Assembly: GCF_003172895.1 (NCBI RefSeq)
Contig: NZ_QGKL01000010.1
Location: 1-64,000, forward strand
Direction of reading: 5' to 3'
From: Leucothrix arctica
Lineage (GTDB): Bacteria > Pseudomonadota > Gammaproteobacteria > Thiotrichales > Thiotrichaceae
DNA: 64,000 nucleotides
A program made the position numbers and the translations under genes. Below are positions 1 to 64,000 of the stretch, in pieces (position 1 is the stretch's first letter; every line of letters begins with the position of its first letter). The notes under the pieces are model-generated. The model was not told where the DNA came from and did not search any database. It was given only the letters and a program-made list of their open reading frames with translations.

Positions 1-176
1 AACCGGTTAGGTCGGTGAGATTTATCATTGAAGTTCTTACGCTTACGCCACTTTATAATCGTGCCACGACTTACATTAAAGTGCTTTGCTGCCACATCAA
101 TGGTCATATGGCCTTTACTGGCATGAATTTCTTCACGAGTCTTAGGAGTGGTTCGAGCGTTACGATGAACATTCAT
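1..176 (-). CDS. IS481-type transposase, N-terminal part (partial)
   Basis: The frame opens at an ATG at 176-174 on the minus strand and stays open for about 58 codons to the window edge. The N-terminus MNVHRNARTTPKTREEI is typical of IS481-family transposases. It is followed by a helix-turn-helix with the core VAAKHFNVSRGTIIKWRKR, which binds the IS ends. The DDE catalytic domain should lie to the left of position 1 and cannot be checked, so intactness is unknown. The element has inserted into the aldolase pseudogene at 265-435. Confidence 0.75.
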   Translation of the reverse strand, partial: MNVHRNARTTPKTREEIHASKGHMTIDVAAKHFNVSRGTIIKWRKRKNFNDKSHRPNR

Positions 177-273
177 GTTTGCTTTCCAGAGTTTAAAAGA
201 TCTTTCATCACTTGACGAGCATGGTATAGTTTATCAAATTTAGAAAGCCCATAACCAGTTGGATCTAAACACA
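1..273 (-). mobile_element. IS481-family insertion sequence, one end (continues past the window start)
   Basis: Read on the minus strand, homology to an aldolase gene stops abruptly after the codon ending at 274, and new sequence begins with TGT at 273-271. IS481 elements characteristically begin with TGT. The gap from 273 to the transposase ATG at 176 has the spacing of an IS terminal region. The transposase reads out of the window at position 1, so the other end, the other inverted repeat and any target duplication are not visible. The boundary is inferred from the loss of aldolase similarity, not from a matched terminal repeat. Confidence 0.7.
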
Positions 274-435
274 TAAAAAGCTGTTTTTAGGGAAGTTACG
301 TAAGCCAAGTTCGACGTAGTCAATACCAGCATCCGCAACTGCTTTTAAGTAAGCTTCAACAATTAATTGTGAGAAGTCCCAATTGTTGTAATAACCTCCA
401 TCGCGTAAAGTGCAGTCGAGAAGTTGTATGTTCAT
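265..435 (-). pseudogene. 5' fragment of a second DRE-TIM aldolase gene, cut by the IS
   Basis: From ATG 435-433 the minus strand encodes MNIQLLDCTLRDGGYYNNWD and continues to a segment ELGLRNFPKNSFL. It is nearly the same as the first ~54 residues of the intact aldolase at 15742-17355 (LLDCTLRDGGYYNNWDF, ELGLRNFPRSGFL). After the leucine codon at 276-274 the sequence becomes IS DNA and a TAG follows at 267-265. Its ATG overlaps the stop of the upstream gene as ATGA, the same coupling seen for the intact copy. The missing 3' part may lie on the other side of the IS, outside the window. Confidence 0.85.
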
Positions 436-2009
436 TGTTCATCTAATTTTTGCTTGTATTCATTCAACTTAAGATTTATTAAGGGACCGTTAGGCTTTAT
501 TTCATGTGCTTTACTAATTAGTTCATATGCTAATTGTATATTACCAGATCGTTCAAAAGCTAAGGCAACTTCCCTTAATACATCTTCAACTTTGTTGTTA
601 CCTTTGAGTCTTTTTTGGTTTAAGTAAAATATGTTCTTTTCTTTTTTATTAAGAGGGATGGGTAATAGTGGTATTTCCTTATTCTTTGTTTTATTTATTA
701 GACTTACGGAAAGATTAAAAATATGTTGCCAAGGTATGTGGTAATCAGCATGTTGCCATTGATTTCCTAGCTTTGGTTTCTCTTGTGAGGTAAATTTTAA
801 TTCTCTATTTATTACAAAAAAATCACCTTCAGATTTAGAAACAGTTTCTCCCATATCAATATTGGAAAATTGTATAGTGTTATTCTTAGTGAATCTTAAT
901 GGTATTATTGCACTGCTTCCCATTGGAGATATAACTAGATCTGAATCGTTGTAGTATTCAATTTTATCAGGGTATGTTTTGCCAAATATTATATGTGTCT
1001 CAATTTTTTTTGATTTTTTTATTTTTTCTAGTATTTCAGTATATGTTTTTATATTTTCTTCAGTATTTACCGGTTGATTTATCTGGGATGTCATTCCATC
1101 GAATAAAATAAATAATCTATCAAAATAATTGGATAGGTTGTTAATTATTTCTGAGTATCCATCAGACTGTTCAACCCACTTTCTCTTTTCCGTTGAAATA
1201 TTCAATACAATTTTTAATTGGTTTTCTTTAAATTTTTTTTGAAGTAATGTTTTTTTGCTTCTTAAGCACTTTTCTTCAAATTCAGTCATCGTTTTATTGA
1301 CTAGTTTGTTGTTTTTATAGAAATTGGTTTGTGAAATAGCTTTAGGTGAAATGTATATGTTTTTAATGTCACTCTTTCTTTTTTGAGGCTCGGCGCTATT
1401 AATAATATCTTGTATTGGCCAAAATATATCATTGTAGTAAACTCGGTTTGTCTTGTAGATTTTTGATATATAATTAATAACGTAAAGTTGGTCGTAAAAA
1501 AAATGATACGGTCTGTTAGAGCTTATTAATATTCCTGTTGTCTTTTTCTTCTTGAAGTTATTTTCTTTAAGTTTTTCTTTAAGTTTTTCTTTATTAATTA
1601 ACTTTGATAGATTTGAAACTGCTGGCAGCCATGAACTTCTCCTATTAACATGATAAATTATACCTGTATGAGTAAAAAAGCAATCAAGAAAATTACCTGC
1701 TTGAACTAGCATCCACGGTTTCTCTTGCAGTTCATCGGTCATAAACAAAAAGTTACAATATCCTATGCTTACTGACGCAAAAGGATAAGTAACTACCTTA
1801 TCATTATCTGGGTGTGGCAAAGAAAAGTACTCTGAAACATAGAATTTTTTTGTATAATCTAGTAATTCCTGAACTTTATTTTCTCGTATATAGTTTGTAA
1901 TTATAGATATATCATCTTTTCCATTTTTTTTTGATGGATATCTTAATATTTCAAAGTTATCTTTCCAGTTACAGATCTTATCAATAAAGTCATTTATGTT
2001 GGTGTTCAT
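432..2009 (-). CDS. Possible glycosyltransferase-like protein with a C-terminal TPR-type helical repeat
   Basis: 525 residues, ATG start at 2009 with an AAGGAT ribosome site just upstream. I do not recognise the family with certainty. A middle segment (around SNRPYHFFYDQL) and a later one (DLVISPMGSSAIIPLRF) loosely resemble the HFxxD and D-x-x-x-x-x-G patterns of GT61-type transferases; this is only suggestive. The last ~50 residues (VLREVALAFERSGNIQLAYE and onward) look like one or two TPR units. It is the third gene of the minus-strand arm and overlaps the aldolase remnant by 4 nt (ATGA), so it was probably made together with that enzyme. The gene is AT-rich and lysine/asparagine-rich like its neighbours. 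Confidence 0.6.
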   Translation of the reverse strand: MNTNINDFIDKICNWKDNFEILRYPSKKNGKDDISIITNYIRENKVQELLDYTKKFYVSEYFSLPHPDNDKVVTYPFASVSIGYCNFLFMTDELQEKPWMLVQAGNFLDCFFTHTGIIYHVNRRSSWLPAVSNLSKLINKEKLKEKLKENNFKKKKTTGILISSNRPYHFFYDQLYVINYISKIYKTNRVYYNDIFWPIQDIINSAEPQKRKSDIKNIYISPKAISQTNFYKNNKLVNKTMTEFEEKCLRSKKTLLQKKFKENQLKIVLNISTEKRKWVEQSDGYSEIINNLSNYFDRLFILFDGMTSQINQPVNTEENIKTYTEILEKIKKSKKIETHIIFGKTYPDKIEYYNDSDLVISPMGSSAIIPLRFTKNNTIQFSNIDMGETVSKSEGDFFVINRELKFTSQEKPKLGNQWQHADYHIPWQHIFNLSVSLINKTKNKEIPLLPIPLNKKEKNIFYLNQKRLKGNNKVEDVLREVALAFERSGNIQLAYELISKAHEIKPNGPLINLKLNEYKQKLDEQ

Positions 2010-2037
2010 GATGATCCTTGAGGCTTTCAGTCTTCAT

Positions 2038-3504
2038 TTAAGAATATATAGATGTATTGTAGATATCAACTATACCTTCACTCATTATTGGATCGAATCT
2101 GAATTTACCATTTAAGTTATCTTCTTTTATTATAAATTTAAGTTCGTTATACCCTTTGCTCACTTTTTTTAATTGGAATTTGTTTTCCCCGTAGAACGGC
2201 TTCTTATTCGTTTGATAGTGAAGTTGCGCTTTACCACTAACATTAGAGTTCATAGTGATTATAATTATTATAGTTGAGCTTTCTAATTTAATCGTTCTTA
2301 ATGAATAGTATGGGTCTCGGCCGGTTGATTCTATTCTCGTTGCATACTTAATGTTTTCTATCAGAGTATCGTTGCTTAGACCATAAGTTAATGAGTTGAA
2401 ATTGTAAGGAAGTACAGATAGAACAGGTGGTTTGATTAGTGGCGCAATGTTTGCTTTATCATTGTTGTCTATTTTTTCAAATAGATATAAGTTAAATATT
2501 TTCAATAGAATTCTAGATTGTTCTGATGTACTTGTTTTTTTAATTATCGAAAATAGTAGTCTGGGGTCCTTTTTGTAAATAAAAAATAATACATCACCTA
2601 TTTTATCAAGAGATATTTTTGGTTTTTCGATATTAGTTATATGAGAAAAAATTCTGTTTTCTGAACCGAAAAAATGTTTATTTAAGTTCATCTCTCTTTC
2701 TTTAAAGAGGTCAAAAGTTTTTTTTCTTTCCTCTTTTGTAAGTATGCTGAATTTTTCTTTATTTTTTTCTACACTATATGAAGCTAAAATGCCATTGAAA
2801 TCATACTTTATTTGGTCGTTGCTAGTGTTAAATGATATTGAGTTCAGGTGCCGTCTTAACTCAAATGCTTCAGGGACTAAAGAAGGATTTATTGTTTTCT
2901 CTGGTGCTTTAAAGTTAGAAATTGTAAGGTTTTTATTAATTTCAATTGCTTCTAAAATATCTTGGTATATATCACCATCAGTAAAAGTTGATCGATCGTA
3001 TATACGAATATTTATTTTCTTTTTATCTATGTAGTTAGATAAATTTATCAATGTTGTAGAGTAGTCATGGTCATTTATTATAGTTTTTAAATCACTATAG
3101 TCTGTCATGCCATGATTTTTCACAAGCTGATTAACACAGCTATCCATCAGGTCATCAATTTTTCTTATGTAACATATGAGTTTAATGTTGAATTTTTTTA
3201 GAGCCTTTGCAAAGCTTTTAGGGTGTAGCCTAGCTGTGTGAAACAAAACCTCAGATGAAAGTATTATATTTTTTTGATCTATATTATTTATAGCTCTTTC
3301 TAATTCTTCAAATTTTTCATCAATAATCCAATGATGGAGATTAGTTGCATTTCCTGCGCTAGTTTGAAAAGCTTGTCCAAATCCTGGGTGCCAAGGGTAA
3401 CAGTAATCAACTTCTTGTAAAAGTTCATTGTTGCATGCAAAGAAAGCTTGTATTGCACTACTTCCAGTTTTTGGCATACCAATGTGTATATATAAATTTT
3501 TCAT
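2038..3504 (-). CDS. Sulfotransferase-like protein with a C-terminal beta-sandwich module
   Basis: 488 residues from ATG 3504, chosen over the in-frame TTG at 3510 because AAGG lies 6 nt upstream of the ATG. The N-terminus has the PAPS 5'-phosphosulfate loop (HIGMPKTGSSAIQAFF). A later stretch, LSSEVLFH and then KLICYIRKIDDLMDS, corresponds to the 3'-phosphate-binding region of sulfotransferases. The last ~110 residues form a predicted beta-rich module ending KFRFDPIMSEG, a pattern I associate with the small module at the N-terminus of large GT2 proteins. A role moving sulfate from PAPS to a capsule sugar is inferred. Second gene of the minus-strand arm. Confidence 0.75.
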   Translation of the reverse strand: MKNLYIHIGMPKTGSSAIQAFFACNNELLQEVDYCYPWHPGFGQAFQTSAGNATNLHHWIIDEKFEELERAINNIDQKNIILSSEVLFHTARLHPKSFAKALKKFNIKLICYIRKIDDLMDSCVNQLVKNHGMTDYSDLKTIINDHDYSTTLINLSNYIDKKKINIRIYDRSTFTDGDIYQDILEAIEINKNLTISNFKAPEKTINPSLVPEAFELRRHLNSISFNTSNDQIKYDFNGILASYSVEKNKEKFSILTKEERKKTFDLFKEREMNLNKHFFGSENRIFSHITNIEKPKISLDKIGDVLFFIYKKDPRLLFSIIKKTSTSEQSRILLKIFNLYLFEKIDNNDKANIAPLIKPPVLSVLPYNFNSLTYGLSNDTLIENIKYATRIESTGRDPYYSLRTIKLESSTIIIIITMNSNVSGKAQLHYQTNKKPFYGENKFQLKKVSKGYNELKFIIKEDNLNGKFRFDPIMSEGIVDIYNTSIYS

Positions 3505-3529
3505 ATTCAACCTTAAAGACCCAAAAATA

Positions 3530-6500
3530 TTACTGGGTTATAATTTTAGTATTAAATTTTTCTTTTATTGCAGTATGCAAATCACTATGAATTTTATTAA
3601 TTTTATTGTTATCCAGACTTATTAATATTTCACTAATACTTTTATCAAATAAATACCCGTTAACCCCATGATCAATACATGAAGCAAACTCTCTGACATT
3701 CGAAGCTAGGACTGGTACACCTACCGCACCAGCTTCCACAAACTTAACATTAGATTTAGCATTGTTAAAAACATCATTAGCCAAGGGTACTAGCATCAAG
3801 TCGTGTTTAGCAATAAACTCAAGCATAGCGCTGTAAGCTAGTAATGGATAACAACTAACATTAGACAGAGAAAGAATACGTTCAGAAGACTGGGTTGCCC
3901 CTAAGATTGACAATGTAACACTAGGGGTGTCATTTAGATAATCAAACAACTCTTGCTCAATCATTTGGAAGTCTTCTCTGTGAGAATATGTTCCAGAAGA
4001 ATAAAGCAGTCTTAATGGGCCTGATTTAGGCACTGGTTTACGGATGTCCTTAGCGCTGACCTTATTAGGTATGACTTGACAATTAATTTGGTATTTCTCT
4101 TCTATATGACTTTTAAGAGCAGGAGTCGAAACAATCATGCTGTCTAACTTAAGCATAAAACTCTCATAAGCAGTAGCAACAAACATTGCTTGATCCAAAT
4201 CCCACTCACCACCTTTTACTGAGCCCACTTCAGCTATGTGTTCAGGAAAGATTAAATCATCCATCTCACCGACACAATACTTCTCGTATTGCCTTGCTAA
4301 CGCTAAAAACTTTCCTATATTTCCTTGTTCTGCAAAGACTCGTTGGAAGACTATGCGCTGAGAGCGCTGAATTAATACCTTTGCTGTTTCTAAGCTGGTT
4401 TGGGAGTGTATAACAACCGCATTTTTACCCTGATACTGTAACGATTCTGCTAAATGAAGTGCTCGGTATCTAGTTGAACCATTATCTAATCCTGCGGAAG
4501 TAATGATTAGACTATCAATATTTTCATTTTCTTTATCAGCGAAATAGGAAATGGGCTCAAAATATTCATTATGTGGTGTATATGCGTAGTCAATATTTGG
4601 TTCGGTAGCTATTAAGCTTTGATAAGCGACAAACTCGTGGTGACCGCCCAAGCGTACTTCAAAATTCCCAAGCTCTACTTTGGCAATGTCATTATTTGTT
4701 TTGACTAGAGCCTCAAAAATCGAGTAGAAATAATCAGTTGAAATACTTAACGGTAAGTGAGAATTGACTGATTGTACTAATCTATCAAAGTATGATTCTG
4801 CGCCCATTTGTAGCTTTTGGGCAACAATATATTCTTTTGGTAATGGTGAGCCCAGTTCTTTAAGCTCCAGCTCTGCTTTACCATTTATTGCAGTAATCGC
4901 TGCTGCGGAAGGCTCTGGGGATGAAAACAAAACTTCAAATAAGGTTACGTTATCTTCTAAAAACCGAGAATAGAGTGTAGGTTCACCCATATTGTAAAGT
5001 AAAGAAGAGTGTGTGAGACTCTTATTGACACGCTCGCGGGTTCCTACATAAGCACCAATGATCTTCGTAGATGGGTTAAGTGATTTAACAAAACGGTCTA
5101 GGCGAGATTGAATATTAATTAGCCAACCAACATCAACTACCAATACTTTCTTAGCATCTAAAGCACCATGTTCTTTGAGGTAAAGCGCTAATCCATCACG
5201 CTGTGCGCTGTTGGCGTGATAGATTTCTGTTGAAAGAGATTCCAGCATATCAGATAGCTTAGAAAAATCATTCCAGTTAGGTACATAATCTACCGACTTA
5301 AATATTGCTTCAACTTTAGTCTTTATAAAGCTGTCATCTGGGGAAAGCTTGGCTTTCTTCAAGAAGTAACTGATAGGTTTTTCCGCAAGGTGTAGGCCTT
5401 CAATTAAAAAATACAAGTCATTTGAAGACAACTGTTCTTCAAGTGTGGCTCCGACAACTGTTGCTCGAGATAAGTGTAAATATTGAGACTGGTATTGCCC
5501 TTGTTCAATCTGACTTTTATATAGAGTATCAAATGCTTTTTTGATGATGCGGCCATCTCGTGCCATAAATACGATTTTTTTAATACCTTGCTCATCAGCT
5601 ATATTTTTGGTGTGCATGGCCATCATAGTGGTGAGTGGGCCTGTAAGTTCAAAGCCTAATTTGGTATAAAAGTCGTTGGCTAATTGCGGATTAGCTTGTG
5701 CCCACAAGCGAGTTGCTTGAATGTTAAAGCTTTCCCAGATCCGTCCCATTTGTGATAATGATTGCTGTTGCTTCGGACTCAGTTGAATCATCTTGCTATC
5801 GCTTTCATAAATTGGAGAAAAACGAACCGCATTTAGTCCCGCTTGTCGAGCGCACTTTACATCTCCAATCCAGTTGTCACCAATGTGGATGATCTTATCA
5901 GCCTTAATGCCTATTTGTAGCGCGGCTTCTATTACATCTTTAAACAATTTGCCAGTGTCTTTTTTCCTACCGCGCTCTGAAGATAAGAAGAACTCATTCC
6001 ATTTATTGTAACCATTAGTTTTTAATATTTGCTCGACGGTGTCACGATCAAGGTACATATCACTAGTAATGAAGATTTTTTTACCTTGCTTCAGAGCATG
6101 GCGGTAAAGCGTTTTACCCGTTGGGTGCTCAATGCAGGTATCAATCTCAGCGCGTTTTTCAATTTGGCTATTGCGATATAAAGGCATATGTTGGTAGATT
6201 TCATCAATCGAGATATCATCAACTCTGCCTTGTTTACTGCCAAGTACTTTTCCAGCGGTTTTCATGCGCTCTTCAAATAGTGATAAAATACCAGCTTCTT
6301 GTGCTGTATGTTGGTATTCAGCGATATCAAACACTGTTTCTGGTTGTGCCATTTCTCGTGTAACAAGCGTATCGAAAATATCGAAAGAGACGATGTCTGC
6401 GTTATCAATTAACGCTTTGTAATTTTCGATTTTATCAAGTTGACCAACAGTCGCTGACGCGGGCAAAAAATCGAGGATCTGTGGAGCAATTACATCTACA

Positions 6501-8185
6501 TAATGACGCTCTATCACTTTTTGCTTCGCAGCACTGCCCATGCTTCTGCTTAGCTCTTCGTTAGTTAATAACTCAACTGCTGCTGCTGTCATTGCATTGG
6601 CATCTAAATATTTCACTACTCTGCCAGCATCTGTCTCGACAAAAGTATGCATACCTCCGGCTTGTTCATCAAAACAGATCACAGGGAGTCTTTGTTCAGC
6701 TGCTTCCATACACACTAACGGGTAAGGATCTTCACGAGAAGTGAGTAAGAAGAGGTCACCGTGTATAAAGTAATCCCTTGGATTACCTTTGGGGCCAATA
6801 AATTTTACGATATCTTCAACATCAAACTCAGCAATGGTATTGGCAGCGTTGAGGTCTTTATTCTGGTCAGAGCCAATCCAATGCATCTCAATATTAAGGG
6901 TTTTGTTTTGTTTAAGTTGTTGCGCGACTTTGCAAAATAAGTCAAACCCTTTTCTTTTTTCGACAGCGCCGCAACCAAAAATCAGTTTTTTGCTTTCACA
7001 TGGGTGAGTGGTTTTCTCAGTCTGAGAATAACGATTGATGAAGGGCTTAAGATACTGTAGGTCTATATCAGCAAAGCGTTTGTTTAATGACTCAACACTA
7101 CCAGGCGAGACAGCAATGTACTTTTGACAAATATCCTTTAATATAGCTACATTATGTTCAAAAATTTGGAAAACATTCTCCATTTCATGCACGTGCGTAA
7201 CAAATTCCGCATGTAAAAATTCAAAAGCTTTCGCATAACTTGCGGCAGCAATAGTATTTATATATATAGTTTGTACATGATCACCACAAAAGTCAGCAAT
7301 ATCGTCACCTGTATGAGGTCTATCCATGAAGAAGGTTGGAGCAATGGCTTCAAATTTAGCGTCCCATGGACCTGCCGCACCGACCACAATTGAGAAGTTG
7401 ATATCTGTGTGTTCTTTAAGCCAATTCATGAGAGAAAGAAGAACAGCAGGTGCTCCTGTTTCTGAAGCCTCATGTGATACAAAAATCAGTGAAGGGGAGT
7501 TAGTTAGTTGATGAGCACACGGGTTAACGTACTTTACTCTAGCTTTGCGCCCTTCGCCTTGACCAAACCGAATAAAGTGCTCAAGTGGATTCATGCCGGA
7601 TGCCGCAACATCGGGATTTTTTTCTAAGTAATGTAACGTATTGAATTCATGTGACGGGTTTCTCCCTTCTTTTGCACCATACAATACGTAATGTTCGATA
7701 GGGTCTTGTTGGATATCTGAATAATGCTGAATATAGTAACTATCGCTGAACAATTGAGAGTCCTTCAATAATCTGTATGTCTGTGCAGTATCCGTTGTCT
7801 CGTTTAACCATTTGTTGGGTTGTAGTGCTGGGGACGGAGGTGTTTGACTCAGGTGAGTTGGAGAGTTTGTTTTGTGCGTCAGTGTACGACCTTCGTATTG
7901 ACCAAACAAGATGTAGTGCAGCAAAGGGTTCATACCCCTGTTCTTGACATCTGGGTTAGCATTTAAGTATGAGTTGGTGTTAAAAGCTTGACTCGGATTG
8001 CGCCCCTCTTTCCAGCCTTTTTTTAGGTAATGTTTTGCATAGTTTAACCCTGTTCTTTGAAGGTCGGGGTATTGAATTAGGTAATAATTTTCATCAAATA
8101 AATCTGTTGTTTCAATAAGCTTCAAGTGTGAGTGTTCTGTTGTTCCAGACTGCTTCTTTATAAACTTTTTAAGTTTCTTTAGCAT
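3530..8185 (-). CDS. Giant GT4-HAD-GT fusion protein with N-terminal EGR repeats
   Basis: 1551 residues. Residues ~30-213 hold four copies of a ~35-residue repeat (FD..YYL..YPD, HY...G..EGR). A GT4-type transferase follows at ~232-590 (retaining-GT C-domain with TSREDPYPLVCMEA). A HAD-type domain starts near residue 600 (SFDIFDTLVTR, then FITSDMYLDRDTV and HIGDNWIGDVKCA), as in COG5610-like predicted hydrolases, with a ~380-residue partner region of unknown role. A second GT fills ~1215-1540 (GLDNGSTRYRALH, then KFVEAGAVGVPVLAS). Such fusions build capsule or O-antigen repeats at the inner membrane face. It heads the minus-strand arm, divergent from 8913. The substrate is unknown. Confidence 0.85.
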   Translation of the reverse strand: MLKKLKKFIKKQSGTTEHSHLKLIETTDLFDENYYLIQYPDLQRTGLNYAKHYLKKGWKEGRNPSQAFNTNSYLNANPDVKNRGMNPLLHYILFGQYEGRTLTHKTNSPTHLSQTPPSPALQPNKWLNETTDTAQTYRLLKDSQLFSDSYYIQHYSDIQQDPIEHYVLYGAKEGRNPSHEFNTLHYLEKNPDVAASGMNPLEHFIRFGQGEGRKARVKYVNPCAHQLTNSPSLIFVSHEASETGAPAVLLSLMNWLKEHTDINFSIVVGAAGPWDAKFEAIAPTFFMDRPHTGDDIADFCGDHVQTIYINTIAAASYAKAFEFLHAEFVTHVHEMENVFQIFEHNVAILKDICQKYIAVSPGSVESLNKRFADIDLQYLKPFINRYSQTEKTTHPCESKKLIFGCGAVEKRKGFDLFCKVAQQLKQNKTLNIEMHWIGSDQNKDLNAANTIAEFDVEDIVKFIGPKGNPRDYFIHGDLFLLTSREDPYPLVCMEAAEQRLPVICFDEQAGGMHTFVETDAGRVVKYLDANAMTAAAVELLTNEELSRSMGSAAKQKVIERHYVDVIAPQILDFLPASATVGQLDKIENYKALIDNADIVSFDIFDTLVTREMAQPETVFDIAEYQHTAQEAGILSLFEERMKTAGKVLGSKQGRVDDISIDEIYQHMPLYRNSQIEKRAEIDTCIEHPTGKTLYRHALKQGKKIFITSDMYLDRDTVEQILKTNGYNKWNEFFLSSERGRKKDTGKLFKDVIEAALQIGIKADKIIHIGDNWIGDVKCARQAGLNAVRFSPIYESDSKMIQLSPKQQQSLSQMGRIWESFNIQATRLWAQANPQLANDFYTKLGFELTGPLTTMMAMHTKNIADEQGIKKIVFMARDGRIIKKAFDTLYKSQIEQGQYQSQYLHLSRATVVGATLEEQLSSNDLYFLIEGLHLAEKPISYFLKKAKLSPDDSFIKTKVEAIFKSVDYVPNWNDFSKLSDMLESLSTEIYHANSAQRDGLALYLKEHGALDAKKVLVVDVGWLINIQSRLDRFVKSLNPSTKIIGAYVGTRERVNKSLTHSSLLYNMGEPTLYSRFLEDNVTLFEVLFSSPEPSAAAITAINGKAELELKELGSPLPKEYIVAQKLQMGAESYFDRLVQSVNSHLPLSISTDYFYSIFEALVKTNNDIAKVELGNFEVRLGGHHEFVAYQSLIATEPNIDYAYTPHNEYFEPISYFADKENENIDSLIITSAGLDNGSTRYRALHLAESLQYQGKNAVVIHSQTSLETAKVLIQRSQRIVFQRVFAEQGNIGKFLALARQYEKYCVGEMDDLIFPEHIAEVGSVKGGEWDLDQAMFVATAYESFMLKLDSMIVSTPALKSHIEEKYQINCQVIPNKVSAKDIRKPVPKSGPLRLLYSSGTYSHREDFQMIEQELFDYLNDTPSVTLSILGATQSSERILSLSNVSCYPLLAYSAMLEFIAKHDLMLVPLANDVFNNAKSNVKFVEAGAVGVPVLASNVREFASCIDHGVNGYLFDKSISEILISLDNNKINKIHSDLHTAIKEKFNTKIITQ

Positions 8186-8912
8186 ATTTATATACTCTAT
8201 AAGTGATGAAGAGTTAGAGCTCTTTAATTAAAGTTACTCAGTAAGATAAGCAATAGTTTTACTGGCGATAAAAGAGGGCTCCCTATCACTTTTTAGCGTT
8301 TTTATCTTAACTACCCACATAGTTCTCAATGGTAGAGGTCATGACTTTTGGTCTAGGGGGGGGGCGAGACATAGTGAGACTAGAATGTTTAATGGTGATT
8401 TTTTTTGCATGAGGTTTTTAGAGTGATAAAGATTTTAATAGAGGGGTAGTTTTCTAGGCATTATGGCAGCACATGAATGCTACTTGCAAGGAGTGATTTA
8501 CCACCTTTATGTGAAAAAAAGTCTTACGAAGAGATATTTGTGGAGGAGAATAAAGTATTCATTAGATATTCCCCTTGATGACAATCATTAAGCTTTGGTA
8601 GATTCGCGAAAGCGTTACAAAAGGCTGATAAATTCAGATGGTTAAACTAGCGGTCTTTAGTCTAAAATTCTATACTCTTAAGCTAGCTAGTGTTAAATTA
8701 AATACGATGTTGGGTTCATAGACCTCTTTAACCCCTCATGGAATAGGTGTCGCTCTATTTTCTGAATACTTAGTGTATGCAAAGCTGCGTCAGATCTCTT
8801 GTGATTAATTGGTCTTAATTGCCAGACGTACGCTTGAGAAGAAACCGATAACTTATCATTAATATGATATGTTCCAACTTTGTTTGCTCTAAATTACATC
8901 AGTGATTAAAAT
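8186..8912. other. 727-bp divergent intergenic region between the two polysaccharide arms
   Basis: No convincing gene on either strand; the longest plus-strand frame I found (8464-8592, 42 codons) has no ribosome site. The region must hold the promoters of the minus-strand arm (starting at 8185) and the plus-strand arm (starting at 8913). It contains a run of nine G at 8356-8364, unusual in such AT-rich DNA. I see no ops sequence here and no confident -35/-10 pair. Confidence 0.6.
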
Positions 8913-11900
8913 ATGGCGAGTAGTAAAAAAAATTCAATTAAAGTACATGAAACGGGATTAAATACTCTTATGGATAAGAAAAAACTTTCCCAATCGAGTG
9001 TCGAACCAACTATAACCCCTCAAAAAACAACTGACTCCGAAGGTGTAAAGCAAAGCAAAGTTACAGATACTAATCAAGATGAGCAGCTTGGCAAATCCTC
9101 TACAAAACCACCACCGCAACTTAATGATAATGTGGATATAAAACAGAAGAACGAGATATTGCTCCATCCTTATTCTGATTGGTCACTCGATATTGTTTTT
9201 TACCGCGCACATTATTTGGATCTAAAAAAACACTCTGAAAACGAGCTAAGAAGTCACTGGACGAGCTATGGCAAAAAAGAGGGCCGTTATCCAAATGAAA
9301 AAGCGTTCGTCGAATTTGCACCAGAAATGCAGTTTGTACTTGATAGCGATTTTTACTTAGGGTTTTATCCAGATTTAGCAACGTCGAAAATAGTTAATCA
9401 AGTCGGTGCTAAGTTACACTGGTTCCGATATGGGAAAAATGAAGGGCGAGTCGCAACAGCTAAGCAATGGGCTGACACACAAAATCAAGATCAACTTTTG
9501 CTTGACCCTAGTAAATTAGATTTTGGTTTTATTTTAACCAAAAATAGTGGCCTTTCTGTTACTGTCAGAGATATACTAGACAGCTGCTTAGGAAATGTAG
9601 TTAAGCCAATACAGTTTTCAGATAATGTTAACGATACTGTTGAAATCTATAAAAAAGTCGGACTTACCGCTTATGACCATTATAAGCATAGAAATGAAGG
9701 TCATAAGTTAGAAGTTGCACGTAGTGCGTGGCGTATTGCTTGTCAATTTAAACCCTCATCAGAGGTTCTCGAAATTTTAGCCGGTACGTTTTATGCGCAA
9801 AGTGACTACCGCACGGCACAGAAGGTATATGAGCAAGCTTATCAAGTTGATAAGAAACTAAGTCATGGGGCTGTGGGGTCCTTGCTAACCTGTTTTGAAA
9901 AGCTCACTAATATCACCAGTGCTCTACATTTTTTAACCCAATACCATAAGGATAACCCAGACCAAAGCGCGGTTGTTGAGTGGGTTGATGATTTTTGCCA
10001 AAAGCTATATCTCGATAATATGGGGGAAATGCAAGTTCTTGCTAACTTAAATCAACGCCAGGCTTTATTGGATTGTGCAGAAAAGTATGTCGAAATAATC
10101 TATCAATCGTATTTTCAACTTTATACTACTACATCAGAAGTGGCTTTACGTAACAACCTCAATACAGATCGGGTGCTCATTGTTGGTGATTACCATATTC
10201 CACAGTGTATCCGTTACCGTATTGATCAGAAGGCTGAGCAATTAGAGTCACAGGGTAAGGCTGTTTCAACGATTGATTGGCGTGAGTTGAGTCAGCGTCA
10301 AAGTGAGCTAATGCTGCACGACGTGGTGATTTTTTATCGTGTTCCTGCTTTGCCTGCAATTTTAAAAGCGATTGCTAAAATAAATGCCAATGGTAAAGCT
10401 TCTTTTTATGAAATTGATGATTTGTTGTTTGAAACTAGCTACCCAGCACCTATAGAGACCTTTGGCGGGTATGTTGACGTAAATACTCATATTGAACTAA
10501 GGAAATCTGCGGCTAACTTTGCCTCTGCCGCTAGGCGTTGTCGCTTTGGCATTGCCTCTACCAAGTTGCTGCAAGAGCGACTAGCGCCCTTAGTGCAATC
10601 TGGCATTTGTTTATTACACCGCAATGGGCTAGATAAGATCAATTATTTCTCAAATTTAGATAAAAGCCAAAAAGATACTGTTGATATATTTTATGGTAGT
10701 GGGACACAGGCACATAATAGTGATTTTATTGAGCAAGTACTCGAGCCACTAAGCACTGTGCTAACCGAGAACAAGAAAGTCCGTTTGGTAATTGCAGGTT
10801 ATTTAGAGTTACCTAAATCGTTTAAAGATCAATTTGCATCTCAATTGGTAGTTCTTCCAGCAGTGAAAAGTGTACGTGCATACTGGAGCTTCTTAGAGAA
10901 AGCGGATATAAACTTAGCAATTTTAACTGATGATGTAATTAATGGTTGCAAGAGTGAGCTGAAGTGGTTTGAAGCTGCTTGCATGAATGTCCCTTCGATT
11001 TTAAGCACCACGGCAAACTACAGAGATGTGATTAATCATGGTAAAGATGCTCTATTAGCTGGTGCGCCTGATCAGTGGACGCAATCACTTAGGAGGCTAA
11101 TAAAAGATGAAGCGTTACGTAAAACCCTTGCAGCCAACGCCCTTGCTCGTGTGAGAAGTGAGTACAGTGTTGAAGCTTTGGGGCAATCACTAGTCCAATC
11201 TTTAAAGGGTACGCTTGAGGCGCAAACACCACAAAGGCAAATTAAGAAGAAAAAAATTGCCATTGTTAACGTTTTCTTTCCGCCCCAAGCTATAGGCGGT
11301 GCTACTCGTGTCGTATCAGATAATATAGATGAGTTACAAAAGCATCATGGCGATGATTTTGATCTAGTTGTATTTACTTCAGATAATCATTGTACAACGC
11401 CCTATCAACTAAGTTGTTACCAACATCAAGGAATAACTGTATATCGCTCCACTATTCTTTATAGAGAGCATATGGACTGGCATCCCAAAGACGACAATAT
11501 GTATAAACTGTTTCAACAGTTTTTAGAGATAGAAAAGCCAGATATTGTTCATTTCCATTGTGTTCAGCGCTTAACAGCATCGGTAATTGAAGCAACTAAG
11601 GATGCTGAAATACCTTATTTCATTACAGCTCATGATGCTTGGTGGATATCAGACTTCCAGTTTTTGGTGGATCAACACAATACGGTCTATCCAGATGGTC
11701 ACCCAGATATCTATGCGCCAAGAGTATTGCTGCCTAATACCACTCTAATTGAGTCCATTGAGCGAATGATGTATTTCCGAGTATTGCTTTATGGTGCGAA
11801 AGCGTTGTTAACAGTATCTGAAGGGTTTGCAAAGATTTACCGTAAAAATGGTTATGATAATATTAAAGTTAACAAGAATGGTTTAAGTGAGTCGGTTGAT

Positions 11901-12431
11901 TGGCATCCAAAAGATACGGCTTATACGGAAAAAGTTGTTTGTGCTCATATTGGTGGTATGGCGGAGCATAAAGGCTACTTCCTACTAAAAGATGCGATCG
12001 AGGTTATACAGCCAAAGAATATTGAGATGTTGATTGTTGATCATTCAAAAGAAGAAGGCTATGTTAACAACACACAGTGGGGTGATGTTCCGGTCACTTT
12101 TATTGGGCGCATTGCTCAAAATCAAGTAGATAAGTTATATCAAAAGCTTGATGTATTATTTGCACCGTCAAAATGGCCTGAGAGTTACGGCTTAGTTACT
12201 CGTGAAGCAGTCGCATGTGGCTGCTGGGTTGTAGCTAGTAATATGGGGGGGATTGGTGAGGATATAGAAGTAACCAATGGGCACCGTATTAAGCCGGATT
12301 TAGAGTCCTTGTCTGAGACCATTGAAGTTATTGATAAAACACCCAAGCGCTATAAAGGCTTATCGAAATCAAGCAAAATTCGTTTAGTGCAAAAACAAGT
12401 TGAAGAATTAACTGGAGTTTACGATAGCTAG
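8913..12431 (+). CDS. Two-domain glycosyltransferase with EGR repeats and a helical linker
   Basis: 1172 residues. Residues 1-80 are polar and low-complexity. Two copies of the repeat also found in the 3530 and 21177 proteins lie at ~90-125 (HWTSYGKKEGRYP) and ~145-186 (HWFRYGKNEGR). A TPR-like stretch covers ~270-370. The first GT domain spans ~418-740 (RVLIVGDYHIPQCIRYRID, FYEIDDLLFE, LKWFEAACMNVPSILS). The second, GT4-type, runs from ~779 to the end (IVNVFFPPQAIGGATRV, then APSKWPESYGLVTREAVACG, the E-x7-E region). It probably adds two sugars in succession to a lipid-linked capsule precursor. ATG start is the only one with the full N-terminus; the ribosome site is weak. Confidence 0.88.
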   Translation: MASSKKNSIKVHETGLNTLMDKKKLSQSSVEPTITPQKTTDSEGVKQSKVTDTNQDEQLGKSSTKPPPQLNDNVDIKQKNEILLHPYSDWSLDIVFYRAHYLDLKKHSENELRSHWTSYGKKEGRYPNEKAFVEFAPEMQFVLDSDFYLGFYPDLATSKIVNQVGAKLHWFRYGKNEGRVATAKQWADTQNQDQLLLDPSKLDFGFILTKNSGLSVTVRDILDSCLGNVVKPIQFSDNVNDTVEIYKKVGLTAYDHYKHRNEGHKLEVARSAWRIACQFKPSSEVLEILAGTFYAQSDYRTAQKVYEQAYQVDKKLSHGAVGSLLTCFEKLTNITSALHFLTQYHKDNPDQSAVVEWVDDFCQKLYLDNMGEMQVLANLNQRQALLDCAEKYVEIIYQSYFQLYTTTSEVALRNNLNTDRVLIVGDYHIPQCIRYRIDQKAEQLESQGKAVSTIDWRELSQRQSELMLHDVVIFYRVPALPAILKAIAKINANGKASFYEIDDLLFETSYPAPIETFGGYVDVNTHIELRKSAANFASAARRCRFGIASTKLLQERLAPLVQSGICLLHRNGLDKINYFSNLDKSQKDTVDIFYGSGTQAHNSDFIEQVLEPLSTVLTENKKVRLVIAGYLELPKSFKDQFASQLVVLPAVKSVRAYWSFLEKADINLAILTDDVINGCKSELKWFEAACMNVPSILSTTANYRDVINHGKDALLAGAPDQWTQSLRRLIKDEALRKTLAANALARVRSEYSVEALGQSLVQSLKGTLEAQTPQRQIKKKKIAIVNVFFPPQAIGGATRVVSDNIDELQKHHGDDFDLVVFTSDNHCTTPYQLSCYQHQGITVYRSTILYREHMDWHPKDDNMYKLFQQFLEIEKPDIVHFHCVQRLTASVIEATKDAEIPYFITAHDAWWISDFQFLVDQHNTVYPDGHPDIYAPRVLLPNTTLIESIERMMYFRVLLYGAKALLTVSEGFAKIYRKNGYDNIKVNKNGLSESVDWHPKDTAYTEKVVCAHIGGMAEHKGYFLLKDAIEVIQPKNIEMLIVDHSKEEGYVNNTQWGDVPVTFIGRIAQNQVDKLYQKLDVLFAPSKWPESYGLVTREAVACGCWVVASNMGGIGEDIEVTNGHRIKPDLESLSETIEVIDKTPKRYKGLSKSSKIRLVQKQVEELTGVYDS

Positions 12432-12707
12432 GAAACAATATTGTATTGTTGGTATTCCTAAAGTATATGGTTAGTTTTTTACTTGGTGTTATGACTTTAC
12501 AAGTAAATAAGATAGGGCTTGCCGCGTACGATAAATGAATCGGAAACTATATCTGGCGATAATATTGTGATTTTTTAAATCATGTGAGAGTTATTTATAA
12601 TTTGTGTATTAATAAATGAAAATGTCGGGGAGAGATTGATTTAGACTGGTTGAAGATAATGACCACAAAGATGTAGGCAGGTTAATCGGTGTGCTAAATA
12701 TAGTCTA

Positions 12708-13628
12708 ATGGCTCAAATCTTGAAGAAATTAGGCTCATTATTGAATAAAAGAAGAGGAAAAGTTGTGAAAAAGATTGATAATCTATTTTTAAGTGTTGGT
12801 GCCATGAAGGCTGGTACGACCTGGCTTTACGAACAGTTAAAGGAACACCCAGAGATTCACTTTACTCCTGAAAAAGAAATTCATTACTTCGCAAATAAAG
12901 TAGGAATTGAAAATCAACTTAATCATCGCAATAGAATTATTAAACTAAAGCACGTATTAGAGAAAACAGCGAATGCCAACCCTAAATTTATTGCTAAACA
13001 TTTAGAAGAAATTAGTTGGTACACTGAATTCGCCCTACCAGATGATATTTGCAATCAATGGTATCAAAATTTATTTCGATTCAATAAAAATAGAAAGTTT
13101 TGTGCTGACTTTTCAAACCTTTATTGTCAAATGGGAGTAGAGGGATGGGAAAATGTTCGCAAAGTTTCCGATAATATCAAAGTAATTTACACATTACGTG
13201 ATCCTTTAGAGCGTATATGGTCTCACTACAAGTTTCACATGAAGTGGGTGAATCGTGAAGATGACGCTCTTGAAGCGGGCTTTGAAAATTTCAAACATTT
13301 ATTGGATCAGCACTTCTTTTGGGTTAATGCTGAGTATGCTCATAACTATGAGTTACTTCAAAACTCTCTTAAACATGATGAATTGATGCTCTTATATTTT
13401 GAAGATTTTCGTGAGCACCCTGAAAAGACGCTTGCAGAGGTGCAAAAATTTTTAGGGATTGAAGAAATACCAGCAAATCAAGAAAAGCTAAATAAAAAAA
13501 TTAATAAGACAAAAAGTTTCGTTATGCCTGATGAGTGGCGTGAGTATGCAGTCAAAAAAATGTCAAATATTTCTGTTAGAAATAAAGAACTTGGTATAAG
13601 CCATGATAAGTGGGGGGATAGGTGTTAA
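12708..13628 (+). CDS. PAPS-dependent sulfotransferase
   Basis: 306 residues, the usual length of a single-domain sulfotransferase. The 5'-phosphosulfate loop is at residues ~28-43 (SVGAMKAGTTWLYEQL) and the 3'-phosphate site at ~162-179 (IKVIYTLRDPLERIWSHY), with Arg and Ser in place. A conserved EKEIHYF segment follows the loop, as in heparan-type sulfotransferases. The enzyme would transfer sulfate from PAPS to a glycan hydroxyl or amine; the acceptor is unknown. Its stop overlaps the next gene by 7 nt. A weak hairpin without a T-run (12434-12450) lies in the 276-bp gap upstream. Confidence 0.88.
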   Translation: MAQILKKLGSLLNKRRGKVVKKIDNLFLSVGAMKAGTTWLYEQLKEHPEIHFTPEKEIHYFANKVGIENQLNHRNRIIKLKHVLEKTANANPKFIAKHLEEISWYTEFALPDDICNQWYQNLFRFNKNRKFCADFSNLYCQMGVEGWENVRKVSDNIKVIYTLRDPLERIWSHYKFHMKWVNREDDALEAGFENFKHLLDQHFFWVNAEYAHNYELLQNSLKHDELMLLYFEDFREHPEKTLAEVQKFLGIEEIPANQEKLNKKINKTKSFVMPDEWREYAVKKMSNISVRNKELGISHDKWGDRC

Positions 13629-14620
13629 GTGTAACAATAGAGGGTGGGGAATTAACTCTTTCTGGCCATGGCAATGAACCATGTAGTTTAAATATTGGTG
13701 GCAGTACTGTTGCAATAGAGAGCAACTCTGTTACGTTTAGCACTGATCAATATGATTTTATATACGAAGATGTGAATCTGACTAGAAAAGGTCAGTCAGT
13801 TTCAATAGATTATGTTTTTGATAAATACCGGCTTGATTTGAATCTTTTATACGATGAAAAATATTTAAATAGAGTTTTGTTTGCAGCACCTTCTCGTGAG
13901 TTCAAATCAGATGAACTTTTTTTTCAATTAATACACCTATTGAGAAAGTTCCCAAGAGATAGTAAGTTTTTAGGTGGCTTAATAACTCTACTTAGTTACC
14001 GAATTGGAGAAAATTTCAAGTTACGTAGCTGTTATATTAATGAGATACTATTAATAAAGAACGATTATGATAAGAGTGTGGTTTTACTGGATTCGGTAAG
14101 CATACGTTGGTATGTTTCTTCTTGTGCCGCTTTTTCAACAATACTTTTACTAAGTCGCCGTACTCTAGAGGCAAAGAAATGCCTACAAAGATTTTGGAGA
14201 AATTCATGTTATTTTCCTTTATCCGAGGCAATAGGGTGGAATCATGCTCTTTGTATGATCAATTTAGGGTTGATATTATATGACAAAGAAAAGCCCAGAG
14301 CGGTTGCTGCTTTTACTTGTGCATTCGATGTATCAAGTAATTCAATTTTAACAGTTAATAATGCCAGTAATAAGTTTATTTTATTTCAGTATTTAGACTG
14401 TGAGGTTCTTCTTCGATTATCTAAGTTGTCCATCGTTGCATTGATGGCACTTCAACATGACTCTAAGATACCAGAGCGTTTTAGTTCTATTGTGATAAGC
14501 TCAAAGCATAAATTTACGTATCGTGATATTTTAAAAAGATTCGTTTGTAAAAACAAGGAAGAGTACCATGGGTTTTATTTAGATGTTTCAATATTGATTA
14601 ACGAAAAAATAGAAGGTTAG
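13622..14620 (+). CDS. Hypothetical protein of the sulfated-glycan operon
   Basis: 332 residues from a GTG start at 13622, which overlaps the sulfotransferase stop by 7 nt. I do not recognise it. The first ~60 residues look beta-rich (LSVTIEGGELTLSGHG), and the rest is helical with pairs of helices resembling degenerate TPR or armadillo packing (RTLEAKKCLQRFWRN; KPRAVAAFTCAFDV). No signal peptide, membrane segment or catalytic motif is visible. It is wedged between a sulfotransferase and the hydrolase-TPR gene with only 3 nt to the latter, so it most likely serves the same pathway. Confidence 0.6.
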   Translation: MLSVTIEGGELTLSGHGNEPCSLNIGGSTVAIESNSVTFSTDQYDFIYEDVNLTRKGQSVSIDYVFDKYRLDLNLLYDEKYLNRVLFAAPSREFKSDELFFQLIHLLRKFPRDSKFLGGLITLLSYRIGENFKLRSCYINEILLIKNDYDKSVVLLDSVSIRWYVSSCAAFSTILLLSRRTLEAKKCLQRFWRNSCYFPLSEAIGWNHALCMINLGLILYDKEKPRAVAAFTCAFDVSSNSILTVNNASNKFILFQYLDCEVLLRLSKLSIVALMALQHDSKIPERFSSIVISSKHKFTYRDILKRFVCKNKEEYHGFYLDVSILINEKIEG

Positions 14621-14623
14621 TAA

Positions 14624-15745
14624 ATGTCTAATTACTTAAAAATAGTAAATAAAAATAAAAATAAAACAATATTCGTTTTTTCAAGCGCTAATGTACCAGA
14701 AGGTAAGTTTACTGGGTCAAAAATATTTTCTGAAGACTGGAATGTTATATTAATAAATACTAAAGATAATGATTGGTATTTAAGAGATGTACTAGAAGGC
14801 ATTAGTAGATTAAGTTCTTTGGAACACTTAGTAGAAAGATATCGAAAGATGGGGCCCGTTGTGTTTTTCGGAAGTTCAATGGGAGCTTGCGGTGCTTTAT
14901 ATTACGGGTCTAGATGTAATGCTGATTACGTTTTTTCATTTTCTCCGGAACTAAAGTTAGGGATACGAGGTGGCTTTTTTGAAAGAGAGTGTAAAATCAG
15001 AGATACATTAGAGTTTAAAATAGATTATATTGATTTGATTAAAGACACTGATTCAAAAATATATTTTTTTTGTGGAGAAAATAATATTGTTGATTCCTCT
15101 TCTTTATCTCTTGTTCCAGATCAAGATAACTTATTTAAATTTAGCTTGATAAATGCAGAACATGTAGTTGTAAAAGAGATAAATGATATTTTTGGTTTAA
15201 GTTACTTTATTAGCTCTATAGTTTCCGGTGGTGGGGAAGTAGATTTTCAGTACCTTATAACGGGAGAGTTGCTAAAATATCCTTGTGTCATTGAGTCGCT
15301 TTATCAGTTTGATATTGAAAAAAATTATGAGTCGATACTTAATGTTGATTTGAATATTAAAAGTAAAGAAGTCAAAAGCTATGTTTTTAGAAGGCTTGCT
15401 CTTTACTATAGTCAGCAACAATTACATGAGCAAGCACTTATGTTTGCAAGAGACTCCTATTTACTAAATGCTAATTGTGGAAAGAATGCAATGATGTATT
15501 CAAAAATTCTATTTAGAAATAAGAAATATAATAAAGTTTTATCTATATTATCTCCTGTCACTTTGCAGGCAAGTGTAGAGCTAGGTAAACCATATTTTCA
15601 AGCTTATTTTATTATTTTAGATTGTTGTAAAAAACTAAAATACAAGAAAGAATATTTTTTTTATTATTACAAACTATCAAAAATAGTCCCAATTAATGGT
15701 GCGCTTGCAGAAAGATTTTCCAAATATGATCAGGAATTATTATGA
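14624..15745 (+). CDS. Alpha/beta-hydrolase-like protein with C-terminal TPR-type repeats
   Basis: 373 residues. A nucleophile elbow G83-S84-S85-M86-G87 (VVFFGSSMGACGALYYG) lies after a beta strand, with D157 (GENNIVDS) and H180 (NAEHVVV) suitably placed to complete a Ser-Asp-His triad; that triad is inferred. From about residue 245 the chain becomes paired helices of TPR type (RLALYYSQQQLHEQALMFAR). The substrate is unknown: an esterase, a deacylase or a protein-interaction module are all possible. The last codon overlaps the aldolase ATG (ATGA), so translation of the two is coupled. Confidence 0.65.
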   Translation: MSNYLKIVNKNKNKTIFVFSSANVPEGKFTGSKIFSEDWNVILINTKDNDWYLRDVLEGISRLSSLEHLVERYRKMGPVVFFGSSMGACGALYYGSRCNADYVFSFSPELKLGIRGGFFERECKIRDTLEFKIDYIDLIKDTDSKIYFFCGENNIVDSSSLSLVPDQDNLFKFSLINAEHVVVKEINDIFGLSYFISSIVSGGGEVDFQYLITGELLKYPCVIESLYQFDIEKNYESILNVDLNIKSKEVKSYVFRRLALYYSQQQLHEQALMFARDSYLLNANCGKNAMMYSKILFRNKKYNKVLSILSPVTLQASVELGKPYFQAYFIILDCCKKLKYKKEYFFYYYKLSKIVPINGALAERFSKYDQELL

Positions 15746-17355
15746 AATTACTAGATTGCACATTACGTGATGGTGGGTATTACAATAATTGGGACTTCTC
15801 TCAGGAAGTTGTAGATGCATATTTAAATGCTGTAGCAGATGCTGGAATTGATTACGTTGAACTAGGTCTTCGAAACTTCCCACGAAGTGGCTTTTTGGGG
15901 GCTTATGCATATACAACTGAGCAACACCTGAATACTCTACATTTGCCCGAAGGGCCAGTTTATGGCGTTATGATTGATGCTAAAACTATTTTAAGCTCTG
16001 AGCTATCTTCTGAGGATGCTATTGATGTATTATTTGTCCCCTGCGATGAAAGTAAAATTGGCTTAGTTCGTATTGCTGCTCATTATCATGAAGTTGATGC
16101 GTCAGGTCCGATGGTTGCTCGCTTAAAAGCACTTGGCTATGTTGTTGGTTATAACCTTATGCAGTCAGCCGGAAAGCCCTTTGAGGTTATTACTGAGAAA
16201 GCCCGAATTGTTAAGTCGTGGGGAAATAATCTAGATGTGCTTTATTTTGCTGACTCATTGGGTAATATGGATCAAGTAGAAGTAGACCGGATCATAACAG
16301 CCTTGCGTGTTGAGTGGAGTGAGCCTTTAGGTATCCATACACATGATAACATGGGCAAAGGTTTGGATAATTGCCTTGCCGCAAAAAAATCAGGTGTGAC
16401 ATGGTTAGACTCAACAATTACTGGAATGGGGAGAGGTGCAGGAAATACACAAACGGAACGATTATTAGCTGTTCTAGCAACTCAAACGGATGCTTATAAT
16501 CAATTACCTGTTTATGACTTAGTAATTCGATATTTTGAAGAAATGCAGAAAGACTATGGTTGGGGAAGTAATTTACTATACTTTCTTGGAGCACAACATG
16601 ACGTGCATCCAACGTATATCCAAAATTTATTATCGAGTGACCAATACGGTACTGAGGAAGTAATTGCAGCAATCAGTTACCTTAGTAAACTAGATGGCAC
16701 CACCTCTTATAATGGTGCGATTTTAGAAACTGCTGTGAACTTTAACTCAAGTATTGAAGAAGTCTCTGGTTCTGAAGCTCTTGTAAACTTATTCCAAGGG
16801 TGTGAAGTGCTAGTCATAACGAATGCTATCTCAACAAAGACTTATCAGTCTGCTATTGAGACCTACATTAAAGAAAAGCAACCGATTGTGATTTCTGTTA
16901 ACATCAATGAATTCATTGATGCCAGCTTGATTGATTATTATATAATTTCTCATAATGTGAAATTTTTAATTGATGCTCAAAAATATCAGTCTCTAAATAA
17001 GCCAATTATTTTACCTAAGCACCGGTTCTCCAAAGATGAAGTTGCGAAGTTAGCAGGTGTAAAATATATAGACTTTGGTTTTAATAACGATGCAGCGCAA
17101 CTAAGTATTACATCATCTTTTGTTGATACTAAGTATGACTACACTAGTGCTTACTTATTAGGTGTGCTTTTAGTAAGTAAGCCTGCCTTTGTTAGTTTAG
17201 TGGGGTTTGAAGGCTATGAGAATAATGACTCCCGCCAACAAGGTATGTTAAGTATCTTTAGTCAATATAATAATACCAATGCAGCGCCTCCATTAACTGC
17301 ACTAACGCCTTCTTCTTACCCCGTGGCGAAGGGCTCTATTTATGCCATTAATTGA
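15742..17355 (+). CDS. DRE-TIM (HMGL-like) aldolase fused to a C-terminal Rossmann-like domain
   Basis: 537 residues. The N-terminal ~280 residues are a DRE-TIM metallolyase barrel: LLDCTLRDGG at residues 3-12 and GIHTHDNMGKG at 197-207, where H199 and H201 should bind the divalent metal with an N-terminal Asp. The closest known reactions are 4-hydroxy-2-oxoacid aldolases such as MhpE/DmpG, which join or split pyruvate and an aldehyde. The C-terminal ~240 residues are unrelated to MhpE; the segment SLVGFEGYENNDSRQQ near the end recalls DUF115- or sialyltransferase-type folds, but this is tentative. The following HAD and cytidylyltransferase genes suggest it makes a 2-keto-3-deoxy sugar acid. 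A cut paralogue lies at 265-435. Confidence 0.8.
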   Translation: MKLLDCTLRDGGYYNNWDFSQEVVDAYLNAVADAGIDYVELGLRNFPRSGFLGAYAYTTEQHLNTLHLPEGPVYGVMIDAKTILSSELSSEDAIDVLFVPCDESKIGLVRIAAHYHEVDASGPMVARLKALGYVVGYNLMQSAGKPFEVITEKARIVKSWGNNLDVLYFADSLGNMDQVEVDRIITALRVEWSEPLGIHTHDNMGKGLDNCLAAKKSGVTWLDSTITGMGRGAGNTQTERLLAVLATQTDAYNQLPVYDLVIRYFEEMQKDYGWGSNLLYFLGAQHDVHPTYIQNLLSSDQYGTEEVIAAISYLSKLDGTTSYNGAILETAVNFNSSIEEVSGSEALVNLFQGCEVLVITNAISTKTYQSAIETYIKEKQPIVISVNINEFIDASLIDYYIISHNVKFLIDAQKYQSLNKPIILPKHRFSKDEVAKLAGVKYIDFGFNNDAAQLSITSSFVDTKYDYTSAYLLGVLLVSKPAFVSLVGFEGYENNDSRQQGMLSIFSQYNNTNAAPPLTALTPSSYPVAKGSIYAIN

Positions 17356-18001
17356 TGATTATCAAGTATATATTTTTGATTGTGATGGCGTCATTTTGGA
17401 CTCTAATCAACTCAAAATAGATGCAATGGAAAAAACGCTGCACGAATTAGGTTTTGGTAATGCAGAAGTATCAAAATGTATCCAATATTTTCGCGAAAAT
17501 TTTGGAAAATCTCGTTTTCACCATGTCAAAGTATTTATAGAGCAGTATTTACAGTTAAGTGACACTACTGATAAGTTAATGCTTGAAGAAAGTTTAATTG
17601 AAAATTTCTCTAAGCAATGTAAATCTCTGTATCAATCGGCAGCGGTCACACCTTACTTCTTTGAAATGTTATCTAAATTAGAAGGGCGTAAGTATATTGC
17701 AAGTGGGTCAGCTCAAGATGAATTAAGAGAAGTGTTTGATGAGCGTGGTTTAGCTAAACACTTTGAGGGTATTTTTGGTTCTCCAACCGCAAAAGCAGAA
17801 AATATTATGCATATTCTAACTTTAGAAAGCACGTTAAATGCCGTCATGATTGGTGATGCGATATCGGACTTAGATGCTTCACTTAAAAATGATATCGATT
17901 TTATCGGGTACACCCCTTATTCCAATATTCCTGAAAAGTTGAACTTAGAGGCTAAGGCTAATGGATTCAATGTTATTAAAACATGGACGGAGCTAACATG
18001 A
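17342..18001 (+). CDS. HAD-superfamily phosphatase
   Basis: 219 residues. The nucleophile motif is YIFDCDGVILDS with D13 and D15 in place; motif II is the Ser in IASGSAQDEL, motif III the Lys near PTAKAEN, and motif IV GDAISDLDAS. A helical cap sits between motifs I and II, as in phosphoglycolate-phosphatase-type HADs. It overlaps the aldolase by 14 nt and the cytidylyltransferase by 4 nt. By analogy with KdsC it would remove phosphate from the keto-sugar acid before CMP activation; that role is inferred from position. Confidence 0.85.
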   Translation: MPLIDDYQVYIFDCDGVILDSNQLKIDAMEKTLHELGFGNAEVSKCIQYFRENFGKSRFHHVKVFIEQYLQLSDTTDKLMLEESLIENFSKQCKSLYQSAAVTPYFFEMLSKLEGRKYIASGSAQDELREVFDERGLAKHFEGIFGSPTAKAENIMHILTLESTLNAVMIGDAISDLDASLKNDIDFIGYTPYSNIPEKLNLEAKANGFNVIKTWTELT

Positions 18002-18672
18002 TTACTGCCTTTTTACCTTGCCGCAAAGGGAGTCAACGTATTCCCGATAAGAATATTAAGCCGTTTGCAGGTATTGATGGTGGGTTACTAAAAATTAAAC
18101 TTCAACAACTGATCGCTTGTAAAAGAATAGATAATATTGTTGTTTCATCAAATGATGATCGAGTACTATCGTTTACAGAGTCATTGAACCACTCGAAAAT
18201 TACAATTGATGAAAGAGCTGATCACTTGGGTAGTAATAGCACTACCACTGATGAATTGATTCGATATGTACCAACTTTAATTGACCAAGGTCATATACTT
18301 TGGACTCATGTCACTTCTCCTTTTATGAATGAAAATGATTACACGAAGTTGATAGAGCAGTACGATGAAAGCCTGAAACAAGGCTATGATTCTTTAATGA
18401 CAGTTTTAAAGGTACAAGGGTTTATCTGGAGCCAGAGTGGCCCAATTAGCTATAATCGTGATGAGCTTAAATGGCCAATGACACAAAATATTGATCCCCT
18501 TTATGAGATTGATAGTGGGGCATTTATCTCATCAGTTGAAAACTATTTGACTTTCAATGATCGAATTGGTGACTCACCCAAGCTAATTGAGCAGGAGAAA
18601 GTAAAGTCAGTAGATATTGATTGGCCGGATGATTTTGACTTTGCGGAGGCACTATGGCAGAGAAAACTTTAA
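17998..18672 (+). CDS. CMP-sugar-acid cytidylyltransferase (NeuA/KdsB-like)
   Basis: 224 residues from ATG 17998, which overlaps the HAD stop as ATGA; an in-frame ATG at 17983 gives only five extra residues and is less likely. The N-terminus AFLPCRKGSQRIPDKNIKPF matches the CTP-binding signature (R-x-G-S-x-R-I-x-x-K-N) of acylneuraminate and KDO cytidylyltransferases. VSSNDDRVL and a late DIDWPDDFDFAEAL agree with the fold. The reaction is CTP plus a ulosonic acid giving CMP-sugar and pyrophosphate; the sugar is unknown. The gene overlaps the next one by 19 nt. Confidence 0.85.
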   Translation: MITAFLPCRKGSQRIPDKNIKPFAGIDGGLLKIKLQQLIACKRIDNIVVSSNDDRVLSFTESLNHSKITIDERADHLGSNSTTTDELIRYVPTLIDQGHILWTHVTSPFMNENDYTKLIEQYDESLKQGYDSLMTVLKVQGFIWSQSGPISYNRDELKWPMTQNIDPLYEIDSGAFISSVENYLTFNDRIGDSPKLIEQEKVKSVDIDWPDDFDFAEALWQRKL

Positions 18673-19823
18673 TATTAGGTCCATCTCATATAATGAGATG
18701 GATACAAGGAATAGAGACTGGTGTACTAAAGAAACTTGAAGGTGTAGACTTTCATGGTCGTGGAGGTAATCCAATCTGGAGTGACTTTAATAAATCAAAA
18801 GAAGAAAAATTTTCTGAATATAGTCGAATAATATATATAGTAGGAGATTTTAGGTTTGGCAATAAATACTTGACTGATTCATCACTTAAAAGAAACCAGT
18901 TTGGTATAGATCGTGCTCTAATCAACCTTAATAACGATGTCACTTTGTACAATAAAGTTATGAGTGAGTGTACTCGTGTTTTAAATTCAGAGCATGAGGA
19001 GAAAATAAGTTTTATTTTTTGGGATGTGGCTTTAAGAGAGTTTAATAATAAATTAGCGGGAAATTATCTATCTAATGGCTGTTATGAGCACCCTGTTTGG
19101 AATTTGCTGGATATAGAAAATAAATTTTCAAAGAATGTAATTTCACTAGTTGGTGTAGATATGACGAACTTCTATATTGACTCTTCTAACCACCCTTCAC
19201 TTCAAGGTTATTTCTTTTTATACAATAGTATTTTTGGCGAAAGGTATAATTATAATAAAGCAATTAACATTAAAAAATACCTCGATGAAGAAAATTTCGT
19301 ATTCTGCGGTGACTCAAGTTTCGTTAGGAATTTGAATAAATATATCGACTATGGTATTTTTTCCGGAGATAAAATACCACAAGTAACGCTTTCAGAATTG
19401 AAATCTTTTAATAATACAACAAGTAAAAAAATAATTTTTATTTCAAACATTAGAAATATCAATAGCAATGACGAAGTTTATTTGAAAAGGTGTGATAGGT
19501 TATACGATATAATCAAGGGTAGTAAGGGTAAAATCAGAGTTTTATTATGGGAAGCATACACCCAAGAAGTTATTGCTCAAAGACATTTGTCTTATTCAAA
19601 GTTTTCTCCTGAACATAAGTTACTTGGATACAAAAGTACAAGTAAATTATTATCTAATGAAGATTACTATCTAGATGTAACAAGTGTTGAGGCACAATCA
19701 TTAGTAGATTTAAATGTCGGTCTACAACCAACAATTTATGGCGTTCTATGGGGCCTGTTATTTCATACTCAGTCGAAGAAAAAATTTATTGATGAACGAT
19801 TAGCATTAGCTAGAGTACTTTAA
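18654..19823 (+). CDS. Hypothetical protein, possibly SGNH-hydrolase-like
   Basis: 389 residues. The start LILGPSHIMRW resembles block I of SGNH/GDSL hydrolases with S11 as a possible nucleophile, and a later D-S-S-N-H-P (D176 to H180) resembles the block V acid/base pair, although the spacing is not the classic DxxH. The last ~190 residues contain a second, Rossmann-like stretch (NFVFCGDSSFVRNLNKYI). There is no signal peptide. It is last in the arm and overlaps the cytidylyltransferase by 19 nt. A glycan O-acetyl or acyl hydrolase or transferase is conceivable; an unrelated function is equally possible. Confidence 0.6.
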   Translation: MAEKTLILGPSHIMRWIQGIETGVLKKLEGVDFHGRGGNPIWSDFNKSKEEKFSEYSRIIYIVGDFRFGNKYLTDSSLKRNQFGIDRALINLNNDVTLYNKVMSECTRVLNSEHEEKISFIFWDVALREFNNKLAGNYLSNGCYEHPVWNLLDIENKFSKNVISLVGVDMTNFYIDSSNHPSLQGYFFLYNSIFGERYNYNKAINIKKYLDEENFVFCGDSSFVRNLNKYIDYGIFSGDKIPQVTLSELKSFNNTTSKKIIFISNIRNINSNDEVYLKRCDRLYDIIKGSKGKIRVLLWEAYTQEVIAQRHLSYSKFSPEHKLLGYKSTSKLLSNEDYYLDVTSVEAQSLVDLNVGLQPTIYGVLWGLLFHTQSKKKFIDERLALARVL

Positions 19824-20267
19824 GTTAATAAATATCTAGACTTTAAGTAATATTTTTTTATCCAAAACTTTTATTCATTGCAAAAATTATAACTCATACT
19901 TTTAATGAAACATTACAATGTTTATTAATATGGGTTTTTATTTATTAATTCAAGATAAGTTCACTTTTGTCGGTATAATAGATATAAAACTTGATCTAGA
20001 CTAAGAAGTATTTGAGTTCATTTCAGTATGATCTTCTGCGTAGACACAATAGATCTATAATTTTTTTAGTACTCTTGATGCATTGGTATTTCAAATGAAG
20101 TACTATTGTGAAAAATAATAATTTAGATGTTAGCCAGGTTAACAGGTTGGAAATACCCGTAGTAGTTCTAGAATATTTTGGAAATATGTCTCTGATATAT
20201 TAGAGGTAAATTATCATTTTTTATTTTTTAGTTACATTTGTTTTAATTAGTGTTAAAGGTTTTATAG
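19824..20267. other. 444-bp AT-rich intergenic region before rmlA
   Basis: No gene seen on either strand. It holds a perfect short inverted repeat AAACATT-AC-AATGTTT at 19908-19923, with a T-rich stretch downstream that may help end the upstream operon. A TATAAT at 19974-19979 (context GTCGGTATAATAG) is a fair -10 candidate but has no good -35 at 16-18 bp. No ops element is present. Confidence 0.5.
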
Positions 20268-21134
20268 ATGAAAGGTATAATTCTTGCTGGGGGATCTGGA
20301 ACAAGACTCTACCCACTGACTCAAGTTGTTTGTAAGCAGTTACTGCCGGTATATGATAAACCAATGATTTTTTACCCATTAAGTACATTAATGCTTGCTG
20401 GAATAAAAGATATTTTAATTATTACGACCCCTCAAGACGCGGGCTTATTTCAAAAACTACTAGGTGATGGTAGCAAATGGGGAATAAACCTTAACTATGT
20501 ATCTCAACCAACTCCTGATGGTTTAGCACAAGCTTTTATTTTAGGAAAAAATTTTATTGGGGATGATTCATGTGCCTTAGTACTGGGAGATAATATTTTT
20601 TGGGGACATGACCTTGCAAATTCATTAAAATCTGCGGCCAATTTAGAATCTGGAGCAAATGTTTTTGCTTACCATGTACACGATCCTGAGCGCTATGGTG
20701 TCGTCGAGTTTGATGATGCCGGTAAAGCCATCAGTATCGAGGAGAAGCCATCTCAGCCAAAGTCAAACTACGCAATTACCGGACTGTATTTTTATGACAA
20801 TCAGATTGTTGATATAGCTGAGAGTGTAAGACCGTCTCCTCGTGGTGAGTTAGAAATTACAGATGTTAATTTAGCTTATCTAAGACAAGGTAGTCTTAAA
20901 GTTACCAATCTTGGCCGAGGAACTGCATGGCTTGATACTGGCACGCATGAGTCATTATTAGAGGCTGGGCAGTTTATTGAAACTGTAGAGAAGCGTCAGG
21001 GGCTGAAGATAGCATCACCTGTAGAGATTGCTTGGCGTTCAAAGTGGATTGATGACGATCAGTTGTTAAAAATTGCAAGCGGCCTTAGTAAAAGTCAATA
21101 CGGGAAGTACCTCATGGCTCTTCTTAATTCCTAA
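20268..21134 (+). CDS. rmlA: Glucose-1-phosphate thymidylyltransferase
   Basis: 288 residues, normal RmlA length. The N-terminus has [11 protein letters not shown] followed by [17 protein letters not shown], and later [31 protein letters not shown] and [16 protein letters not shown], all hallmark RmlA segments including catalytic and effector-site residues. It makes dTDP-glucose, the entry to dTDP-rhamnose and related deoxysugars. The usual partners rmlB, rmlC and rmlD are absent from the window, so the rest of the pathway must be elsewhere. It is followed within ~40 nt by a giant GT that ends in a rhamnan-type domain, which suits a deoxyhexose product. Confidence 0.95.
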
Positions 21135-21176
21135 ATACAAGTGAGTGACTACTACCTGTAAAGAAGGGGGCTGCAA

Positions 21177-24100
21177 CTGATAAAGCAATTTTTTATCAAT
21201 TTTCTGGGAAAAATAACTCCTATAACAGAGACAAGGCCTCCCGTTGAATTATCAGATGCTTTCTTATCTACATTTGATGAGGAGAGCTACTCTAAAGCAA
21301 ATCTGGATATAGTTAGTCTAGTTGAAAAAGGCAGATATAAAAGCGCGGTGGAGCACTTTCATCATGTTGGTTTTTGGGAAGTTAAGGATGGAAAGAGGTT
21401 AATAGGTGAGGGTTTTCCATATTTTGATGCAAATGTGTATAGGAAATACAACCCATCCTTTCCTTTCCTCTCTTCTTCCGATAAAGCTTACGAGCACTTT
21501 ATTGAGTTCGGTTATAGTCAATACAAGAGCGGTCAGCTAGTAATTATCGGATATTTCCCGCTAATGAAGTCTCAGATAGTTGCCAAATGCATTGAGCAGC
21601 ATTTTGACGAGGAAAGCTATCTGTTAGCGAACTCAGATATTCAGCTTGCATTACGAGAAAAAAAAATCACAAGTGCTTGGGAGCACTTTACAAAATACGG
21701 TATTTTTGAAGCTCAAAAGTTAGGTCGTCCGGTTAGTCCTGTTATAGGAAGACTTTCTGAGCCTGAGTATTTGATGCAGTTCCCTGAGCTTGACCAATAT
21801 TTAAGAGATGGCAGTTTAACTTCTCCTTTTGAGCACTTTCTTTGTGTAGGCCTACCCCAAGCGGTGAGAGGAGAGCGCGTGATTCAGCCCTATGGAGGCT
21901 ATCTTTACCATAAGCCTAGATTTAACCCTGAGTCTAGATACCTTTTAACTAGCTTTCCATTTAAGCCATTAATATCCATATTAATACCTTGGGGGGGGGG
22001 CTTCCGATGGCTTGACCACGCTGTTGCTTCTATAAATAGCCAATGGTACACCAATTGGGAGATTTGCATCGCTTGCGATGAGACTGCGAAGGCACCTGTG
22101 TTTACTTCCCTTGCTTCTGTTTACCCTGTAAAAGTAAAAGTGTTACCTTCAGAGGCTATGCTTGATTTACCAAATTCACTAAATGAAGCTTTATTACTTT
22201 CAGAAGGTGATTATGTCACTGTTATGGATAGCAAAGATGAGTTGACCCCAGATGCATTGTTTGAAGTTGTAAAGTTAATCAATAAAGGTGCTGAATTTAT
22301 ATTTAGTGATGAGGATCGCTTTAGAGACGAAAGCCAATATATTGAGCCTGTTTTCAAACCAGATTTTACGCTTGATAGGCTAATGAGTTACAACTTTATT
22401 GGTCAGTTATTTATTATTAAGAGATCTTTAGTTAATGAGGCTAAAGGGTGGTCGGTTGAATTACCAGGTGCGGAAAATTATGATTTATTTCTAAAGATTC
22501 ATGAGTTAACGGACAAAGTTCAGCATATACCAAAAGTTTTATACCACTCGAGATTTACTTCTTCGAGACAATCAAATAATACCCTAGATAATAAGATAAG
22601 CGGAGTAATAGCCTTAGAAAATGCGTTAAAGCGTCGAAGAATTTTTGGTGAAGTTGAGAATGGTATTATCCCAGGTGTGTACAATGTTAGGTATTGTATT
22701 GCTTATAAGCCCTTAGTAAGCATCGTTATTGTACTGAATGATAAGTTGGAGCTCTTTAGGAAATGCATTGAAGCTATTCTGGAAATAACAACGTATAAAC
22801 AAATTGAAATAATAGGCGTTTTAGAAAGCAGTAACAATGAGGTAACTACTGATGAAGCATTGTGCATAGAATCTCTGGACGAAAGAGTGCAGTTATACAG
22901 GCTAGATAAGCCTTTAAATAATTCATGTTTAAATAATATTGCTGCCTTTGAGTTTAGTCGTGGTGAGTTTCTAGTATTTGTGGATAGCAAGGTTGAGGTG
23001 ATTACCCCACAATGGGTTGAAGAGATGTTGATACATGCTCAAAGGGGCTCAGTAGGCTGCGTCAGTACTACAATTCTTAGCGACACTGGTGTAATCAGTC
23101 ATGCAGGTTATATACTGGATAAAGAGGCTCAAGATTTAGTTCTTTCTGTATCTTCAGGGGTGGCGGAGCGCTTAATAAGTAATTACCAAAATCTTTGTGG
23201 GGTCTGTAATTACAGCGCTATAACAGCAGATTTTTTAATGGTTAAAAGTGACTTATTTAAAATTATTGGTGGGTTTAGTAATGAATTCTCTATTAGCTTG
23301 TATAGAGATGTGGATTTTTGTTTGAAGGTTAAAGCAACGGGGGTTAATAATGTTTTTACACCATTTGCTAAGGCAATCCAATGTAAACCTCAGCAGATTA
23401 AGTCTGAGTTAAGTTCTATTGATTGTTTAGAGCGAAATGCTTGTGAGGCAAGAAAACTTTTAGATTCGCATAGTATGCAGTTTGATACTTATGATAGTTG
23501 TTACAACCCAAACTTAGGAGTTGTTGGTGGAGGTTTTCGAATTTCGCCATCTGTAAGTCGCCTTTATAGGGCATATGTGGGAAGGCCTTATGTAGAAAAA
23601 GTTATTAAATTTTCTGGTTTGGGTGAAGCTAATCACAGACGCCTATGTATATTCTCTCACTATGATAAAGATCATAAGATTGATAAGTATGTCCTGTTTT
23701 ACTTAGAAAAATTAAGTAAGCTTTATGATGTAGTTTTTGTAACAACCTGTGAAAAAATTAGCGCTCGAGAGCTAAAGAAGATTTCCTCATTGTGTGTTTC
23801 ATATGTCGTAAAGGTTAATGAAGGTCATGACTTTGGTGCTTGGAAAACTGGTTTAGATTATGTTTTTAATAAGTTAAATAGTTATGATTTTTTGTTGCTT
23901 TGTAACGATAGTGTTTATGGTCCAATGCAGCAATTAGATTTAATTGTAAATAAGATGGAACAGGGTGTTTATGATGTCTGGTCTATGACAGATAGTCAGG
24001 AGCTTGGTTACCATTTACAGAGTTACTTTATACAGTATAGTAGCAAAGCATTCTCCTCTAAGGTCTTCCAAGAGTTTTGGGCTGGATTTCAAATATTTGA

Positions 24101-24389
24101 TGATAAGCAGTCGCTAATTAAAAATTGTGAAGTAGCTTATTCAGCGCGACTAATAAGCTCCGAAGGTCTGAATGTTGGCACTTATTACACTGCAGCAGAT
24201 CAGTCTTATCTCAATTGCTTGCAGTATTATTGGGATAAGTTACTAGAAAACAACTTTCCATTTTTAAAAGTTGAAGTTTTAAGGGATAATCCACTTGGTA
24301 TTGATATGGTTGGTTTTGAAGATGTCATTGTTAGAAATACTGATTATAATCCTTCTTTGATAGCTAAGCATTTGAAAAGGATTTCCTAA
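21177..24389 (+). CDS. Giant GT2-GT2-RgpF-like glycosyltransferase with EGR-type repeats and a G10 tract
   Basis: The reading frame is open from 21162, but no ATG, GTG or TTG occurs before GTG 21348. Similarity to the repeats extends upstream of 21348 (TFDEESYSKANLDI at ~21270), and AAGAAGG at 21161-21167 precedes CTG at 21177, so I place the start there (1070 residues); GTG 21348 is the conservative start (1013). Domains: four degenerate FD..Y/EHF..G repeats (~31-240), GT2 (~264-490), a second GT2 (~512-780), and an RgpF-like rhamnan-synthesis domain (~818-1070; VNEGHDFGAWKTGLDYV, CNDSVYGP). The first GT2 begins ILIPWGGGFRWLD, where the glycines are encoded by ten consecutive G (21991-22000). 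Confidence 0.88.
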   Translation: MIKQFFINFLGKITPITETRPPVELSDAFLSTFDEESYSKANLDIVSLVEKGRYKSAVEHFHHVGFWEVKDGKRLIGEGFPYFDANVYRKYNPSFPFLSSSDKAYEHFIEFGYSQYKSGQLVIIGYFPLMKSQIVAKCIEQHFDEESYLLANSDIQLALREKKITSAWEHFTKYGIFEAQKLGRPVSPVIGRLSEPEYLMQFPELDQYLRDGSLTSPFEHFLCVGLPQAVRGERVIQPYGGYLYHKPRFNPESRYLLTSFPFKPLISILIPWGGGFRWLDHAVASINSQWYTNWEICIACDETAKAPVFTSLASVYPVKVKVLPSEAMLDLPNSLNEALLLSEGDYVTVMDSKDELTPDALFEVVKLINKGAEFIFSDEDRFRDESQYIEPVFKPDFTLDRLMSYNFIGQLFIIKRSLVNEAKGWSVELPGAENYDLFLKIHELTDKVQHIPKVLYHSRFTSSRQSNNTLDNKISGVIALENALKRRRIFGEVENGIIPGVYNVRYCIAYKPLVSIVIVLNDKLELFRKCIEAILEITTYKQIEIIGVLESSNNEVTTDEALCIESLDERVQLYRLDKPLNNSCLNNIAAFEFSRGEFLVFVDSKVEVITPQWVEEMLIHAQRGSVGCVSTTILSDTGVISHAGYILDKEAQDLVLSVSSGVAERLISNYQNLCGVCNYSAITADFLMVKSDLFKIIGGFSNEFSISLYRDVDFCLKVKATGVNNVFTPFAKAIQCKPQQIKSELSSIDCLERNACEARKLLDSHSMQFDTYDSCYNPNLGVVGGGFRISPSVSRLYRAYVGRPYVEKVIKFSGLGEANHRRLCIFSHYDKDHKIDKYVLFYLEKLSKLYDVVFVTTCEKISARELKKISSLCVSYVVKVNEGHDFGAWKTGLDYVFNKLNSYDFLLLCNDSVYGPMQQLDLIVNKMEQGVYDVWSMTDSQELGYHLQSYFIQYSSKAFSSKVFQEFWAGFQIFDDKQSLIKNCEVAYSARLISSEGLNVGTYYTAADQSYLNCLQYYWDKLLENNFPFLKVEVLRDNPLGIDMVGFEDVIVRNTDYNPSLIAKHLKRIS
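21991..22000 (+). repeat. Homopolymeric G10 tract inside the GT2 domain
   Basis: Ten consecutive G bases in frame as (T)GG GGG GGG GG(C), encoding W-G-G-G. The surrounding gene is AT-rich, so the run stands out. Tracts of this length are prone to slipped-strand mispairing, and any change not a multiple of three would cut the protein after its repeat domain. In this assembly the frame is ON. Confidence 0.9.
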
Positions 24390-24404
24390 CCTGGTTTTTC
24401 CATC

Positions 24405-25235
24405 ATGAAAAAAAATACAAAAACAAGATTATTTTATATTCATACTCCTAAAACTGGAGGTACTTCTGTTAATCAGTATTTTATGAAGGTTTACCCGGAG
24501 ACTGCGTTAGTACATGTAGAGGCTGATCTTAAAAAAGAAACTAACTTAGATCTTAGTAAATATGATTTTATTTCTGGGCATTTAACCTTTCCTGCTGTTA
24601 GTTCACTTTTAGATCCATCCTGGAGAAAAATGGTGACATTTAGAGAGCCGTATAGTTTTGTAGTTTCCCACATGTGTTGGATTAGACGGTTAGCTGATGA
24701 AGATCAGCGTGAGAATTTTCAAAAACACCCTGAAAATATACAAAAAATTGCAGTTAAAATGAAGGAGTTCGATTTTAGTATTGCAGGTGATATCAGAAGT
24801 TTTATTAGTTGGTTGGAGGAGTTCGGGTTTAGCTATCTTCACAATACCCAAACAATTTTTATGAGCCCTAAAAAAAATATAAAAAGAGCTTTGCTAAACC
24901 TTGATAGCGTTGAGTTTGTTGGAACCTTAGAAAGGCTTGATGACTTTTTAGCTTATGTGAGTTATAAACTATCTTTAGAGCTTACTTTCCATGGTGCGCC
25001 TATAGCTAACGTTAATAGGAGAAATTATGGTTTCAATATTGATGATACTGAGACAAGAAAAGAACTTTATCCATTGATCAAAAAAGATATAGTGCTTTAT
25101 GATGCGGCTTTGAAGCGGCTAGATAAGGATATTTTATCTTGTAAAGGATTTTCTGTTGAGCTGCCCCTAGGAAAAAAAACTTTTTTACATAATTTGAGAT
25201 TAATGGAAAAAATTAAAAACTTTAAGTTTTATTGA
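24405..25235 (+). CDS. Sulfotransferase, sulfotransferase-2 type
   Basis: 276 residues. The first motif, RLFYIHTPKTGGTSVNQYF, is the 5'-phosphosulfate loop in the HTPKTGGTS form of the carbohydrate sulfotransferase-2 family. MVTFREPYSFVVSHM is the 3'-phosphate site with Arg and Ser. It would transfer sulfate from PAPS to a glycan and is probably cytoplasmic (no signal peptide). It starts 15 nt after the giant GT, so is likely cotranscribed. Its last 36 nt overlap the 3' end of the opposite-strand sulfotransferase. Confidence 0.88.
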   Translation: MKKNTKTRLFYIHTPKTGGTSVNQYFMKVYPETALVHVEADLKKETNLDLSKYDFISGHLTFPAVSSLLDPSWRKMVTFREPYSFVVSHMCWIRRLADEDQRENFQKHPENIQKIAVKMKEFDFSIAGDIRSFISWLEEFGFSYLHNTQTIFMSPKKNIKRALLNLDSVEFVGTLERLDDFLAYVSYKLSLELTFHGAPIANVNRRNYGFNIDDTETRKELYPLIKKDIVLYDAALKRLDKDILSCKGFSVELPLGKKTFLHNLRLMEKIKNFKFY

Positions 25236-26282
25236 AATGTTTTTTTTTATTAGTTCGTAGGTGTTTTTTTCTTTTAATATTTCAATAAATATAATAGCGT
25301 AGTCATTTTTAGTCTCTTTATCATTCTCTAATATTTTTAAAAGTATTTTACTCTCATTACCTAATTTTCTCTTTAGGTATCGCATTACATTAACTAGCTT
25401 AGAGCTTTCTAATTCTTGATCGTAAAATTTTTGTTTTTTAGAGTTTATTATATTACCAATAAAATCCTCTGAAAAATTAGTATCTACTAGTTCAAAAAAC
25501 AACCTGATTGCTTTCAAGTCTATTTTAAGTTGTTTTTTTAGAATTTCAGGATTAATTAAAGTGTATTCTGCTACTCCTGAGTCAAAAGATTGTAGACAGA
25601 TATCAATTTTTGTCGCTATATTTCCTAGTGGAAAGTTATTAAGCCATCGCTTTAATTCTAAGGCTTCTAGATTATAAGAGTTATTAATATTAGGTAGTTT
25701 AGCTTCAGTTTTATTTAAATCAATAGTTTCTAACAGGTCACTTGCAATATTTCCTCCAGAAAAAAATTGAGGGCCGTAAGGGCGTAGTATTAATTTACTG
25801 CAAGTATGGCTTTTAATGTATTTTGTTAATATAGATAAGTCTTGTGCATTATGATGTGTCTTATTTGGGTATTTGTGTTTAAATAATGCCCTCTTAACGC
25901 CTTGATTGTATTGTGACTCTCTTTTTTCTATAGGGTTTCGCAAGTAACCTATAAAAATAGCATCAGGTATTGCCTCTCTTACTTCATTCATCCTCATAAA
26001 GAAAAACTCAGATGACAGTAGTAACTTGTTGTATTTATTATTAGAGTAAAAACAACTGAGCAATGAGGCGACTTTAGTAGTGTCGATGTAAAGTGAATTA
26101 TCCTCTTTACGGCTAAAAATAGAGAGAAGATTACCAGAGCTTACTCCATTTTCATCAGTTCTATGGTCAGGGTAGTATAAGCCTTGTTTTTTTAGCTCTT
26201 TTCTATGTTCACTTAGCCACTTTTGAATCGCCGAGGTTCCAGTTTTTGGTGGACCGATATGGATAAATATTTCTTTTTTCAT
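25200..26282 (-). CDS. Sulfotransferase-like protein
   Basis: 360 residues. The start EIFIHIGPPKTGTSAIQKWL is a PAPS-binding loop and closely resembles that of the 2038-3504 protein, as do LLLSSEFFFMR and the IFIGYLRNPIEKRES segment (3'-phosphate site with Arg). The C-terminal part is helical and unassigned; unlike its relative it lacks the beta-sandwich extension. It is the last gene of the exporter operon, 15 nt after the GT2 gene, which links sulfation to the material exported by the Kps system. Four sulfotransferases in total lie in the window. Confidence 0.78.
   Translation of the reverse strand: MKKEIFIHIGPPKTGTSAIQKWLSEHRKELKKQGLYYPDHRTDENGVSSGNLLSIFSRKEDNSLYIDTTKVASLLSCFYSNNKYNKLLLSSEFFFMRMNEVREAIPDAIFIGYLRNPIEKRESQYNQGVKRALFKHKYPNKTHHNAQDLSILTKYIKSHTCSKLILRPYGPQFFSGGNIASDLLETIDLNKTEAKLPNINNSYNLEALELKRWLNNFPLGNIATKIDICLQSFDSGVAEYTLINPEILKKQLKIDLKAIRLFFELVDTNFSEDFIGNIINSKKQKFYDQELESSKLVNVMRYLKRKLGNESKILLKILENDKETKNDYAIIFIEILKEKNTYELIKKNISIKLKVFNFFH
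25216..25249. terminator. Possible bidirectional terminator between convergent sulfotransferase genes
   Basis: A short AT-rich stem AAAACTT-T-AAGTTTT at 25216-25230 is followed by a T9 run on the plus strand (25240-25248) and has a T-rich flank when read on the minus strand. It sits in the 36-nt overlap of two convergent genes, where a terminator is expected. The stem is weak. Confidence 0.3.
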
Positions 26283-26297
26283 AATGATAAAAAGCCC

Positions 26298-28472
26298 CTA
26301 GAATCCAAGGCCAAAGTCTTCTCTTAGCGTTGTTAAACGTTTGTTATAGTGGGGGTCTTCATATGCTGTTGTGTTCCAAGTCTGTTTCATGAACTGGATT
26401 TCACTAGTGAGTCGTTTGCGTTTTTTCTTAGTATTGTCCTGTCCTCTAGAAAGTGATTCATAATGGTACAGTTTAGCCCAAGGAGTCCAAATATTTCTGT
26501 AGCCCAGTGCTTGAACCTTCAAACAAAAATCAACATCATTAAATGCCACGCTCAGGTGTTTTTCATTTAGTCCGCCTACCTCTAAGTAGTGCTCCTTTTT
26601 GACTAGTAAACATGCTGCTGTTACCGCGCTGTAGTTCTGTGTGCAGAGTAGCCTTTGCATATAACCTGGGTCATCACTTGGATAAAATTTATGTGAATGC
26701 CCTGCACAACCGCTTAAACCAACAATTACACCGCCATGCTGTATTCTACCATCGGGGTAGAAAAGTTTAGCTCCGACACAACCGATATCTTCACGATGGG
26801 CATGGCGAAGTAACTCACCAAGCCATTGCTTATTAATAACTTCAACATCATCGTTTAATAATAGTATAAAAGATCCCTTGGTGTGTTGTACTGCATAATT
26901 ATTAATAGCTGAATAATTGAAGGGCTTATCATAGCTTAATACACTGACTCTGTGGTCTAGTTCAATACTTTTATAGTAGTTTAAAGTCTGAGGGGCTTGA
27001 CTTTGGTTGTTAACAATAAGGATTTCGTAATTGGTATAGGCTGTATAACTTATGATGCTTTCTATAGCACGCATGAGTGTTGGTAGATTGTCTTTAGTTG
27101 GAATGATAATACTGATCAATGGTAAATTATTTGGTAATGGCCACTCTATTTTAAACACACCGTCATTACTAGTTTTCGTTGCTTTGGTACCATGAAAAGC
27201 TAAGGACTGATTTAGTATTTTTAATTGATTTTGTGATTTTAGTGGGGAAACAGTTATGCTATGGCTAGGCGAATGATATAGGATTTCTTGTATATGACCT
27301 GGCAGAGTTAAGTTTTTAATTGCAGCTTTGATCAATACTTCATATACCCATGCAAATAGGCTCGTAAATAATTGTATATTGTTCCCTTTATGGGTTAAAA
27401 GTTGCCTGTTAAAGGCAATAGTGCTTCCTATGTAATTTGTAGAAAGCATCAAGTCTGGATTCCAATCCGGTTTCAGGAAAGGGGAGTAGCGCTCTCCTTG
27501 ACCGTTAATAGCATCATGATCCGAATAGCTAATTGTGTTATCGGGGTGTTCGTTTTGGTATCGTGCGAAGGCTGATAAGGCATGAGGTGAAAAAATCGTA
27601 CCTGGTTCAGCGGTAATGAAATATTTTGCATGGGATGTATTCAACAACGTCTCAAATAATGAGTTGATGTGAAGTGGTTTACTGATGATTGTAACGTTTT
27701 CTGATGAAGCATGAACACTTGTCATGAGCACGCTTTCGGCTAACTCAATATCCCTAAATGGGGCAATTACTATGGCCTGCCAGAGCGTATAAGTTTGACA
27801 GCGAATACTGTCTAAACTTTGAGAGATTGCATCGAGATCCGCGCTGTGTGTTGCATCGATAACAAAACAAAAGCTATCTGTTTGCGTTAAATGAAGCGCT
27901 CTTTTTAATTGATTAAACTCTCGTCGGTTAATCCAGTCCTGATAGTCAGTTTCTGATTTGTGCTGCCGATTATAGAGAAGTTCATAATGACGCCATAAAT
28001 GAAGCGAGGTTTTAAAATCATGATTTGGTTTATACGTCAGCAATTTTTTATGCATGAACTTGTAAGCTGCGCCTGTTGTTAATTTTACAAAGCTCATTTT
28101 TCTCATGCTAAACGATACAGCCTTTTCAGAAGGGATAAGCGTTATATGTTTAAAGCCGCGCTTAAGTAATAAGACCCGCTTCATTATATGCTGGTTGATC
28201 ACCATAAACGTATGTGTACGAAAAGACCCATCGTCATAATCAACTTTTAGTTTACAATCCAAGTACTGCTCACTAGCTGCTATGATGATTTCGATCATAT
28301 ACCAGCCAGCAAGCAAGGGGTGCTTCTCTAGTTTTAGAATAGCGGGTAGGGAGCTAATTGACCAATCAAACGCATTATCTGATTTAGTATAATGCGAAAT
28401 GCCTGATGCTGGTGTTAGTGCATTGGTTGCATTGTAGTGATAATTAATTCTTCTAAGTAGGGACTTCTTCAC
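26298..28472 (-). CDS. GT2-family glycosyltransferase with an N-terminal beta-sandwich
   Basis: 724 residues from a GTG at 28472, 7 nt after kpsD. Residues ~1-130 are a beta-rich module. A partial GT2-like domain follows (YITAEPGTIFSPHALS, KPDWNPDLMLSTNYIG), then a complete GT2 at ~450-690 with PLISIIIPTKDNLPTLMRA, LLLNDDVEVINKQWLGE (the DD metal site) and AFNDVDFCLKVQALGYR. This two-part plan matches the giant GT at 21177. It probably adds one or two sugars to the polymer handled by the adjacent exporter. The sugar specificity cannot be read from sequence. Confidence 0.88.
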   Translation of the reverse strand: MKKSLLRRINYHYNATNALTPASGISHYTKSDNAFDWSISSLPAILKLEKHPLLAGWYMIEIIIAASEQYLDCKLKVDYDDGSFRTHTFMVINQHIMKRVLLLKRGFKHITLIPSEKAVSFSMRKMSFVKLTTGAAYKFMHKKLLTYKPNHDFKTSLHLWRHYELLYNRQHKSETDYQDWINRREFNQLKRALHLTQTDSFCFVIDATHSADLDAISQSLDSIRCQTYTLWQAIVIAPFRDIELAESVLMTSVHASSENVTIISKPLHINSLFETLLNTSHAKYFITAEPGTIFSPHALSAFARYQNEHPDNTISYSDHDAINGQGERYSPFLKPDWNPDLMLSTNYIGSTIAFNRQLLTHKGNNIQLFTSLFAWVYEVLIKAAIKNLTLPGHIQEILYHSPSHSITVSPLKSQNQLKILNQSLAFHGTKATKTSNDGVFKIEWPLPNNLPLISIIIPTKDNLPTLMRAIESIISYTAYTNYEILIVNNQSQAPQTLNYYKSIELDHRVSVLSYDKPFNYSAINNYAVQHTKGSFILLLNDDVEVINKQWLGELLRHAHREDIGCVGAKLFYPDGRIQHGGVIVGLSGCAGHSHKFYPSDDPGYMQRLLCTQNYSAVTAACLLVKKEHYLEVGGLNEKHLSVAFNDVDFCLKVQALGYRNIWTPWAKLYHYESLSRGQDNTKKKRKRLTSEIQFMKQTWNTTAYEDPHYNKRLTTLREDFGLGF

Positions 28473-28479
28473 AGTAGCT

Positions 28480-30117
28480 CTATATTATCCCAATTGCTGC
28501 ACTTGCTGCGGCTATTTGAAAAATAATCGTCACAATATCTTTGGTAAATTGTAGGTTCTTAGTGTCGACTTTAGGGTAAATCAAAATTTCATCACCAGGT
28601 TGAAGCACAGTATTTGTTGAGATAAGTACCTGTCCATTTGGTTTTCGGATGATAATCTTCTGCTTCTCAGCCCGCTCTGTATAGCCACCTGATCTAGCAA
28701 TATAATCTGAAACCGCTGCATTTTGTGCATAAACTAATGCTTGTGGAATATTCACTTCGCCGCTAATCGTAATTACATCACTACGGAATGGGATAACAAT
28801 AATATCGCCATCTTCAAGTCGAATGTTGGCAACTACTCCGTTTTCACTAACAACAACTCGACCATCTGGTTCTACTTTACGAGCATTCTTAATAAACGCA
28901 GAGAGTAATGAGGCTTCTTGTTGTCTGATGCTTGCTTCGCTATCTGACTTTGCAGGGGATGTTAATACGCTGCGTTCGAGTCGATCAATAGTGTCATTTA
29001 AATTCTTCTTTTGGCGAAGCGCTACACTTTTTCGTTTTATATAGATGTTGTTGATGTCTGCTTCATCTGGCGATATTGCTATATAGTCTAGTAACTCCTG
29101 TAGTCGAGTTCCTTTTTTTGCTGCAAAAAAGGAATTACCAAGATGACTACCTTCTACGGATATATCCATTGTGCTAGGAGTTGCATCAGTAGTGAAGCGC
29201 ACAGTGTCACCATCCCTTAAGACAGTACTAGAAAACTTACCTAAACCAAGGTAAACAGACCAAGGCACACGGTTTCGCGAGCCAGTCAATGCTACATTGG
29301 TAACACTTGGGTTAGGTCGTGCCATGGTCATTAGTTCTCGACCAAGTCCATTAGGTTGCTTGAGTTCAAAGCTATAGTTTCCTCGTGCGTCGCCCATAAC
29401 ATTAATGGTAGATTTTTGAGTGTTGACTAAAATGGTATCGCCACTTTTAAAGCTTAGGCGTGGAAGTTGTCCCCATCGTAAAAATGCGTACAGGTCGACA
29501 TTACCAATGGTTTTGCCTTGTCTCATTATGCGAATATCACGGTAGCTACCCTGATTCTGTAGAATTCCACCTGATTTATGTAAAAATGATAAAACGCTAT
29601 CTGTTTGCATGCCAGAGTATTGGCCTGGTTTTTTAACGTAGCCAGTAACAAAGACGTTAATTGGAGTTGCAGTAACAAGGTTTACATAAACATCAACACC
29701 ATCTTTATAGACCCCTCGAAGTTTACCACGAACGAGATTCGGTAAAGCGCTTGCAGGACTGCCAGCAACCTTTACCGCGCCTATTTCAGGTAAGAATATA
29801 TTACCTTGTGCATCGACTGAGGTGGTTTCGTCAGCTTGTATTGCCCCCCAAATATGAAGTGATACGGTATCACCGGGTGTGATGATGTAGTTTGGGTCTA
29901 ACCCTGTATTTTGCTGAGCTGAAAAGTTCCCAGAAAATAAGCTTGAACCAAAAGGTTGTGATGTATTTACACGTGTTCTGCTTGGAATTCCTTCGTCAAA
30001 GGCGGTGGTCGTTGCATCTATATCCGTTGAGGTGGCTGCAGATGATATTGCCGAGAGCACAGTTAAGCTGGCAAGTATAAGAGTGATAATGCTTTTGTGT
30101 AGCAGTTTGTTTTTCAT
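28480..30117 (-). CDS. kpsD: Capsule polysaccharide export protein, KpsD-like (OPX/SLBB)
   Basis: 545 residues, close to KpsD (~560). A cleavable signal peptide (SIITLILASLTVLSAISSAA) is present without a lipobox, as in KpsD. The polysaccharide-export domain begins with YIITPGDTVSLHIWGAI, followed by SLBB repeats (PINVFVTGYVKKPGQYSG; VITISGEVNIPQALVY). It lies in the order kpsM-T-E-D with 2-8 nt gaps. It would form the periplasm-to-outer-membrane conduit for an ABC-exported capsule. Confidence 0.92.
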   Translation of the reverse strand: MKNKLLHKSIITLILASLTVLSAISSAATSTDIDATTTAFDEGIPSRTRVNTSQPFGSSLFSGNFSAQQNTGLDPNYIITPGDTVSLHIWGAIQADETTSVDAQGNIFLPEIGAVKVAGSPASALPNLVRGKLRGVYKDGVDVYVNLVTATPINVFVTGYVKKPGQYSGMQTDSVLSFLHKSGGILQNQGSYRDIRIMRQGKTIGNVDLYAFLRWGQLPRLSFKSGDTILVNTQKSTINVMGDARGNYSFELKQPNGLGRELMTMARPNPSVTNVALTGSRNRVPWSVYLGLGKFSSTVLRDGDTVRFTTDATPSTMDISVEGSHLGNSFFAAKKGTRLQELLDYIAISPDEADINNIYIKRKSVALRQKKNLNDTIDRLERSVLTSPAKSDSEASIRQQEASLLSAFIKNARKVEPDGRVVVSENGVVANIRLEDGDIIVIPFRSDVITISGEVNIPQALVYAQNAAVSDYIARSGGYTERAEKQKIIIRKPNGQVLISTNTVLQPGDEILIYPKVDTKNLQFTKDIVTIIFQIAAASAAIGII

Positions 30118-30119
30118 GT

Positions 30120-31214
30120 TTATGCCCAGCCTAAGTTATCTTTGATGGCAGAAATAAGTAGCGCGAATATTCCCCATAGCATTATGCTCGCTAAGAATAC
30201 GCTAAATGTTGAGTAGATGCGCTCTGGCTCTAATGATTCGTCGGTCAAGTGTGGTGGGACAATAATGTCTAAGTATCGTTGTTTTTGGCTTGCATCTATT
30301 TGGGCCTGTTTTAGGCTTGAAATAGCTGTCAGATATAGCTTTTCAGCAAAGGCTAGCTCAGAGGTTAATTGTTCGGTATCCAATACTACTTGGGTGACCG
30401 TTTTTCCTGTTGCAGGGTCTGCCCATTTAGCTTGCTGCGCAAGTGTTTGCTTTTTTAGTGAGTTGATTTCGTTGACAAGAAACCTGACTTTGAGAGAGTT
30501 ACTTTGCATGTATGTACTAAGGCTTTTTAGTTCGGCTTCTTTAGTTGCGACCTGTTGTTTTAGGGTTGCGACTATGCCTTGCTCTGCTTGAGCGGCTTGT
30601 TCTGCGCTGATGACTTTTTCTTTCTCATTGAAGCGTGCCAGTCTAGAGCGAATAGAGAGTAGGTCTGTTTCTGCCTTAATGACTTCATCCTGAGCGAAGA
30701 CTAATGCGTCAGAGCGCGCTTCTGAAGATAAGTTGTTGATAAAACGCTCGTTGATTCGTAATACAAGGCTTGAAATCTGTTTTGCTACTTTTGAGTCAAA
30801 AGCGGTAACTTCTAGTTTAGATATACCGGAAGCACTGTCGTAGGAAATGTTAATAATTTCATTATCCCAGTAGTCGAGTAGGTCTTCTTGGGTCGCATCA
30901 GCTGGGATTCTTGCCCACCAATCATACTCTGGGCTGCCGTAGTGTTTCATAATGTCAATATTTGGCAGCACTTTGCTTAGAAAGTCATGTGAGACACTGT
31001 AGTTGAGTACGGCAAGTGAGTCGGGGGTTGATGCAGCCATTCCTGTCAATCCGGTGACCATACCAAGCACATCGGTTGTACCTTGTTTATTTCCTTGGAT
31101 GATATATCTTGATTCTGAAATGTATTTATCACTGGCATAGTTTGAGTAATATATACCTGCAATGATTGTAGGAATTATTACAAATAGAAAAAAAGTAAAC
31201 TTGTTCGACAGCAT
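30120..31214 (-). CDS. kpsE: Capsule export inner-membrane protein, KpsE-like (PCP family)
   Basis: 364 residues. One N-terminal membrane segment (FTFFLFVIIPTIIAGIYY), a long periplasmic coiled coil (~160-260, rich in E, Q and K with VATLKQQVATKEAEL), the family proline-rich IVPPHLTDESLEPER before the C-terminus, and a second membrane segment (FSVFLASIMLWGIFALLI). This is the BexC/KpsE layout. The protein would bridge the KpsMT transporter and KpsD. Its ATG lies 4 nt after kpsT. Confidence 0.92.
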   Translation of the reverse strand: MLSNKFTFFLFVIIPTIIAGIYYSNYASDKYISESRYIIQGNKQGTTDVLGMVTGLTGMAASTPDSLAVLNYSVSHDFLSKVLPNIDIMKHYGSPEYDWWARIPADATQEDLLDYWDNEIINISYDSASGISKLEVTAFDSKVAKQISSLVLRINERFINNLSSEARSDALVFAQDEVIKAETDLLSIRSRLARFNEKEKVISAEQAAQAEQGIVATLKQQVATKEAELKSLSTYMQSNSLKVRFLVNEINSLKKQTLAQQAKWADPATGKTVTQVVLDTEQLTSELAFAEKLYLTAISSLKQAQIDASQKQRYLDIIVPPHLTDESLEPERIYSTFSVFLASIMLWGIFALLISAIKDNLGWA

Positions 31215-31218
31215 ATTA

Positions 31219-31881
31219 TTAAGAGTCCTTTTTTAATACTTTTAATGCTTCTATGCCAGACTGCACATCGTTAAAGCTTTGTAGGCGGCCCTCATGGTCA
31301 ATTACCACAGAACAACTGGCGTATTTTTTCAAGATATCAGGGTTTCCAGCGGTGACAACTATGGTTGATTGAGTGGTGAGTTCCATAAGTTTACTTTGGA
31401 TTTTGTTATTAAATTTTGGCTGTGGATGATGCAGTCCACCATTGAGTTGATAAATATCACTTTTCATCAGTAACGAAGTAGAGATAGCAATTTTTCGTCT
31501 TAGTACTGGAGTGTAACTTTTTGCTTTCTGTTTCAGTTCTTTTTTTATTTCGGCAAACTCTTTAATTTCATGGATAACTTTGTTGGTTTCTTGTCCATAA
31601 AGCTTGCAGATAAATCTTATATTCTCCTCGCCGCTCATTTCCCTATGAAAATAGCTTGAGTCGCCAATTAGGCTTGTAAAGATTCCTTCTCTTATGATAC
31701 TTCCCCTTGTGGGCTGTTCAATACCTGATATTAGTTTTAAAAGGGACTTAGAGGACCTTTCATACACAGACAAAATAGCGACACTCTTTTGTTCTACAAA
31801 TGAAGTGCATACTTCGTTAAGGTCGTAAGTTTGTCGTTTACGATTGTGAATTTTTGAAACATTAAGAAACTCAAGCTTCAT
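31219..31881 (-). CDS. kpsT: KpsT homologue with degenerate ATPase motifs
   Basis: 220 residues, normal KpsT length, and clearly alignable to KpsT end to end (SVAI near 33-36, the GEEN segment, and DVQSGIEALK near the C-terminus). Every catalytic motif is altered. Walker A reads SVYERSSKS (38-46) with all three glycines gone, and in an ungapped alignment the lysine position holds Ser44. The signature reads YTPVL (123-127). Walker B reads IYQLNG (143-148), without Asp and Glu. The H-loop reads TAGN (177-180). The frame is uninterrupted and overlaps kpsM as ATGA. It looks like a preserved but ATPase-dead subunit, unless another nucleotide-binding domain partners it. Confidence 0.85.
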   Translation of the reverse strand: MKLEFLNVSKIHNRKRQTYDLNEVCTSFVEQKSVAILSVYERSSKSLLKLISGIEQPTRGSIIREGIFTSLIGDSSYFHREMSGEENIRFICKLYGQETNKVIHEIKEFAEIKKELKQKAKSYTPVLRRKIAISTSLLMKSDIYQLNGGLHHPQPKFNNKIQSKLMELTTQSTIVVTAGNPDILKKYASCSVVIDHEGRLQSFNDVQSGIEALKVLKKDS

Positions 31882-32663
31882 ACTCGTTGCCTTTTTTGAG
31901 TTAGTTTCTGCATCAATAACCCTGTGAGGAGTGCGATGGTAGTAAATGTTAACAGGTAGCCCATATCAAATAATGTGCTTTCCCATGATCGGTAGAAGCT
32001 GTCCCTCATAGACTCTATTATATGCAGGAGGGGGTTATATTTTAGTATTGCTATAACTTCCGCAGGGAATCTTTGGTCTGCAACAAAGAAAACACCAGAC
32101 ATAAGAAAAAGAGGCATGCTTAATATTTTCCATACTTTTTCGTATGAAGGAACAATGGCTGAGACAGATACATTTAGAAGGCCGACACCATAGCCGAGTA
32201 TGATAGATGTGATTGTGATGAGTAGTATTCCTAAAAGTGAATCTACTCTGTAGTCCCAATAACCAAAATGTCCTAGACCTATTAATATAGTTGCTGCAGA
32301 GATTAATATAATAACCGTTTCTGAAAGAAGAAAAGCAATCGAAATATCAAAAGGTGTTGCGAGGGTATTGTTTAATATATTCCTAGATGATTTGTTAATT
32401 TGCAGCATTTTATTTGTTAGACCGATGCATAAGTTGTAAGGAATTATGCCCGTTGCTAAAAAAAGGACTAAATTATCTCCAATTGCAGGACTTCGTCCCA
32501 AAAATGTAAACATTGTAGTCAACATTACTATTTGGAAGAGCGGTTTAGCAAGTGCAGCTAAGTAACCAATTTTACTTTTGCCATGCTCAGTCAGAATCGA
32601 GTGTATAAACAGCGCATTTATAATCCTAGTTTTGACACTAATTGCCTTAAGAAACGCTCCCAC
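31878..32663 (-). CDS. kpsM: Capsule ABC-2 exporter permease, KpsM-like
   Basis: 261 residues with six hydrophobic segments, the ABC-2 membrane-domain layout. The N-terminal TRIINALFIHSILTEHGKSK and IGYLAALAKPLFQ correspond to the conserved amphipathic and first-membrane region of KpsM/BexB, and PLFLMSGVFFVADQRFP with YNPLLHIIESMRDSFY to the conserved C-terminal half. Start is GTG 32663, one nucleotide after the lipoprotein stop, so it relies on coupling. It should flip a lipid-linked capsule chain across the inner membrane with kpsT, but the kpsT here lacks recognisable ATPase motifs. Confidence 0.92.
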   Translation of the reverse strand: MGAFLKAISVKTRIINALFIHSILTEHGKSKIGYLAALAKPLFQIVMLTTMFTFLGRSPAIGDNLVLFLATGIIPYNLCIGLTNKMLQINKSSRNILNNTLATPFDISIAFLLSETVIILISAATILIGLGHFGYWDYRVDSLLGILLITITSIILGYGVGLLNVSVSAIVPSYEKVWKILSMPLFLMSGVFFVADQRFPAEVIAILKYNPLLHIIESMRDSFYRSWESTLFDMGYLLTFTTIALLTGLLMQKLTQKRQRV

Positions 32664-32664
32664 T

Positions 32665-32997
32665 CTAGGGGATTCTTACAACTAAGATTGGCGCACTTTC
32701 CTTCCAAGCCCCATCCACCTTACACGCCGTGCGACTGAAGTCAGATGATATGTTTCTACATTCATGACCATTAGCAGAGTAGTACCTGTAAGCACTATTA
32801 CTTGCATTAGAGCTGTTCAACTTTGTCAACGTAGCAGAGTCCAAACTACCACGACGAGGCTGCGAAAAGTTGTATTCCAGCGGCTTGGTAGAAGCAGTCG
32901 GAGTCAATGAGGTTCCAAGAAACCTTGCTTTGAGCGAACTACAGCCACTCAGCGAAATTACGGCTATCAAACTGAGAAGAATTTTTTGATTTTTCAT
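32665..32997 (-). CDS. Small lipoprotein at the head of the exporter operon
   Basis: 110 residues from ATG 32997; an in-frame extension to 33126 is rejected because the signal peptide begins at 32997. MKNQKILLSLIAVISLSGC carries a lipobox LSGC with Cys19. The mature part has a YRYYSANGHECR segment and a paired ACKVDGAWKES, giving two cysteines that could form a disulfide. This recalls small lipoproteins found in exopolysaccharide clusters (DVU3141-like), a tentative match. One nucleotide separates it from kpsM, so a role in export or assembly is likely. Confidence 0.7.
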   Translation of the reverse strand: MKNQKILLSLIAVISLSGCSSLKARFLGTSLTPTASTKPLEYNFSQPRRGSLDSATLTKLNSSNASNSAYRYYSANGHECRNISSDFSRTACKVDGAWKESAPILVVRIP

Positions 32998-33190
32998 GTG
33001 TGATTTTTTAACTTCGATTGGGGTACTGTGCAAAGATAGTGCAGATAATACTTTTATGTTGTTATTTGCTAGTTTATCACTGCGAATATAACAACTTCTC
33101 TGACGAGTGGCAAAAGGATAATCCATTAAACACTTTTAGTGTCATGAAACTTGGCTCTAAGTATCAATGATTTTTAAGGAATGACAGAGC

Positions 33191-33212
33191 TTATCAAACA
33201 GTGTTCTGATAA
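33191..33212. promoter_or_regulatory. Operator-like inverted repeat upstream of tkt
   Basis: TTATCA (33191-33196) and TGATAA (33207-33212) form an inverted repeat separated by 10 nt, overlapping a possible -10 TAAAAT (33210-33215). It lies 45 nt upstream of the tkt start in the region shared with the divergent exporter operon. The -35 is not clear. Confidence 0.3.
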
Positions 33213-33257
33213 AATAATCCTATTTCAAATACGCCCCAAAAATAGGAGTTGTTTATA

Positions 33258-35258
33258 ATGTCATCTCGCAGTTTATTAGCCAATGCAATTCGCGCACTTA
33301 GCATGGATGCAGTCCAGCAAGCCAACTCAGGTCACCCTGGAGCACCTATGGGTATGGCTGATATAGCCGAAGTACTCTATAACGACTTCATGCAGCATAA
33401 CCCACAAAATCCTTCATGGCCTGACCGTGATCGCTTTGTAATGTCAAACGGCCACGCATCAATGCTGCCATACTCAGTGCTACACCTATCTGGTTATGAC
33501 TTGCCTATCGAAGAAATTCGTAACTTCCGTCAACTACACTCAAAAACACCAGGTCACCCAGAGTATGGTTATGCACCTGGTGTAGAAACAACCACTGGCC
33601 CACTAGGTCAAGGTATTGGTAACGCAGCAGGTATGGCGTTATCAGAGAAAATCATGGCGGCGCAGTTCAATCGTGAAGGCCACGAAATCGTCAATCACTA
33701 CACATACTCATTCCTAGGTGATGGTTGCCTTATGGAAGGTATCTCTCACGAAGTATGTTCACTGGCTGGCACACTAGAGCTAGGCAAACTCATATGCTTC
33801 TACGACGATAACGGAATTTCAATCGACGGTGATGTTATCGGTTGGTTTGCAGACGACACAACAAAGCGCTTCGAAGCATATGGTTGGCAAGTACTGAGTG
33901 TAGATGGTCACAATGCTGAAGAGATCAAAGCTGCAACAGAAAAAGCACGTGCTGAAATAGTTAAGCCAACACTAATCCGTTGTAAAACACTCATCGGTAA
34001 AGGCGCACCTAATAAAGAAGGAGGTCATGACGTACACGGTGCCCCACTAGGCGCTGACGAGATTGCAGCAACACGTAAAGCAATGGGTTGGGACTACGAG
34101 CCGTTTGAAATTCCAGACGAAGTTTATGCTGGCTGGGATGCAAAGGAGAAGGGCGCAGAGCTAGAAGCAACATGGAACGAAAAGTTCGCAGGTTATAAAG
34201 CACAGTATCCAACAGAAGCAGCAGAATTCGCACGCCGCATGGCTGGTGATTTGCCGGACAACTGGGAAGAAGTAGCAACACAAGCGGTAAAAGACATCGC
34301 TGATCAAGCACTAACACAAGCAACACGTTCATCGTCACAAGGCGCACTAAACGCATTCGGCCCACATCTACCAGAATTCCTTGGTGGTTCAGCTGACCTT
34401 ACGCCATCAAACAACACTTTCTTCAAAGGCAGTAAGTACATCAACTCAGCGCACGGTACTGATAAAGACTTCACCGGTAACTACATTTCATACGGTGTAC
34501 GTGAGTTCGGAATGAGCGCAATCATGAATGGTGTGACGCTACATGGTGGACTAATGCCATACGGCGCAACATTCCTAATGTTCTCAGAATACGCTCGTAA
34601 TGCACTTCGCATGGCAGCACTGATGAAGATTCGTAGCATCTTCGTATTCACACATGACTCGATTGGTTTGGGTGAAGATGGTCCAACTCATCAAGCAGTA
34701 GAGCAAATCCCTACACTACGTATGATCCCAAACATGAACGTATGGCGTGCGTGTGATGCGGTTGAGTCAGTCGTGTCATGGAAGTCAGCAATTGAAAAGA
34801 AAGAGCAGCCTTCTTGCTTAATCTTCTCAAGACAAGCGCTGCCACACATGGAACGTGACGAAGCAACGTTGGCTAACGTTAGTAAGGGCGGTTACATTCT
34901 TAAAGATACTGACGGCACACCAGACGTAATCGTTATCGCAACAGGTTCAGAAGTTCAGTTAGCAATGAACGCAGCAGAGCAGTCTGACAAAAAAGTACGT
35001 GTTGTATCTATGCCGTCAACGACAGAGTTTGACGCACAGGACGCAGCTTACAAAGAGTCAGTACTTCCAAGTGCAGTAACAGCCCGTGTTGCAGTTGAAG
35101 CAGCAATCATGGACGGTTGGTACAAATATGTAGGTTTGAATGGTGAAGTAATTGGTATGTCCACCTTCGGTGAGTCAGCGCCAGCACCACAATTATTCGA
35201 GTACTTTGGCATCACAACGGAAGCAGTTGTAGAAGCAATAAACAAAGTTACCGCATAA
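33258..35258 (+). CDS. tkt: Transketolase
   Basis: 666 residues, the usual bacterial length. Start is ATG 33258 with AGGAG at 33244-33248; a TTG at 33249 in the same frame is too close to that site. Visible motifs include the start [38 protein letters not shown], the thiamine-diphosphate motif [12 protein letters not shown] with the ND of [10 protein letters not shown], and the pyrimidine-domain [13 protein letters not shown] and [14 protein letters not shown]. It transfers two-carbon units between pentose- and glycolysis-pathway sugars in the cytoplasm. It heads tkt-pgk-pyk; epd and fba, often found here in relatives, are absent. Confidence 0.97.
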
Positions 35259-35263
35259 ACTGC

Positions 35264-35319
35264 ACAGTAGTTTAACTAATATATCAGTAAGATTCATGAT
35301 TTTGTAGTTAAACTACTGT
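35264..35319. repeat. 15-bp perfect inverted repeat between tkt and pgk
   Basis: ACAGTAGTTTAACTA (35264-35278) is the exact reverse complement of 35305-35319, with a 26-nt loop. There is no T-run after the second arm, so it is not an ordinary terminator. It could be an operator, an RNA-processing or stability hairpin between cistrons, or part of a pgk promoter. The second arm ends 33 nt before the pgk ATG. Confidence 0.7.
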
Positions 35320-35352
35320 AAACTCGCAGCAAATTTACAACAGAGGTGTTCG

Positions 35353-36537
35353 ATGGCTGTTATTAAGATGACAGATTTGGATTTGTCCGGTAAACGTGTA
35401 CTTATCCGACAAGATCTAAACGTACCAGTAAAAGACGGCAAAGTGACGTCAGCAAAGCGTATTGATGCGTCTTTACCAAGTCTAAAGCTAGCGCTAGAGG
35501 CCGGTGCAAAAGTGATGGTGATGTCACACCTAGGTCGCCCAACAGAAGGGCAGCCGGAAGATATCTACTCGCTAAAGCCCGTTGCAGACTACATGAGTGA
35601 AGCACTAGGCCAGCCGGTAAAGCTAATTACTGACTACCTAGATACTGCACCAGAGCTTGCAAATGGTGAAGTTGCGCTACTAGAAAATGTACGCTTCAAC
35701 GTAGGTGAAAAGTCAAACGACGAAACACTGTCTCGCCATTACGCATCATTGTGTGATGTATACGTAATGGACGCGTTTGGTACAGCTCACCGTGCACAAG
35801 CCTCAACTTATGGCGCAGGTGAATTTGCACCAGTAGCTGCAGCAGGTCCACTGCTAGCAGGTGAGTTGGAAGCACTTGGTAAAGCGTTAGATAACCCAGC
35901 ACGACCAATGGTCGCTCTCGTGGGTGGATCTAAAGTATCAACTAAGTTGACCGTACTAGAGTCACTATCAAAAGTTGTAGACCAGCTAATCGTCGGTGGT
36001 GGAATTGCGAATACGTTTATTGCCGCTCAAGGCCATAACGTAGGTAAGTCACTCTACGAAGCTGATTTGATTGATACCTGTAAAAGTCTTACAGCAGCAG
36101 CGGAAGCAAATGGCGGCAGTATTCCTGTCCCTACTGATGTTGTGTGCGGTAAAGAATTCTCTGAAACAGCAGAAGCGAGCCTAAAAGCAGTTGCCGATGT
36201 AGCAGACGACGATATGATTTTTGATATCGGTCCTGAGTCCGCTGAGCAGCTAGCGGAAGTTATTCGCAACGCAGGCACAATCGTATGGAACGGCCCTGTT
36301 GGTGTCTTTGAGTTTGACCAGTTTGGTGAAGGCACAAAGGCAATCGCAATGGCCATCGCAGAATCAGACGGTTTTTCAGTAGCAGGCGGTGGTGACACTC
36401 TTGCAGCAGTTGATAAATATGGCATAAGTGACAAAGTCTCTTATATCTCAACTGGCGGTGGATCGTTCCTAGAGTTTCTTGAAGGTAAAAAATTACCCGT
36501 TGTTTCTATGTTAGAAGCACGTGCAAAGGATGTTTAA
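35353..36537 (+). CDS. pgk: Phosphoglycerate kinase
   Basis: 394 residues, standard length. Motifs: [16 protein letters not shown] (substrate site), [45 protein letters not shown] and the C-terminal [13 protein letters not shown] with [17 protein letters not shown] (nucleotide site). It interconverts 1,3-bisphosphoglycerate plus ADP with 3-phosphoglycerate plus ATP. ATG start with GAGGTG about 7 nt upstream. Six nucleotides separate it from pyk. Confidence 0.97.
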
Positions 36538-36543
36538 AAAGAT

Positions 36544-37986
36544 ATGAGACGTACTAAAATTGTTGCGACATTAGGTCCTGCAACGGACACACCAGAAAGC
36601 ATTGAAAAGCTAATCCAAGCTGGCGTAAACGTAGTGAGATTAAACTTCTCACACGGTTCGTCAGAAGATCATGCACTACGCGCGAAAATGGTTCGTGATG
36701 CTGCGAAGAAGCTAGGTGTTGTAGTTGGAATCCTAGGAGACCTACAAGGTCCAAAGATTCGTATCGACCGTTTTAAAGAAGGCAAAATCTTCTTAGAGCA
36801 GGGTGATGCTTTCTTCCTAGATTCAGATCTAGGTGTAGAAGATGGCGATATCAATGGTGTTGGTCTAACCTACAAAACATTACCACAAGAAGTTGTGCCA
36901 GGTGATGAGCTATTACTTGATGATGGTCGTATTATCTTCATAGTAAAAGAAATCAAAGGCAACCGTATTCATTGTGAAGTTGTTAATGGTGGCGCACTGT
37001 CAAACAACAAAGGAATCAACCGTCGTAACGGTGGTTTATCAGCTGAAGCTCTAACTGAAAAAGATATCAAAGATATCCAGACAGCTGCTGACATCAATGT
37101 TGACTTCCTAGCAGTATCTTTCCCTCGTTCAGCAGAAGACATGCACTACGCACGCCGTCTAATGAAAGAAGCGGGCGGAAACGCAGCAATGGTGAGTAAG
37201 CTAGAGCGTGCTGAAGTTGTTGTTCAGCCAGTACTAGACGAAATCATTCTAGCATCTGACGTAATTATGGTTGCTCGTGGTGACTTGGGTGTAGAGATCG
37301 GTGATGCTCACTTGCCACTAGCGCAAAAGAACATGATTAATCGTTGTCGTAAGCTAAACCGTATTGTTATCACTGCGACGCAGATGATGGAAACAATGAT
37401 CGAAAACCCAATCCCAACACGTGCAGAAGTATTTGACGTGGCGAATGCGGTAATCGACGGTACTGACGCAGTAATGCTGTCAGGCGAAACAGCAATGGGT
37501 GCACATCCATACAAAGTTGTGGAAATCATGTCTGATATCTGTGAGAAAGCAGAACAATCTGCTGATTCACAAAATTCTGCTCACCGTATGGATCTTAAGT
37601 TTGATCGTGTTGATGAAGGTATAGCAATGGCGACAATGTACGCTGCTAACCACATGGACATCAAAGCGATTGGCGCTTTGACTGAATCTGGCTCAACAGC
37701 AAAATGGATGTCACGTATCAGTTCTGGTATTCCAATCTTTGCACTAACGAACCATGAGAAGACATGTCGTTTGGTTAGTTTGTACCGTGGTGTTTACCCA
37801 GTGCTGCTAACAGAGAAGCTAGATAATCCTCTTGTTGCTAACCGTGTTGTTATTGACCATTTGATCACAGAGCAAGTGGTTGAAGATGGCGACCAAGTCA
37901 TTGTGACTAAAGGTGATCTAATGGGTCGAGATGGTGGAACTAATCAAATGAAAGTTATTCGTGTGGGTAACCACAACAACGCATAA
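36544..37986 (+). CDS. pykA: Pyruvate kinase (PykA type)
   Basis: 480 residues, the same length as the E. coli PykA type. RRTKIVATLGPATDTPESIE opens the barrel; NVVRLNFSHGS, ILGDLQGPKIRI, MVSKLERAE, MVARGDLGVEIG and ITATQMMETMI carry the catalytic Arg, Lys, Glu and Asp. The C-terminal domain holds TESGSTAKWMSRISSG. It converts PEP plus ADP to pyruvate plus ATP. It ends the tkt-pgk-pyk run and is followed by a strong hairpin terminator. It could supply pyruvate for the aldolase route upstream, but that is only a metabolic connection. Confidence 0.97.
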   Translation: MRRTKIVATLGPATDTPESIEKLIQAGVNVVRLNFSHGSSEDHALRAKMVRDAAKKLGVVVGILGDLQGPKIRIDRFKEGKIFLEQGDAFFLDSDLGVEDGDINGVGLTYKTLPQEVVPGDELLLDDGRIIFIVKEIKGNRIHCEVVNGGALSNNKGINRRNGGLSAEALTEKDIKDIQTAADINVDFLAVSFPRSAEDMHYARRLMKEAGGNAAMVSKLERAEVVVQPVLDEIILASDVIMVARGDLGVEIGDAHLPLAQKNMINRCRKLNRIVITATQMMETMIENPIPTRAEVFDVANAVIDGTDAVMLSGETAMGAHPYKVVEIMSDICEKAEQSADSQNSAHRMDLKFDRVDEGIAMATMYAANHMDIKAIGALTESGSTAKWMSRISSGIPIFALTNHEKTCRLVSLYRGVYPVLLTEKLDNPLVANRVVIDHLITEQVVEDGDQVIVTKGDLMGRDGGTNQMKVIRVGNHNNA

Positions 37987-38012
37987 CGAACATTTGATTG
38001 TTCGCAAGACAT

Positions 38013-38047
38013 AAAAAAAGGGTGACTATAAAAGTCACCCTTTTTTT
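38013..38047. terminator. Strong bidirectional rho-independent terminator after pykA
   Basis: GGGTGACT (38020-38027), a five-base loop ATAAA, and AGTCACCC (38033-38040) form a perfect stem, flanked by A7 (38013-38019) and T7 (38041-38047). The flanks give a U-run on either transcript, so it can end pykA from the left and cysNC from the right. Confidence 0.93.
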
Positions 38048-38120
38048 ATGGAAGAGAAAAACTAATTAGTTAATCAAGCCCATGTTATCTAGCTTAAGCA
38101 AAGTCATATTGTCATAAAAC

Positions 38121-38152
38121 ACCTAACTCCAACAAAAGTTGAAATTAGGTGA
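38121..38152 (-). terminator. Possible cysNC terminator hairpin
   Basis: CACCTAA (38121-38127) pairs with TTAGGTG (38146-38152), with an inner CAAC/GTTG pair. Read on the minus strand the stem is followed by a short TTTT. It lies 9 nt past the cysNC stop. It is weaker than the hairpin at 38013-38047. Confidence 0.4.
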
Positions 38153-38161
38153 GTGAACATG

Positions 38162-40090
38162 TTACGACTGATTTGAACTATCAAATAGCCAAGCAATAAC
38201 CTTCTGAGCTGCTTCTTCCGGTGTTTGGGTTGTTGTGTCCAAACGAATTTCCGGGTTGGTTGGTGCTTCGTAAGGGCTATCAATGCCAGTGAAGTTTTTC
38301 AACTCCCCCGCACGTGCTTTTTTATACAAGCCCTTCACATCACGCTTTTCAGCTACTTCTAGCGGCGTCTCAATATAAATTTCAACGAACTCCGCCTCTG
38401 GTAGCATTTCACGCACCATTCTACGCTCACCACGGAAAGGTGAAATAAATGCGGTCAGCACAATAAGACCAGCCTCTACCATTAGTTTAGACACCTCTCC
38501 AATCCGTCGAATATTCTCAACGCGATCAGCTTCGGTAAAGCCTAGATCCTTATTAAGTCCATGACGAACATTGTCACCATCCAGCAGGAAAGTATGTCTA
38601 TTCATAAGGTGTAATTTCTTCTCCACCTCATTAGCGATAGTAGACTTGCCTGACCCTGATAAGCCTGTAAACCACAGTACCATTGGTTTTTGGTTTTTCA
38701 GATTAGCATGTGCAGTACGATCAACCTCTGTCGCCTGCCAATGAACATTGTCACTACGGCGCAAAGCGAAATTTAACATACCTGCTGCGACAGTCGCATT
38801 GGTCATCTTATCGATCAAGATAAAACCACCTAACTCATGTCCACCGCGCGCAATATCATTGTAGGACTCAAACACCACGCGCTTATCCGTGGTCAGTGAG
38901 CAAACACCGATATCGTTAAGCTGTAGCGTTTTAGCCGCAAGCTGCTCAATAGAGTTAACATCAACACGATACTTAGGGTGCTGAACAGTAGCGTTAACCG
39001 ATTGAGTACCGATCTTCATCACATAGCTGCGACCCGGTAGCATCTCGTGCTCATCCATCCAAACTAAAGTAGCTTCGAAGCTGTCAGCAGCTTCTGCAGG
39101 ATCAGCTGCCGCACAAATGACATCACCGCGTGAACAGTCAATCTCATCGTTAAACGTCAGCGTAACAGACGCGCCTGCTGAGGCCTGTTCCAAGTCCCCA
39201 TCCATTGTAACAATGCTCTTGATGGTGGATGTCTTACCAGAAGGCAATACTCTAATTTCGTCACCAGGCTTAACAACACCAGACGCAATTTGTCCGGAGA
39301 AACCGCGAAAATCGAGATTAGGGCGATTAACCCATTGCACAGGAAAACGTAACGGGCCGCTTTGTCTTACATCTTCACCAACATCAACGGTTTCAAGGTG
39401 ATTCATCAGTGTGATGCCGTTATACCACGGTGTATTTTCACTGACTGAGGCAATGTTGTCGCCTTTAAAACCAGAGATAGGCATAGCAGTGAACTCAGCG
39501 ATACCAATAGAGTCAGCAAATACACGATAGTCTGAAACAATCTGGTCATAAGTCGCTTGATCGTAGTCAACCAAATCCATCTTATTGACTGCTAAAACGA
39601 TATTTTTGATGCCCAGCAAGTTCACCAAATAACTATGGCGACGAGTTTGCGTCAGGATACCTTTACGCGCATCGATAAGAATTACTGCTAGCTGTGAGTC
39701 AGATGCACCAGTCACCATGTTACGCGTGTATTGCTCGTGGCCCGGTGTGTCAGCTACGATGAATTTACGCTTTTCAGTCGCAAAGAAGCGGTAAGCAACA
39801 TCAATGGTAATACCTTGTTCGCGCTCGGCTGCAAGACCATCAACTAATAAAGCAAAGTCAATATCTTGTCCCTGAGTACCACCCGCTTTTGACTCGTCTT
39901 CTAGTGCAGCAAGCTGATCTTCAAAGATCATTTTGGAATCATAAAGCAGACGACCAATCAGTGTTGATTTACCGTCGTCGACAGAGCCGCAGGTAATAAA
40001 ACGCAGCATAGTCTTTTCAAGGTGTGTATTAAGGTATTCTTCAACGTTCTCAGCGATCAACGCATCTGGACGATAAGCATTATCAGTCAT
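38162..40090 (-). CDS. cysNC: Bifunctional sulfate adenylyltransferase GTPase subunit and APS kinase (CysN-CysC fusion)
   Basis: 642 residues, the length of NodQ-type fusions. The CysN part has G1 GSVDDGKST (35-43), [11 protein letters not shown] and NKMD. The APS-kinase part starts with P-loop GLSGSGKST (476-484), then [17 protein letters not shown] and [10 protein letters not shown] with the active Ser near 550. Together with CysD it makes APS from sulfate and ATP, then PAPS. The start ATG overlaps the cysD stop as TAATG. In rhizobia the homologous NodPQ supplies PAPS for glycan sulfation; with four sulfotransferases in this window the same use is plausible alongside sulfate assimilation. 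Confidence 0.96.
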
Positions 40091-40989
40091 TAGAAATAAC
40101 CCTCTTGTTTTTTCTTTTCCATCGTCGCGGATGCATCTTTATCAATTGCTCGACCCTGACGTTCAGACGTCGTGGTCAGTAGCATTTCTTGAATGACTTC
40201 AGGCAATGTCTTTGCAGTTGACTCAACAGCACCTGTCAGTGGGTAACAACCCAAAGTACGGAATCGTATAGAGCGTTGAACAGGCACTTCGCCTGGCTCA
40301 AGTGGGAAACGGTCATCATCCACCATCACTATCATACCATCGCGTTCAACTGTCGGACGCATCTCTGAAAGGTACAATGGAACAATCTCAATGTTTTCCA
40401 TATAGATGTACTGCCAGATATCCAGCTCAGTCCAGTTAGATAGTGGAAACACACGAATAGACTCACCTTTGTTTTTGCGAGTATTGTATAAGCTCCATAG
40501 CTCTGGGCGCTGGTTTTTAGGGTCCCATCCGTGGTTCTTACTACGGAAAGAAAAGATACGCTCTTTAGCGCGACTCTTTTCCTCATCACGGCGTGCACCA
40601 CCAAAAGCAAGGTCAAAACCGTGCTTGTCTAGCGCTTGCTTAAGGCCTTCGGTTTTCCACATATCTGTGTGCAGGCTGCCATGGTCAAATGGGTTAATCC
40701 CTTTATCTACTGCTTCTTGGTTTTTATGGACCAGTAGCTCCATGCCTGCATCTTTAGCTGCTTTTTCACGCAGCTTGTACATTTCCTGAAACTTCCAAGT
40801 AGTGTCGACGTGCAGCAATGGGAATGGTGGTGGAGAAGGGAAAAAAGCCTTTTTCGCTAAGTGAAGCATAACTGCGCTGTCTTTACCTACCGAGTAGAGC
40901 ATGACAGGGTTTTCTGATTCTGCGGCAGCTTCCCGAAGAATTTGAATACTTTCATATTCCAGCTGTTTTAAATGGGTATGTTTCTTCAT
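40090..40989 (-). CDS. cysD: Sulfate adenylyltransferase subunit 2
   Basis: 299 residues from ATG 40989 (a GTG two codons earlier is possible but less likely). [39 protein letters not shown] (the PP-loop SxGKDS), [12 protein letters not shown] and [15 protein letters not shown] are CysD hallmarks. It binds ATP and sulfate and forms APS with CysN. The last codon overlaps cysNC (TAATG), so the two are coupled. A candidate promoter lies at 41052-41080. Confidence 0.96.
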
Positions 40990-41051
40990 ATTCACGGTTT
41001 CATTCTGTAGTTGGTTAATATAGAGATCACATCTAATGTGTAAGTAGGCCG

Positions 41052-41080
41052 ATTATAGATGAGACTCTAAGTCTAATAAA
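41052..41080 (-). promoter_or_regulatory. Candidate cysD-cysNC promoter
   Basis: On the minus strand a consensus -10 TATAAT (41057-41052) is preceded at 17 bp by TTTATT (41080-41075). The inverted repeat AGACT-CTA-AGTCT (41062-41074) fills the spacer, and TATCTCT-ATAA-AGAGATA (41101-41118) lies just upstream, as possible regulator sites. CysB control is expected for this operon, but CysB sites are too loose to call by eye. Confidence 0.5.
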
Positions 41081-41157
41081 GTGATTTGATTTGATATTTG
41101 TATCTCTATAAAGAGATAAATAACCTTGTCATAACCATATCAAACGCGAATTGAGTC

Positions 41158-41381
41158 TCAAGCGAAGTACATTGAAAATTGGCGACTAGCGGCTGCAATT
41201 CTCTCAGGCGTGTAAACCCTCCACTGGCTCTCCAGCGTACTTCTTAAGCTTCATACTGAGGGCGGTCTTGCACGTAAACCATGTGTTTGAAGTCAGCCAT
41301 CTCCGTGCCTGCCTCAATTTTGTGCGTTAACTGCTCTAACCAAGTATGACAGAACAAAGATGGCTTATTATTGGTGCTTGT
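41158..41381 (-). pseudogene. Frameshifted C-terminal gene remnant of unknown function
   Basis: On the minus strand, after a TAA at 41384-41382, an open stretch encodes SLFCHTWLEQLTHKIEAG and FKHMVYVQDRPQYEA, then hits TAA at 41246-41244. Moving one frame there continues as TLESQWRVYTPERIAAASRQ and ends at TGA 41160-41158. The composition looks like real protein, and the length (224 nt) fits a single-base deletion. No start codon is present, so this is the 3' end of a decayed gene. I do not recognise the family. Confidence 0.5.
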
Positions 41382-41549
41382 TTAACGTGGTTGTTCATAG
41401 GAAGAGTTAATAGGTTTTAGGGAGGTGTTTGTATTATCATTAAAAACAAGACTTTAAGGTTGTTTTTTGTCTAACTAGAGGTGGGTAAAACGGGTGAATA
41501 AAATATCCCAGATTTTATCTGGAGATTAGTTTATAGTGACTCATTATCA

Positions 41550-41610
41550 TATTGCACTGATTTGGTGCTCTGTTGGTAGTTTAAGAATATTATTGCACTA
41601 ATTTGGGTCT
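41550..41610. promoter_or_regulatory. Paired direct repeats upstream of the rfaH operon
   Basis: TATTGCACTGATTTGGTGCT (41550-41569) and TATTGCACTAATTTGGGTCT (41591-41610) match at 17 of 20 positions and start 41 bp apart, about four helical turns. The first contains TGCAC-N7-GTGCT, which resembles the NtrC-type dyad. No matching sigma-54 promoter was found downstream. It may be an activator site for the capsule operon. Confidence 0.4.
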
Positions 41611-41737
41611 TTTTATCCTAAATGATTAATGTTTGATGAATGGCGTATGCTAGTGTTGCTTTATTATTAATCTCTAGCTATCCTGAACATAAGTTTAATA
41701 AGATCTAAATATTTATATATTATGTCTTATAATTACC

Positions 41738-41743
41738 TATAAT
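41738..41743 (+). promoter_or_regulatory. Possible -10 element of the rfaH operon
   Basis: A consensus TATAAT (context ACCTATAATGC) lies about 245 nt before rfaH and 190 nt before the ops site. A second TATAAT overlaps at 41728-41733. No good -35 hexamer is seen at 16-18 bp, which fits an activator-dependent promoter. Confidence 0.35.
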
Positions 41744-41931
41744 GCTGGTTCTTATTGTGGGAGCTCTGATAACTAGTTATTTCAAGGGGGAAAACCAAGG
41801 CTTAAATCAAGCCAGTGGTTGTCGTGGTTACTCACACATCTTACATGCACTTATTCAGGATTTTTTGATTCTGAGTAATAAACGTGCGCATTCCTAAATA
41901 CTCCAAAAAACTTACTGTGATGACACGGTAT

Positions 41932-41943
41932 GGCGGTAGCATG
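41932..41943 (+). promoter_or_regulatory. ops element (RfaH recruitment site)
   Basis: GGCGGTAGCATG matches the ops consensus GGCGGTAGNNTG exactly. It lies in the leader, 41 nt upstream of the rfaH ATG. In known systems RNA polymerase pauses at ops, a small hairpin in the non-template strand (here GGC...GCC, 41932-41945) recruits RfaH, and elongation through the long operon becomes resistant to Rho. I found no second ops in the window. Confidence 0.88.
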
Positions 41944-41983
41944 CCTAATCGTTAAGCATATAACCTTAAATAGGTGATAGGTA

Positions 41984-42514
41984 ATGAGCCAAAATCAAAA
42001 CCGCCGAGAATGGTATCTCTTAAACTGCAAGCCCAAACAAGACGAGCGAGCAGAAGAAAACCTAAACAACCAAGGTTATATAACGTTTAGACCGACATTA
42101 ACCCTAAAGAAAAAGCGAAGGAATAAAGAAGTACTCGTACAAGAGTCACTATTCCCTAGATATCTATTTATTTACTTAGACAAAGAAAACGACAACTGGG
42201 CACCTATCAGTTCAACGCTAGGGGTCAGCAGTATCGTTAGGTTTGGTCAAGAGCCTGCAAAAGCAACAGACGAGTTAGTAGCACAGCTAAAGCAGCGAAT
42301 GCTATTACAAGAAAGCATGTCTAGCAGCACGCCAAGACCAGATTTCAAAGAAGGCGAAGTCGTCGCTATTGATGAAGGTCCACTGAAAGGACTCAATGGT
42401 GTATTTAGTGGCTATGCGAGTGACGAGCGAGTCATCGTATTGCTTAATCTACTAAGCCAGCAAAGCAAGGTAACACTACGTTCTGAGTATGTGAAAAAGT
42501 CTTTAGCAAGCTGA
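41984..42514 (+). CDS. rfaH: Transcription antitermination protein RfaH (NusG paralogue)
   Basis: 176 residues. WYLLNCKPKQDERAEENL is the RfaH N-domain signature; FPRYLFIYLD and SSIVRFGQEPA are its next conserved segments, and the C-terminal KOW part has FKEGEVVAIDEGPLKGLNGV. It binds RNA polymerase at ops and couples transcription to translation in long surface-polysaccharide operons. It is the first gene of the operon and sits behind the only ops site, so it probably sustains its own transcript. Its nearest neighbour wcaJ follows 48 nt downstream. Confidence 0.92.
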   Translation: MSQNQNRREWYLLNCKPKQDERAEENLNNQGYITFRPTLTLKKKRRNKEVLVQESLFPRYLFIYLDKENDNWAPISSTLGVSSIVRFGQEPAKATDELVAQLKQRMLLQESMSSSTPRPDFKEGEVVAIDEGPLKGLNGVFSGYASDERVIVLLNLLSQQSKVTLRSEYVKKSLAS

Positions 42515-42562
42515 GAAAGCGCTTTCAGCAGGGGTTAATTAACTAGGTTTAAGTGGTGATTC

Positions 42563-43987
42563 ATGTATAGCGGTCATATTTTGAAAAGAGAACAATACAT
42601 AAGTGGAACATTTCGACTCGTCGATATACTGACAATACTGCTTAGCAGTCTACTTGTCTCATACGTCCAATTTGGAGTCATACAAGTCACCGAAAAATAT
42701 GTGTTTTTTATAACAACACTGTGCTTTGTGACACTAAATATATTTAACTTCATGTCAGTGTATAGAGCTTGGCGCGGTAAAGCCTTTATACAAGAGCTAG
42801 TCAGCGTCACCTTGGCGCTGCTAGTTGTTTCGCTCATCATGGGAGCGCTCGTGTTTCTGTTTAGAACGGGAGATGAGTTCTCAAGACTATGGGTAGGGTC
42901 AACCTTCATAACTGCTTACGTAGGTATGATCGGCTACCGCTCAATAGCACGAGTATTAATACGTTACCTGAGAGCAACAGGGCATAACCAAAAACGAATT
43001 GTCGTTGTCGGTGCTGGTGTACTAGGAAAGCGGGTATGCAGCACCATCAGTCGTGAAACTTGGGCAGGGGTCAAAGCAGTGGCCTTATTTGATGATGAAA
43101 AAGCACTACACGGCTCAAACTATCGTGGTGTGGAAGTCATTGGTGGTGTGAATGATGTTGCAGGCTTTATAGAGTCATACCGCTCAAGAGACAGTCACGA
43201 ACGAATAGATCATGTGTGGATCGCACTGCCACTGAGCGCAAGAGACAGAATTGAATATCTACAAGAGAAGCTACAAGACACCGCCGCTAGTGTGTACCTA
43301 GTACCAGACCTATACGGTTTTAACCTTGATAGCTACAAAGTTGATGAAATGATCGGTATGCCGATCATGAACATGTCAGCGTCAAGTGCACAAGGTTGGC
43401 GAGCCATACTAAAACGCATAGAAGACCTAACCATCGCAAGTGTCTTGCTCGTACTACTAAGCCCCGTTTTTGCGATAGTCGCCTACCTCATAAAGAGTGA
43501 CTCAAAAGGGCCCGTCTTCTTCAAGCAAAAGCGTTACGGAATAGATGGCAAAGAAATACTCGTTTGGAAGTTTCGCTCTATGTCAGTCACTGAGAACGGT
43601 GGCGAAGTAAAGCAAGCCCAGCGTACAGACCCAAGAGTCACTAAGATCGGCGCGTTTATACGTAAAACATCGATTGATGAATTGCCACAGTTGATCAACG
43701 TACTGCAAGGCACAATGTCACTTGTTGGGCCGCGACCACACGCAGTAGCACATAACGAATTTTACCGAAGTAAAGTCATGGGTTACATGGCTCGACACAA
43801 AATGCACCCCGGCATTACAGGCTGGGCACAAGTAAACGGGTCACGCGGAGAAACGGTAGAGGTGAGAGACATGGAAGAACGCATCCGCTACGACCTAGAG
43901 TACATAAAGCACTGGTCACTTGGGCTAGACTTCAAAATACTCTTTAGAACAATCTCTACCGTACTCAACACAAAGAATACGTACTAA
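42563..43987 (+). CDS. wcaJ: Undecaprenyl-phosphate glucose phosphotransferase (WcaJ family)
   Basis: 474 residues. Several N-terminal membrane segments, a CoA-binding-like Rossmann stretch (RIVVVGAGVLGKRVCSTI), then a membrane hairpin and the catalytic bacterial sugar-transferase domain: VFFKQKRYGIDGKEILVWKF, KIGAFIRKTSIDELPQ, SLVGPRPHAVAHNEFY and GWAQVNGSRGETV. It transfers a hexose-1-phosphate, normally glucose, from a UDP-sugar to undecaprenyl phosphate at the inner membrane, starting each repeat unit. As first enzyme gene of the operon it defines a Wzx/Wzy-type polysaccharide. Confidence 0.94.
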   Translation: MYSGHILKREQYISGTFRLVDILTILLSSLLVSYVQFGVIQVTEKYVFFITTLCFVTLNIFNFMSVYRAWRGKAFIQELVSVTLALLVVSLIMGALVFLFRTGDEFSRLWVGSTFITAYVGMIGYRSIARVLIRYLRATGHNQKRIVVVGAGVLGKRVCSTISRETWAGVKAVALFDDEKALHGSNYRGVEVIGGVNDVAGFIESYRSRDSHERIDHVWIALPLSARDRIEYLQEKLQDTAASVYLVPDLYGFNLDSYKVDEMIGMPIMNMSASSAQGWRAILKRIEDLTIASVLLVLLSPVFAIVAYLIKSDSKGPVFFKQKRYGIDGKEILVWKFRSMSVTENGGEVKQAQRTDPRVTKIGAFIRKTSIDELPQLINVLQGTMSLVGPRPHAVAHNEFYRSKVMGYMARHKMHPGITGWAQVNGSRGETVEVRDMEERIRYDLEYIKHWSLGLDFKILFRTISTVLNTKNTY

Positions 43988-44099
43988 TTTAAATCAACCA
44001 AAATATCACCTCAAAGCTACCCAAAAAACTGGCCATTCAAACACTTGGATGACCAGCCTATCGCTTGTAAATGACAATACAGTCAAAAGGTCCTTTCAA

Positions 44100-45371
44100 A
44101 TGAAAATCTTAATATACGGTTTAAATTACTCTCCAGAACTAACCGGCATAGGAAAGTACACAGGAGAAATGGCAACGTGGCTAGCAGCACAAGGCCATCA
44201 AGTTCGCGTAATAACAGCACCACCGTACTACCCGCAGTGGAGTATTGGTGGGAACTACAAAAACACCTACACCAAAGATGTCGTCGACGGTGTCGAGGTA
44301 TACCGCTGCCCGTTATATGTACCTAAAGGCAAAATCACCACCATTAAGCGCCTAATACATCTGACCTCATACAGTATTAGTAGTTTTCCAACACTACTAA
44401 GAAATACGCGTTGGTCGCCAGATGCGGTTATCAACGTAGTACCTGCACTATTTACAACACCAGGTGCCATGCTTTTCAGTAAAATAGTTAGAGCAAAGCT
44501 CGTCACGCACATTCAAGACTTTGAAAGTGACGCGATGTTTGGTCTGGGAATGGCAAAGAAAGGCGTCGTTGCAAAGGTATGGAGCAAGGCTGAGCAGGTC
44601 ATGTTTAAGCGCTCATCAAGCGTATCGTCGATCTCTAGAGCGATGATTAATAACGCGATTAGAAAAGGTGCTAAGTCAGAAAATACCTACCTGCTACCAA
44701 ACTGGTCAGAACTGGCCATGTTTAAAAATGTTGATGGTGCCGGTGCGTTGAAAGTACAGCTTGGTCTACCAGACGATAAGTCGATCATCCTTTACTCAGG
44801 TAACCTTGGTCGCAAGCAAGGATTAGAGCGAGTGGTGAATGTTGCATGGCAAAAGCGTGACAACAACGACTTACACTTTGTGATCTGTGGTGACGGTGCA
44901 GCAAAGCAAGACTTGATAGATATGGCAAAGATGCTAGAACTAACAAATCTTTCCTTCCTACCCTTGCAGGCGTTTGAAGACCTGCCGAGACTGTTAAAAC
45001 TTGCAGACGTACACTTAGTGGTTCAAAACGCCGGTGTTGCGGATGCAGTACTGCCATCAAAGCTGACAAACATACTTGCTGTCGGTGGAAACGCGGTGAT
45101 CACAGCCACTGAAGAGACTGAAATGGGACTGCTAGTGAGCAAATACCCAGAGATAGCGACACTCGTCGCACCAGAAGATGATGAAGCTTTGTCTAAAGGA
45201 ATAGATCTAGCACTTCAGAAACAATCCCTTAACAAAGTAGCGATACAGTACGCGGATAACTTCTTGGATAAAGAAGCAATCCTTGCTGACTTTGAAAAAA
45301 TGCTGAAGCGCTTGGTTAGCCAAGAGCGACGCGGTATTCGGGTGTCCTTACGCAAGGTGTTTAGCAAGTAA
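44100..45371 (+). CDS. wcaI: Colanic-acid-type glycosyltransferase WcaI
   Basis: 423 residues from ATG 44100, chosen because AAAAGG lies ~9 nt upstream and the protein family starts MKILIYGLNYSPELTGIGKY; an in-frame start at 44049 adds 17 unrelated residues. WSIGGNYKNTY, VPALFTTPGAM, HIQDFESDAMFGLGM, YSGNLGRKQGLE and VQNAGVADAVLPSKLTNILA are WcaI segments. The family is a GT4-type fucosyltransferase in colanic acid synthesis. GDP-fucose genes lie in the same operon (56.4-61.3 kb), which agrees. Confidence 0.9.
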   Translation: MKILIYGLNYSPELTGIGKYTGEMATWLAAQGHQVRVITAPPYYPQWSIGGNYKNTYTKDVVDGVEVYRCPLYVPKGKITTIKRLIHLTSYSISSFPTLLRNTRWSPDAVINVVPALFTTPGAMLFSKIVRAKLVTHIQDFESDAMFGLGMAKKGVVAKVWSKAEQVMFKRSSSVSSISRAMINNAIRKGAKSENTYLLPNWSELAMFKNVDGAGALKVQLGLPDDKSIILYSGNLGRKQGLERVVNVAWQKRDNNDLHFVICGDGAAKQDLIDMAKMLELTNLSFLPLQAFEDLPRLLKLADVHLVVQNAGVADAVLPSKLTNILAVGGNAVITATEETEMGLLVSKYPEIATLVAPEDDEALSKGIDLALQKQSLNKVAIQYADNFLDKEAILADFEKMLKRLVSQERRGIRVSLRKVFSK

Positions 45372-45570
45372 GTTTTAGACGTAAATAAGTTCCAAGTTAG
45401 ATTTTAGAGAATGTAACTCAGTTTTTTTAAATTTATCTATAAGTGACTTTATTTTAGAAATTGAGATTTTTAATGTAGCTGAATCTTGGTGATACTCGAC
45501 CAGTGAAAGGTTATGGTTTATAGCAATATAGACTTATGGTCACAGGCTTGGTTTAAAATGAGGTTTTACT

Positions 45571-46626
45571 TTGACTAAGAAGGTTTATCTTAATTCATTT
45601 GGTAATTTTAGAGCTATAGCGATAATTCTAATTGTTACAGTTCACACGATAGGTGCTAGTGGATTAAAGAATGATAGTGTTTTGGATGCTTTTTTTCTTA
45701 ATATTATTCTTGGAAGTACAAGTTTATTTGTATTTATTTCGGGGTACATGTTTCATTATGTTTTTTATGAAAAGTTCTCATATGGAAGATTTATTAAAGG
45801 AAAGATAAAGACGGTATTTATTCCTTATCTAGTGCTGGGTTTTCTTCCAATATTAACATGGGTTTTTTTTAGACCAAATGCTTATAATGGTGATTATAAT
45901 TTCGGTTTTAATGGTCTTCTAGGTGAGTATTTATTGCCAATAGTTAAATATTATTCTACTGGTCAGTTTATGACTGCTTATTGGTATATACCATTTGCCA
46001 TGTTGATTTTTTTATTGTCTCCAGTGTTTGTTCTATTTATAAGATTTAGTTTAACTAATAGAATGGTAATAATTTTTTTATTTTCTGGTGTTTCTTGTTT
46101 CTTACATAGATCCATACTTAATGAAAATATATTTCAGAATGCTTTGTATTTTTTTCCTATTTATCTTATAGGTATTAGTTTCTCTATGCATAAAGAATCT
46201 GTATTGATTTTTTTTAAAGGTAAAGGTTTTTTCTTGTTTACTCTTGTTGTTCTGTTTTCTTATATTCAAGTTGTTACGGGTAATAATGGTATATATACCA
46301 AAGATGCTCTAATTATAACGAAAATTGATATTATGTTTATTCAAAAAATCCTGCTATGTTTTTTAATTTCTTTGTTTTTAATAAAGTATGAAAGTAGGAA
46401 GAGTTTAATACTTACGAAAATTTCGGAAATGAGTTTCTCAATATATTTCATACATCCTTTTTTATTGTTTGCTGCGTATAAGGTTAACTTTGGTTTTTCA
46501 AAAGATGAAGGATCTTGGTTGACACTTTTTTTGATGGTATTTATGGTTATTTCATTGTGTTGCTTTATATCTGTTGGGGTTAAGTTTTTATTGGGCGCAC
46601 GTAGTAGGTATTTTATTGGATATTAA
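45571..46626 (+). CDS. Membrane acyltransferase (acyltransferase 3 family)
   Basis: 351 residues. Ten or so hydrophobic segments, NFRAIAIILIVTVHTIG (the conserved R and H of the family) near the start and MSFSIYFIHPFLLF near the end. Start is TTG 45571 with GAGG 7 nt upstream; the ATG at 45558 is in another frame and stops after six codons. It most likely O-acetylates a repeat-unit sugar at the membrane using a cytoplasmic acyl donor. The gene is very AT-rich. A 199-bp gap without clear signals precedes it. Confidence 0.85.
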   Translation: MTKKVYLNSFGNFRAIAIILIVTVHTIGASGLKNDSVLDAFFLNIILGSTSLFVFISGYMFHYVFYEKFSYGRFIKGKIKTVFIPYLVLGFLPILTWVFFRPNAYNGDYNFGFNGLLGEYLLPIVKYYSTGQFMTAYWYIPFAMLIFLLSPVFVLFIRFSLTNRMVIIFLFSGVSCFLHRSILNENIFQNALYFFPIYLIGISFSMHKESVLIFFKGKGFFLFTLVVLFSYIQVVTGNNGIYTKDALIITKIDIMFIQKILLCFLISLFLIKYESRKSLILTKISEMSFSIYFIHPFLLFAAYKVNFGFSKDEGSWLTLFLMVFMVISLCCFISVGVKFLLGARSRYFIGY

Positions 46627-46644
46627 TTTAACGAGGTGTGTTTT

Positions 46645-47244
46645 TTGAGTTATTTTTGTTACTTATTTAATAACAGGAAAAAAGAAAATATTTTAACTAA
46701 AAGGTTTTTTAAGCTAGTTGCTAAAAGATTGTGGCATTTTAGAGCCTTGTTAATGTTAGAGTTTCATAAAAATAAAATTACACTAAAGGGAGCTAAAATA
46801 GGTGAGTTATCTGTAATATCCAGAAGGTGTATTTTTCAAGGAAAACTTAGTAGGCTTAAAGTAGGTAGAGAAACATTTATTGGAGAGTCAAATCTTATGT
46901 TGCATGGTCATGTCGATATAGGTGATTTCACGGTAATTAATGATGGTGTGAAAATAATCACCGCATCGCATGACATTGATAGTAAAACTTGGAGTCAAAT
47001 CTCAAAAAATACTACTATTGGTGATAATGTCTGGATTGCAACAGATGCAACAATTTTGCCTGGAGTAATTATACATTCAAATGCGATCATTGGAGCAGGA
47101 GCTGTAGTGTCTAAGAATGTTGGATTCGGTGAGGTAGTAGTTGGAAATCCTGCAAAGCTTGTAAAGAAAAGAAAAAATGAAGTCTTTTGCTACTCACCAG
47201 TTAGGTTTATCGCACCTTTTGAAGCTTGGATTGGATTGGATTAA
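46645..47244 (+). CDS. Hexapeptide-repeat (LbH) acyltransferase
   Basis: 199 residues from TTG 46645, chosen for the ACGAGG site ~8 nt upstream; GTG 46636 in the same frame sits on top of that site. The chain shows imperfect hexapeptide repeats (IGELSV, IGESNL, IGDFTV, IGDNVW, IGAGAV), the catalytic-His region TASHDIDSKTW and an ending VVVGNPAKLVKK. Members O-acetylate sugars with acetyl-CoA in the cytoplasm; a maltose/galactoside or WcaB/WcaF-like type is possible. Confidence 0.87.
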   Translation: MSYFCYLFNNRKKENILTKRFFKLVAKRLWHFRALLMLEFHKNKITLKGAKIGELSVISRRCIFQGKLSRLKVGRETFIGESNLMLHGHVDIGDFTVINDGVKIITASHDIDSKTWSQISKNTTIGDNVWIATDATILPGVIIHSNAIIGAGAVVSKNVGFGEVVVGNPAKLVKKRKNEVFCYSPVRFIAPFEAWIGLD

Positions 47245-47505
47245 TAAGCAATAAATAATATTTTTTTGATTTTTAATACTACTAGAAAAATACTTGTTAT
47301 TAAGCTGTGAATTTTTTATTTATGATACGGGGTAGATTTTTTTTTAGTATTTTTGTTACTCATGTTTGTTAGTTTAGGAGTGATATTAATTTAAATATTT
47401 TTTAATATAATATATAAGTTAAAATATATATTTAATAGGCTTATATGGATAGTAAGCAAAAACTAAATACTATTTTTTTCACTGAAAAGGTAAATAAACT
47501 AGGGC

Positions 47506-48774
47506 ATGTATGACTTATATAAGAAAGTAAGAGGTAACTCTTCACGTGCACTAATTTTCTTAACAGGGAGTGTCGCAGCGCAGGGTATTTCGGCATTAAC
47601 TGGACTTTTGTTAGCTAGATGGTTAGCTGTTTCTGATTATGCTACATACACAATTATGATTACCCTAATTGGAGCCATGAGTATATTGACAAAAGGAGGT
47701 GCTACATTCGGTTACTCAGCAATTTTAGGTAGAGTCTGGCCAGATAGAAAACTTGTATCAGAAGCGGTGCTTGCAGTAACTAATGTAAGAAAGAAAGTAT
47801 CTATTTTTGTTTTACCATTTGTGATTGCTTCTACTTCATTTCTATTGGATAGAAATGAAGTTAGCTTTATAGAAAATTTTATTTTGTGTTTATTTATAGT
47901 TGCCCTTTGGTGGGCAGATATGAAAACTAGCTTAGTAGAGCAGGTTTTATTTTATGCTAAAATAACAACATCTATACAAGTTCTTGATACTTTTCTATCA
48001 ATACTTCGTTTAATCGCTATATCAGTTATTTATCTATTTAGCTCAATATACATATTACCAGTTATGTTAATAAGTGTTTTGGTAGCTTCTTTAAGAATAT
48101 TACCTATTAATAAGTGGGCTGGAGAATTTTTACAAACTAGAGATGTTGAAAATAATAACTCATTCACCAAAGAAATAAATGGAAGTGTAAAGAAGCAGTT
48201 ACCAGTTGAAATTTATTATGTCTTTCAAGCACAAATAGTATTATTTTGCTTGAGCTTTTTTAGTAATAGCCAAGATGTGGCTGGTTTTGGTGCTCTAGGA
48301 CGAATTGCTCAATTGCTGGTTCCTGTAACAATGTTTACGTATGCTTTTTCAATTCCTATTTATACACGTGCTTCAGAAAACGTGGGTAGGTTACTCATTT
48401 TATTTATTCTACTCTCTTTGGCACCTGGGTTATTTCTGCTGTGTATTTCGGTGTTCTATCCCGATATGCTTTTATGGTTAATCGGGCCTAACTATTCTAA
48501 TATGCATAATGAAATAATTTGGGCAGTTTTTGCAACTCTTATATCTGTAACATCAGGTGTATTTAGAAATCTAGTTTCTTCTAGAGGAAAAATGAAATAT
48601 AACTTTTTACAAATTCCGTTGGGTTTTCTATGGGTCGGTATTGCGGTTTTTCTAATAGATTTATCAACAATTATAGGTGCATTTCAACTTCAAATAGGGT
48701 TTGCTATTTGCGCAATTATATGTGGTTTAATAGATTTTTTTACAGGTGAAACTAAAGAAAAAAGAAGTGTTTAA
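47506..48774 (+). CDS. wzx: Polysaccharide repeat-unit flippase, Wzx-like
   Basis: 422 residues with about twelve hydrophobic segments. The start SSRALIFLTGSVAAQGISAL and LLLARWLAVSDYATYTIM is the usual Wzx/MOP flippase N-terminus, and there is no glycosyltransferase motif. It would move the lipid-linked repeat unit across the inner membrane. A 261-bp AT-rich gap without recognisable signals lies upstream, so a secondary promoter is possible but not seen. The next gene starts just after its stop. Confidence 0.85.
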   Translation: MYDLYKKVRGNSSRALIFLTGSVAAQGISALTGLLLARWLAVSDYATYTIMITLIGAMSILTKGGATFGYSAILGRVWPDRKLVSEAVLAVTNVRKKVSIFVLPFVIASTSFLLDRNEVSFIENFILCLFIVALWWADMKTSLVEQVLFYAKITTSIQVLDTFLSILRLIAISVIYLFSSIYILPVMLISVLVASLRILPINKWAGEFLQTRDVENNNSFTKEINGSVKKQLPVEIYYVFQAQIVLFCLSFFSNSQDVAGFGALGRIAQLLVPVTMFTYAFSIPIYTRASENVGRLLILFILLSLAPGLFLLCISVFYPDMLLWLIGPNYSNMHNEIIWAVFATLISVTSGVFRNLVSSRGKMKYNFLQIPLGFLWVGIAVFLIDLSTIIGAFQLQIGFAICAIICGLIDFFTGETKEKRSV

Positions 48775-48802
48775 CTTACTTTATGATTTAAGAGAGGTTC
48801 AA

Positions 48803-49777
48803 ATGGCCGAAACAAGTAAGCCTGAGGTGTCTATAATTGTACCAACATATAGAAGGCTAGGTGTTTTAAAAAATTGTTTACAAGCTATAGAACAAATGGA
48901 AGGTGAGATTGGAGAGATACTAATTATATGTCGATCAGTTGATGATAAAGACACTCATCGATGGTTGGTTGCAACTGCGGTAGAGAAAGAAAAATGGAAA
49001 ATTATTGACGTTGATCAACCAGGTGTAGTGCATGCTATAAACTCTGGTCTTGATGTAGCTACGAAAGACTTTATAGCTATCTTTGATGATGACGCAGTAC
49101 CGAGAAGGAATTGGTTGAACCTAGTACTAGATCAATATAAAGATGATGACGTTGGAGCAGTGGGCGGACGTGATGTAGTAGATGTTAATGGAGTAAAGTT
49201 AGATAGACCAGAGGTGAAGGTGGCCGGAGTAATTGATTTTTGGGGTAACCTGATAGGTAACCATCATTTAGTTGTTGGTAAAGCAAGAGATGTAGATGCA
49301 CTAAAGGGCTGTAACTGGTCTTTTAGGCGCTCCGCTATTGGTACTGGAAGGCTTGATAGTCGGTTATTAGGTATGGGAGCACAGTTCGATAATGAATTAC
49401 TATTTTGTCTAAACATACGCAAAGCTGGTTGGAGAATACGCTTAGACCCTAATGCAATTGTTGATCATTATCCTGCTGTGAGACATGAGATAAAGCGGGG
49501 GGAATGGACAAAAGAGCGGTGTTTCCAGCAGAGTTGTAATCATACAATGTCTCAATTTTCAGTAGCCTCAACCTCCATGAAGCTTAGGCATACTTTTTAT
49601 ATGTTGGCTATTGGTAGTCGTTATTGTCCTGGGCTGTATTACATGCTTCATGCTTTATTGAAAAGGCCTAAAGAACTTGCAGGAATAATGCTTGGTGGGT
49701 GGAGTGGTTTTTTCAAAGGTATAGGTATTGCAGAAGATATTAAGAGAAACCCGTCTGGTTATATACGTGAAATTTAA
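48803..49777 (+). CDS. GT2-family glycosyltransferase
   Basis: 324 residues from ATG 48803 (AGAGAGG about 6-12 nt upstream); an in-frame start at 48746 would overlap wzx by 29 nt and is less likely. VSIIVPTYRRLGVLKNCL and FIAIFDDDAVPRRNW (metal-binding DDD) mark a GT-A fold enzyme. KGCNWSFRRSAIG and a later LDPNAIVDHYP are also typical. It adds a sugar to the repeat unit at the inner membrane; donor unknown. Confidence 0.88.
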   Translation: MAETSKPEVSIIVPTYRRLGVLKNCLQAIEQMEGEIGEILIICRSVDDKDTHRWLVATAVEKEKWKIIDVDQPGVVHAINSGLDVATKDFIAIFDDDAVPRRNWLNLVLDQYKDDDVGAVGGRDVVDVNGVKLDRPEVKVAGVIDFWGNLIGNHHLVVGKARDVDALKGCNWSFRRSAIGTGRLDSRLLGMGAQFDNELLFCLNIRKAGWRIRLDPNAIVDHYPAVRHEIKRGEWTKERCFQQSCNHTMSQFSVASTSMKLRHTFYMLAIGSRYCPGLYYMLHALLKRPKELAGIMLGGWSGFFKGIGIAEDIKRNPSGYIREI

Positions 49778-49812
49778 GCTATGTGAGTTAAATTAATTAT
49801 AAGTTGGTACTT

Positions 49813-51015
49813 ATGAAAAATGATAAAAATGGTGTATATGTATTACATCCCGGTATTCAGCACTCATATCAGCTAGCATGGGCCTTGTATAGTAAAGGAA
49901 GTTTAGCAAAATATATTTCTGGAGTACCAGTCAGGTCTAGTAAGTCGGATTTTTTTCTCTTACCTAAAAAGCTTTCTAGTAAATTAAAGAAAACAGATAT
50001 AGCTAGCAGCTTGAGGCATCACCCTATAGTCTTTCAGCTAATCCAGCGCTCTGGACAACTCTTCTTAAGAAAGTTAGGCAAAGAGTCAGTTATTGAAGGT
50101 TTTGTTCATAGAGTCTTTCATGCTTTTGATTTCTATACTTCTTTACTTATTCCAAAAAGAAATATGAAAGCTGTTATTTGCTTTGAAAACAATGGGTATC
50201 ACACTTTTAAAAAGGCTAAGCAGCATAATATTTTTTGTATTTTAGATGCACCATCTATTCATTACCAATCAGCAGATAAATTACTAGGCAGTCAACCGAA
50301 GCACTCATATTTAGCTGAAATTAATCGAAGAAAGTTGGAAGAAATTAAACTAGCTGATGCAGTGATTACTTGCTCCACGTTTGCTGCTAAGACATATATT
50401 GATAACGGCGTACCAAAGGAAAAGGTATTTCCAGTACTTCTTGGAGCAACGTTACCAGAAGGTGTTTGTCGTACAAGGCAGAGTGACAAAATTCGCTTTA
50501 TTTTTGCCGGTTCAATGATGGAAAGAAAGTCAATAGATATAATACTAAAAGTCTTCAAAGAATTTACAAAGGAAGATAATGTAGAGCTATACATTGTTGG
50601 TGGTACTACAGATCAGAAGTGGGTAGATGAAGCTAACTCAATACAAAATGTAACCTATGTTGGTTCTGTAGGACAGGAAGCTTTATATCAATATCTTGCA
50701 GACTCCGACTGCTTATTATTACCATCTCGTTTTGATGCATTCGGTATGGTTGTAGCGGAGGCAATGGCTGTTGGTATTCCAGCGATAGTTTCTTCAAATA
50801 CTGGGGCTAAAGAAATGATAGAAATGTTTCCAAACTCAGGTTGGGTAATTGATGCAAGTTATATAGAGCTTAAACAATCAATACAAAGTATTTTGTCTGG
50901 ATATTATGACTTGGAAACAGCCAAAAAAGCTGCATTAGAAGCTTCAAAGTATTTCACGTGGGAGAATTACAGAGCTAGAGTCTCCGAATTAATTTTATCA
51001 TTGAGTAGTAAATGA
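49813..51015 (+). CDS. GT4-family glycosyltransferase
   Basis: 400 residues from ATG 49813; a TTG at 49804 in frame is possible. The N-domain contains LHPGIQHSYQLAWALYSKG and the C-domain RFIFAGSMMERKSIDI and LLPSRFDAFGMVVAEAMAVG, including the E-x7-E nucleotide-sugar motif. It is a retaining transferase of the GT-B fold. Its stop overlaps the wzy start by 4 nt. The donor sugar cannot be told. Confidence 0.88.
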   Translation: MKNDKNGVYVLHPGIQHSYQLAWALYSKGSLAKYISGVPVRSSKSDFFLLPKKLSSKLKKTDIASSLRHHPIVFQLIQRSGQLFLRKLGKESVIEGFVHRVFHAFDFYTSLLIPKRNMKAVICFENNGYHTFKKAKQHNIFCILDAPSIHYQSADKLLGSQPKHSYLAEINRRKLEEIKLADAVITCSTFAAKTYIDNGVPKEKVFPVLLGATLPEGVCRTRQSDKIRFIFAGSMMERKSIDIILKVFKEFTKEDNVELYIVGGTTDQKWVDEANSIQNVTYVGSVGQEALYQYLADSDCLLLPSRFDAFGMVVAEAMAVGIPAIVSSNTGAKEMIEMFPNSGWVIDASYIELKQSIQSILSGYYDLETAKKAALEASKYFTWENYRARVSELILSLSSK

Positions 51016-52295
51016 AGCTTAGCCTTAAAAAGAGTAACTTAGATTATTTACTGCTATTAGGTATTATTTCAATTGCCATATTAGAAGGTGCTCTTGCTAA
51101 GTGGTTCGGTGTGCCAATGACTGTATCGATGGTCTTTCGTGACTTTTTAGGTGTACTATTAGTTTGTAGATTTTTTTACTTAAAGAAATTTAAGGTTTTC
51201 CCTATTCTAAGTGCTATTTTGTTAGTTTGGTCAGTTTTAATAATTTCGGTAGCGCTTTTACAGTCAATGTCACTAAGCTTACCTATTATTGTTTCACTGA
51301 TTGGGTTGCGTTTTTGGTTATTATACCTTTGGATTTCTCTGTCGATTGCTAGTTTGGTGAGTTTTGATAAATTTAGTAAGTCGCTAAAGTTTTTAGTTTA
51401 CTTTCTAATTATTATGACTCCTCTAGTCTACTATCAATCTACGTTACCTCCTTCTCATTTTCTTAATTCAGATCCTGCTTTAGAAGGTGTTGGTGTTTTT
51501 ATCTTAGCCGGCGATATAGTAAGAGCAACTGGAACTTTTTCATTCACATCTGGCTTTACATATTTTTTAGTAGTTATTATTCCTCTAGTTTATTCTTTTA
51601 AAGGTTTATGCCGCGATAAAAAAATTAGAATCTTGAGTGTTCTTTGTTTGATTTTAATGGTTGTTTTTAGTGGCTCTCGTTCGACAATAATCTGGTTTTC
51701 AATTATGACTTTAGCTTGGCTTATGGCTGAGGTATTTTCTGGTAGAATGAGTGCAAGGTATTTATTAGTTATTCCTTTTATTAGTTTAGTTGTTTACTTT
51801 GGTGTTACTATAATTTTCGAAAATAATATTGATGCTTATATTAGTAGATTTGAATCAGCTAGCGAGGCAGAAAAAATTTCCTCACGTATATTAGCTATTT
51901 TTTTTGGTGAACCCTACGTTTTTAATGATTTTAAACTTTTTGGTAATGGCATCGGTGCTGGAAGCAACGCAGGAGCAATTTTTCTGTCAGGCGAGAGAGG
52001 ATTTTCCTTAGCTGAGACGGAGCCTGGAAGGGTTCACTTAGAAGCTGGTTTAGTAGGCATTGTCTGGACATTAATTAAGTGGGTGTCTTGTATACTTGGG
52101 TTTATTTGGTCTTTTAAAATCTTAATTAAGAAAAAAGATAGCTTTCCTTTTTTATTGTCACTTAGTGTTTTCTATTCTTTCATATCATGGCCAATGTCTG
52201 GCCAATTGAGTGCTAACTTTTTTGGCTACTTTCTATTAACTATTTTTCTATCTCAGTATAAATTTTACTCAAATAAATCTAATGTTAACTTTTAA
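51012..52295 (+). CDS. wzy: Polysaccharide polymerase, Wzy-like
   Basis: 427 residues, ten or more hydrophobic segments and a large central loop, the layout of O-antigen polymerases. FSGSRSTIIWFSIMTLAW matches the conserved Ser/Arg-rich segment of the Wzy_C/WaaL family. It starts with ATGA overlapping the GT4 gene upstream. It would join repeat units in the periplasm. Wzy and WaaL ligases share this fold; the position in an operon with wzx, wza and wzc favours Wzy. Confidence 0.85.
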   Translation: MKLSLKKSNLDYLLLLGIISIAILEGALAKWFGVPMTVSMVFRDFLGVLLVCRFFYLKKFKVFPILSAILLVWSVLIISVALLQSMSLSLPIIVSLIGLRFWLLYLWISLSIASLVSFDKFSKSLKFLVYFLIIMTPLVYYQSTLPPSHFLNSDPALEGVGVFILAGDIVRATGTFSFTSGFTYFLVVIIPLVYSFKGLCRDKKIRILSVLCLILMVVFSGSRSTIIWFSIMTLAWLMAEVFSGRMSARYLLVIPFISLVVYFGVTIIFENNIDAYISRFESASEAEKISSRILAIFFGEPYVFNDFKLFGNGIGAGSNAGAIFLSGERGFSLAETEPGRVHLEAGLVGIVWTLIKWVSCILGFIWSFKILIKKKDSFPFLLSLSVFYSFISWPMSGQLSANFFGYFLLTIFLSQYKFYSNKSNVNF

Positions 52296-52307
52296 AGAAA
52301 ATATTAT

Positions 52308-53492
52308 ATGAAGATTGTTCTTTTTACTCACCCTGATTTTTTAGGACATCAAAGTATGCCTAGATTTAGTCAGATGATCCTTAAAGGGATGCAAGCTAAA
52401 GGGCATGATGTTTCAGTGTGGACACCGAAACCATTTTTTTTTAGATTATATGGAAAAAATATTATAGGAAAATGGTTGGGGTATATAGACCAATATATTG
52501 TTTTTCCAATGCTTGTTAGGAGAAAGTTAAGTTCTCAGTCCAGAGAAACACTGTTTGTATTTTGTGACCAAGCTTTAGGGCCATGGGTGAAACTAGTTAA
52601 GAGAAGACCTCATGTTATACATTGTCATGATTTCTTAGCTCAAAAATCAGCATTAGGTTTTATTCCTGAAAACGTCACAAAGCTCTCCGGAAGAATATAT
52701 CAAAAGTATATTTATAATGGTTACTCTGAAGGAAGGAATTTTATTTCAGTGTCTACTAGTACACAATCTGACTTACATTTTTTTTTAAAGGAAAAGCCTG
52801 AAATATCACAAGTTGTTTATAACGGATTAAATAGAATTTTTGTAAATTCTGGTATTGAACTATCTAGGAAATACTTGAGCGGTAAGTATAACTTGAAATT
52901 AGAAAGTGGGTATGTTCTTCATGTGGGTGGTAACCAGTGGTACAAAAACAGGCTGGGTGTTGTAACTATCTATGATAGCTGGCGTAAAGAGTATATTGAA
53001 AAGTCTCTACCACTTATCTTAGTAGGGGAAAAACCCAGCAAAGAGATTTTGTTAGAGGCAGAATCGTCTGATTTTAAAAAAGATATAATATTTTTAAGCG
53101 GTGTTGAAGATGATGATTTAGATAAGTTTTATAGTGGATCATCTTGCTTTCTTTTTCCATCATTGGCGGAAGGTTTTGGCTGGCCAATTGCTGAGGCAAT
53201 GGCATTAGAAGCGGTTGTAATAACTACTAATGAGGCTCCGATGACAGAGGTTGGTGGCAATGCAGCATTTTATATAGACCTTATGCCTCGTAACAATCCC
53301 GAGGAGCTTGATTTTTGGAAAAAACACTCTGCTGGTATTTTAGAAAAAGTAACGACATTGAACGAAAAAGAAAAATCTAAAATTATCAAAAAAGGAATAG
53401 ATAATATTGAAAGATTTAGCCAGTCGAGAGTAATTGATGGGTTTGAATCTATATACAAAAAAGTTTTACTTAAAGACAGTAACTATGATTAA
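52308..53492 (+). CDS. GT4-family glycosyltransferase
   Basis: 394 residues. MKIVLFTHPDFLGHQSMPRF opens the N-domain; GYVLHVGGNQWYKNRLGV and LFPSLAEGFGWPIAEAMALE (E-x7-E motif) mark the C-domain. It transfers a sugar with retention at the membrane. It begins 12 nt after wzy, and its stop overlaps the next GT4 gene by 8 nt. Confidence 0.88.
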   Translation: MKIVLFTHPDFLGHQSMPRFSQMILKGMQAKGHDVSVWTPKPFFFRLYGKNIIGKWLGYIDQYIVFPMLVRRKLSSQSRETLFVFCDQALGPWVKLVKRRPHVIHCHDFLAQKSALGFIPENVTKLSGRIYQKYIYNGYSEGRNFISVSTSTQSDLHFFLKEKPEISQVVYNGLNRIFVNSGIELSRKYLSGKYNLKLESGYVLHVGGNQWYKNRLGVVTIYDSWRKEYIEKSLPLILVGEKPSKEILLEAESSDFKKDIIFLSGVEDDDLDKFYSGSSCFLFPSLAEGFGWPIAEAMALEAVVITTNEAPMTEVGGNAAFYIDLMPRNNPEELDFWKKHSAGILEKVTTLNEKEKSKIIKKGIDNIERFSQSRVIDGFESIYKKVLLKDSNYD

Positions 53493-54681
53493 TATATTGC
53501 ACGTTGTAAATAGCATGGATCCGGTTTTAGGTGGGGTTAGTAAAGCTGTCGATACAATAGCTACAAGTTTAAACAGTGCTGTTGTTAATAATGATGTCGT
53601 TAGTTCTGATGACGAAGAAAAAGACTTTATTAGCTCAAGTAACCTTAATATCTATGCATTAGGTAAGGTCAATAACTCATGGTCATATAACAAGCTTCTT
53701 GTGCCTTGGTTGTTGCAAAATGCACATAAATATAATTACGTGATAATTCATGGTTTATGGTTACATAATGCATATGCCGTTAGAAAAGTATTGAAAAAGA
53801 TAAATAACAAAGCTGTTAGGTTTTTTGTTATGCCTCATGGCATGCTTGATCCTTATTTTCAGAGTGCAAAAGATAGGCGTCTTAAGTCAATCAGAAATTG
53901 GGTTTATTGGAAGCTTGTTCAGGGGCGTATTGTTAATGAAGCACATGGGGTTTTATTTACATGTGAAGAAGAAATGATTTTAGCAAGGCAATCTTTTTCT
54001 CCTTATTACCCTAGAGCTGAAACTGTTGTTGGTTTAGGTGTTGAGTCACCACCTATTTACAAAGAAAGTATGGGAGTTTCATTTTTTGACGCTTGTGATT
54101 TTCCAAAAAAACGTCCTTATTTTTTGTTTCTCAGTAGAATACATGAGAAAAAAGGTGTTGATATTTTGTTAGACGCTTATGAAAACGTTGTTACAAATAA
54201 ATTTCAAGATAGGCTGAAGGTTCCTATGTTAGTTATAGCAGGCCCAGGTATAGAAACTAATTATGGTCAATCTATCTTGGAGAGAGTGAATAAAAGCAAG
54301 CTACTTAAGTCGAATGTTTTTTTTCCAGGAATGTTATCTGGTGAATCTAAATGGGGTGCTTTTTACAACTGTGAAGCTTTTGTTTTACCAAGTCATCAAG
54401 AAAACTTTGGAATAGCAAATGTTGAAGCTCTCGCGTGTAAGAAAGCAATTTTAATATCAAATAAAATTAACATACATCAAGAGGTCAACTTTAGTGGTGC
54501 TGGGTTTGTCTCTGACGATACTGTCTCTGGTACTGAGAGCAACTTAGAGAGTTGGCTCGCTTTATCTAATGACGAAAAAATCAAAAAGGAAGATAAGGCG
54601 TTTTTGTGTTTTAAAGAATACTTCTCAATCCCATCAATGATAAGTAGTTGGGAAGGTAAAGTGATTAACAAGCGTTTTTAA
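53485..54681 (+). CDS. GT4-family glycosyltransferase
   Basis: 398 residues from ATG 53485, which overlaps the upstream gene by 8 nt; a longer frame from 53434 lies inside that gene and is unlikely. ILHVVNSMDPVLGGVSKAVD, FFVMPHGMLDPYFQSAK and FVLPSHQENFGIANVEALAC (E-x7-E) identify the family; the MPHGMLDP segment is common in colanic-acid-type GT4 enzymes. Sugar specificity is unknown. Confidence 0.88.
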   Translation: MINILHVVNSMDPVLGGVSKAVDTIATSLNSAVVNNDVVSSDDEEKDFISSSNLNIYALGKVNNSWSYNKLLVPWLLQNAHKYNYVIIHGLWLHNAYAVRKVLKKINNKAVRFFVMPHGMLDPYFQSAKDRRLKSIRNWVYWKLVQGRIVNEAHGVLFTCEEEMILARQSFSPYYPRAETVVGLGVESPPIYKESMGVSFFDACDFPKKRPYFLFLSRIHEKKGVDILLDAYENVVTNKFQDRLKVPMLVIAGPGIETNYGQSILERVNKSKLLKSNVFFPGMLSGESKWGAFYNCEAFVLPSHQENFGIANVEALACKKAILISNKINIHQEVNFSGAGFVSDDTVSGTESNLESWLALSNDEKIKKEDKAFLCFKEYFSIPSMISSWEGKVINKRF

Positions 54682-54712
54682 TGCTGTTTTAGATTATTAA
54701 AGATGAGAATAT

Positions 54713-55762
54713 ATGAAAGAGCCTTATAACAGACTTCATGGTCTTGATTTCTGTAGAGCAGTTTTTATGGTTTTAGGTCTGTTCTATCATGCAGGGTTGA
54801 TTTATGGCTACGGTAATAGCTGGAATGTGGTATCAGATGAGAGATCGCAACTAATAAGTTTCCTGGCTAATTTTGTTCACATGTTTCGAATGGAAGCATT
54901 TTATCTAATATCAGGCTTTTTTTATATGCTTGTTTTTAGTAAGTCTAAGCCTAATTTTTTATCCGGTCGATTAGTTAGGGTTGCTGTTCCGCTTTTCTTT
55001 TGTGGTCTTTTTATCAACCCAGTAATGCACTTTTTTAGCTACAACAAGTCTTTTACTTTTGATTTAAATTATTTTTATAGTGGTCAGTGGTTAGGTCATT
55101 TGTGGTTCTTAGGGAATTTGTTGATTTATTTTTTTCTTACCTATTTTTTTTGCGGGTTTTTTTATAGGGTTAGGTTAGGTAGGTTTTCATTGCTGCTAGT
55201 TTTATTTTTTATTTTGCCAGTGTTATCTTTAACTGGGTTAGCAATTGCAAAGTTTATTTATGATGGTAATTTTATATTTGTTTCTTTCTATCCGCTATTC
55301 TATTATTTCCCTTATTTTTTAATCGGAATTATTTGTTTTGTAAATAAAGATATTTTCGTGTCTATTTTAAATATTAAGTATGCTGTTTTGTCTTTTTTTG
55401 TCTTTTTAACTCTTTACGCTTTTTCAAGTTTAGATAGCTTTTCTTCGAATACTATTAATAATATGGTAGATGTAATGTATGTTGGATCTCTAGTTATATT
55501 TTTAATAGCGCTAGTTTATATGCTGGGTTGTCGTGAATCTTTCTTAATAAAAGAGCTTTCAGATGCTAGCTACACTATTTATATTTTGCACCAGCCACTC
55601 TTGATATTTTTTTATGTTTTTTTATTTTCTAATATTTATTTAGGTGCGATTACAGAATATTTACTGCTGGTCTCGTCTGTTTTTTTCATATCTTGGGTTT
55701 TTCATTTTAGTGTTGTTAAGAGAAGTAATATCGCCAGACTTCTATTTAATGGCCATAGATAG
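54713..55762 (+). CDS. Membrane acyltransferase (acyltransferase 3 / OpgC-like)
   Basis: 349 residues with about ten hydrophobic segments. RLHGLDFCRAVFMVLGLFYH carries the conserved Arg and His near the N-terminus, and LSDASYTIYILHQPLLIFFY the conserved C-terminal segment. A second O-acyl-modifying enzyme for the repeat unit after the one at 45571. Extremely AT- and Phe-rich. It overlaps the longest frame of the next gene, but not the start I prefer there. Confidence 0.85.
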   Translation: MKEPYNRLHGLDFCRAVFMVLGLFYHAGLIYGYGNSWNVVSDERSQLISFLANFVHMFRMEAFYLISGFFYMLVFSKSKPNFLSGRLVRVAVPLFFCGLFINPVMHFFSYNKSFTFDLNYFYSGQWLGHLWFLGNLLIYFFLTYFFCGFFYRVRLGRFSLLLVLFFILPVLSLTGLAIAKFIYDGNFIFVSFYPLFYYFPYFLIGIICFVNKDIFVSILNIKYAVLSFFVFLTLYAFSSLDSFSSNTINNMVDVMYVGSLVIFLIALVYMLGCRESFLIKELSDASYTIYILHQPLLIFFYVFLFSNIYLGAITEYLLLVSSVFFISWVFHFSVVKRSNIARLLFNGHR

Positions 55763-55781
55763 CCTTTATATTGGTATTTTG

Positions 55782-56333
55782 ATGATGTGTGATCAAGATT
55801 TAAGTAAGTTTAAATTATCCAGTAATTTTCGAGGAAAATCAGTATTTCATGTCCAGTTCTGGTGGTTAATTCAGTCAACTCTTTTTGCTTGTTCGCCTCA
55901 GTTTATGTATGGATGGAGGCGCTACTTACTTCGTTTATTTGGTGCAAAGATTGGTAAGGGCGTTATCATTCGGCCAAGCGCAAGAATTACTTACCCTTGG
56001 AAGCTTTCAATTGGCGACTACTCTTGGATAGGAGATCACGTAGATTTATATTCTCTTGGTGACATACGGGTTGGTAAAAATGCGGTGGTTTCCCAAAAGT
56101 CTTACCTATGTACCGGTAGCCACGATTATCAGTCTGACTCTTTCGATATTTATCAAAAGCCTATTGTGATTGAAGACGAAGCATGGCTCGCAACAGATGT
56201 TTATATCGCACCGGGTGTCACGATTGGTAAAGGTGCTGTGATTGGAGCGAGAAGCTCCGTATTTAAAGATATGCCTGCTGGAATGATTTGCGTCGGAAGC
56301 CCAGCAGTTCCGGTAAAAAAACGAGTTCCTTAA
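55782..56333 (+). CDS. wcaF: Colanic-acid-type acetyltransferase, WcaF-like
   Basis: 183 residues from ATG 55782; family members start close to the QDLSKFKL segment, so the longer frames from 55644 or 55749 are less likely. FWWLIQSTLFACSPQFMYGW and RRYLLRLFGAKIGKGVII are WcaF hallmarks. Left-handed-beta-helix repeats follow (IGDYSWIGDHVDLYSLG, IGKGAVIGARSSV) with CTGSHDYQSDSFD as the active-site region. It acetylates a sugar of the repeat unit from acetyl-CoA in the cytoplasm. Confidence 0.88.
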   Translation: MMCDQDLSKFKLSSNFRGKSVFHVQFWWLIQSTLFACSPQFMYGWRRYLLRLFGAKIGKGVIIRPSARITYPWKLSIGDYSWIGDHVDLYSLGDIRVGKNAVVSQKSYLCTGSHDYQSDSFDIYQKPIVIEDEAWLATDVYIAPGVTIGKGAVIGARSSVFKDMPAGMICVGSPAVPVKKRVP

Positions 56334-56398
56334 CTCTTTAGTTTCAAAATTTTACATCTCCTCTCTTTTTAACAATATTTCAAATATTGGGTTTAACA

Positions 56399-57520
56399 AT
56401 GTCTAATAAAGTCGCTTTAATCACTGGCATAACAGGCCAAGATGGTTCATACCTTGCCGAGTTCCTTTTATCAAAGGGCTACATCGTTCACGGTATAAAA
56501 CGTCGTGCTTCATCGTTCAATACTTCTCGTATTGACCATATTTACCAAGCGCCGCACGTAAACGAAAGAAACCTAATTCTTCACTACGGTGATCTCACGG
56601 ACTCAAGTAACCTTATCCGTATTATCCAAAAGGTTCGTCCAGACGAGGTTTACAACCTAGGTGCACAAAGTCACGTTGCAGTCTCATTTGACAGCCCTGA
56701 GTACACAGCGGATACAGACGCGCTAGGTACACTTCGTCTGCTAGAAGCTATCCGTATGTGTGGTCTCGAAAAGACAACTCGCTTTTACCAAGCATCAACG
56801 TCTGAGCTTTACGGTTTGGTACAAGAGACACCACAGAAAGAAACAACACCTTTCTACCCACGCTCTCCATATGCCGTTGCTAAAATGTACGCTTACTGGA
56901 TAACGGTTAACTATCGTGAGTCTTACGGCATGTATGCGTGTAATGGTATTTTGTTTAACCATGAGTCAGAGCGTCGTGGTGAGACCTTCGTAACACGTAA
57001 GGTAACTCGTGAGTTGGCTAACATTGCACAAGGCCTAAGCCCATGCTTGTACCTAGGTAACATGGACGCACTTCGTGACTGGGGTCATGCAAAAGACTAC
57101 GTCGAAATGCAATGGCTTATGCTTCAGCAAGAGACTGCAGATGACTTCGTTATCGCAACAGGCGTTCAGTTCTCGGTACGACAGTTTGTTGAGTTCTCAG
57201 CAGCTGAGCTTGGTATCAAGCTTGAGTGGAGTGGCGAAGGTGTCGAAGAGAAAGGAACGATTATCGCTGTAACAGGTGACGACGCACCAGGCGTAAAAGT
57301 CGGTGATGTAGTCGTACAGGTTGATTCTCGTTACTTCCGTCCTGCTGAGGTTGAGACGCTACTAGGTGACCCAACAAAAGCAAAAGAAAAGCTAGGTTGG
57401 GTGCCTCAAATTACCTTGCCAGAAATGGTTTCAGAAATGGTCGCGTCTGACTTAGATAAAGCGAAGCGACATAAGTTGTTAGCCGACAATGGCTTTGCCG
57501 TAACACAAGCCAAGGAGTAA
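56399..57520 (+). CDS. gmd: GDP-mannose 4,6-dehydratase
   Basis: 373 residues from ATG 56399 (a TTG at 56387 in frame adds four residues and is not needed); 373 is the normal Gmd length. [19 protein letters not shown] is the NADP-binding loop, and [10 protein letters not shown] with [15 protein letters not shown] give the Ser/Thr-Glu-Tyr-Lys active site. [20 protein letters not shown] is the Gmd-specific segment. It makes GDP-4-keto-6-deoxymannose, the first step to GDP-fucose. Codon use changes here to the CTA-rich style of the core genes, unlike the AT-rich GT genes just upstream. Confidence 0.96.
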
Positions 57521-57523
57521 CTC

Positions 57524-58483
57524 GTGCGACGCATTTATGTAGCAGGACACCGAGGTATGGTTGGCTCGGGCTTAGTCAGGCAACTAATGCAAGCGGGTGG
57601 TGTAGAAGTCATCACTCGTACGCACGCTGAGCTAGACTTAACAAACCAACAAGCGGTTGCAGACTTTTTTGCAACAGAGTCGATTGACGAAGTTTACCTA
57701 GCAGCCGCTAGGGTTGGCGGTATCTTCGCTAACAACACTTACCCCGCAGATTTTATCTATGACAACTTGATGATCGAGTGCAACGTCATTCATCAAGCTT
57801 ACCAAGCAGGTGTCACCAAACTGTTATTGCTAGGCTCTAGTTGTATTTATCCAAAAGCGGTCTCACAGCCAATGTCAGAAGAAGCACTCCTAACGGATGT
57901 GTTAGAGCCGACGAATGAGCCGTATGCGATTGCTAAGATTGCCGGTATCAAGCTTTGTGAGTCGTATAACCGCCAACATGGTGTTGATTATCGTAGTGTC
58001 ATGCCGACGAACTTATATGGCGAAAACGATAACTTCCACCCTGAGAACAGTCACGTTATCCCTGCGATGATGCGTCGTTTTCATGAGGCGAAGCTAAACA
58101 ACGATAGTTCGGTTGTTGTGTGGGGCTCTGGCACGCCTATGCGCGAGTTCTTGCATGTTAACGACATGGCAGCTGCCAGTATTTATGTGATGGACTTAGA
58201 TACTGAAACTTATCAGTCACATACACAAGCTATGCTGTCTCATATCAATGTAGGTACCGGTGTTGACTGCACTATCCGTGAGTTAGCTGAGAGTTTAAAG
58301 CAAGTGATTGGGTTTGAAGGTGAGTTGGCATTTGACGCATCGAAGCCAGATGGCGCACCTCGTAAGTTAATGAATGTTGAGCGTTTGGCTCAGTTGGGCT
58401 GGCGAGCGAATATTTCTTTGTTAGAGGGGCTTGAGCAGACTTACGCTTGGTTCTTAGAGCATCAAAACGATTACCGTAAATAA
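57524..58483 (+). CDS. fcl: GDP-L-fucose synthase
   Basis: 319 residues from GTG 57524 with AAGGAG 6-11 nt upstream. [18 protein letters not shown] is the NADP loop; [18 protein letters not shown] and [20 protein letters not shown] carry the Ser-Tyr-Lys triad, and [19 protein letters not shown] is GMER/Fcl-specific. It epimerises and reduces GDP-4-keto-6-deoxymannose to GDP-L-fucose. Three nucleotides separate it from gmd. Confidence 0.95.
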
Positions 58484-58495
58484 AGAGGGTAAGAC

Positions 58496-59914
58496 ATGAT
58501 TCCAGTAATTTTATCAGGTGGTTCGGGCTCTCGACTTTGGCCTTTGTCACGCAAGCAGCGTCCTAAGCAGTTTTTACCTGTCGTAGGTGATGAGACGTTA
58601 TTTCAATCAACCTTGTTACGTTTACAAGGCATTGCGGGTTTAGAGAGTCCGTTGGTGGTGTGTAACGAAGATCATCGCTTTATGGTGGCAGAGCAGTTGC
58701 GTGAGTTTGACCTAGACAACCAAGGTATCGTGTTAGAGCCAGTAGGGCGTAACACTGCACCAGCGATAGCGTTGGCAGCGTTGCAAGCACGTGAGCAGCA
58801 GAGTGACGCGGTGTTGTTGGTGTTACCCGCTGACCATGTTATTGAAGACAAAGCGGCGTTTCATGAAGCGATCGAGCTGGCAGAAGTAGAGGCTAAAGCT
58901 GGTAAGTTGGTGACGTTTGGTATCGTTCCAACACAGCCTGAGACGGGTTACGGATACATTCAGGCAGAAGGTCAGGGTACTACTGCGAGTGCGGTTAAGC
59001 GCTTTGTTGAGAAGCCTGACTACGAGACGGCTGAGTCTTATGTGAGCAGTGGTGACTACTTGTGGAACAGCGGTATTTTTATGTTCCGCGTGGATTCATT
59101 TTTACAAGCGCTTGGTGAGTACCAGCCGTTGGTATTGGCAGCTTGTGAGCGCGCGATGGTACAGACACATTCTGACGGTGACTTCATTCGTTTAGACACG
59201 AAGTCGTTTGAGCAATGCCCAGATATTTCTATTGACTATGCCGTGATGGAAAAGACTCAGCACGCCGTGGTTGTGCCGCTAAATGCAGGTTGGAATGACG
59301 TAGGCGCATGGTCAGCCGTTTGGAGTGTGGGACAGCAAGACGGTAACGGTAACGTGCTACGGGGTGACACGATGCTGCACGAGTCGTCGAACAACCTTGT
59401 GTACAGTGAGCGTCGTTTGGTGTCATTGGTCGGTGTTGATGACTTAATCGTGGTTGATACGAAAGATGCGATCTTGGTTGCTCATAAAGATAATGTTCAA
59501 GACGTTAAGAAAATCGTTGATCGATTGAAAGATGAAGGTCGCACGGAAGCGACGATTCATCGTGAAGTGAACCGTCCGTGGGGCGCTTATGACTCGATTG
59601 ATAGTGGTAGCCGCTTTCAGGTGAAACGCATCACCGTTAAGCCGGGTGCGACTTTGTCGTTACAGAAGCATCATCACCGAGCTGAGCACTGGATTGTGGT
59701 GCGTGGTACGGCAGAAGTGACGTGTGATGAAAATGTGTTTTTGATGTCTGAAAACGAGTCGACTTATATTCCATTAGGCTCAACTCATCGTTTGTCTAAC
59801 CCCGGCAAGGTATTGTTGGAGTTGATAGAGGTGCAGTCGGGTAGCTACTTGGGTGAAGACGATATTGTGAGATTTGAAGATCGATATGGTCGTTCGGATA
59901 AGAAGTCAGCTTAA
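58496..59914 (+). CDS. manC: Mannose-1-phosphate guanylyltransferase / mannose-6-phosphate isomerase
   Basis: 472 residues, the length of the bifunctional ManC/CpsB form. The guanylyltransferase half has [20 protein letters not shown] and [20 protein letters not shown] with later [10 protein letters not shown]. The isomerase cupin half at ~360-470 has [20 protein letters not shown] and [20 protein letters not shown] (metal-binding His). It makes GDP-mannose from mannose-1-phosphate and can supply mannose-6-phosphate. It starts 12 nt after fcl. Confidence 0.96.
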
Positions 59915-59959
59915 CAGTCGTAAGCGCGATAGATGATGGATATGGATAAGGGATTAGTA

Positions 59960-61345
59960 ATGAGTCAGTTAAGTTGCTTTAAGGCGTATGACATTCGCGG
60001 TGAGTTAGGCACTGAGTTAAATGAAGATGTAGCGTACCGTATCGGTCGCGCTTACGGTGTGTGGCTGCACAGCAATACGTCTGGTGATGAGCGTTTGTCG
60101 GTTGTGGTGGGTGGTGACATTCGTTTGACATCTGAGTCACTTAAACAGGCCTTGGCAAGTGGCTTGATGGATAGCGATATTGACGTTATTGATCTTGGCA
60201 TGACAGGCACGGAAGAGATTTACTTTGCGACTTTCCACTTGGGTGTTGCGGGTGGTGTTGAGGTGACGGCAAGTCATAACCCGATGAACTATAACGGGAT
60301 GAAGTTAGTACGTGAGGGTGCACGACCTGTGAGTGGTGACACGGGGCTGAAAGAGATCCAGCACGCAGCTGAGCTAAATGAGTTTCCTGACGTGACAGCA
60401 CGTGGGTCACTGACTAAGCAGTCATGCTTGGCGAGTTATGTTGAGCACCTAATGACATATATCACGCCTTCCAATATTGCACCGCTAAAGTTGGTGGTTA
60501 ACTCAGGTAATGGTGCCGCAGGTCATGTGGTTGATGCCTTGGCAGCGGCGTTTGATCGTTTGCAAATACCAGTGAGCTTTATCAGGATTCACCATGAGCC
60601 AGACGGTAATTTCCCCAATGGTATTCCTAATCCTTTGTTGCAAGAGTGCAGAGAGGATACGCGTCGTGCAGTGATCGAGCATGGTGCGGACATGGGGATA
60701 GCGTGGGATGGTGACTTTGACCGTTGCTTCTTGTTTGATGAAACAGGGGCGTTTGTTGAGGGTTATTACATTGTTGGTTTGTTGGCGGAGGCGTTTTTGC
60801 AAAAGCAGCCTGGCGCTAACATTATTCATGATCCACGACTGACTTGGAATACGATTGATATCGTTGAAGCAAGTGGCGGTACTGCGGTGTTGTGTAAGAC
60901 AGGTCATGCCTTTATCAAAGAGCGTATGCGCGCTGAAGATGCGGTTTATGGGGGGGAGATGAGTGCTCATCATTACTTCCGAGACTTCGCTTACTGTGAC
61001 AGTGGCATGATTCCTTGGTTACTGGTGGCTGAGCTGATATGTGTAAAGCAGCAACCGTTATCAGCGTTAGTGAATGAGCGTATCAGTGCTTATCCATCTC
61101 CGGGTGAAATTAACTTCCGCTTAACGGATGCACAGTCTACAATTGACGCAGTTCGTAAGTACTATGAGCCATTAGCTATCAGCTTTGATACGACCGATGG
61201 GATTAGTTTTGAGTTTGACCAGTGGCGTTTTAATTTACGCTCGTCTAACACTGAGCCTGTTGTGCGTTTGAACTTAGAAACGCGCGGCGATAGTGCGCTG
61301 ATGGCGTCAAAGCTTGCTGAGATTAGTCAGTTTTTAGAGGCGTGA
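59960..61345 (+). CDS. manB: Phosphomannomutase
   Basis: 461 residues from ATG 59960 (AAGG ~8 nt upstream); the in-frame start at 59933 adds nine residues without a better site. [20 protein letters not shown] is the usual start, [16 protein letters not shown] the phosphoserine loop, [15 protein letters not shown] the metal loop with DGDxDR, and [16 protein letters not shown] with [15 protein letters not shown] close the fold. It converts mannose-6-phosphate to mannose-1-phosphate. With manC, gmd and fcl it completes GDP-fucose synthesis. Confidence 0.95.
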
Positions 61346-61432
61346 TTCTTATTTTTTAACGTCTAAAGCGGGATGGTTATCTCGTTTTCTTGGACGATAA
61401 ATTAGATAACAATATTTAGGTTTGGCTTTTCT

Positions 61433-62413
61433 ATGAAAAAAATTCTTTTAGTGTGCCTTTGCTACTCACTATTGACTGCTTGTATGCCTGTCAAAAGTAA
61501 TAGCGAAAAAAGTAGTCCGAGTTATCGAGATGTGCCAAGTGTGAGCGCTGCTCGGGCTGCAACTATTAAATACCCACCATTGATTGGGAAGGGTATAGGA
61601 GAAAGTGCCGAGTATAAAATTGGTTTCTTTGATTTGCTGGATATTAAAGTATTTGATGCGGATGAGCTGACGTTAACAACAAGGGTAGATGCTCGAGGTT
61701 ATATCAGTATGCCTTTGCTGGGTAGTGTGTTATCCGCTGGTTTGTCTTCGCGACAATTAGAGCACCGCTTAGAAGGTATGCTTCGTAAAGATTTGCTTCA
61801 AAATCCTAAGGTAACGGTGTTTGTTGTAGAGCACACTGCTCAGAGGGTGACCATTGAGGGTGAAGTTAAAAGACCGGGCGTATTTCCAATTAAGGGAAAT
61901 GTGACAGTGCTTCAGGCCGTGGCAACAGCAGGTGGCTTGGCAGAGTTTGCGGTGGCTGACTCTGTCGTGCTTTTCCGAAAGAGCAACTCAGGTGTGAGGG
62001 GTTATTCGGTTAATCTGAGCGCGATTAGAAATGGTCAGCAGGGTGACCCTTTAGTTAAAAATGAGGACCGTATCGTTGTTAGCCGATTAGAGCAGCGTGT
62101 GACGCTTGAGGGAGAGGTCGTTAGGCCGAGTGTCTACCCTTATAAAGATAAAATGACGGTGTTGCAGGCAATTGCATTAGGCGGTGGTCTTACTGGGCTT
62201 GCTGCGCCAGAAAAGATTATTTTGTTTAGACGGAGTAATGGTGAAGAGCGGTTATACCATGTTGACTTATCTGCTATCCGTGCAGGTAAAAGTGTTGATC
62301 CTTATATTGCTCACGATGATCGTATTGTTGTCCATCGCTCTAATAGTCGTTACTGGTTGAAAGAAGCTTCAACTGTTTTGGCACCGCTTAGTTTGCTTAA
62401 TGGCTTGCTTTAA
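61433..62413 (+). CDS. wza: Outer-membrane polysaccharide export lipoprotein, Wza-like
   Basis: 326 residues, somewhat shorter than Wza (~380). KKILLVCLCYSLLTAC is a lipoprotein signal with Cys17. YKIGFFDLLDIKVFDADELT and RVDARGYISMPLLGSVLSAG form the export domain; two similar SLBB domains follow (RVTIEGEVKRPGVFPI near 140, RVTLEGEVVRPSVYPY near 220). It should form the outer-membrane pore for the Wzy-type polysaccharide. The C-terminus is short, so whether it makes a full Wza helix barrel is uncertain. An 87-nt gap follows manB. Confidence 0.92.
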   Translation: MKKILLVCLCYSLLTACMPVKSNSEKSSPSYRDVPSVSAARAATIKYPPLIGKGIGESAEYKIGFFDLLDIKVFDADELTLTTRVDARGYISMPLLGSVLSAGLSSRQLEHRLEGMLRKDLLQNPKVTVFVVEHTAQRVTIEGEVKRPGVFPIKGNVTVLQAVATAGGLAEFAVADSVVLFRKSNSGVRGYSVNLSAIRNGQQGDPLVKNEDRIVVSRLEQRVTLEGEVVRPSVYPYKDKMTVLQAIALGGGLTGLAAPEKIILFRRSNGEERLYHVDLSAIRAGKSVDPYIAHDDRIVVHRSNSRYWLKEASTVLAPLSLLNGLL

Positions 62414-62447
62414 ATCTAGATATATTTCTCTTTAATGGATTGTTTGA

Positions 62448-64000
62448 ATGGATAACCAACATCTTGTCATTAACAATGGTAATGACGGTAAGCAGCTGTA
62501 TATGTCTTCAGAGTTGCCTCAGCATGTAATGCCAACGCCTTCTGAGGGTGATCGTGACGATGAAATTGACCTTAAGGAGTTGTTCATTGTTTTAAGAAAG
62601 CGCCTTTGGTTGATTATCCTTGTGGCGTTTCTAGTATTTGCGGCGTGTTTTGTTTTTACGTTAGGCATTGAGCCAACGTATAGAGCGTCAGCAAAAATCC
62701 AGATTGAATCGGAAGATAGCGGACAGGTATTGAGTTTTGATGTGGCACTTGGAGAAAGTGGCAATGATGAATTTTACCAAACACAGTACGAATTATTAAA
62801 GAGTTACACGCTAGCTAGCAAGGTTATTGATGACCTAGGGTTAGAGGAGTACTTCAGCTCAGGTTTAACGAGTGGTGGTGGGCTATTGGATAGGGTTGTA
62901 AAAGTCTCTAAAGCGACTCTGTATGGCGAGGAAAAAGCTGCGGGGTTTCCGCTGGGAGAGTATCCAGCAGAGGAGCGTTTTATCTCTGGCTTGACGATTG
63001 CGCCTGTTAAGAAGTCTCAAATCGTAAAGGTGAGCTACGATAGTTCAGACCCTGAACTGTCGAAGAATATTGTTAATTCTATTTCTAAGCACTTTATTGA
63101 AATGACGTTAGCTAGGCGTTTTGATGCTGCGAAGGATGCGCAGAAGTTTTTGGACATAAAAGTGACTCAAGCGGCTAGTGACTTGGAGTTGTTGGAGCAA
63201 ACTCTGATTGATTATGCGAAAAAGGAATCTATTGTTCAGATCGATGGTGAGAGCTCTCAGAGTTTAAGTGCCCAAAAAACTGCAGAGTTGAGTGCTGCAC
63301 TGACAATAGCTCAGGGTGAGCGAATTGAGGCTGAGGCGCGTTATCGTGAGCTTAGCTCTTCTCAAGGGGTGGTAAGAGCGCTTGAAAGCCCTGCTTTGCA
63401 GTCGTTAAAGCAGACGGTTGTTGAGTTGCAAGGGGAGTATCAAAAAAACTTACAAAAGTATAAGTCAGGCTACCCATTAATGATCAGTATGCGGAAGCAA
63501 ATTTATCAATTCCAACAACAAATAGAGACTGAGACTGCGGCCATTAAAAGAGCGACAAGAGGTTCTTTGCAGGCTGTTTATTTAGCCGCTAAAGAGAAAG
63601 AGGCGAATTTAAAGTCTTCGTTAGGTCAGCAAAAAGATTTGTTACTGACTGAGCGTGATAAAGGAATTGAGTACGGAAGCTTGTTAAGACAGGTCAGTAT
63701 TAAGAGAAAAGTATATGAAGGATTGTTGCTACGTGCGACCGAGGTATCGATAGCGGCTGGGATAGGTACAAATAATATATCTGTAGTTGATTCCGCCATT
63801 TTGCCATACAAGGCTCAGTCACCAAATTTAAAAATGAACTTCGCTTTAGGCGGGGTTTTAGGCTTGATGTTAGGGGTGGTTATTGCCTTTTTACTTGAGT
63901 TTATGAGTAATGGGATTAAGTCTAGTGAGGAGCTTAAGAAGGCTCTGGGGTTGCCATTACTTGGTATTATTCCTATGGTTAAGGGGAAAGCGGGGAGTCA
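62448..64000 (+). CDS. wzc: Polysaccharide co-polymerase / tyrosine kinase Wzc (N-terminal part, runs off the window)
   Basis: At least 517 codons, open to the window end. Residues ~45-75 hold an N-terminal Wzz domain (DEIDLKELFIVLRKRLWLII, first membrane segment). A long periplasmic coiled coil follows (~230-410, with TETAAIKRATRGSLQ), then the PCP proline motif SAILPYKAQSPNLKMN and a second membrane segment. It ends LKKALGLPLLGIIPMVKG, the linker before the BY-kinase domain; the Walker motifs and Tyr tail lie beyond the window. It controls chain length and export with wza. No wzb phosphatase lies between wza and wzc. Confidence 0.9.
   Translation, partial: MDNQHLVINNGNDGKQLYMSSELPQHVMPTPSEGDRDDEIDLKELFIVLRKRLWLIILVAFLVFAACFVFTLGIEPTYRASAKIQIESEDSGQVLSFDVALGESGNDEFYQTQYELLKSYTLASKVIDDLGLEEYFSSGLTSGGGLLDRVVKVSKATLYGEEKAAGFPLGEYPAEERFISGLTIAPVKKSQIVKVSYDSSDPELSKNIVNSISKHFIEMTLARRFDAAKDAQKFLDIKVTQAASDLELLEQTLIDYAKKESIVQIDGESSQSLSAQKTAELSAALTIAQGERIEAEARYRELSSSQGVVRALESPALQSLKQTVVELQGEYQKNLQKYKSGYPLMISMRKQIYQFQQQIETETAAIKRATRGSLQAVYLAAKEKEANLKSSLGQQKDLLLTERDKGIEYGSLLRQVSIKRKVYEGLLLRATEVSIAAGIGTNNISVVDSAILPYKAQSPNLKMNFALGGVLGLMLGVVIAFLLEFMSNGIKSSEELKKALGLPLLGIIPMVKGKAGS

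Follow-up and report, generated by a model that had tools for sequence, protein, structure and literature searches.

The kps locus of Leucothrix arctica encodes a full-length homologue of the capsule-export ATPase KpsT whose product, to judge from its sequence, is nearly certainly dead as an ATPase, and which nevertheless seems to be kept by selection in three species of the genus. Our best explanation, a tentative one that may well be right, is that KpsM and KpsT together form a pseudo-ABC transporter which is kept as the non-hydrolysing structural base of the KpsE–KpsD conduit. The features of the locus are collected in Table 1. By the window we mean the whole stretch of 64,000 nucleotides that was analysed; the genome it belongs to (G000) comprises 4.75 Mb in 44 contigs and is 99.58% complete.

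Table 1. Genes of the kps locus and, separately, of another ABC exporter (positions in the window unless another locus is named)
Feature	Position	Strand	Evidence or remark
Putative sulfotransferase, capsule region	25200..26282	(-)	PF13469 6.7e-5, weak, below Pfam cut-off
Family 2 glycosyltransferase, same gene run	26298..28472	(-)	PF00535 1.3e-16
KpsD-like outer-membrane polysaccharide export protein, 545 aa	28480..30117	(-)	PF02563
KpsE/CtrB/BexC-type periplasmic cage protein, 364 aa	30120..31214	(-)	TIGR01010 1.5e-72; 244.7 bits, under that model's curated cut-off of 437.5
KpsT homologue, nearly certainly ATPase-dead	31219..31881	(-)	220 aa, full length, every catalytic motif lost
KpsM permease, ABC-2 type, 261 aa	31878..32663	(-)	PF01061 48.8 bits (cut-off 26.9); overlaps kpsT by ATGA
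Small putative lipoprotein adjoining kpsM	32665..33126	(-)	ORF of 153 aa; likely start near 32997, ~110 aa
HlyD-type adaptor, 589-aa double ATPase, two ABC-2 permeases	L187:2059-7163 (C37, own genome) and L188		

The reading frame of kpsT starts with ATG and runs through its 220 codons with zero internal stops. It aligns to the KpsTs of the family almost without gaps; the original prediction had called the alignment gap-free, which overlooks small N-terminal indels and one additional residue near position 195. In this alignment the Walker A residues G38/G41/G43/K44 are replaced by S/E/S/S and the motif reads SVYERSSKS, which does not match GxxGxGK[ST]; a lysine is present at 45, one position after the K44 site. 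The signature, YS.GM in the family, reads YTPVL, the Asp and the catalytic Glu of Walker B have become NG (N147, G148), D154 of the D-loop is replaced by Q and the H-loop histidine H179 by G. The loss of the Walker A, signature, Walker B and H-loop residues in an intact frame as well as the overlap with kpsM, four bases at 31878–31881 on the minus strand, had been described beforehand and are all found as described. With the Pfam model ABC_tran (PF00005) the protein reaches 14 bits, where the cut-off is 25, and the best NCBIfam match reaches 56.7 bits against a cut-off of 400, but among solved structures phmmer finds KpsT (8tsh_A) as the best match with E=2.5e-19 over residues 21–214. Thus, the homology to KpsT is clear and it is the catalytic residues that are missing; in addition to the sequence homology, the position beside kpsM and kpsE argues for common descent with KpsT-type ABC ATPases. 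A single-sequence structure prediction of the protein had a mean pLDDT of 36. A sequencing error or frameshift as the cause was rejected: our own patterns for Walker A, signature and Walker B gave zero matches in the six frames of 31101–32000, so that no neighbouring frame restores the motifs, and as the loss recurs in two further genomes a sequencing error is very unlikely.

Among the seven genomes of the genus KpsT is matched at E<=1e-6 in three, G000, G001 (L005) and G004 (L004), and all three share the gene order small lipoprotein-like ORF, kpsM, kpsT, kpsE. At the same threshold KpsT was not found in G002 (100% complete), G003 (97%), G005 (56%) and G006 (69%), of which the last two are weak absences because these genomes are incomplete. 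The alignment of KpsTs across the genus, which had been proposed as a check, extends the loss to 3/3 forms: the Walker A Lys is replaced by S/T/V, the signature Ser by T/A/Q, the catalytic Glu by G/D/N and the H-loop His by G/N/N. The loss has proceeded partly via different residues. In G004 the aspartates of Walker B and of the D-loop are still present, in G001 the signature Gly is, and both have kept some of the Walker A glycines. In the family, KpsT was found at E<=1e-15 in 28/63 genomes, and K44, S124, G126, D147, E148 and H179 are all intact in the 25/25 KpsTs from outside the genus which serve as canonical rows of our alignment, one of them (L027) partial. Two further KpsTs outside these rows, those of G049 (L136) and G206 (L138), are canonical by eye, as far as the motifs go. 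The order-level search covered the same 63 genomes; its longer matches, open frames of ~400–620 aa, are probably of the Wzt type. An even draw of 369 genomes across the class, with at most eight candidates scored in each, gave three matches at E<=1e-40, namely the window's own KpsT and two canonical ones, a design that would miss independent losses. A search of contigs gave one relative, which looks by eye like a canonical ABC ATPase of the drug type from a Phycisphaerae MAG. Among the papers listed by a literature search that leaves out most subscription journals, none was seen to describe a dead KpsT.

A phylogenetic tree places the three dead KpsTs on one side of a branch with a support of 99/98 (98% of 200 bootstrap trees), and they have 8 residues in common each of which occurs in at most 1/25 canonical rows. 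Because of this branch and the shared rare residues, the sequences would fit a single ancestral loss of the motifs. The dead forms have very long branches, however, which makes the single-loss tree uncertain.

The dead KpsTs evolve fast: pairs within the genus are 34% identical, as against 64–71% for the canonical KpsTs of the control genus g7, at matched divergence of KpsD (68% identity within the genus and 62–70% in g7). Third codon positions of the dead kpsT pairs differ at 62–69%, where 71–73% are expected at random, while first and second positions differ at 53–56% and 34–37%. In our own pairwise codon model omega=1 was rejected in 3/3 dead pairs (2dlnL 74.8, 52.7 and 63.2); given the saturation of silent sites, we rely on this rejection and not on the omega values of the pairs. 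When neutral drift was simulated without indels, the frame stayed open in 47/1000 runs at 0.1 changes per site and in 8/1000 at 0.2, and in 0/1000 at 0.3 as well as at 0.5. Silent sites near saturation, open frames in all three species and the rejection of omega=1 taken together suggest that KpsT is kept by selection, in line with the original prediction of a dead yet maintained subunit, and it is well supported that kpsT is functional and not debris. If, on the other hand, the motifs were lost late and in each lineage separately, some of the purifying signal would be older than the loss.

The loss of conserved residues is not confined to the ATP motifs. In the canonical rows 81 columns are at least 95% conserved; the dead forms have lost 46/66 cells of such columns within the ATP motifs and 91/177 outside of them, a modest excess at the motifs (permutation p 0.0375). 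As KpsT evolves far faster than in relatives, part of this pattern is relaxed constraint. Sixteen conserved columns outside the motifs are kept in 3/3 dead forms, and 7 of them lie at residues 84–95, directly following the Q-loop. In ABC transporters generally, the segment just after the Q-loop lies in the permease-facing helical domain.

The permease has changed as well, which the original prediction had not noticed. KpsM of the window is recognised as an ABC-2 membrane protein and matches StKpsM in phmmer with E=5.8e-22, and with 82.1 of 300 bits it lies below the cut-off of the NCBIfam KpsM equivalog. In an alignment with 24 canonical rows (for G009 the search gave no KpsM within its threshold), several residues present in 24/24 canonical rows are replaced in the genus: R at position 26 by E/E/K, W at 36 by A/A/S, E at 40 by K/K/Q, V at 102 by A/I/I and R at 111 by F/I/N. 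The family-conserved Y99 is also lost in the KpsM of the window. By alignment, and with an offset of three inferred by counting along the chain, positions 26 and 36 correspond to the canyon residues Arg35 and Trp45 of StKpsM, so that the window's KpsM has E and A in their places. According to PMC11041684, export is lost when Arg35 is replaced by Lys or Ala or Trp45 by Phe or Leu, and Arg89 and Arg94 are also required. The Arg89 column is basic in 1/24 canonical rows and I/I/I in the genus, the Arg94 column basic in 4/24 canonical rows and K/K/R in the genus. Overall, KpsM identity amounts to 42–51% in the genus versus 49–56% in g7. A second KpsM was not found in the window's own genome at E<=1e-8.

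How far the other export proteins share in these losses was judged by residues that are invariant among three genomes, each of a different genus outside Leucothrix (for KpsD, among two such genomes), with three g7 genomes serving as control. In the genus and in g7, respectively, 57% vs 17% of the conserved cells are lost in KpsT, 42% vs 22% in KpsM, 23% vs 22% in KpsE and 21% vs 22% in KpsD. By these counts it is mainly the pump, KpsT and KpsM, that has lost family-invariant residues, whereas KpsE and KpsD are as well conserved as their counterparts in relatives. The comparisons of synteny, identity and conserved cells used 9 of the 28 KpsT-bearing genomes; in G007, KpsD and the lipoprotein are unmatched in the stretch fetched, and its KpsD row is therefore absent from the identity and conserved-cell comparisons. 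The small putative lipoprotein ORF adjoining kpsM is syntenic in relatives (L004, L005, L092) and evolves fast, the window's copy being without Pfam match at E<=1; it is possible that it is an unrecognised part of the export system.

The capsule pathway beside the dead kpsMT looks otherwise complete as far as its genes can tell. Within the genus KpsE occurs in the same 3/7 genomes as KpsM, KpsT and the KpsC/KpsS-type genes (in the family, KpsE in 29/63 genomes and KpsC/KpsS-type genes, PF05159, in 36/63), and the latter are confined to exactly the three genomes with kpsMT; in G004 (64% complete) only KpsC was found and KpsS was not. KpsS and KpsC of the own genome keep the QxxxD and EEGY/EDGF motifs of the Kdo transferases of group 2 capsules. 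In PMC10148158 the catalytic residues of such transferases are named as the nucleophile Asp of QxxxD, the base Glu66 and an acid His, and in our reading of the alignment it is EDGF that would carry Glu66. The contig of KpsS and KpsC, which is not that of the window, encodes in addition an SDR, a sulfatase-fold membrane protein, a formyltransferase-like protein, an aminotransferase-fold enzyme and, within the capsule locus (L101:6459-14006), a type I polyketide synthase of 2515 aa with a single module. The polyketide synthase together with the aminotransferase-fold, SDR and formyltransferase-like genes possibly makes an unusual lipid anchor for the capsule.

KpsC of the own genome (L101:14219-17230, C31) carries an additional N-terminal domain that matches the sialyltransferase family GT29 (1.5e-13). 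That this fusion is a change of the genus tied to the dead KpsT was rejected, since in G022, G042 and G044, which belong to other genera and have a canonical KpsT, matches to GT29 are likewise found beside or in frame with KpsC, as placed by coordinates. Elsewhere on C31 (L100:161-991) a protein with a signal-like start has a long run of NPCAAK repeats. In the window two converging sulfotransferase-like genes with weak matches (24405–25235 and 25200–26282) overlap at their ends by 36 bases, and sulfotransferase-like proteins seem, by eye, to be a repeated feature of capsule regions in relatives. Also by eye, the stretch 41984–64000 and its continuation into L098 hold a separate exopolysaccharide cluster with a NusG-like antiterminator, a WcaJ-like initiating transferase, flippase- and polymerase-like membrane proteins, GDP-sugar genes and Wza-like and Wzc-like genes.

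Since the dead engine and the changed KpsM stay intact beside this seemingly complete pathway, capsule export in the genus probably draws on another source of energy. We suggest that KpsM and KpsT have turned into a pseudo-ABC transporter in the genus (3/7 genomes) and that the pair would still assemble within the KpsE cage as a non-hydrolysing base, that is as an adaptor or a gate; that KpsM and KpsT bind each other and KpsE is what we infer from their conservation. This base would couple capsule synthesis to the KpsE–KpsD conduit, and the movement of the glycolipid or polymer would be powered from elsewhere, either by chain elongation through a passive path or by a flippase or a pump. We are more doubtful of the wider claim that this amounts to a KpsMT-type capsule secretion without ATP hydrolysis of its own, in which a passive or scaffolding channel works while the rest of the machine and the Kdo-linked pathway are active. 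Three options had originally been offered for the dead subunit: of these the non-hydrolysing adaptor fits best, a transporter powered differently is possible, and pairing with an active nucleotide-binding domain (NBD) encoded elsewhere is disfavoured (see below).

It is unlikely, although not without arguments, that KpsM and KpsT are instead late decaying relics and that the capsule leaves by another route, for instance via a flippase of the Wzx type or a different ABC pump. The fast evolution of KpsT at matched KpsD divergence would be expected of a relic, 4/7 genomes of the genus are without a match for the kps genes searched (two of the four being incomplete), and the window carries an apparently separate polysaccharide cluster. 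Against it, all three kpsT frames are open with omega=1 rejected, the identity of KpsM is close to that in g7, the losses in KpsE and KpsD do not exceed those of the control and the KpsC and KpsS motifs examined are intact. Mere relaxed selection in decayed loci, which the original prediction had named as the outcome that would speak against it, is not what the locus shows, since KpsE and KpsD lose no more than in the control genus; KpsT itself evolves at a much higher rate than its canonical counterparts. A flippase of the polysaccharide family PF01943 is present in 7/7 genomes of the genus irrespective of kps, which likewise speaks against the relic reading. As for another pump, the own genome has six ABC-2 permeases besides KpsM. 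Three of them (C7, C20, C22) have close counterparts (77–92%) in G002, which is without kps, and one (C37:78529) was unmatched in direct comparison and adjoins, by eye, a NatA-like ATPase. The permease pair C37:574437/575557 has close counterparts (76–77%) only in the kps-bearing G001 and 27% identity in G003; none was found in the kps-minus G002 or in the kps-bearing G004 (64% complete). These permeases belong with an HlyD-type adaptor and the double ATPase (Table 1) in a gene order that is identical in G001, which we take to be the build of a drug-type exporter. This system, shared by the two kps-bearing genomes G000 and G001 while the near-complete G002 gave no match and G003 one of only 27% identity, is possibly a substitute exporter, or possibly a plain drug pump. 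That it was not found in G004 (64% complete) speaks against the former role, and with so few genomes its kps-linked distribution may be chance.

It is quite unlikely in our estimate that KpsM–KpsT is a purely passive ATP-free conduit, with synthases pushing the chain via KpsM into the KpsE–KpsD tube in a manner comparable to synthase-dependent secretion. The state of the locus would suit such a conduit, as the engine is gone and the conduit genes and the KpsC and KpsS motifs are intact, and the basic residue at the Arg94 equivalent of KpsM in all three genus forms, which few canonical rows have, points in the same direction. In E. coli K1 capsule synthesis and export are physically coupled, according to PMC2408645. 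Nevertheless, the lipid anchor would still have to cross the membrane, and the equivalents of Arg35 and Trp45 in KpsM are lost.

ATP hydrolysis by the KpsM–KpsT complex itself is very unlikely from its sequence, unless KpsT were replaced altogether. A composite ATP site of an ABC transporter consists of the Walker A of one subunit and the signature of the other. As the window's KpsT is without both, one intact partner NBD cannot rebuild an ATP site with it. Neither was such a partner found: with an intact KpsT as query and 129/129 candidates scored, the own genome yielded no second KpsT/Wzt-type ATPase that could supply a complete site, so that the search for another kpsT-type ATPase proposed at the outset came out negative. 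It gave 55 ABC ATPase matches at E<=1e-3, of which the next best after the dead kpsT is a general ABC ATPase (E=2.4e-13, 31%) that lies, by eye, between znuA- and znuB-like genes, and a profile of the dead KpsTs found one match at E<=1e-20, kpsT itself (47/97 first-look candidates scored). Sharing of ATPases between ABC importers is known. An ATPase of another type that is borrowed for the role of the second NBD is possible, but that KpsM is in fact driven by an NBD of another ABC system, as a homodimer replacing KpsT or in a mixed complex, is decidedly improbable: the wealth of ABC ATPases in the genome and the double ATPase shared with G001 and not seen in G002 speak for it, whereas those genomes of the genus that lack kps also contain ATPase matches of similar strength, the next best match of the own genome sits amid the znuA- and znuB-like genes, a heterodimer with the dead KpsT would have zero complete composite sites, the double ATPase has its own adaptor and two permeases, and conserved KpsM residues at 99–111 are altered as well.

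With regard to known systems, the set of KpsS, SDR, sulfatase-fold, aminotransferase-type protein, 2515-aa polyketide synthase and KpsC resembles the rkp and wcb capsule loci with a type I polyketide synthase, and we presume a finer correspondence to rkpG–J. An apparently identical set occurs together with a canonical KpsT in the g7 genome G039, so that the loss in KpsT cannot be put down to the polyketide synthase–capsule locus alone. PMC3908369 describes the polyketide synthase genes rkpA and wcbR beside capsule genes. The retention of an NBD with decayed motifs likens the pseudo-ABC transporter proposed here to the exporters with one degenerate site, TM287/288, BmrCD and MsRv1273c/72c. These exporters have a gene for a second NBD and keep one site complete, whereas here the single kpsT is dead in both its Walker and its signature halves and a partner was not found.

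KpsMT export is held to require ATP hydrolysis, and in an engineered E. coli system E151Q, a single Walker B change in KpsT, abolishes secretion (PMC11041684). A lineage without the engine and without known substrate-handling residues, but with the cage, the conduit and the Kdo enzymes, raises the question which of the functions of KpsMT belong to its structure and which to its motor, and whether synthases can push polysaccharide out. In its gene set, in the homology of KpsM and KpsT, and in the presence of KpsE, KpsD and KpsC/KpsS, the locus resembles the KpsMT–KpsE–KpsD group 2 exporter as represented by StKpsMT (PDB 8tsh series). It differs from StKpsMT in a KpsT without the ATPase motifs, among them the catalytic Walker B Glu whose exchange kills StKpsT, and in a KpsM without the equivalents of Arg35 and Trp45.
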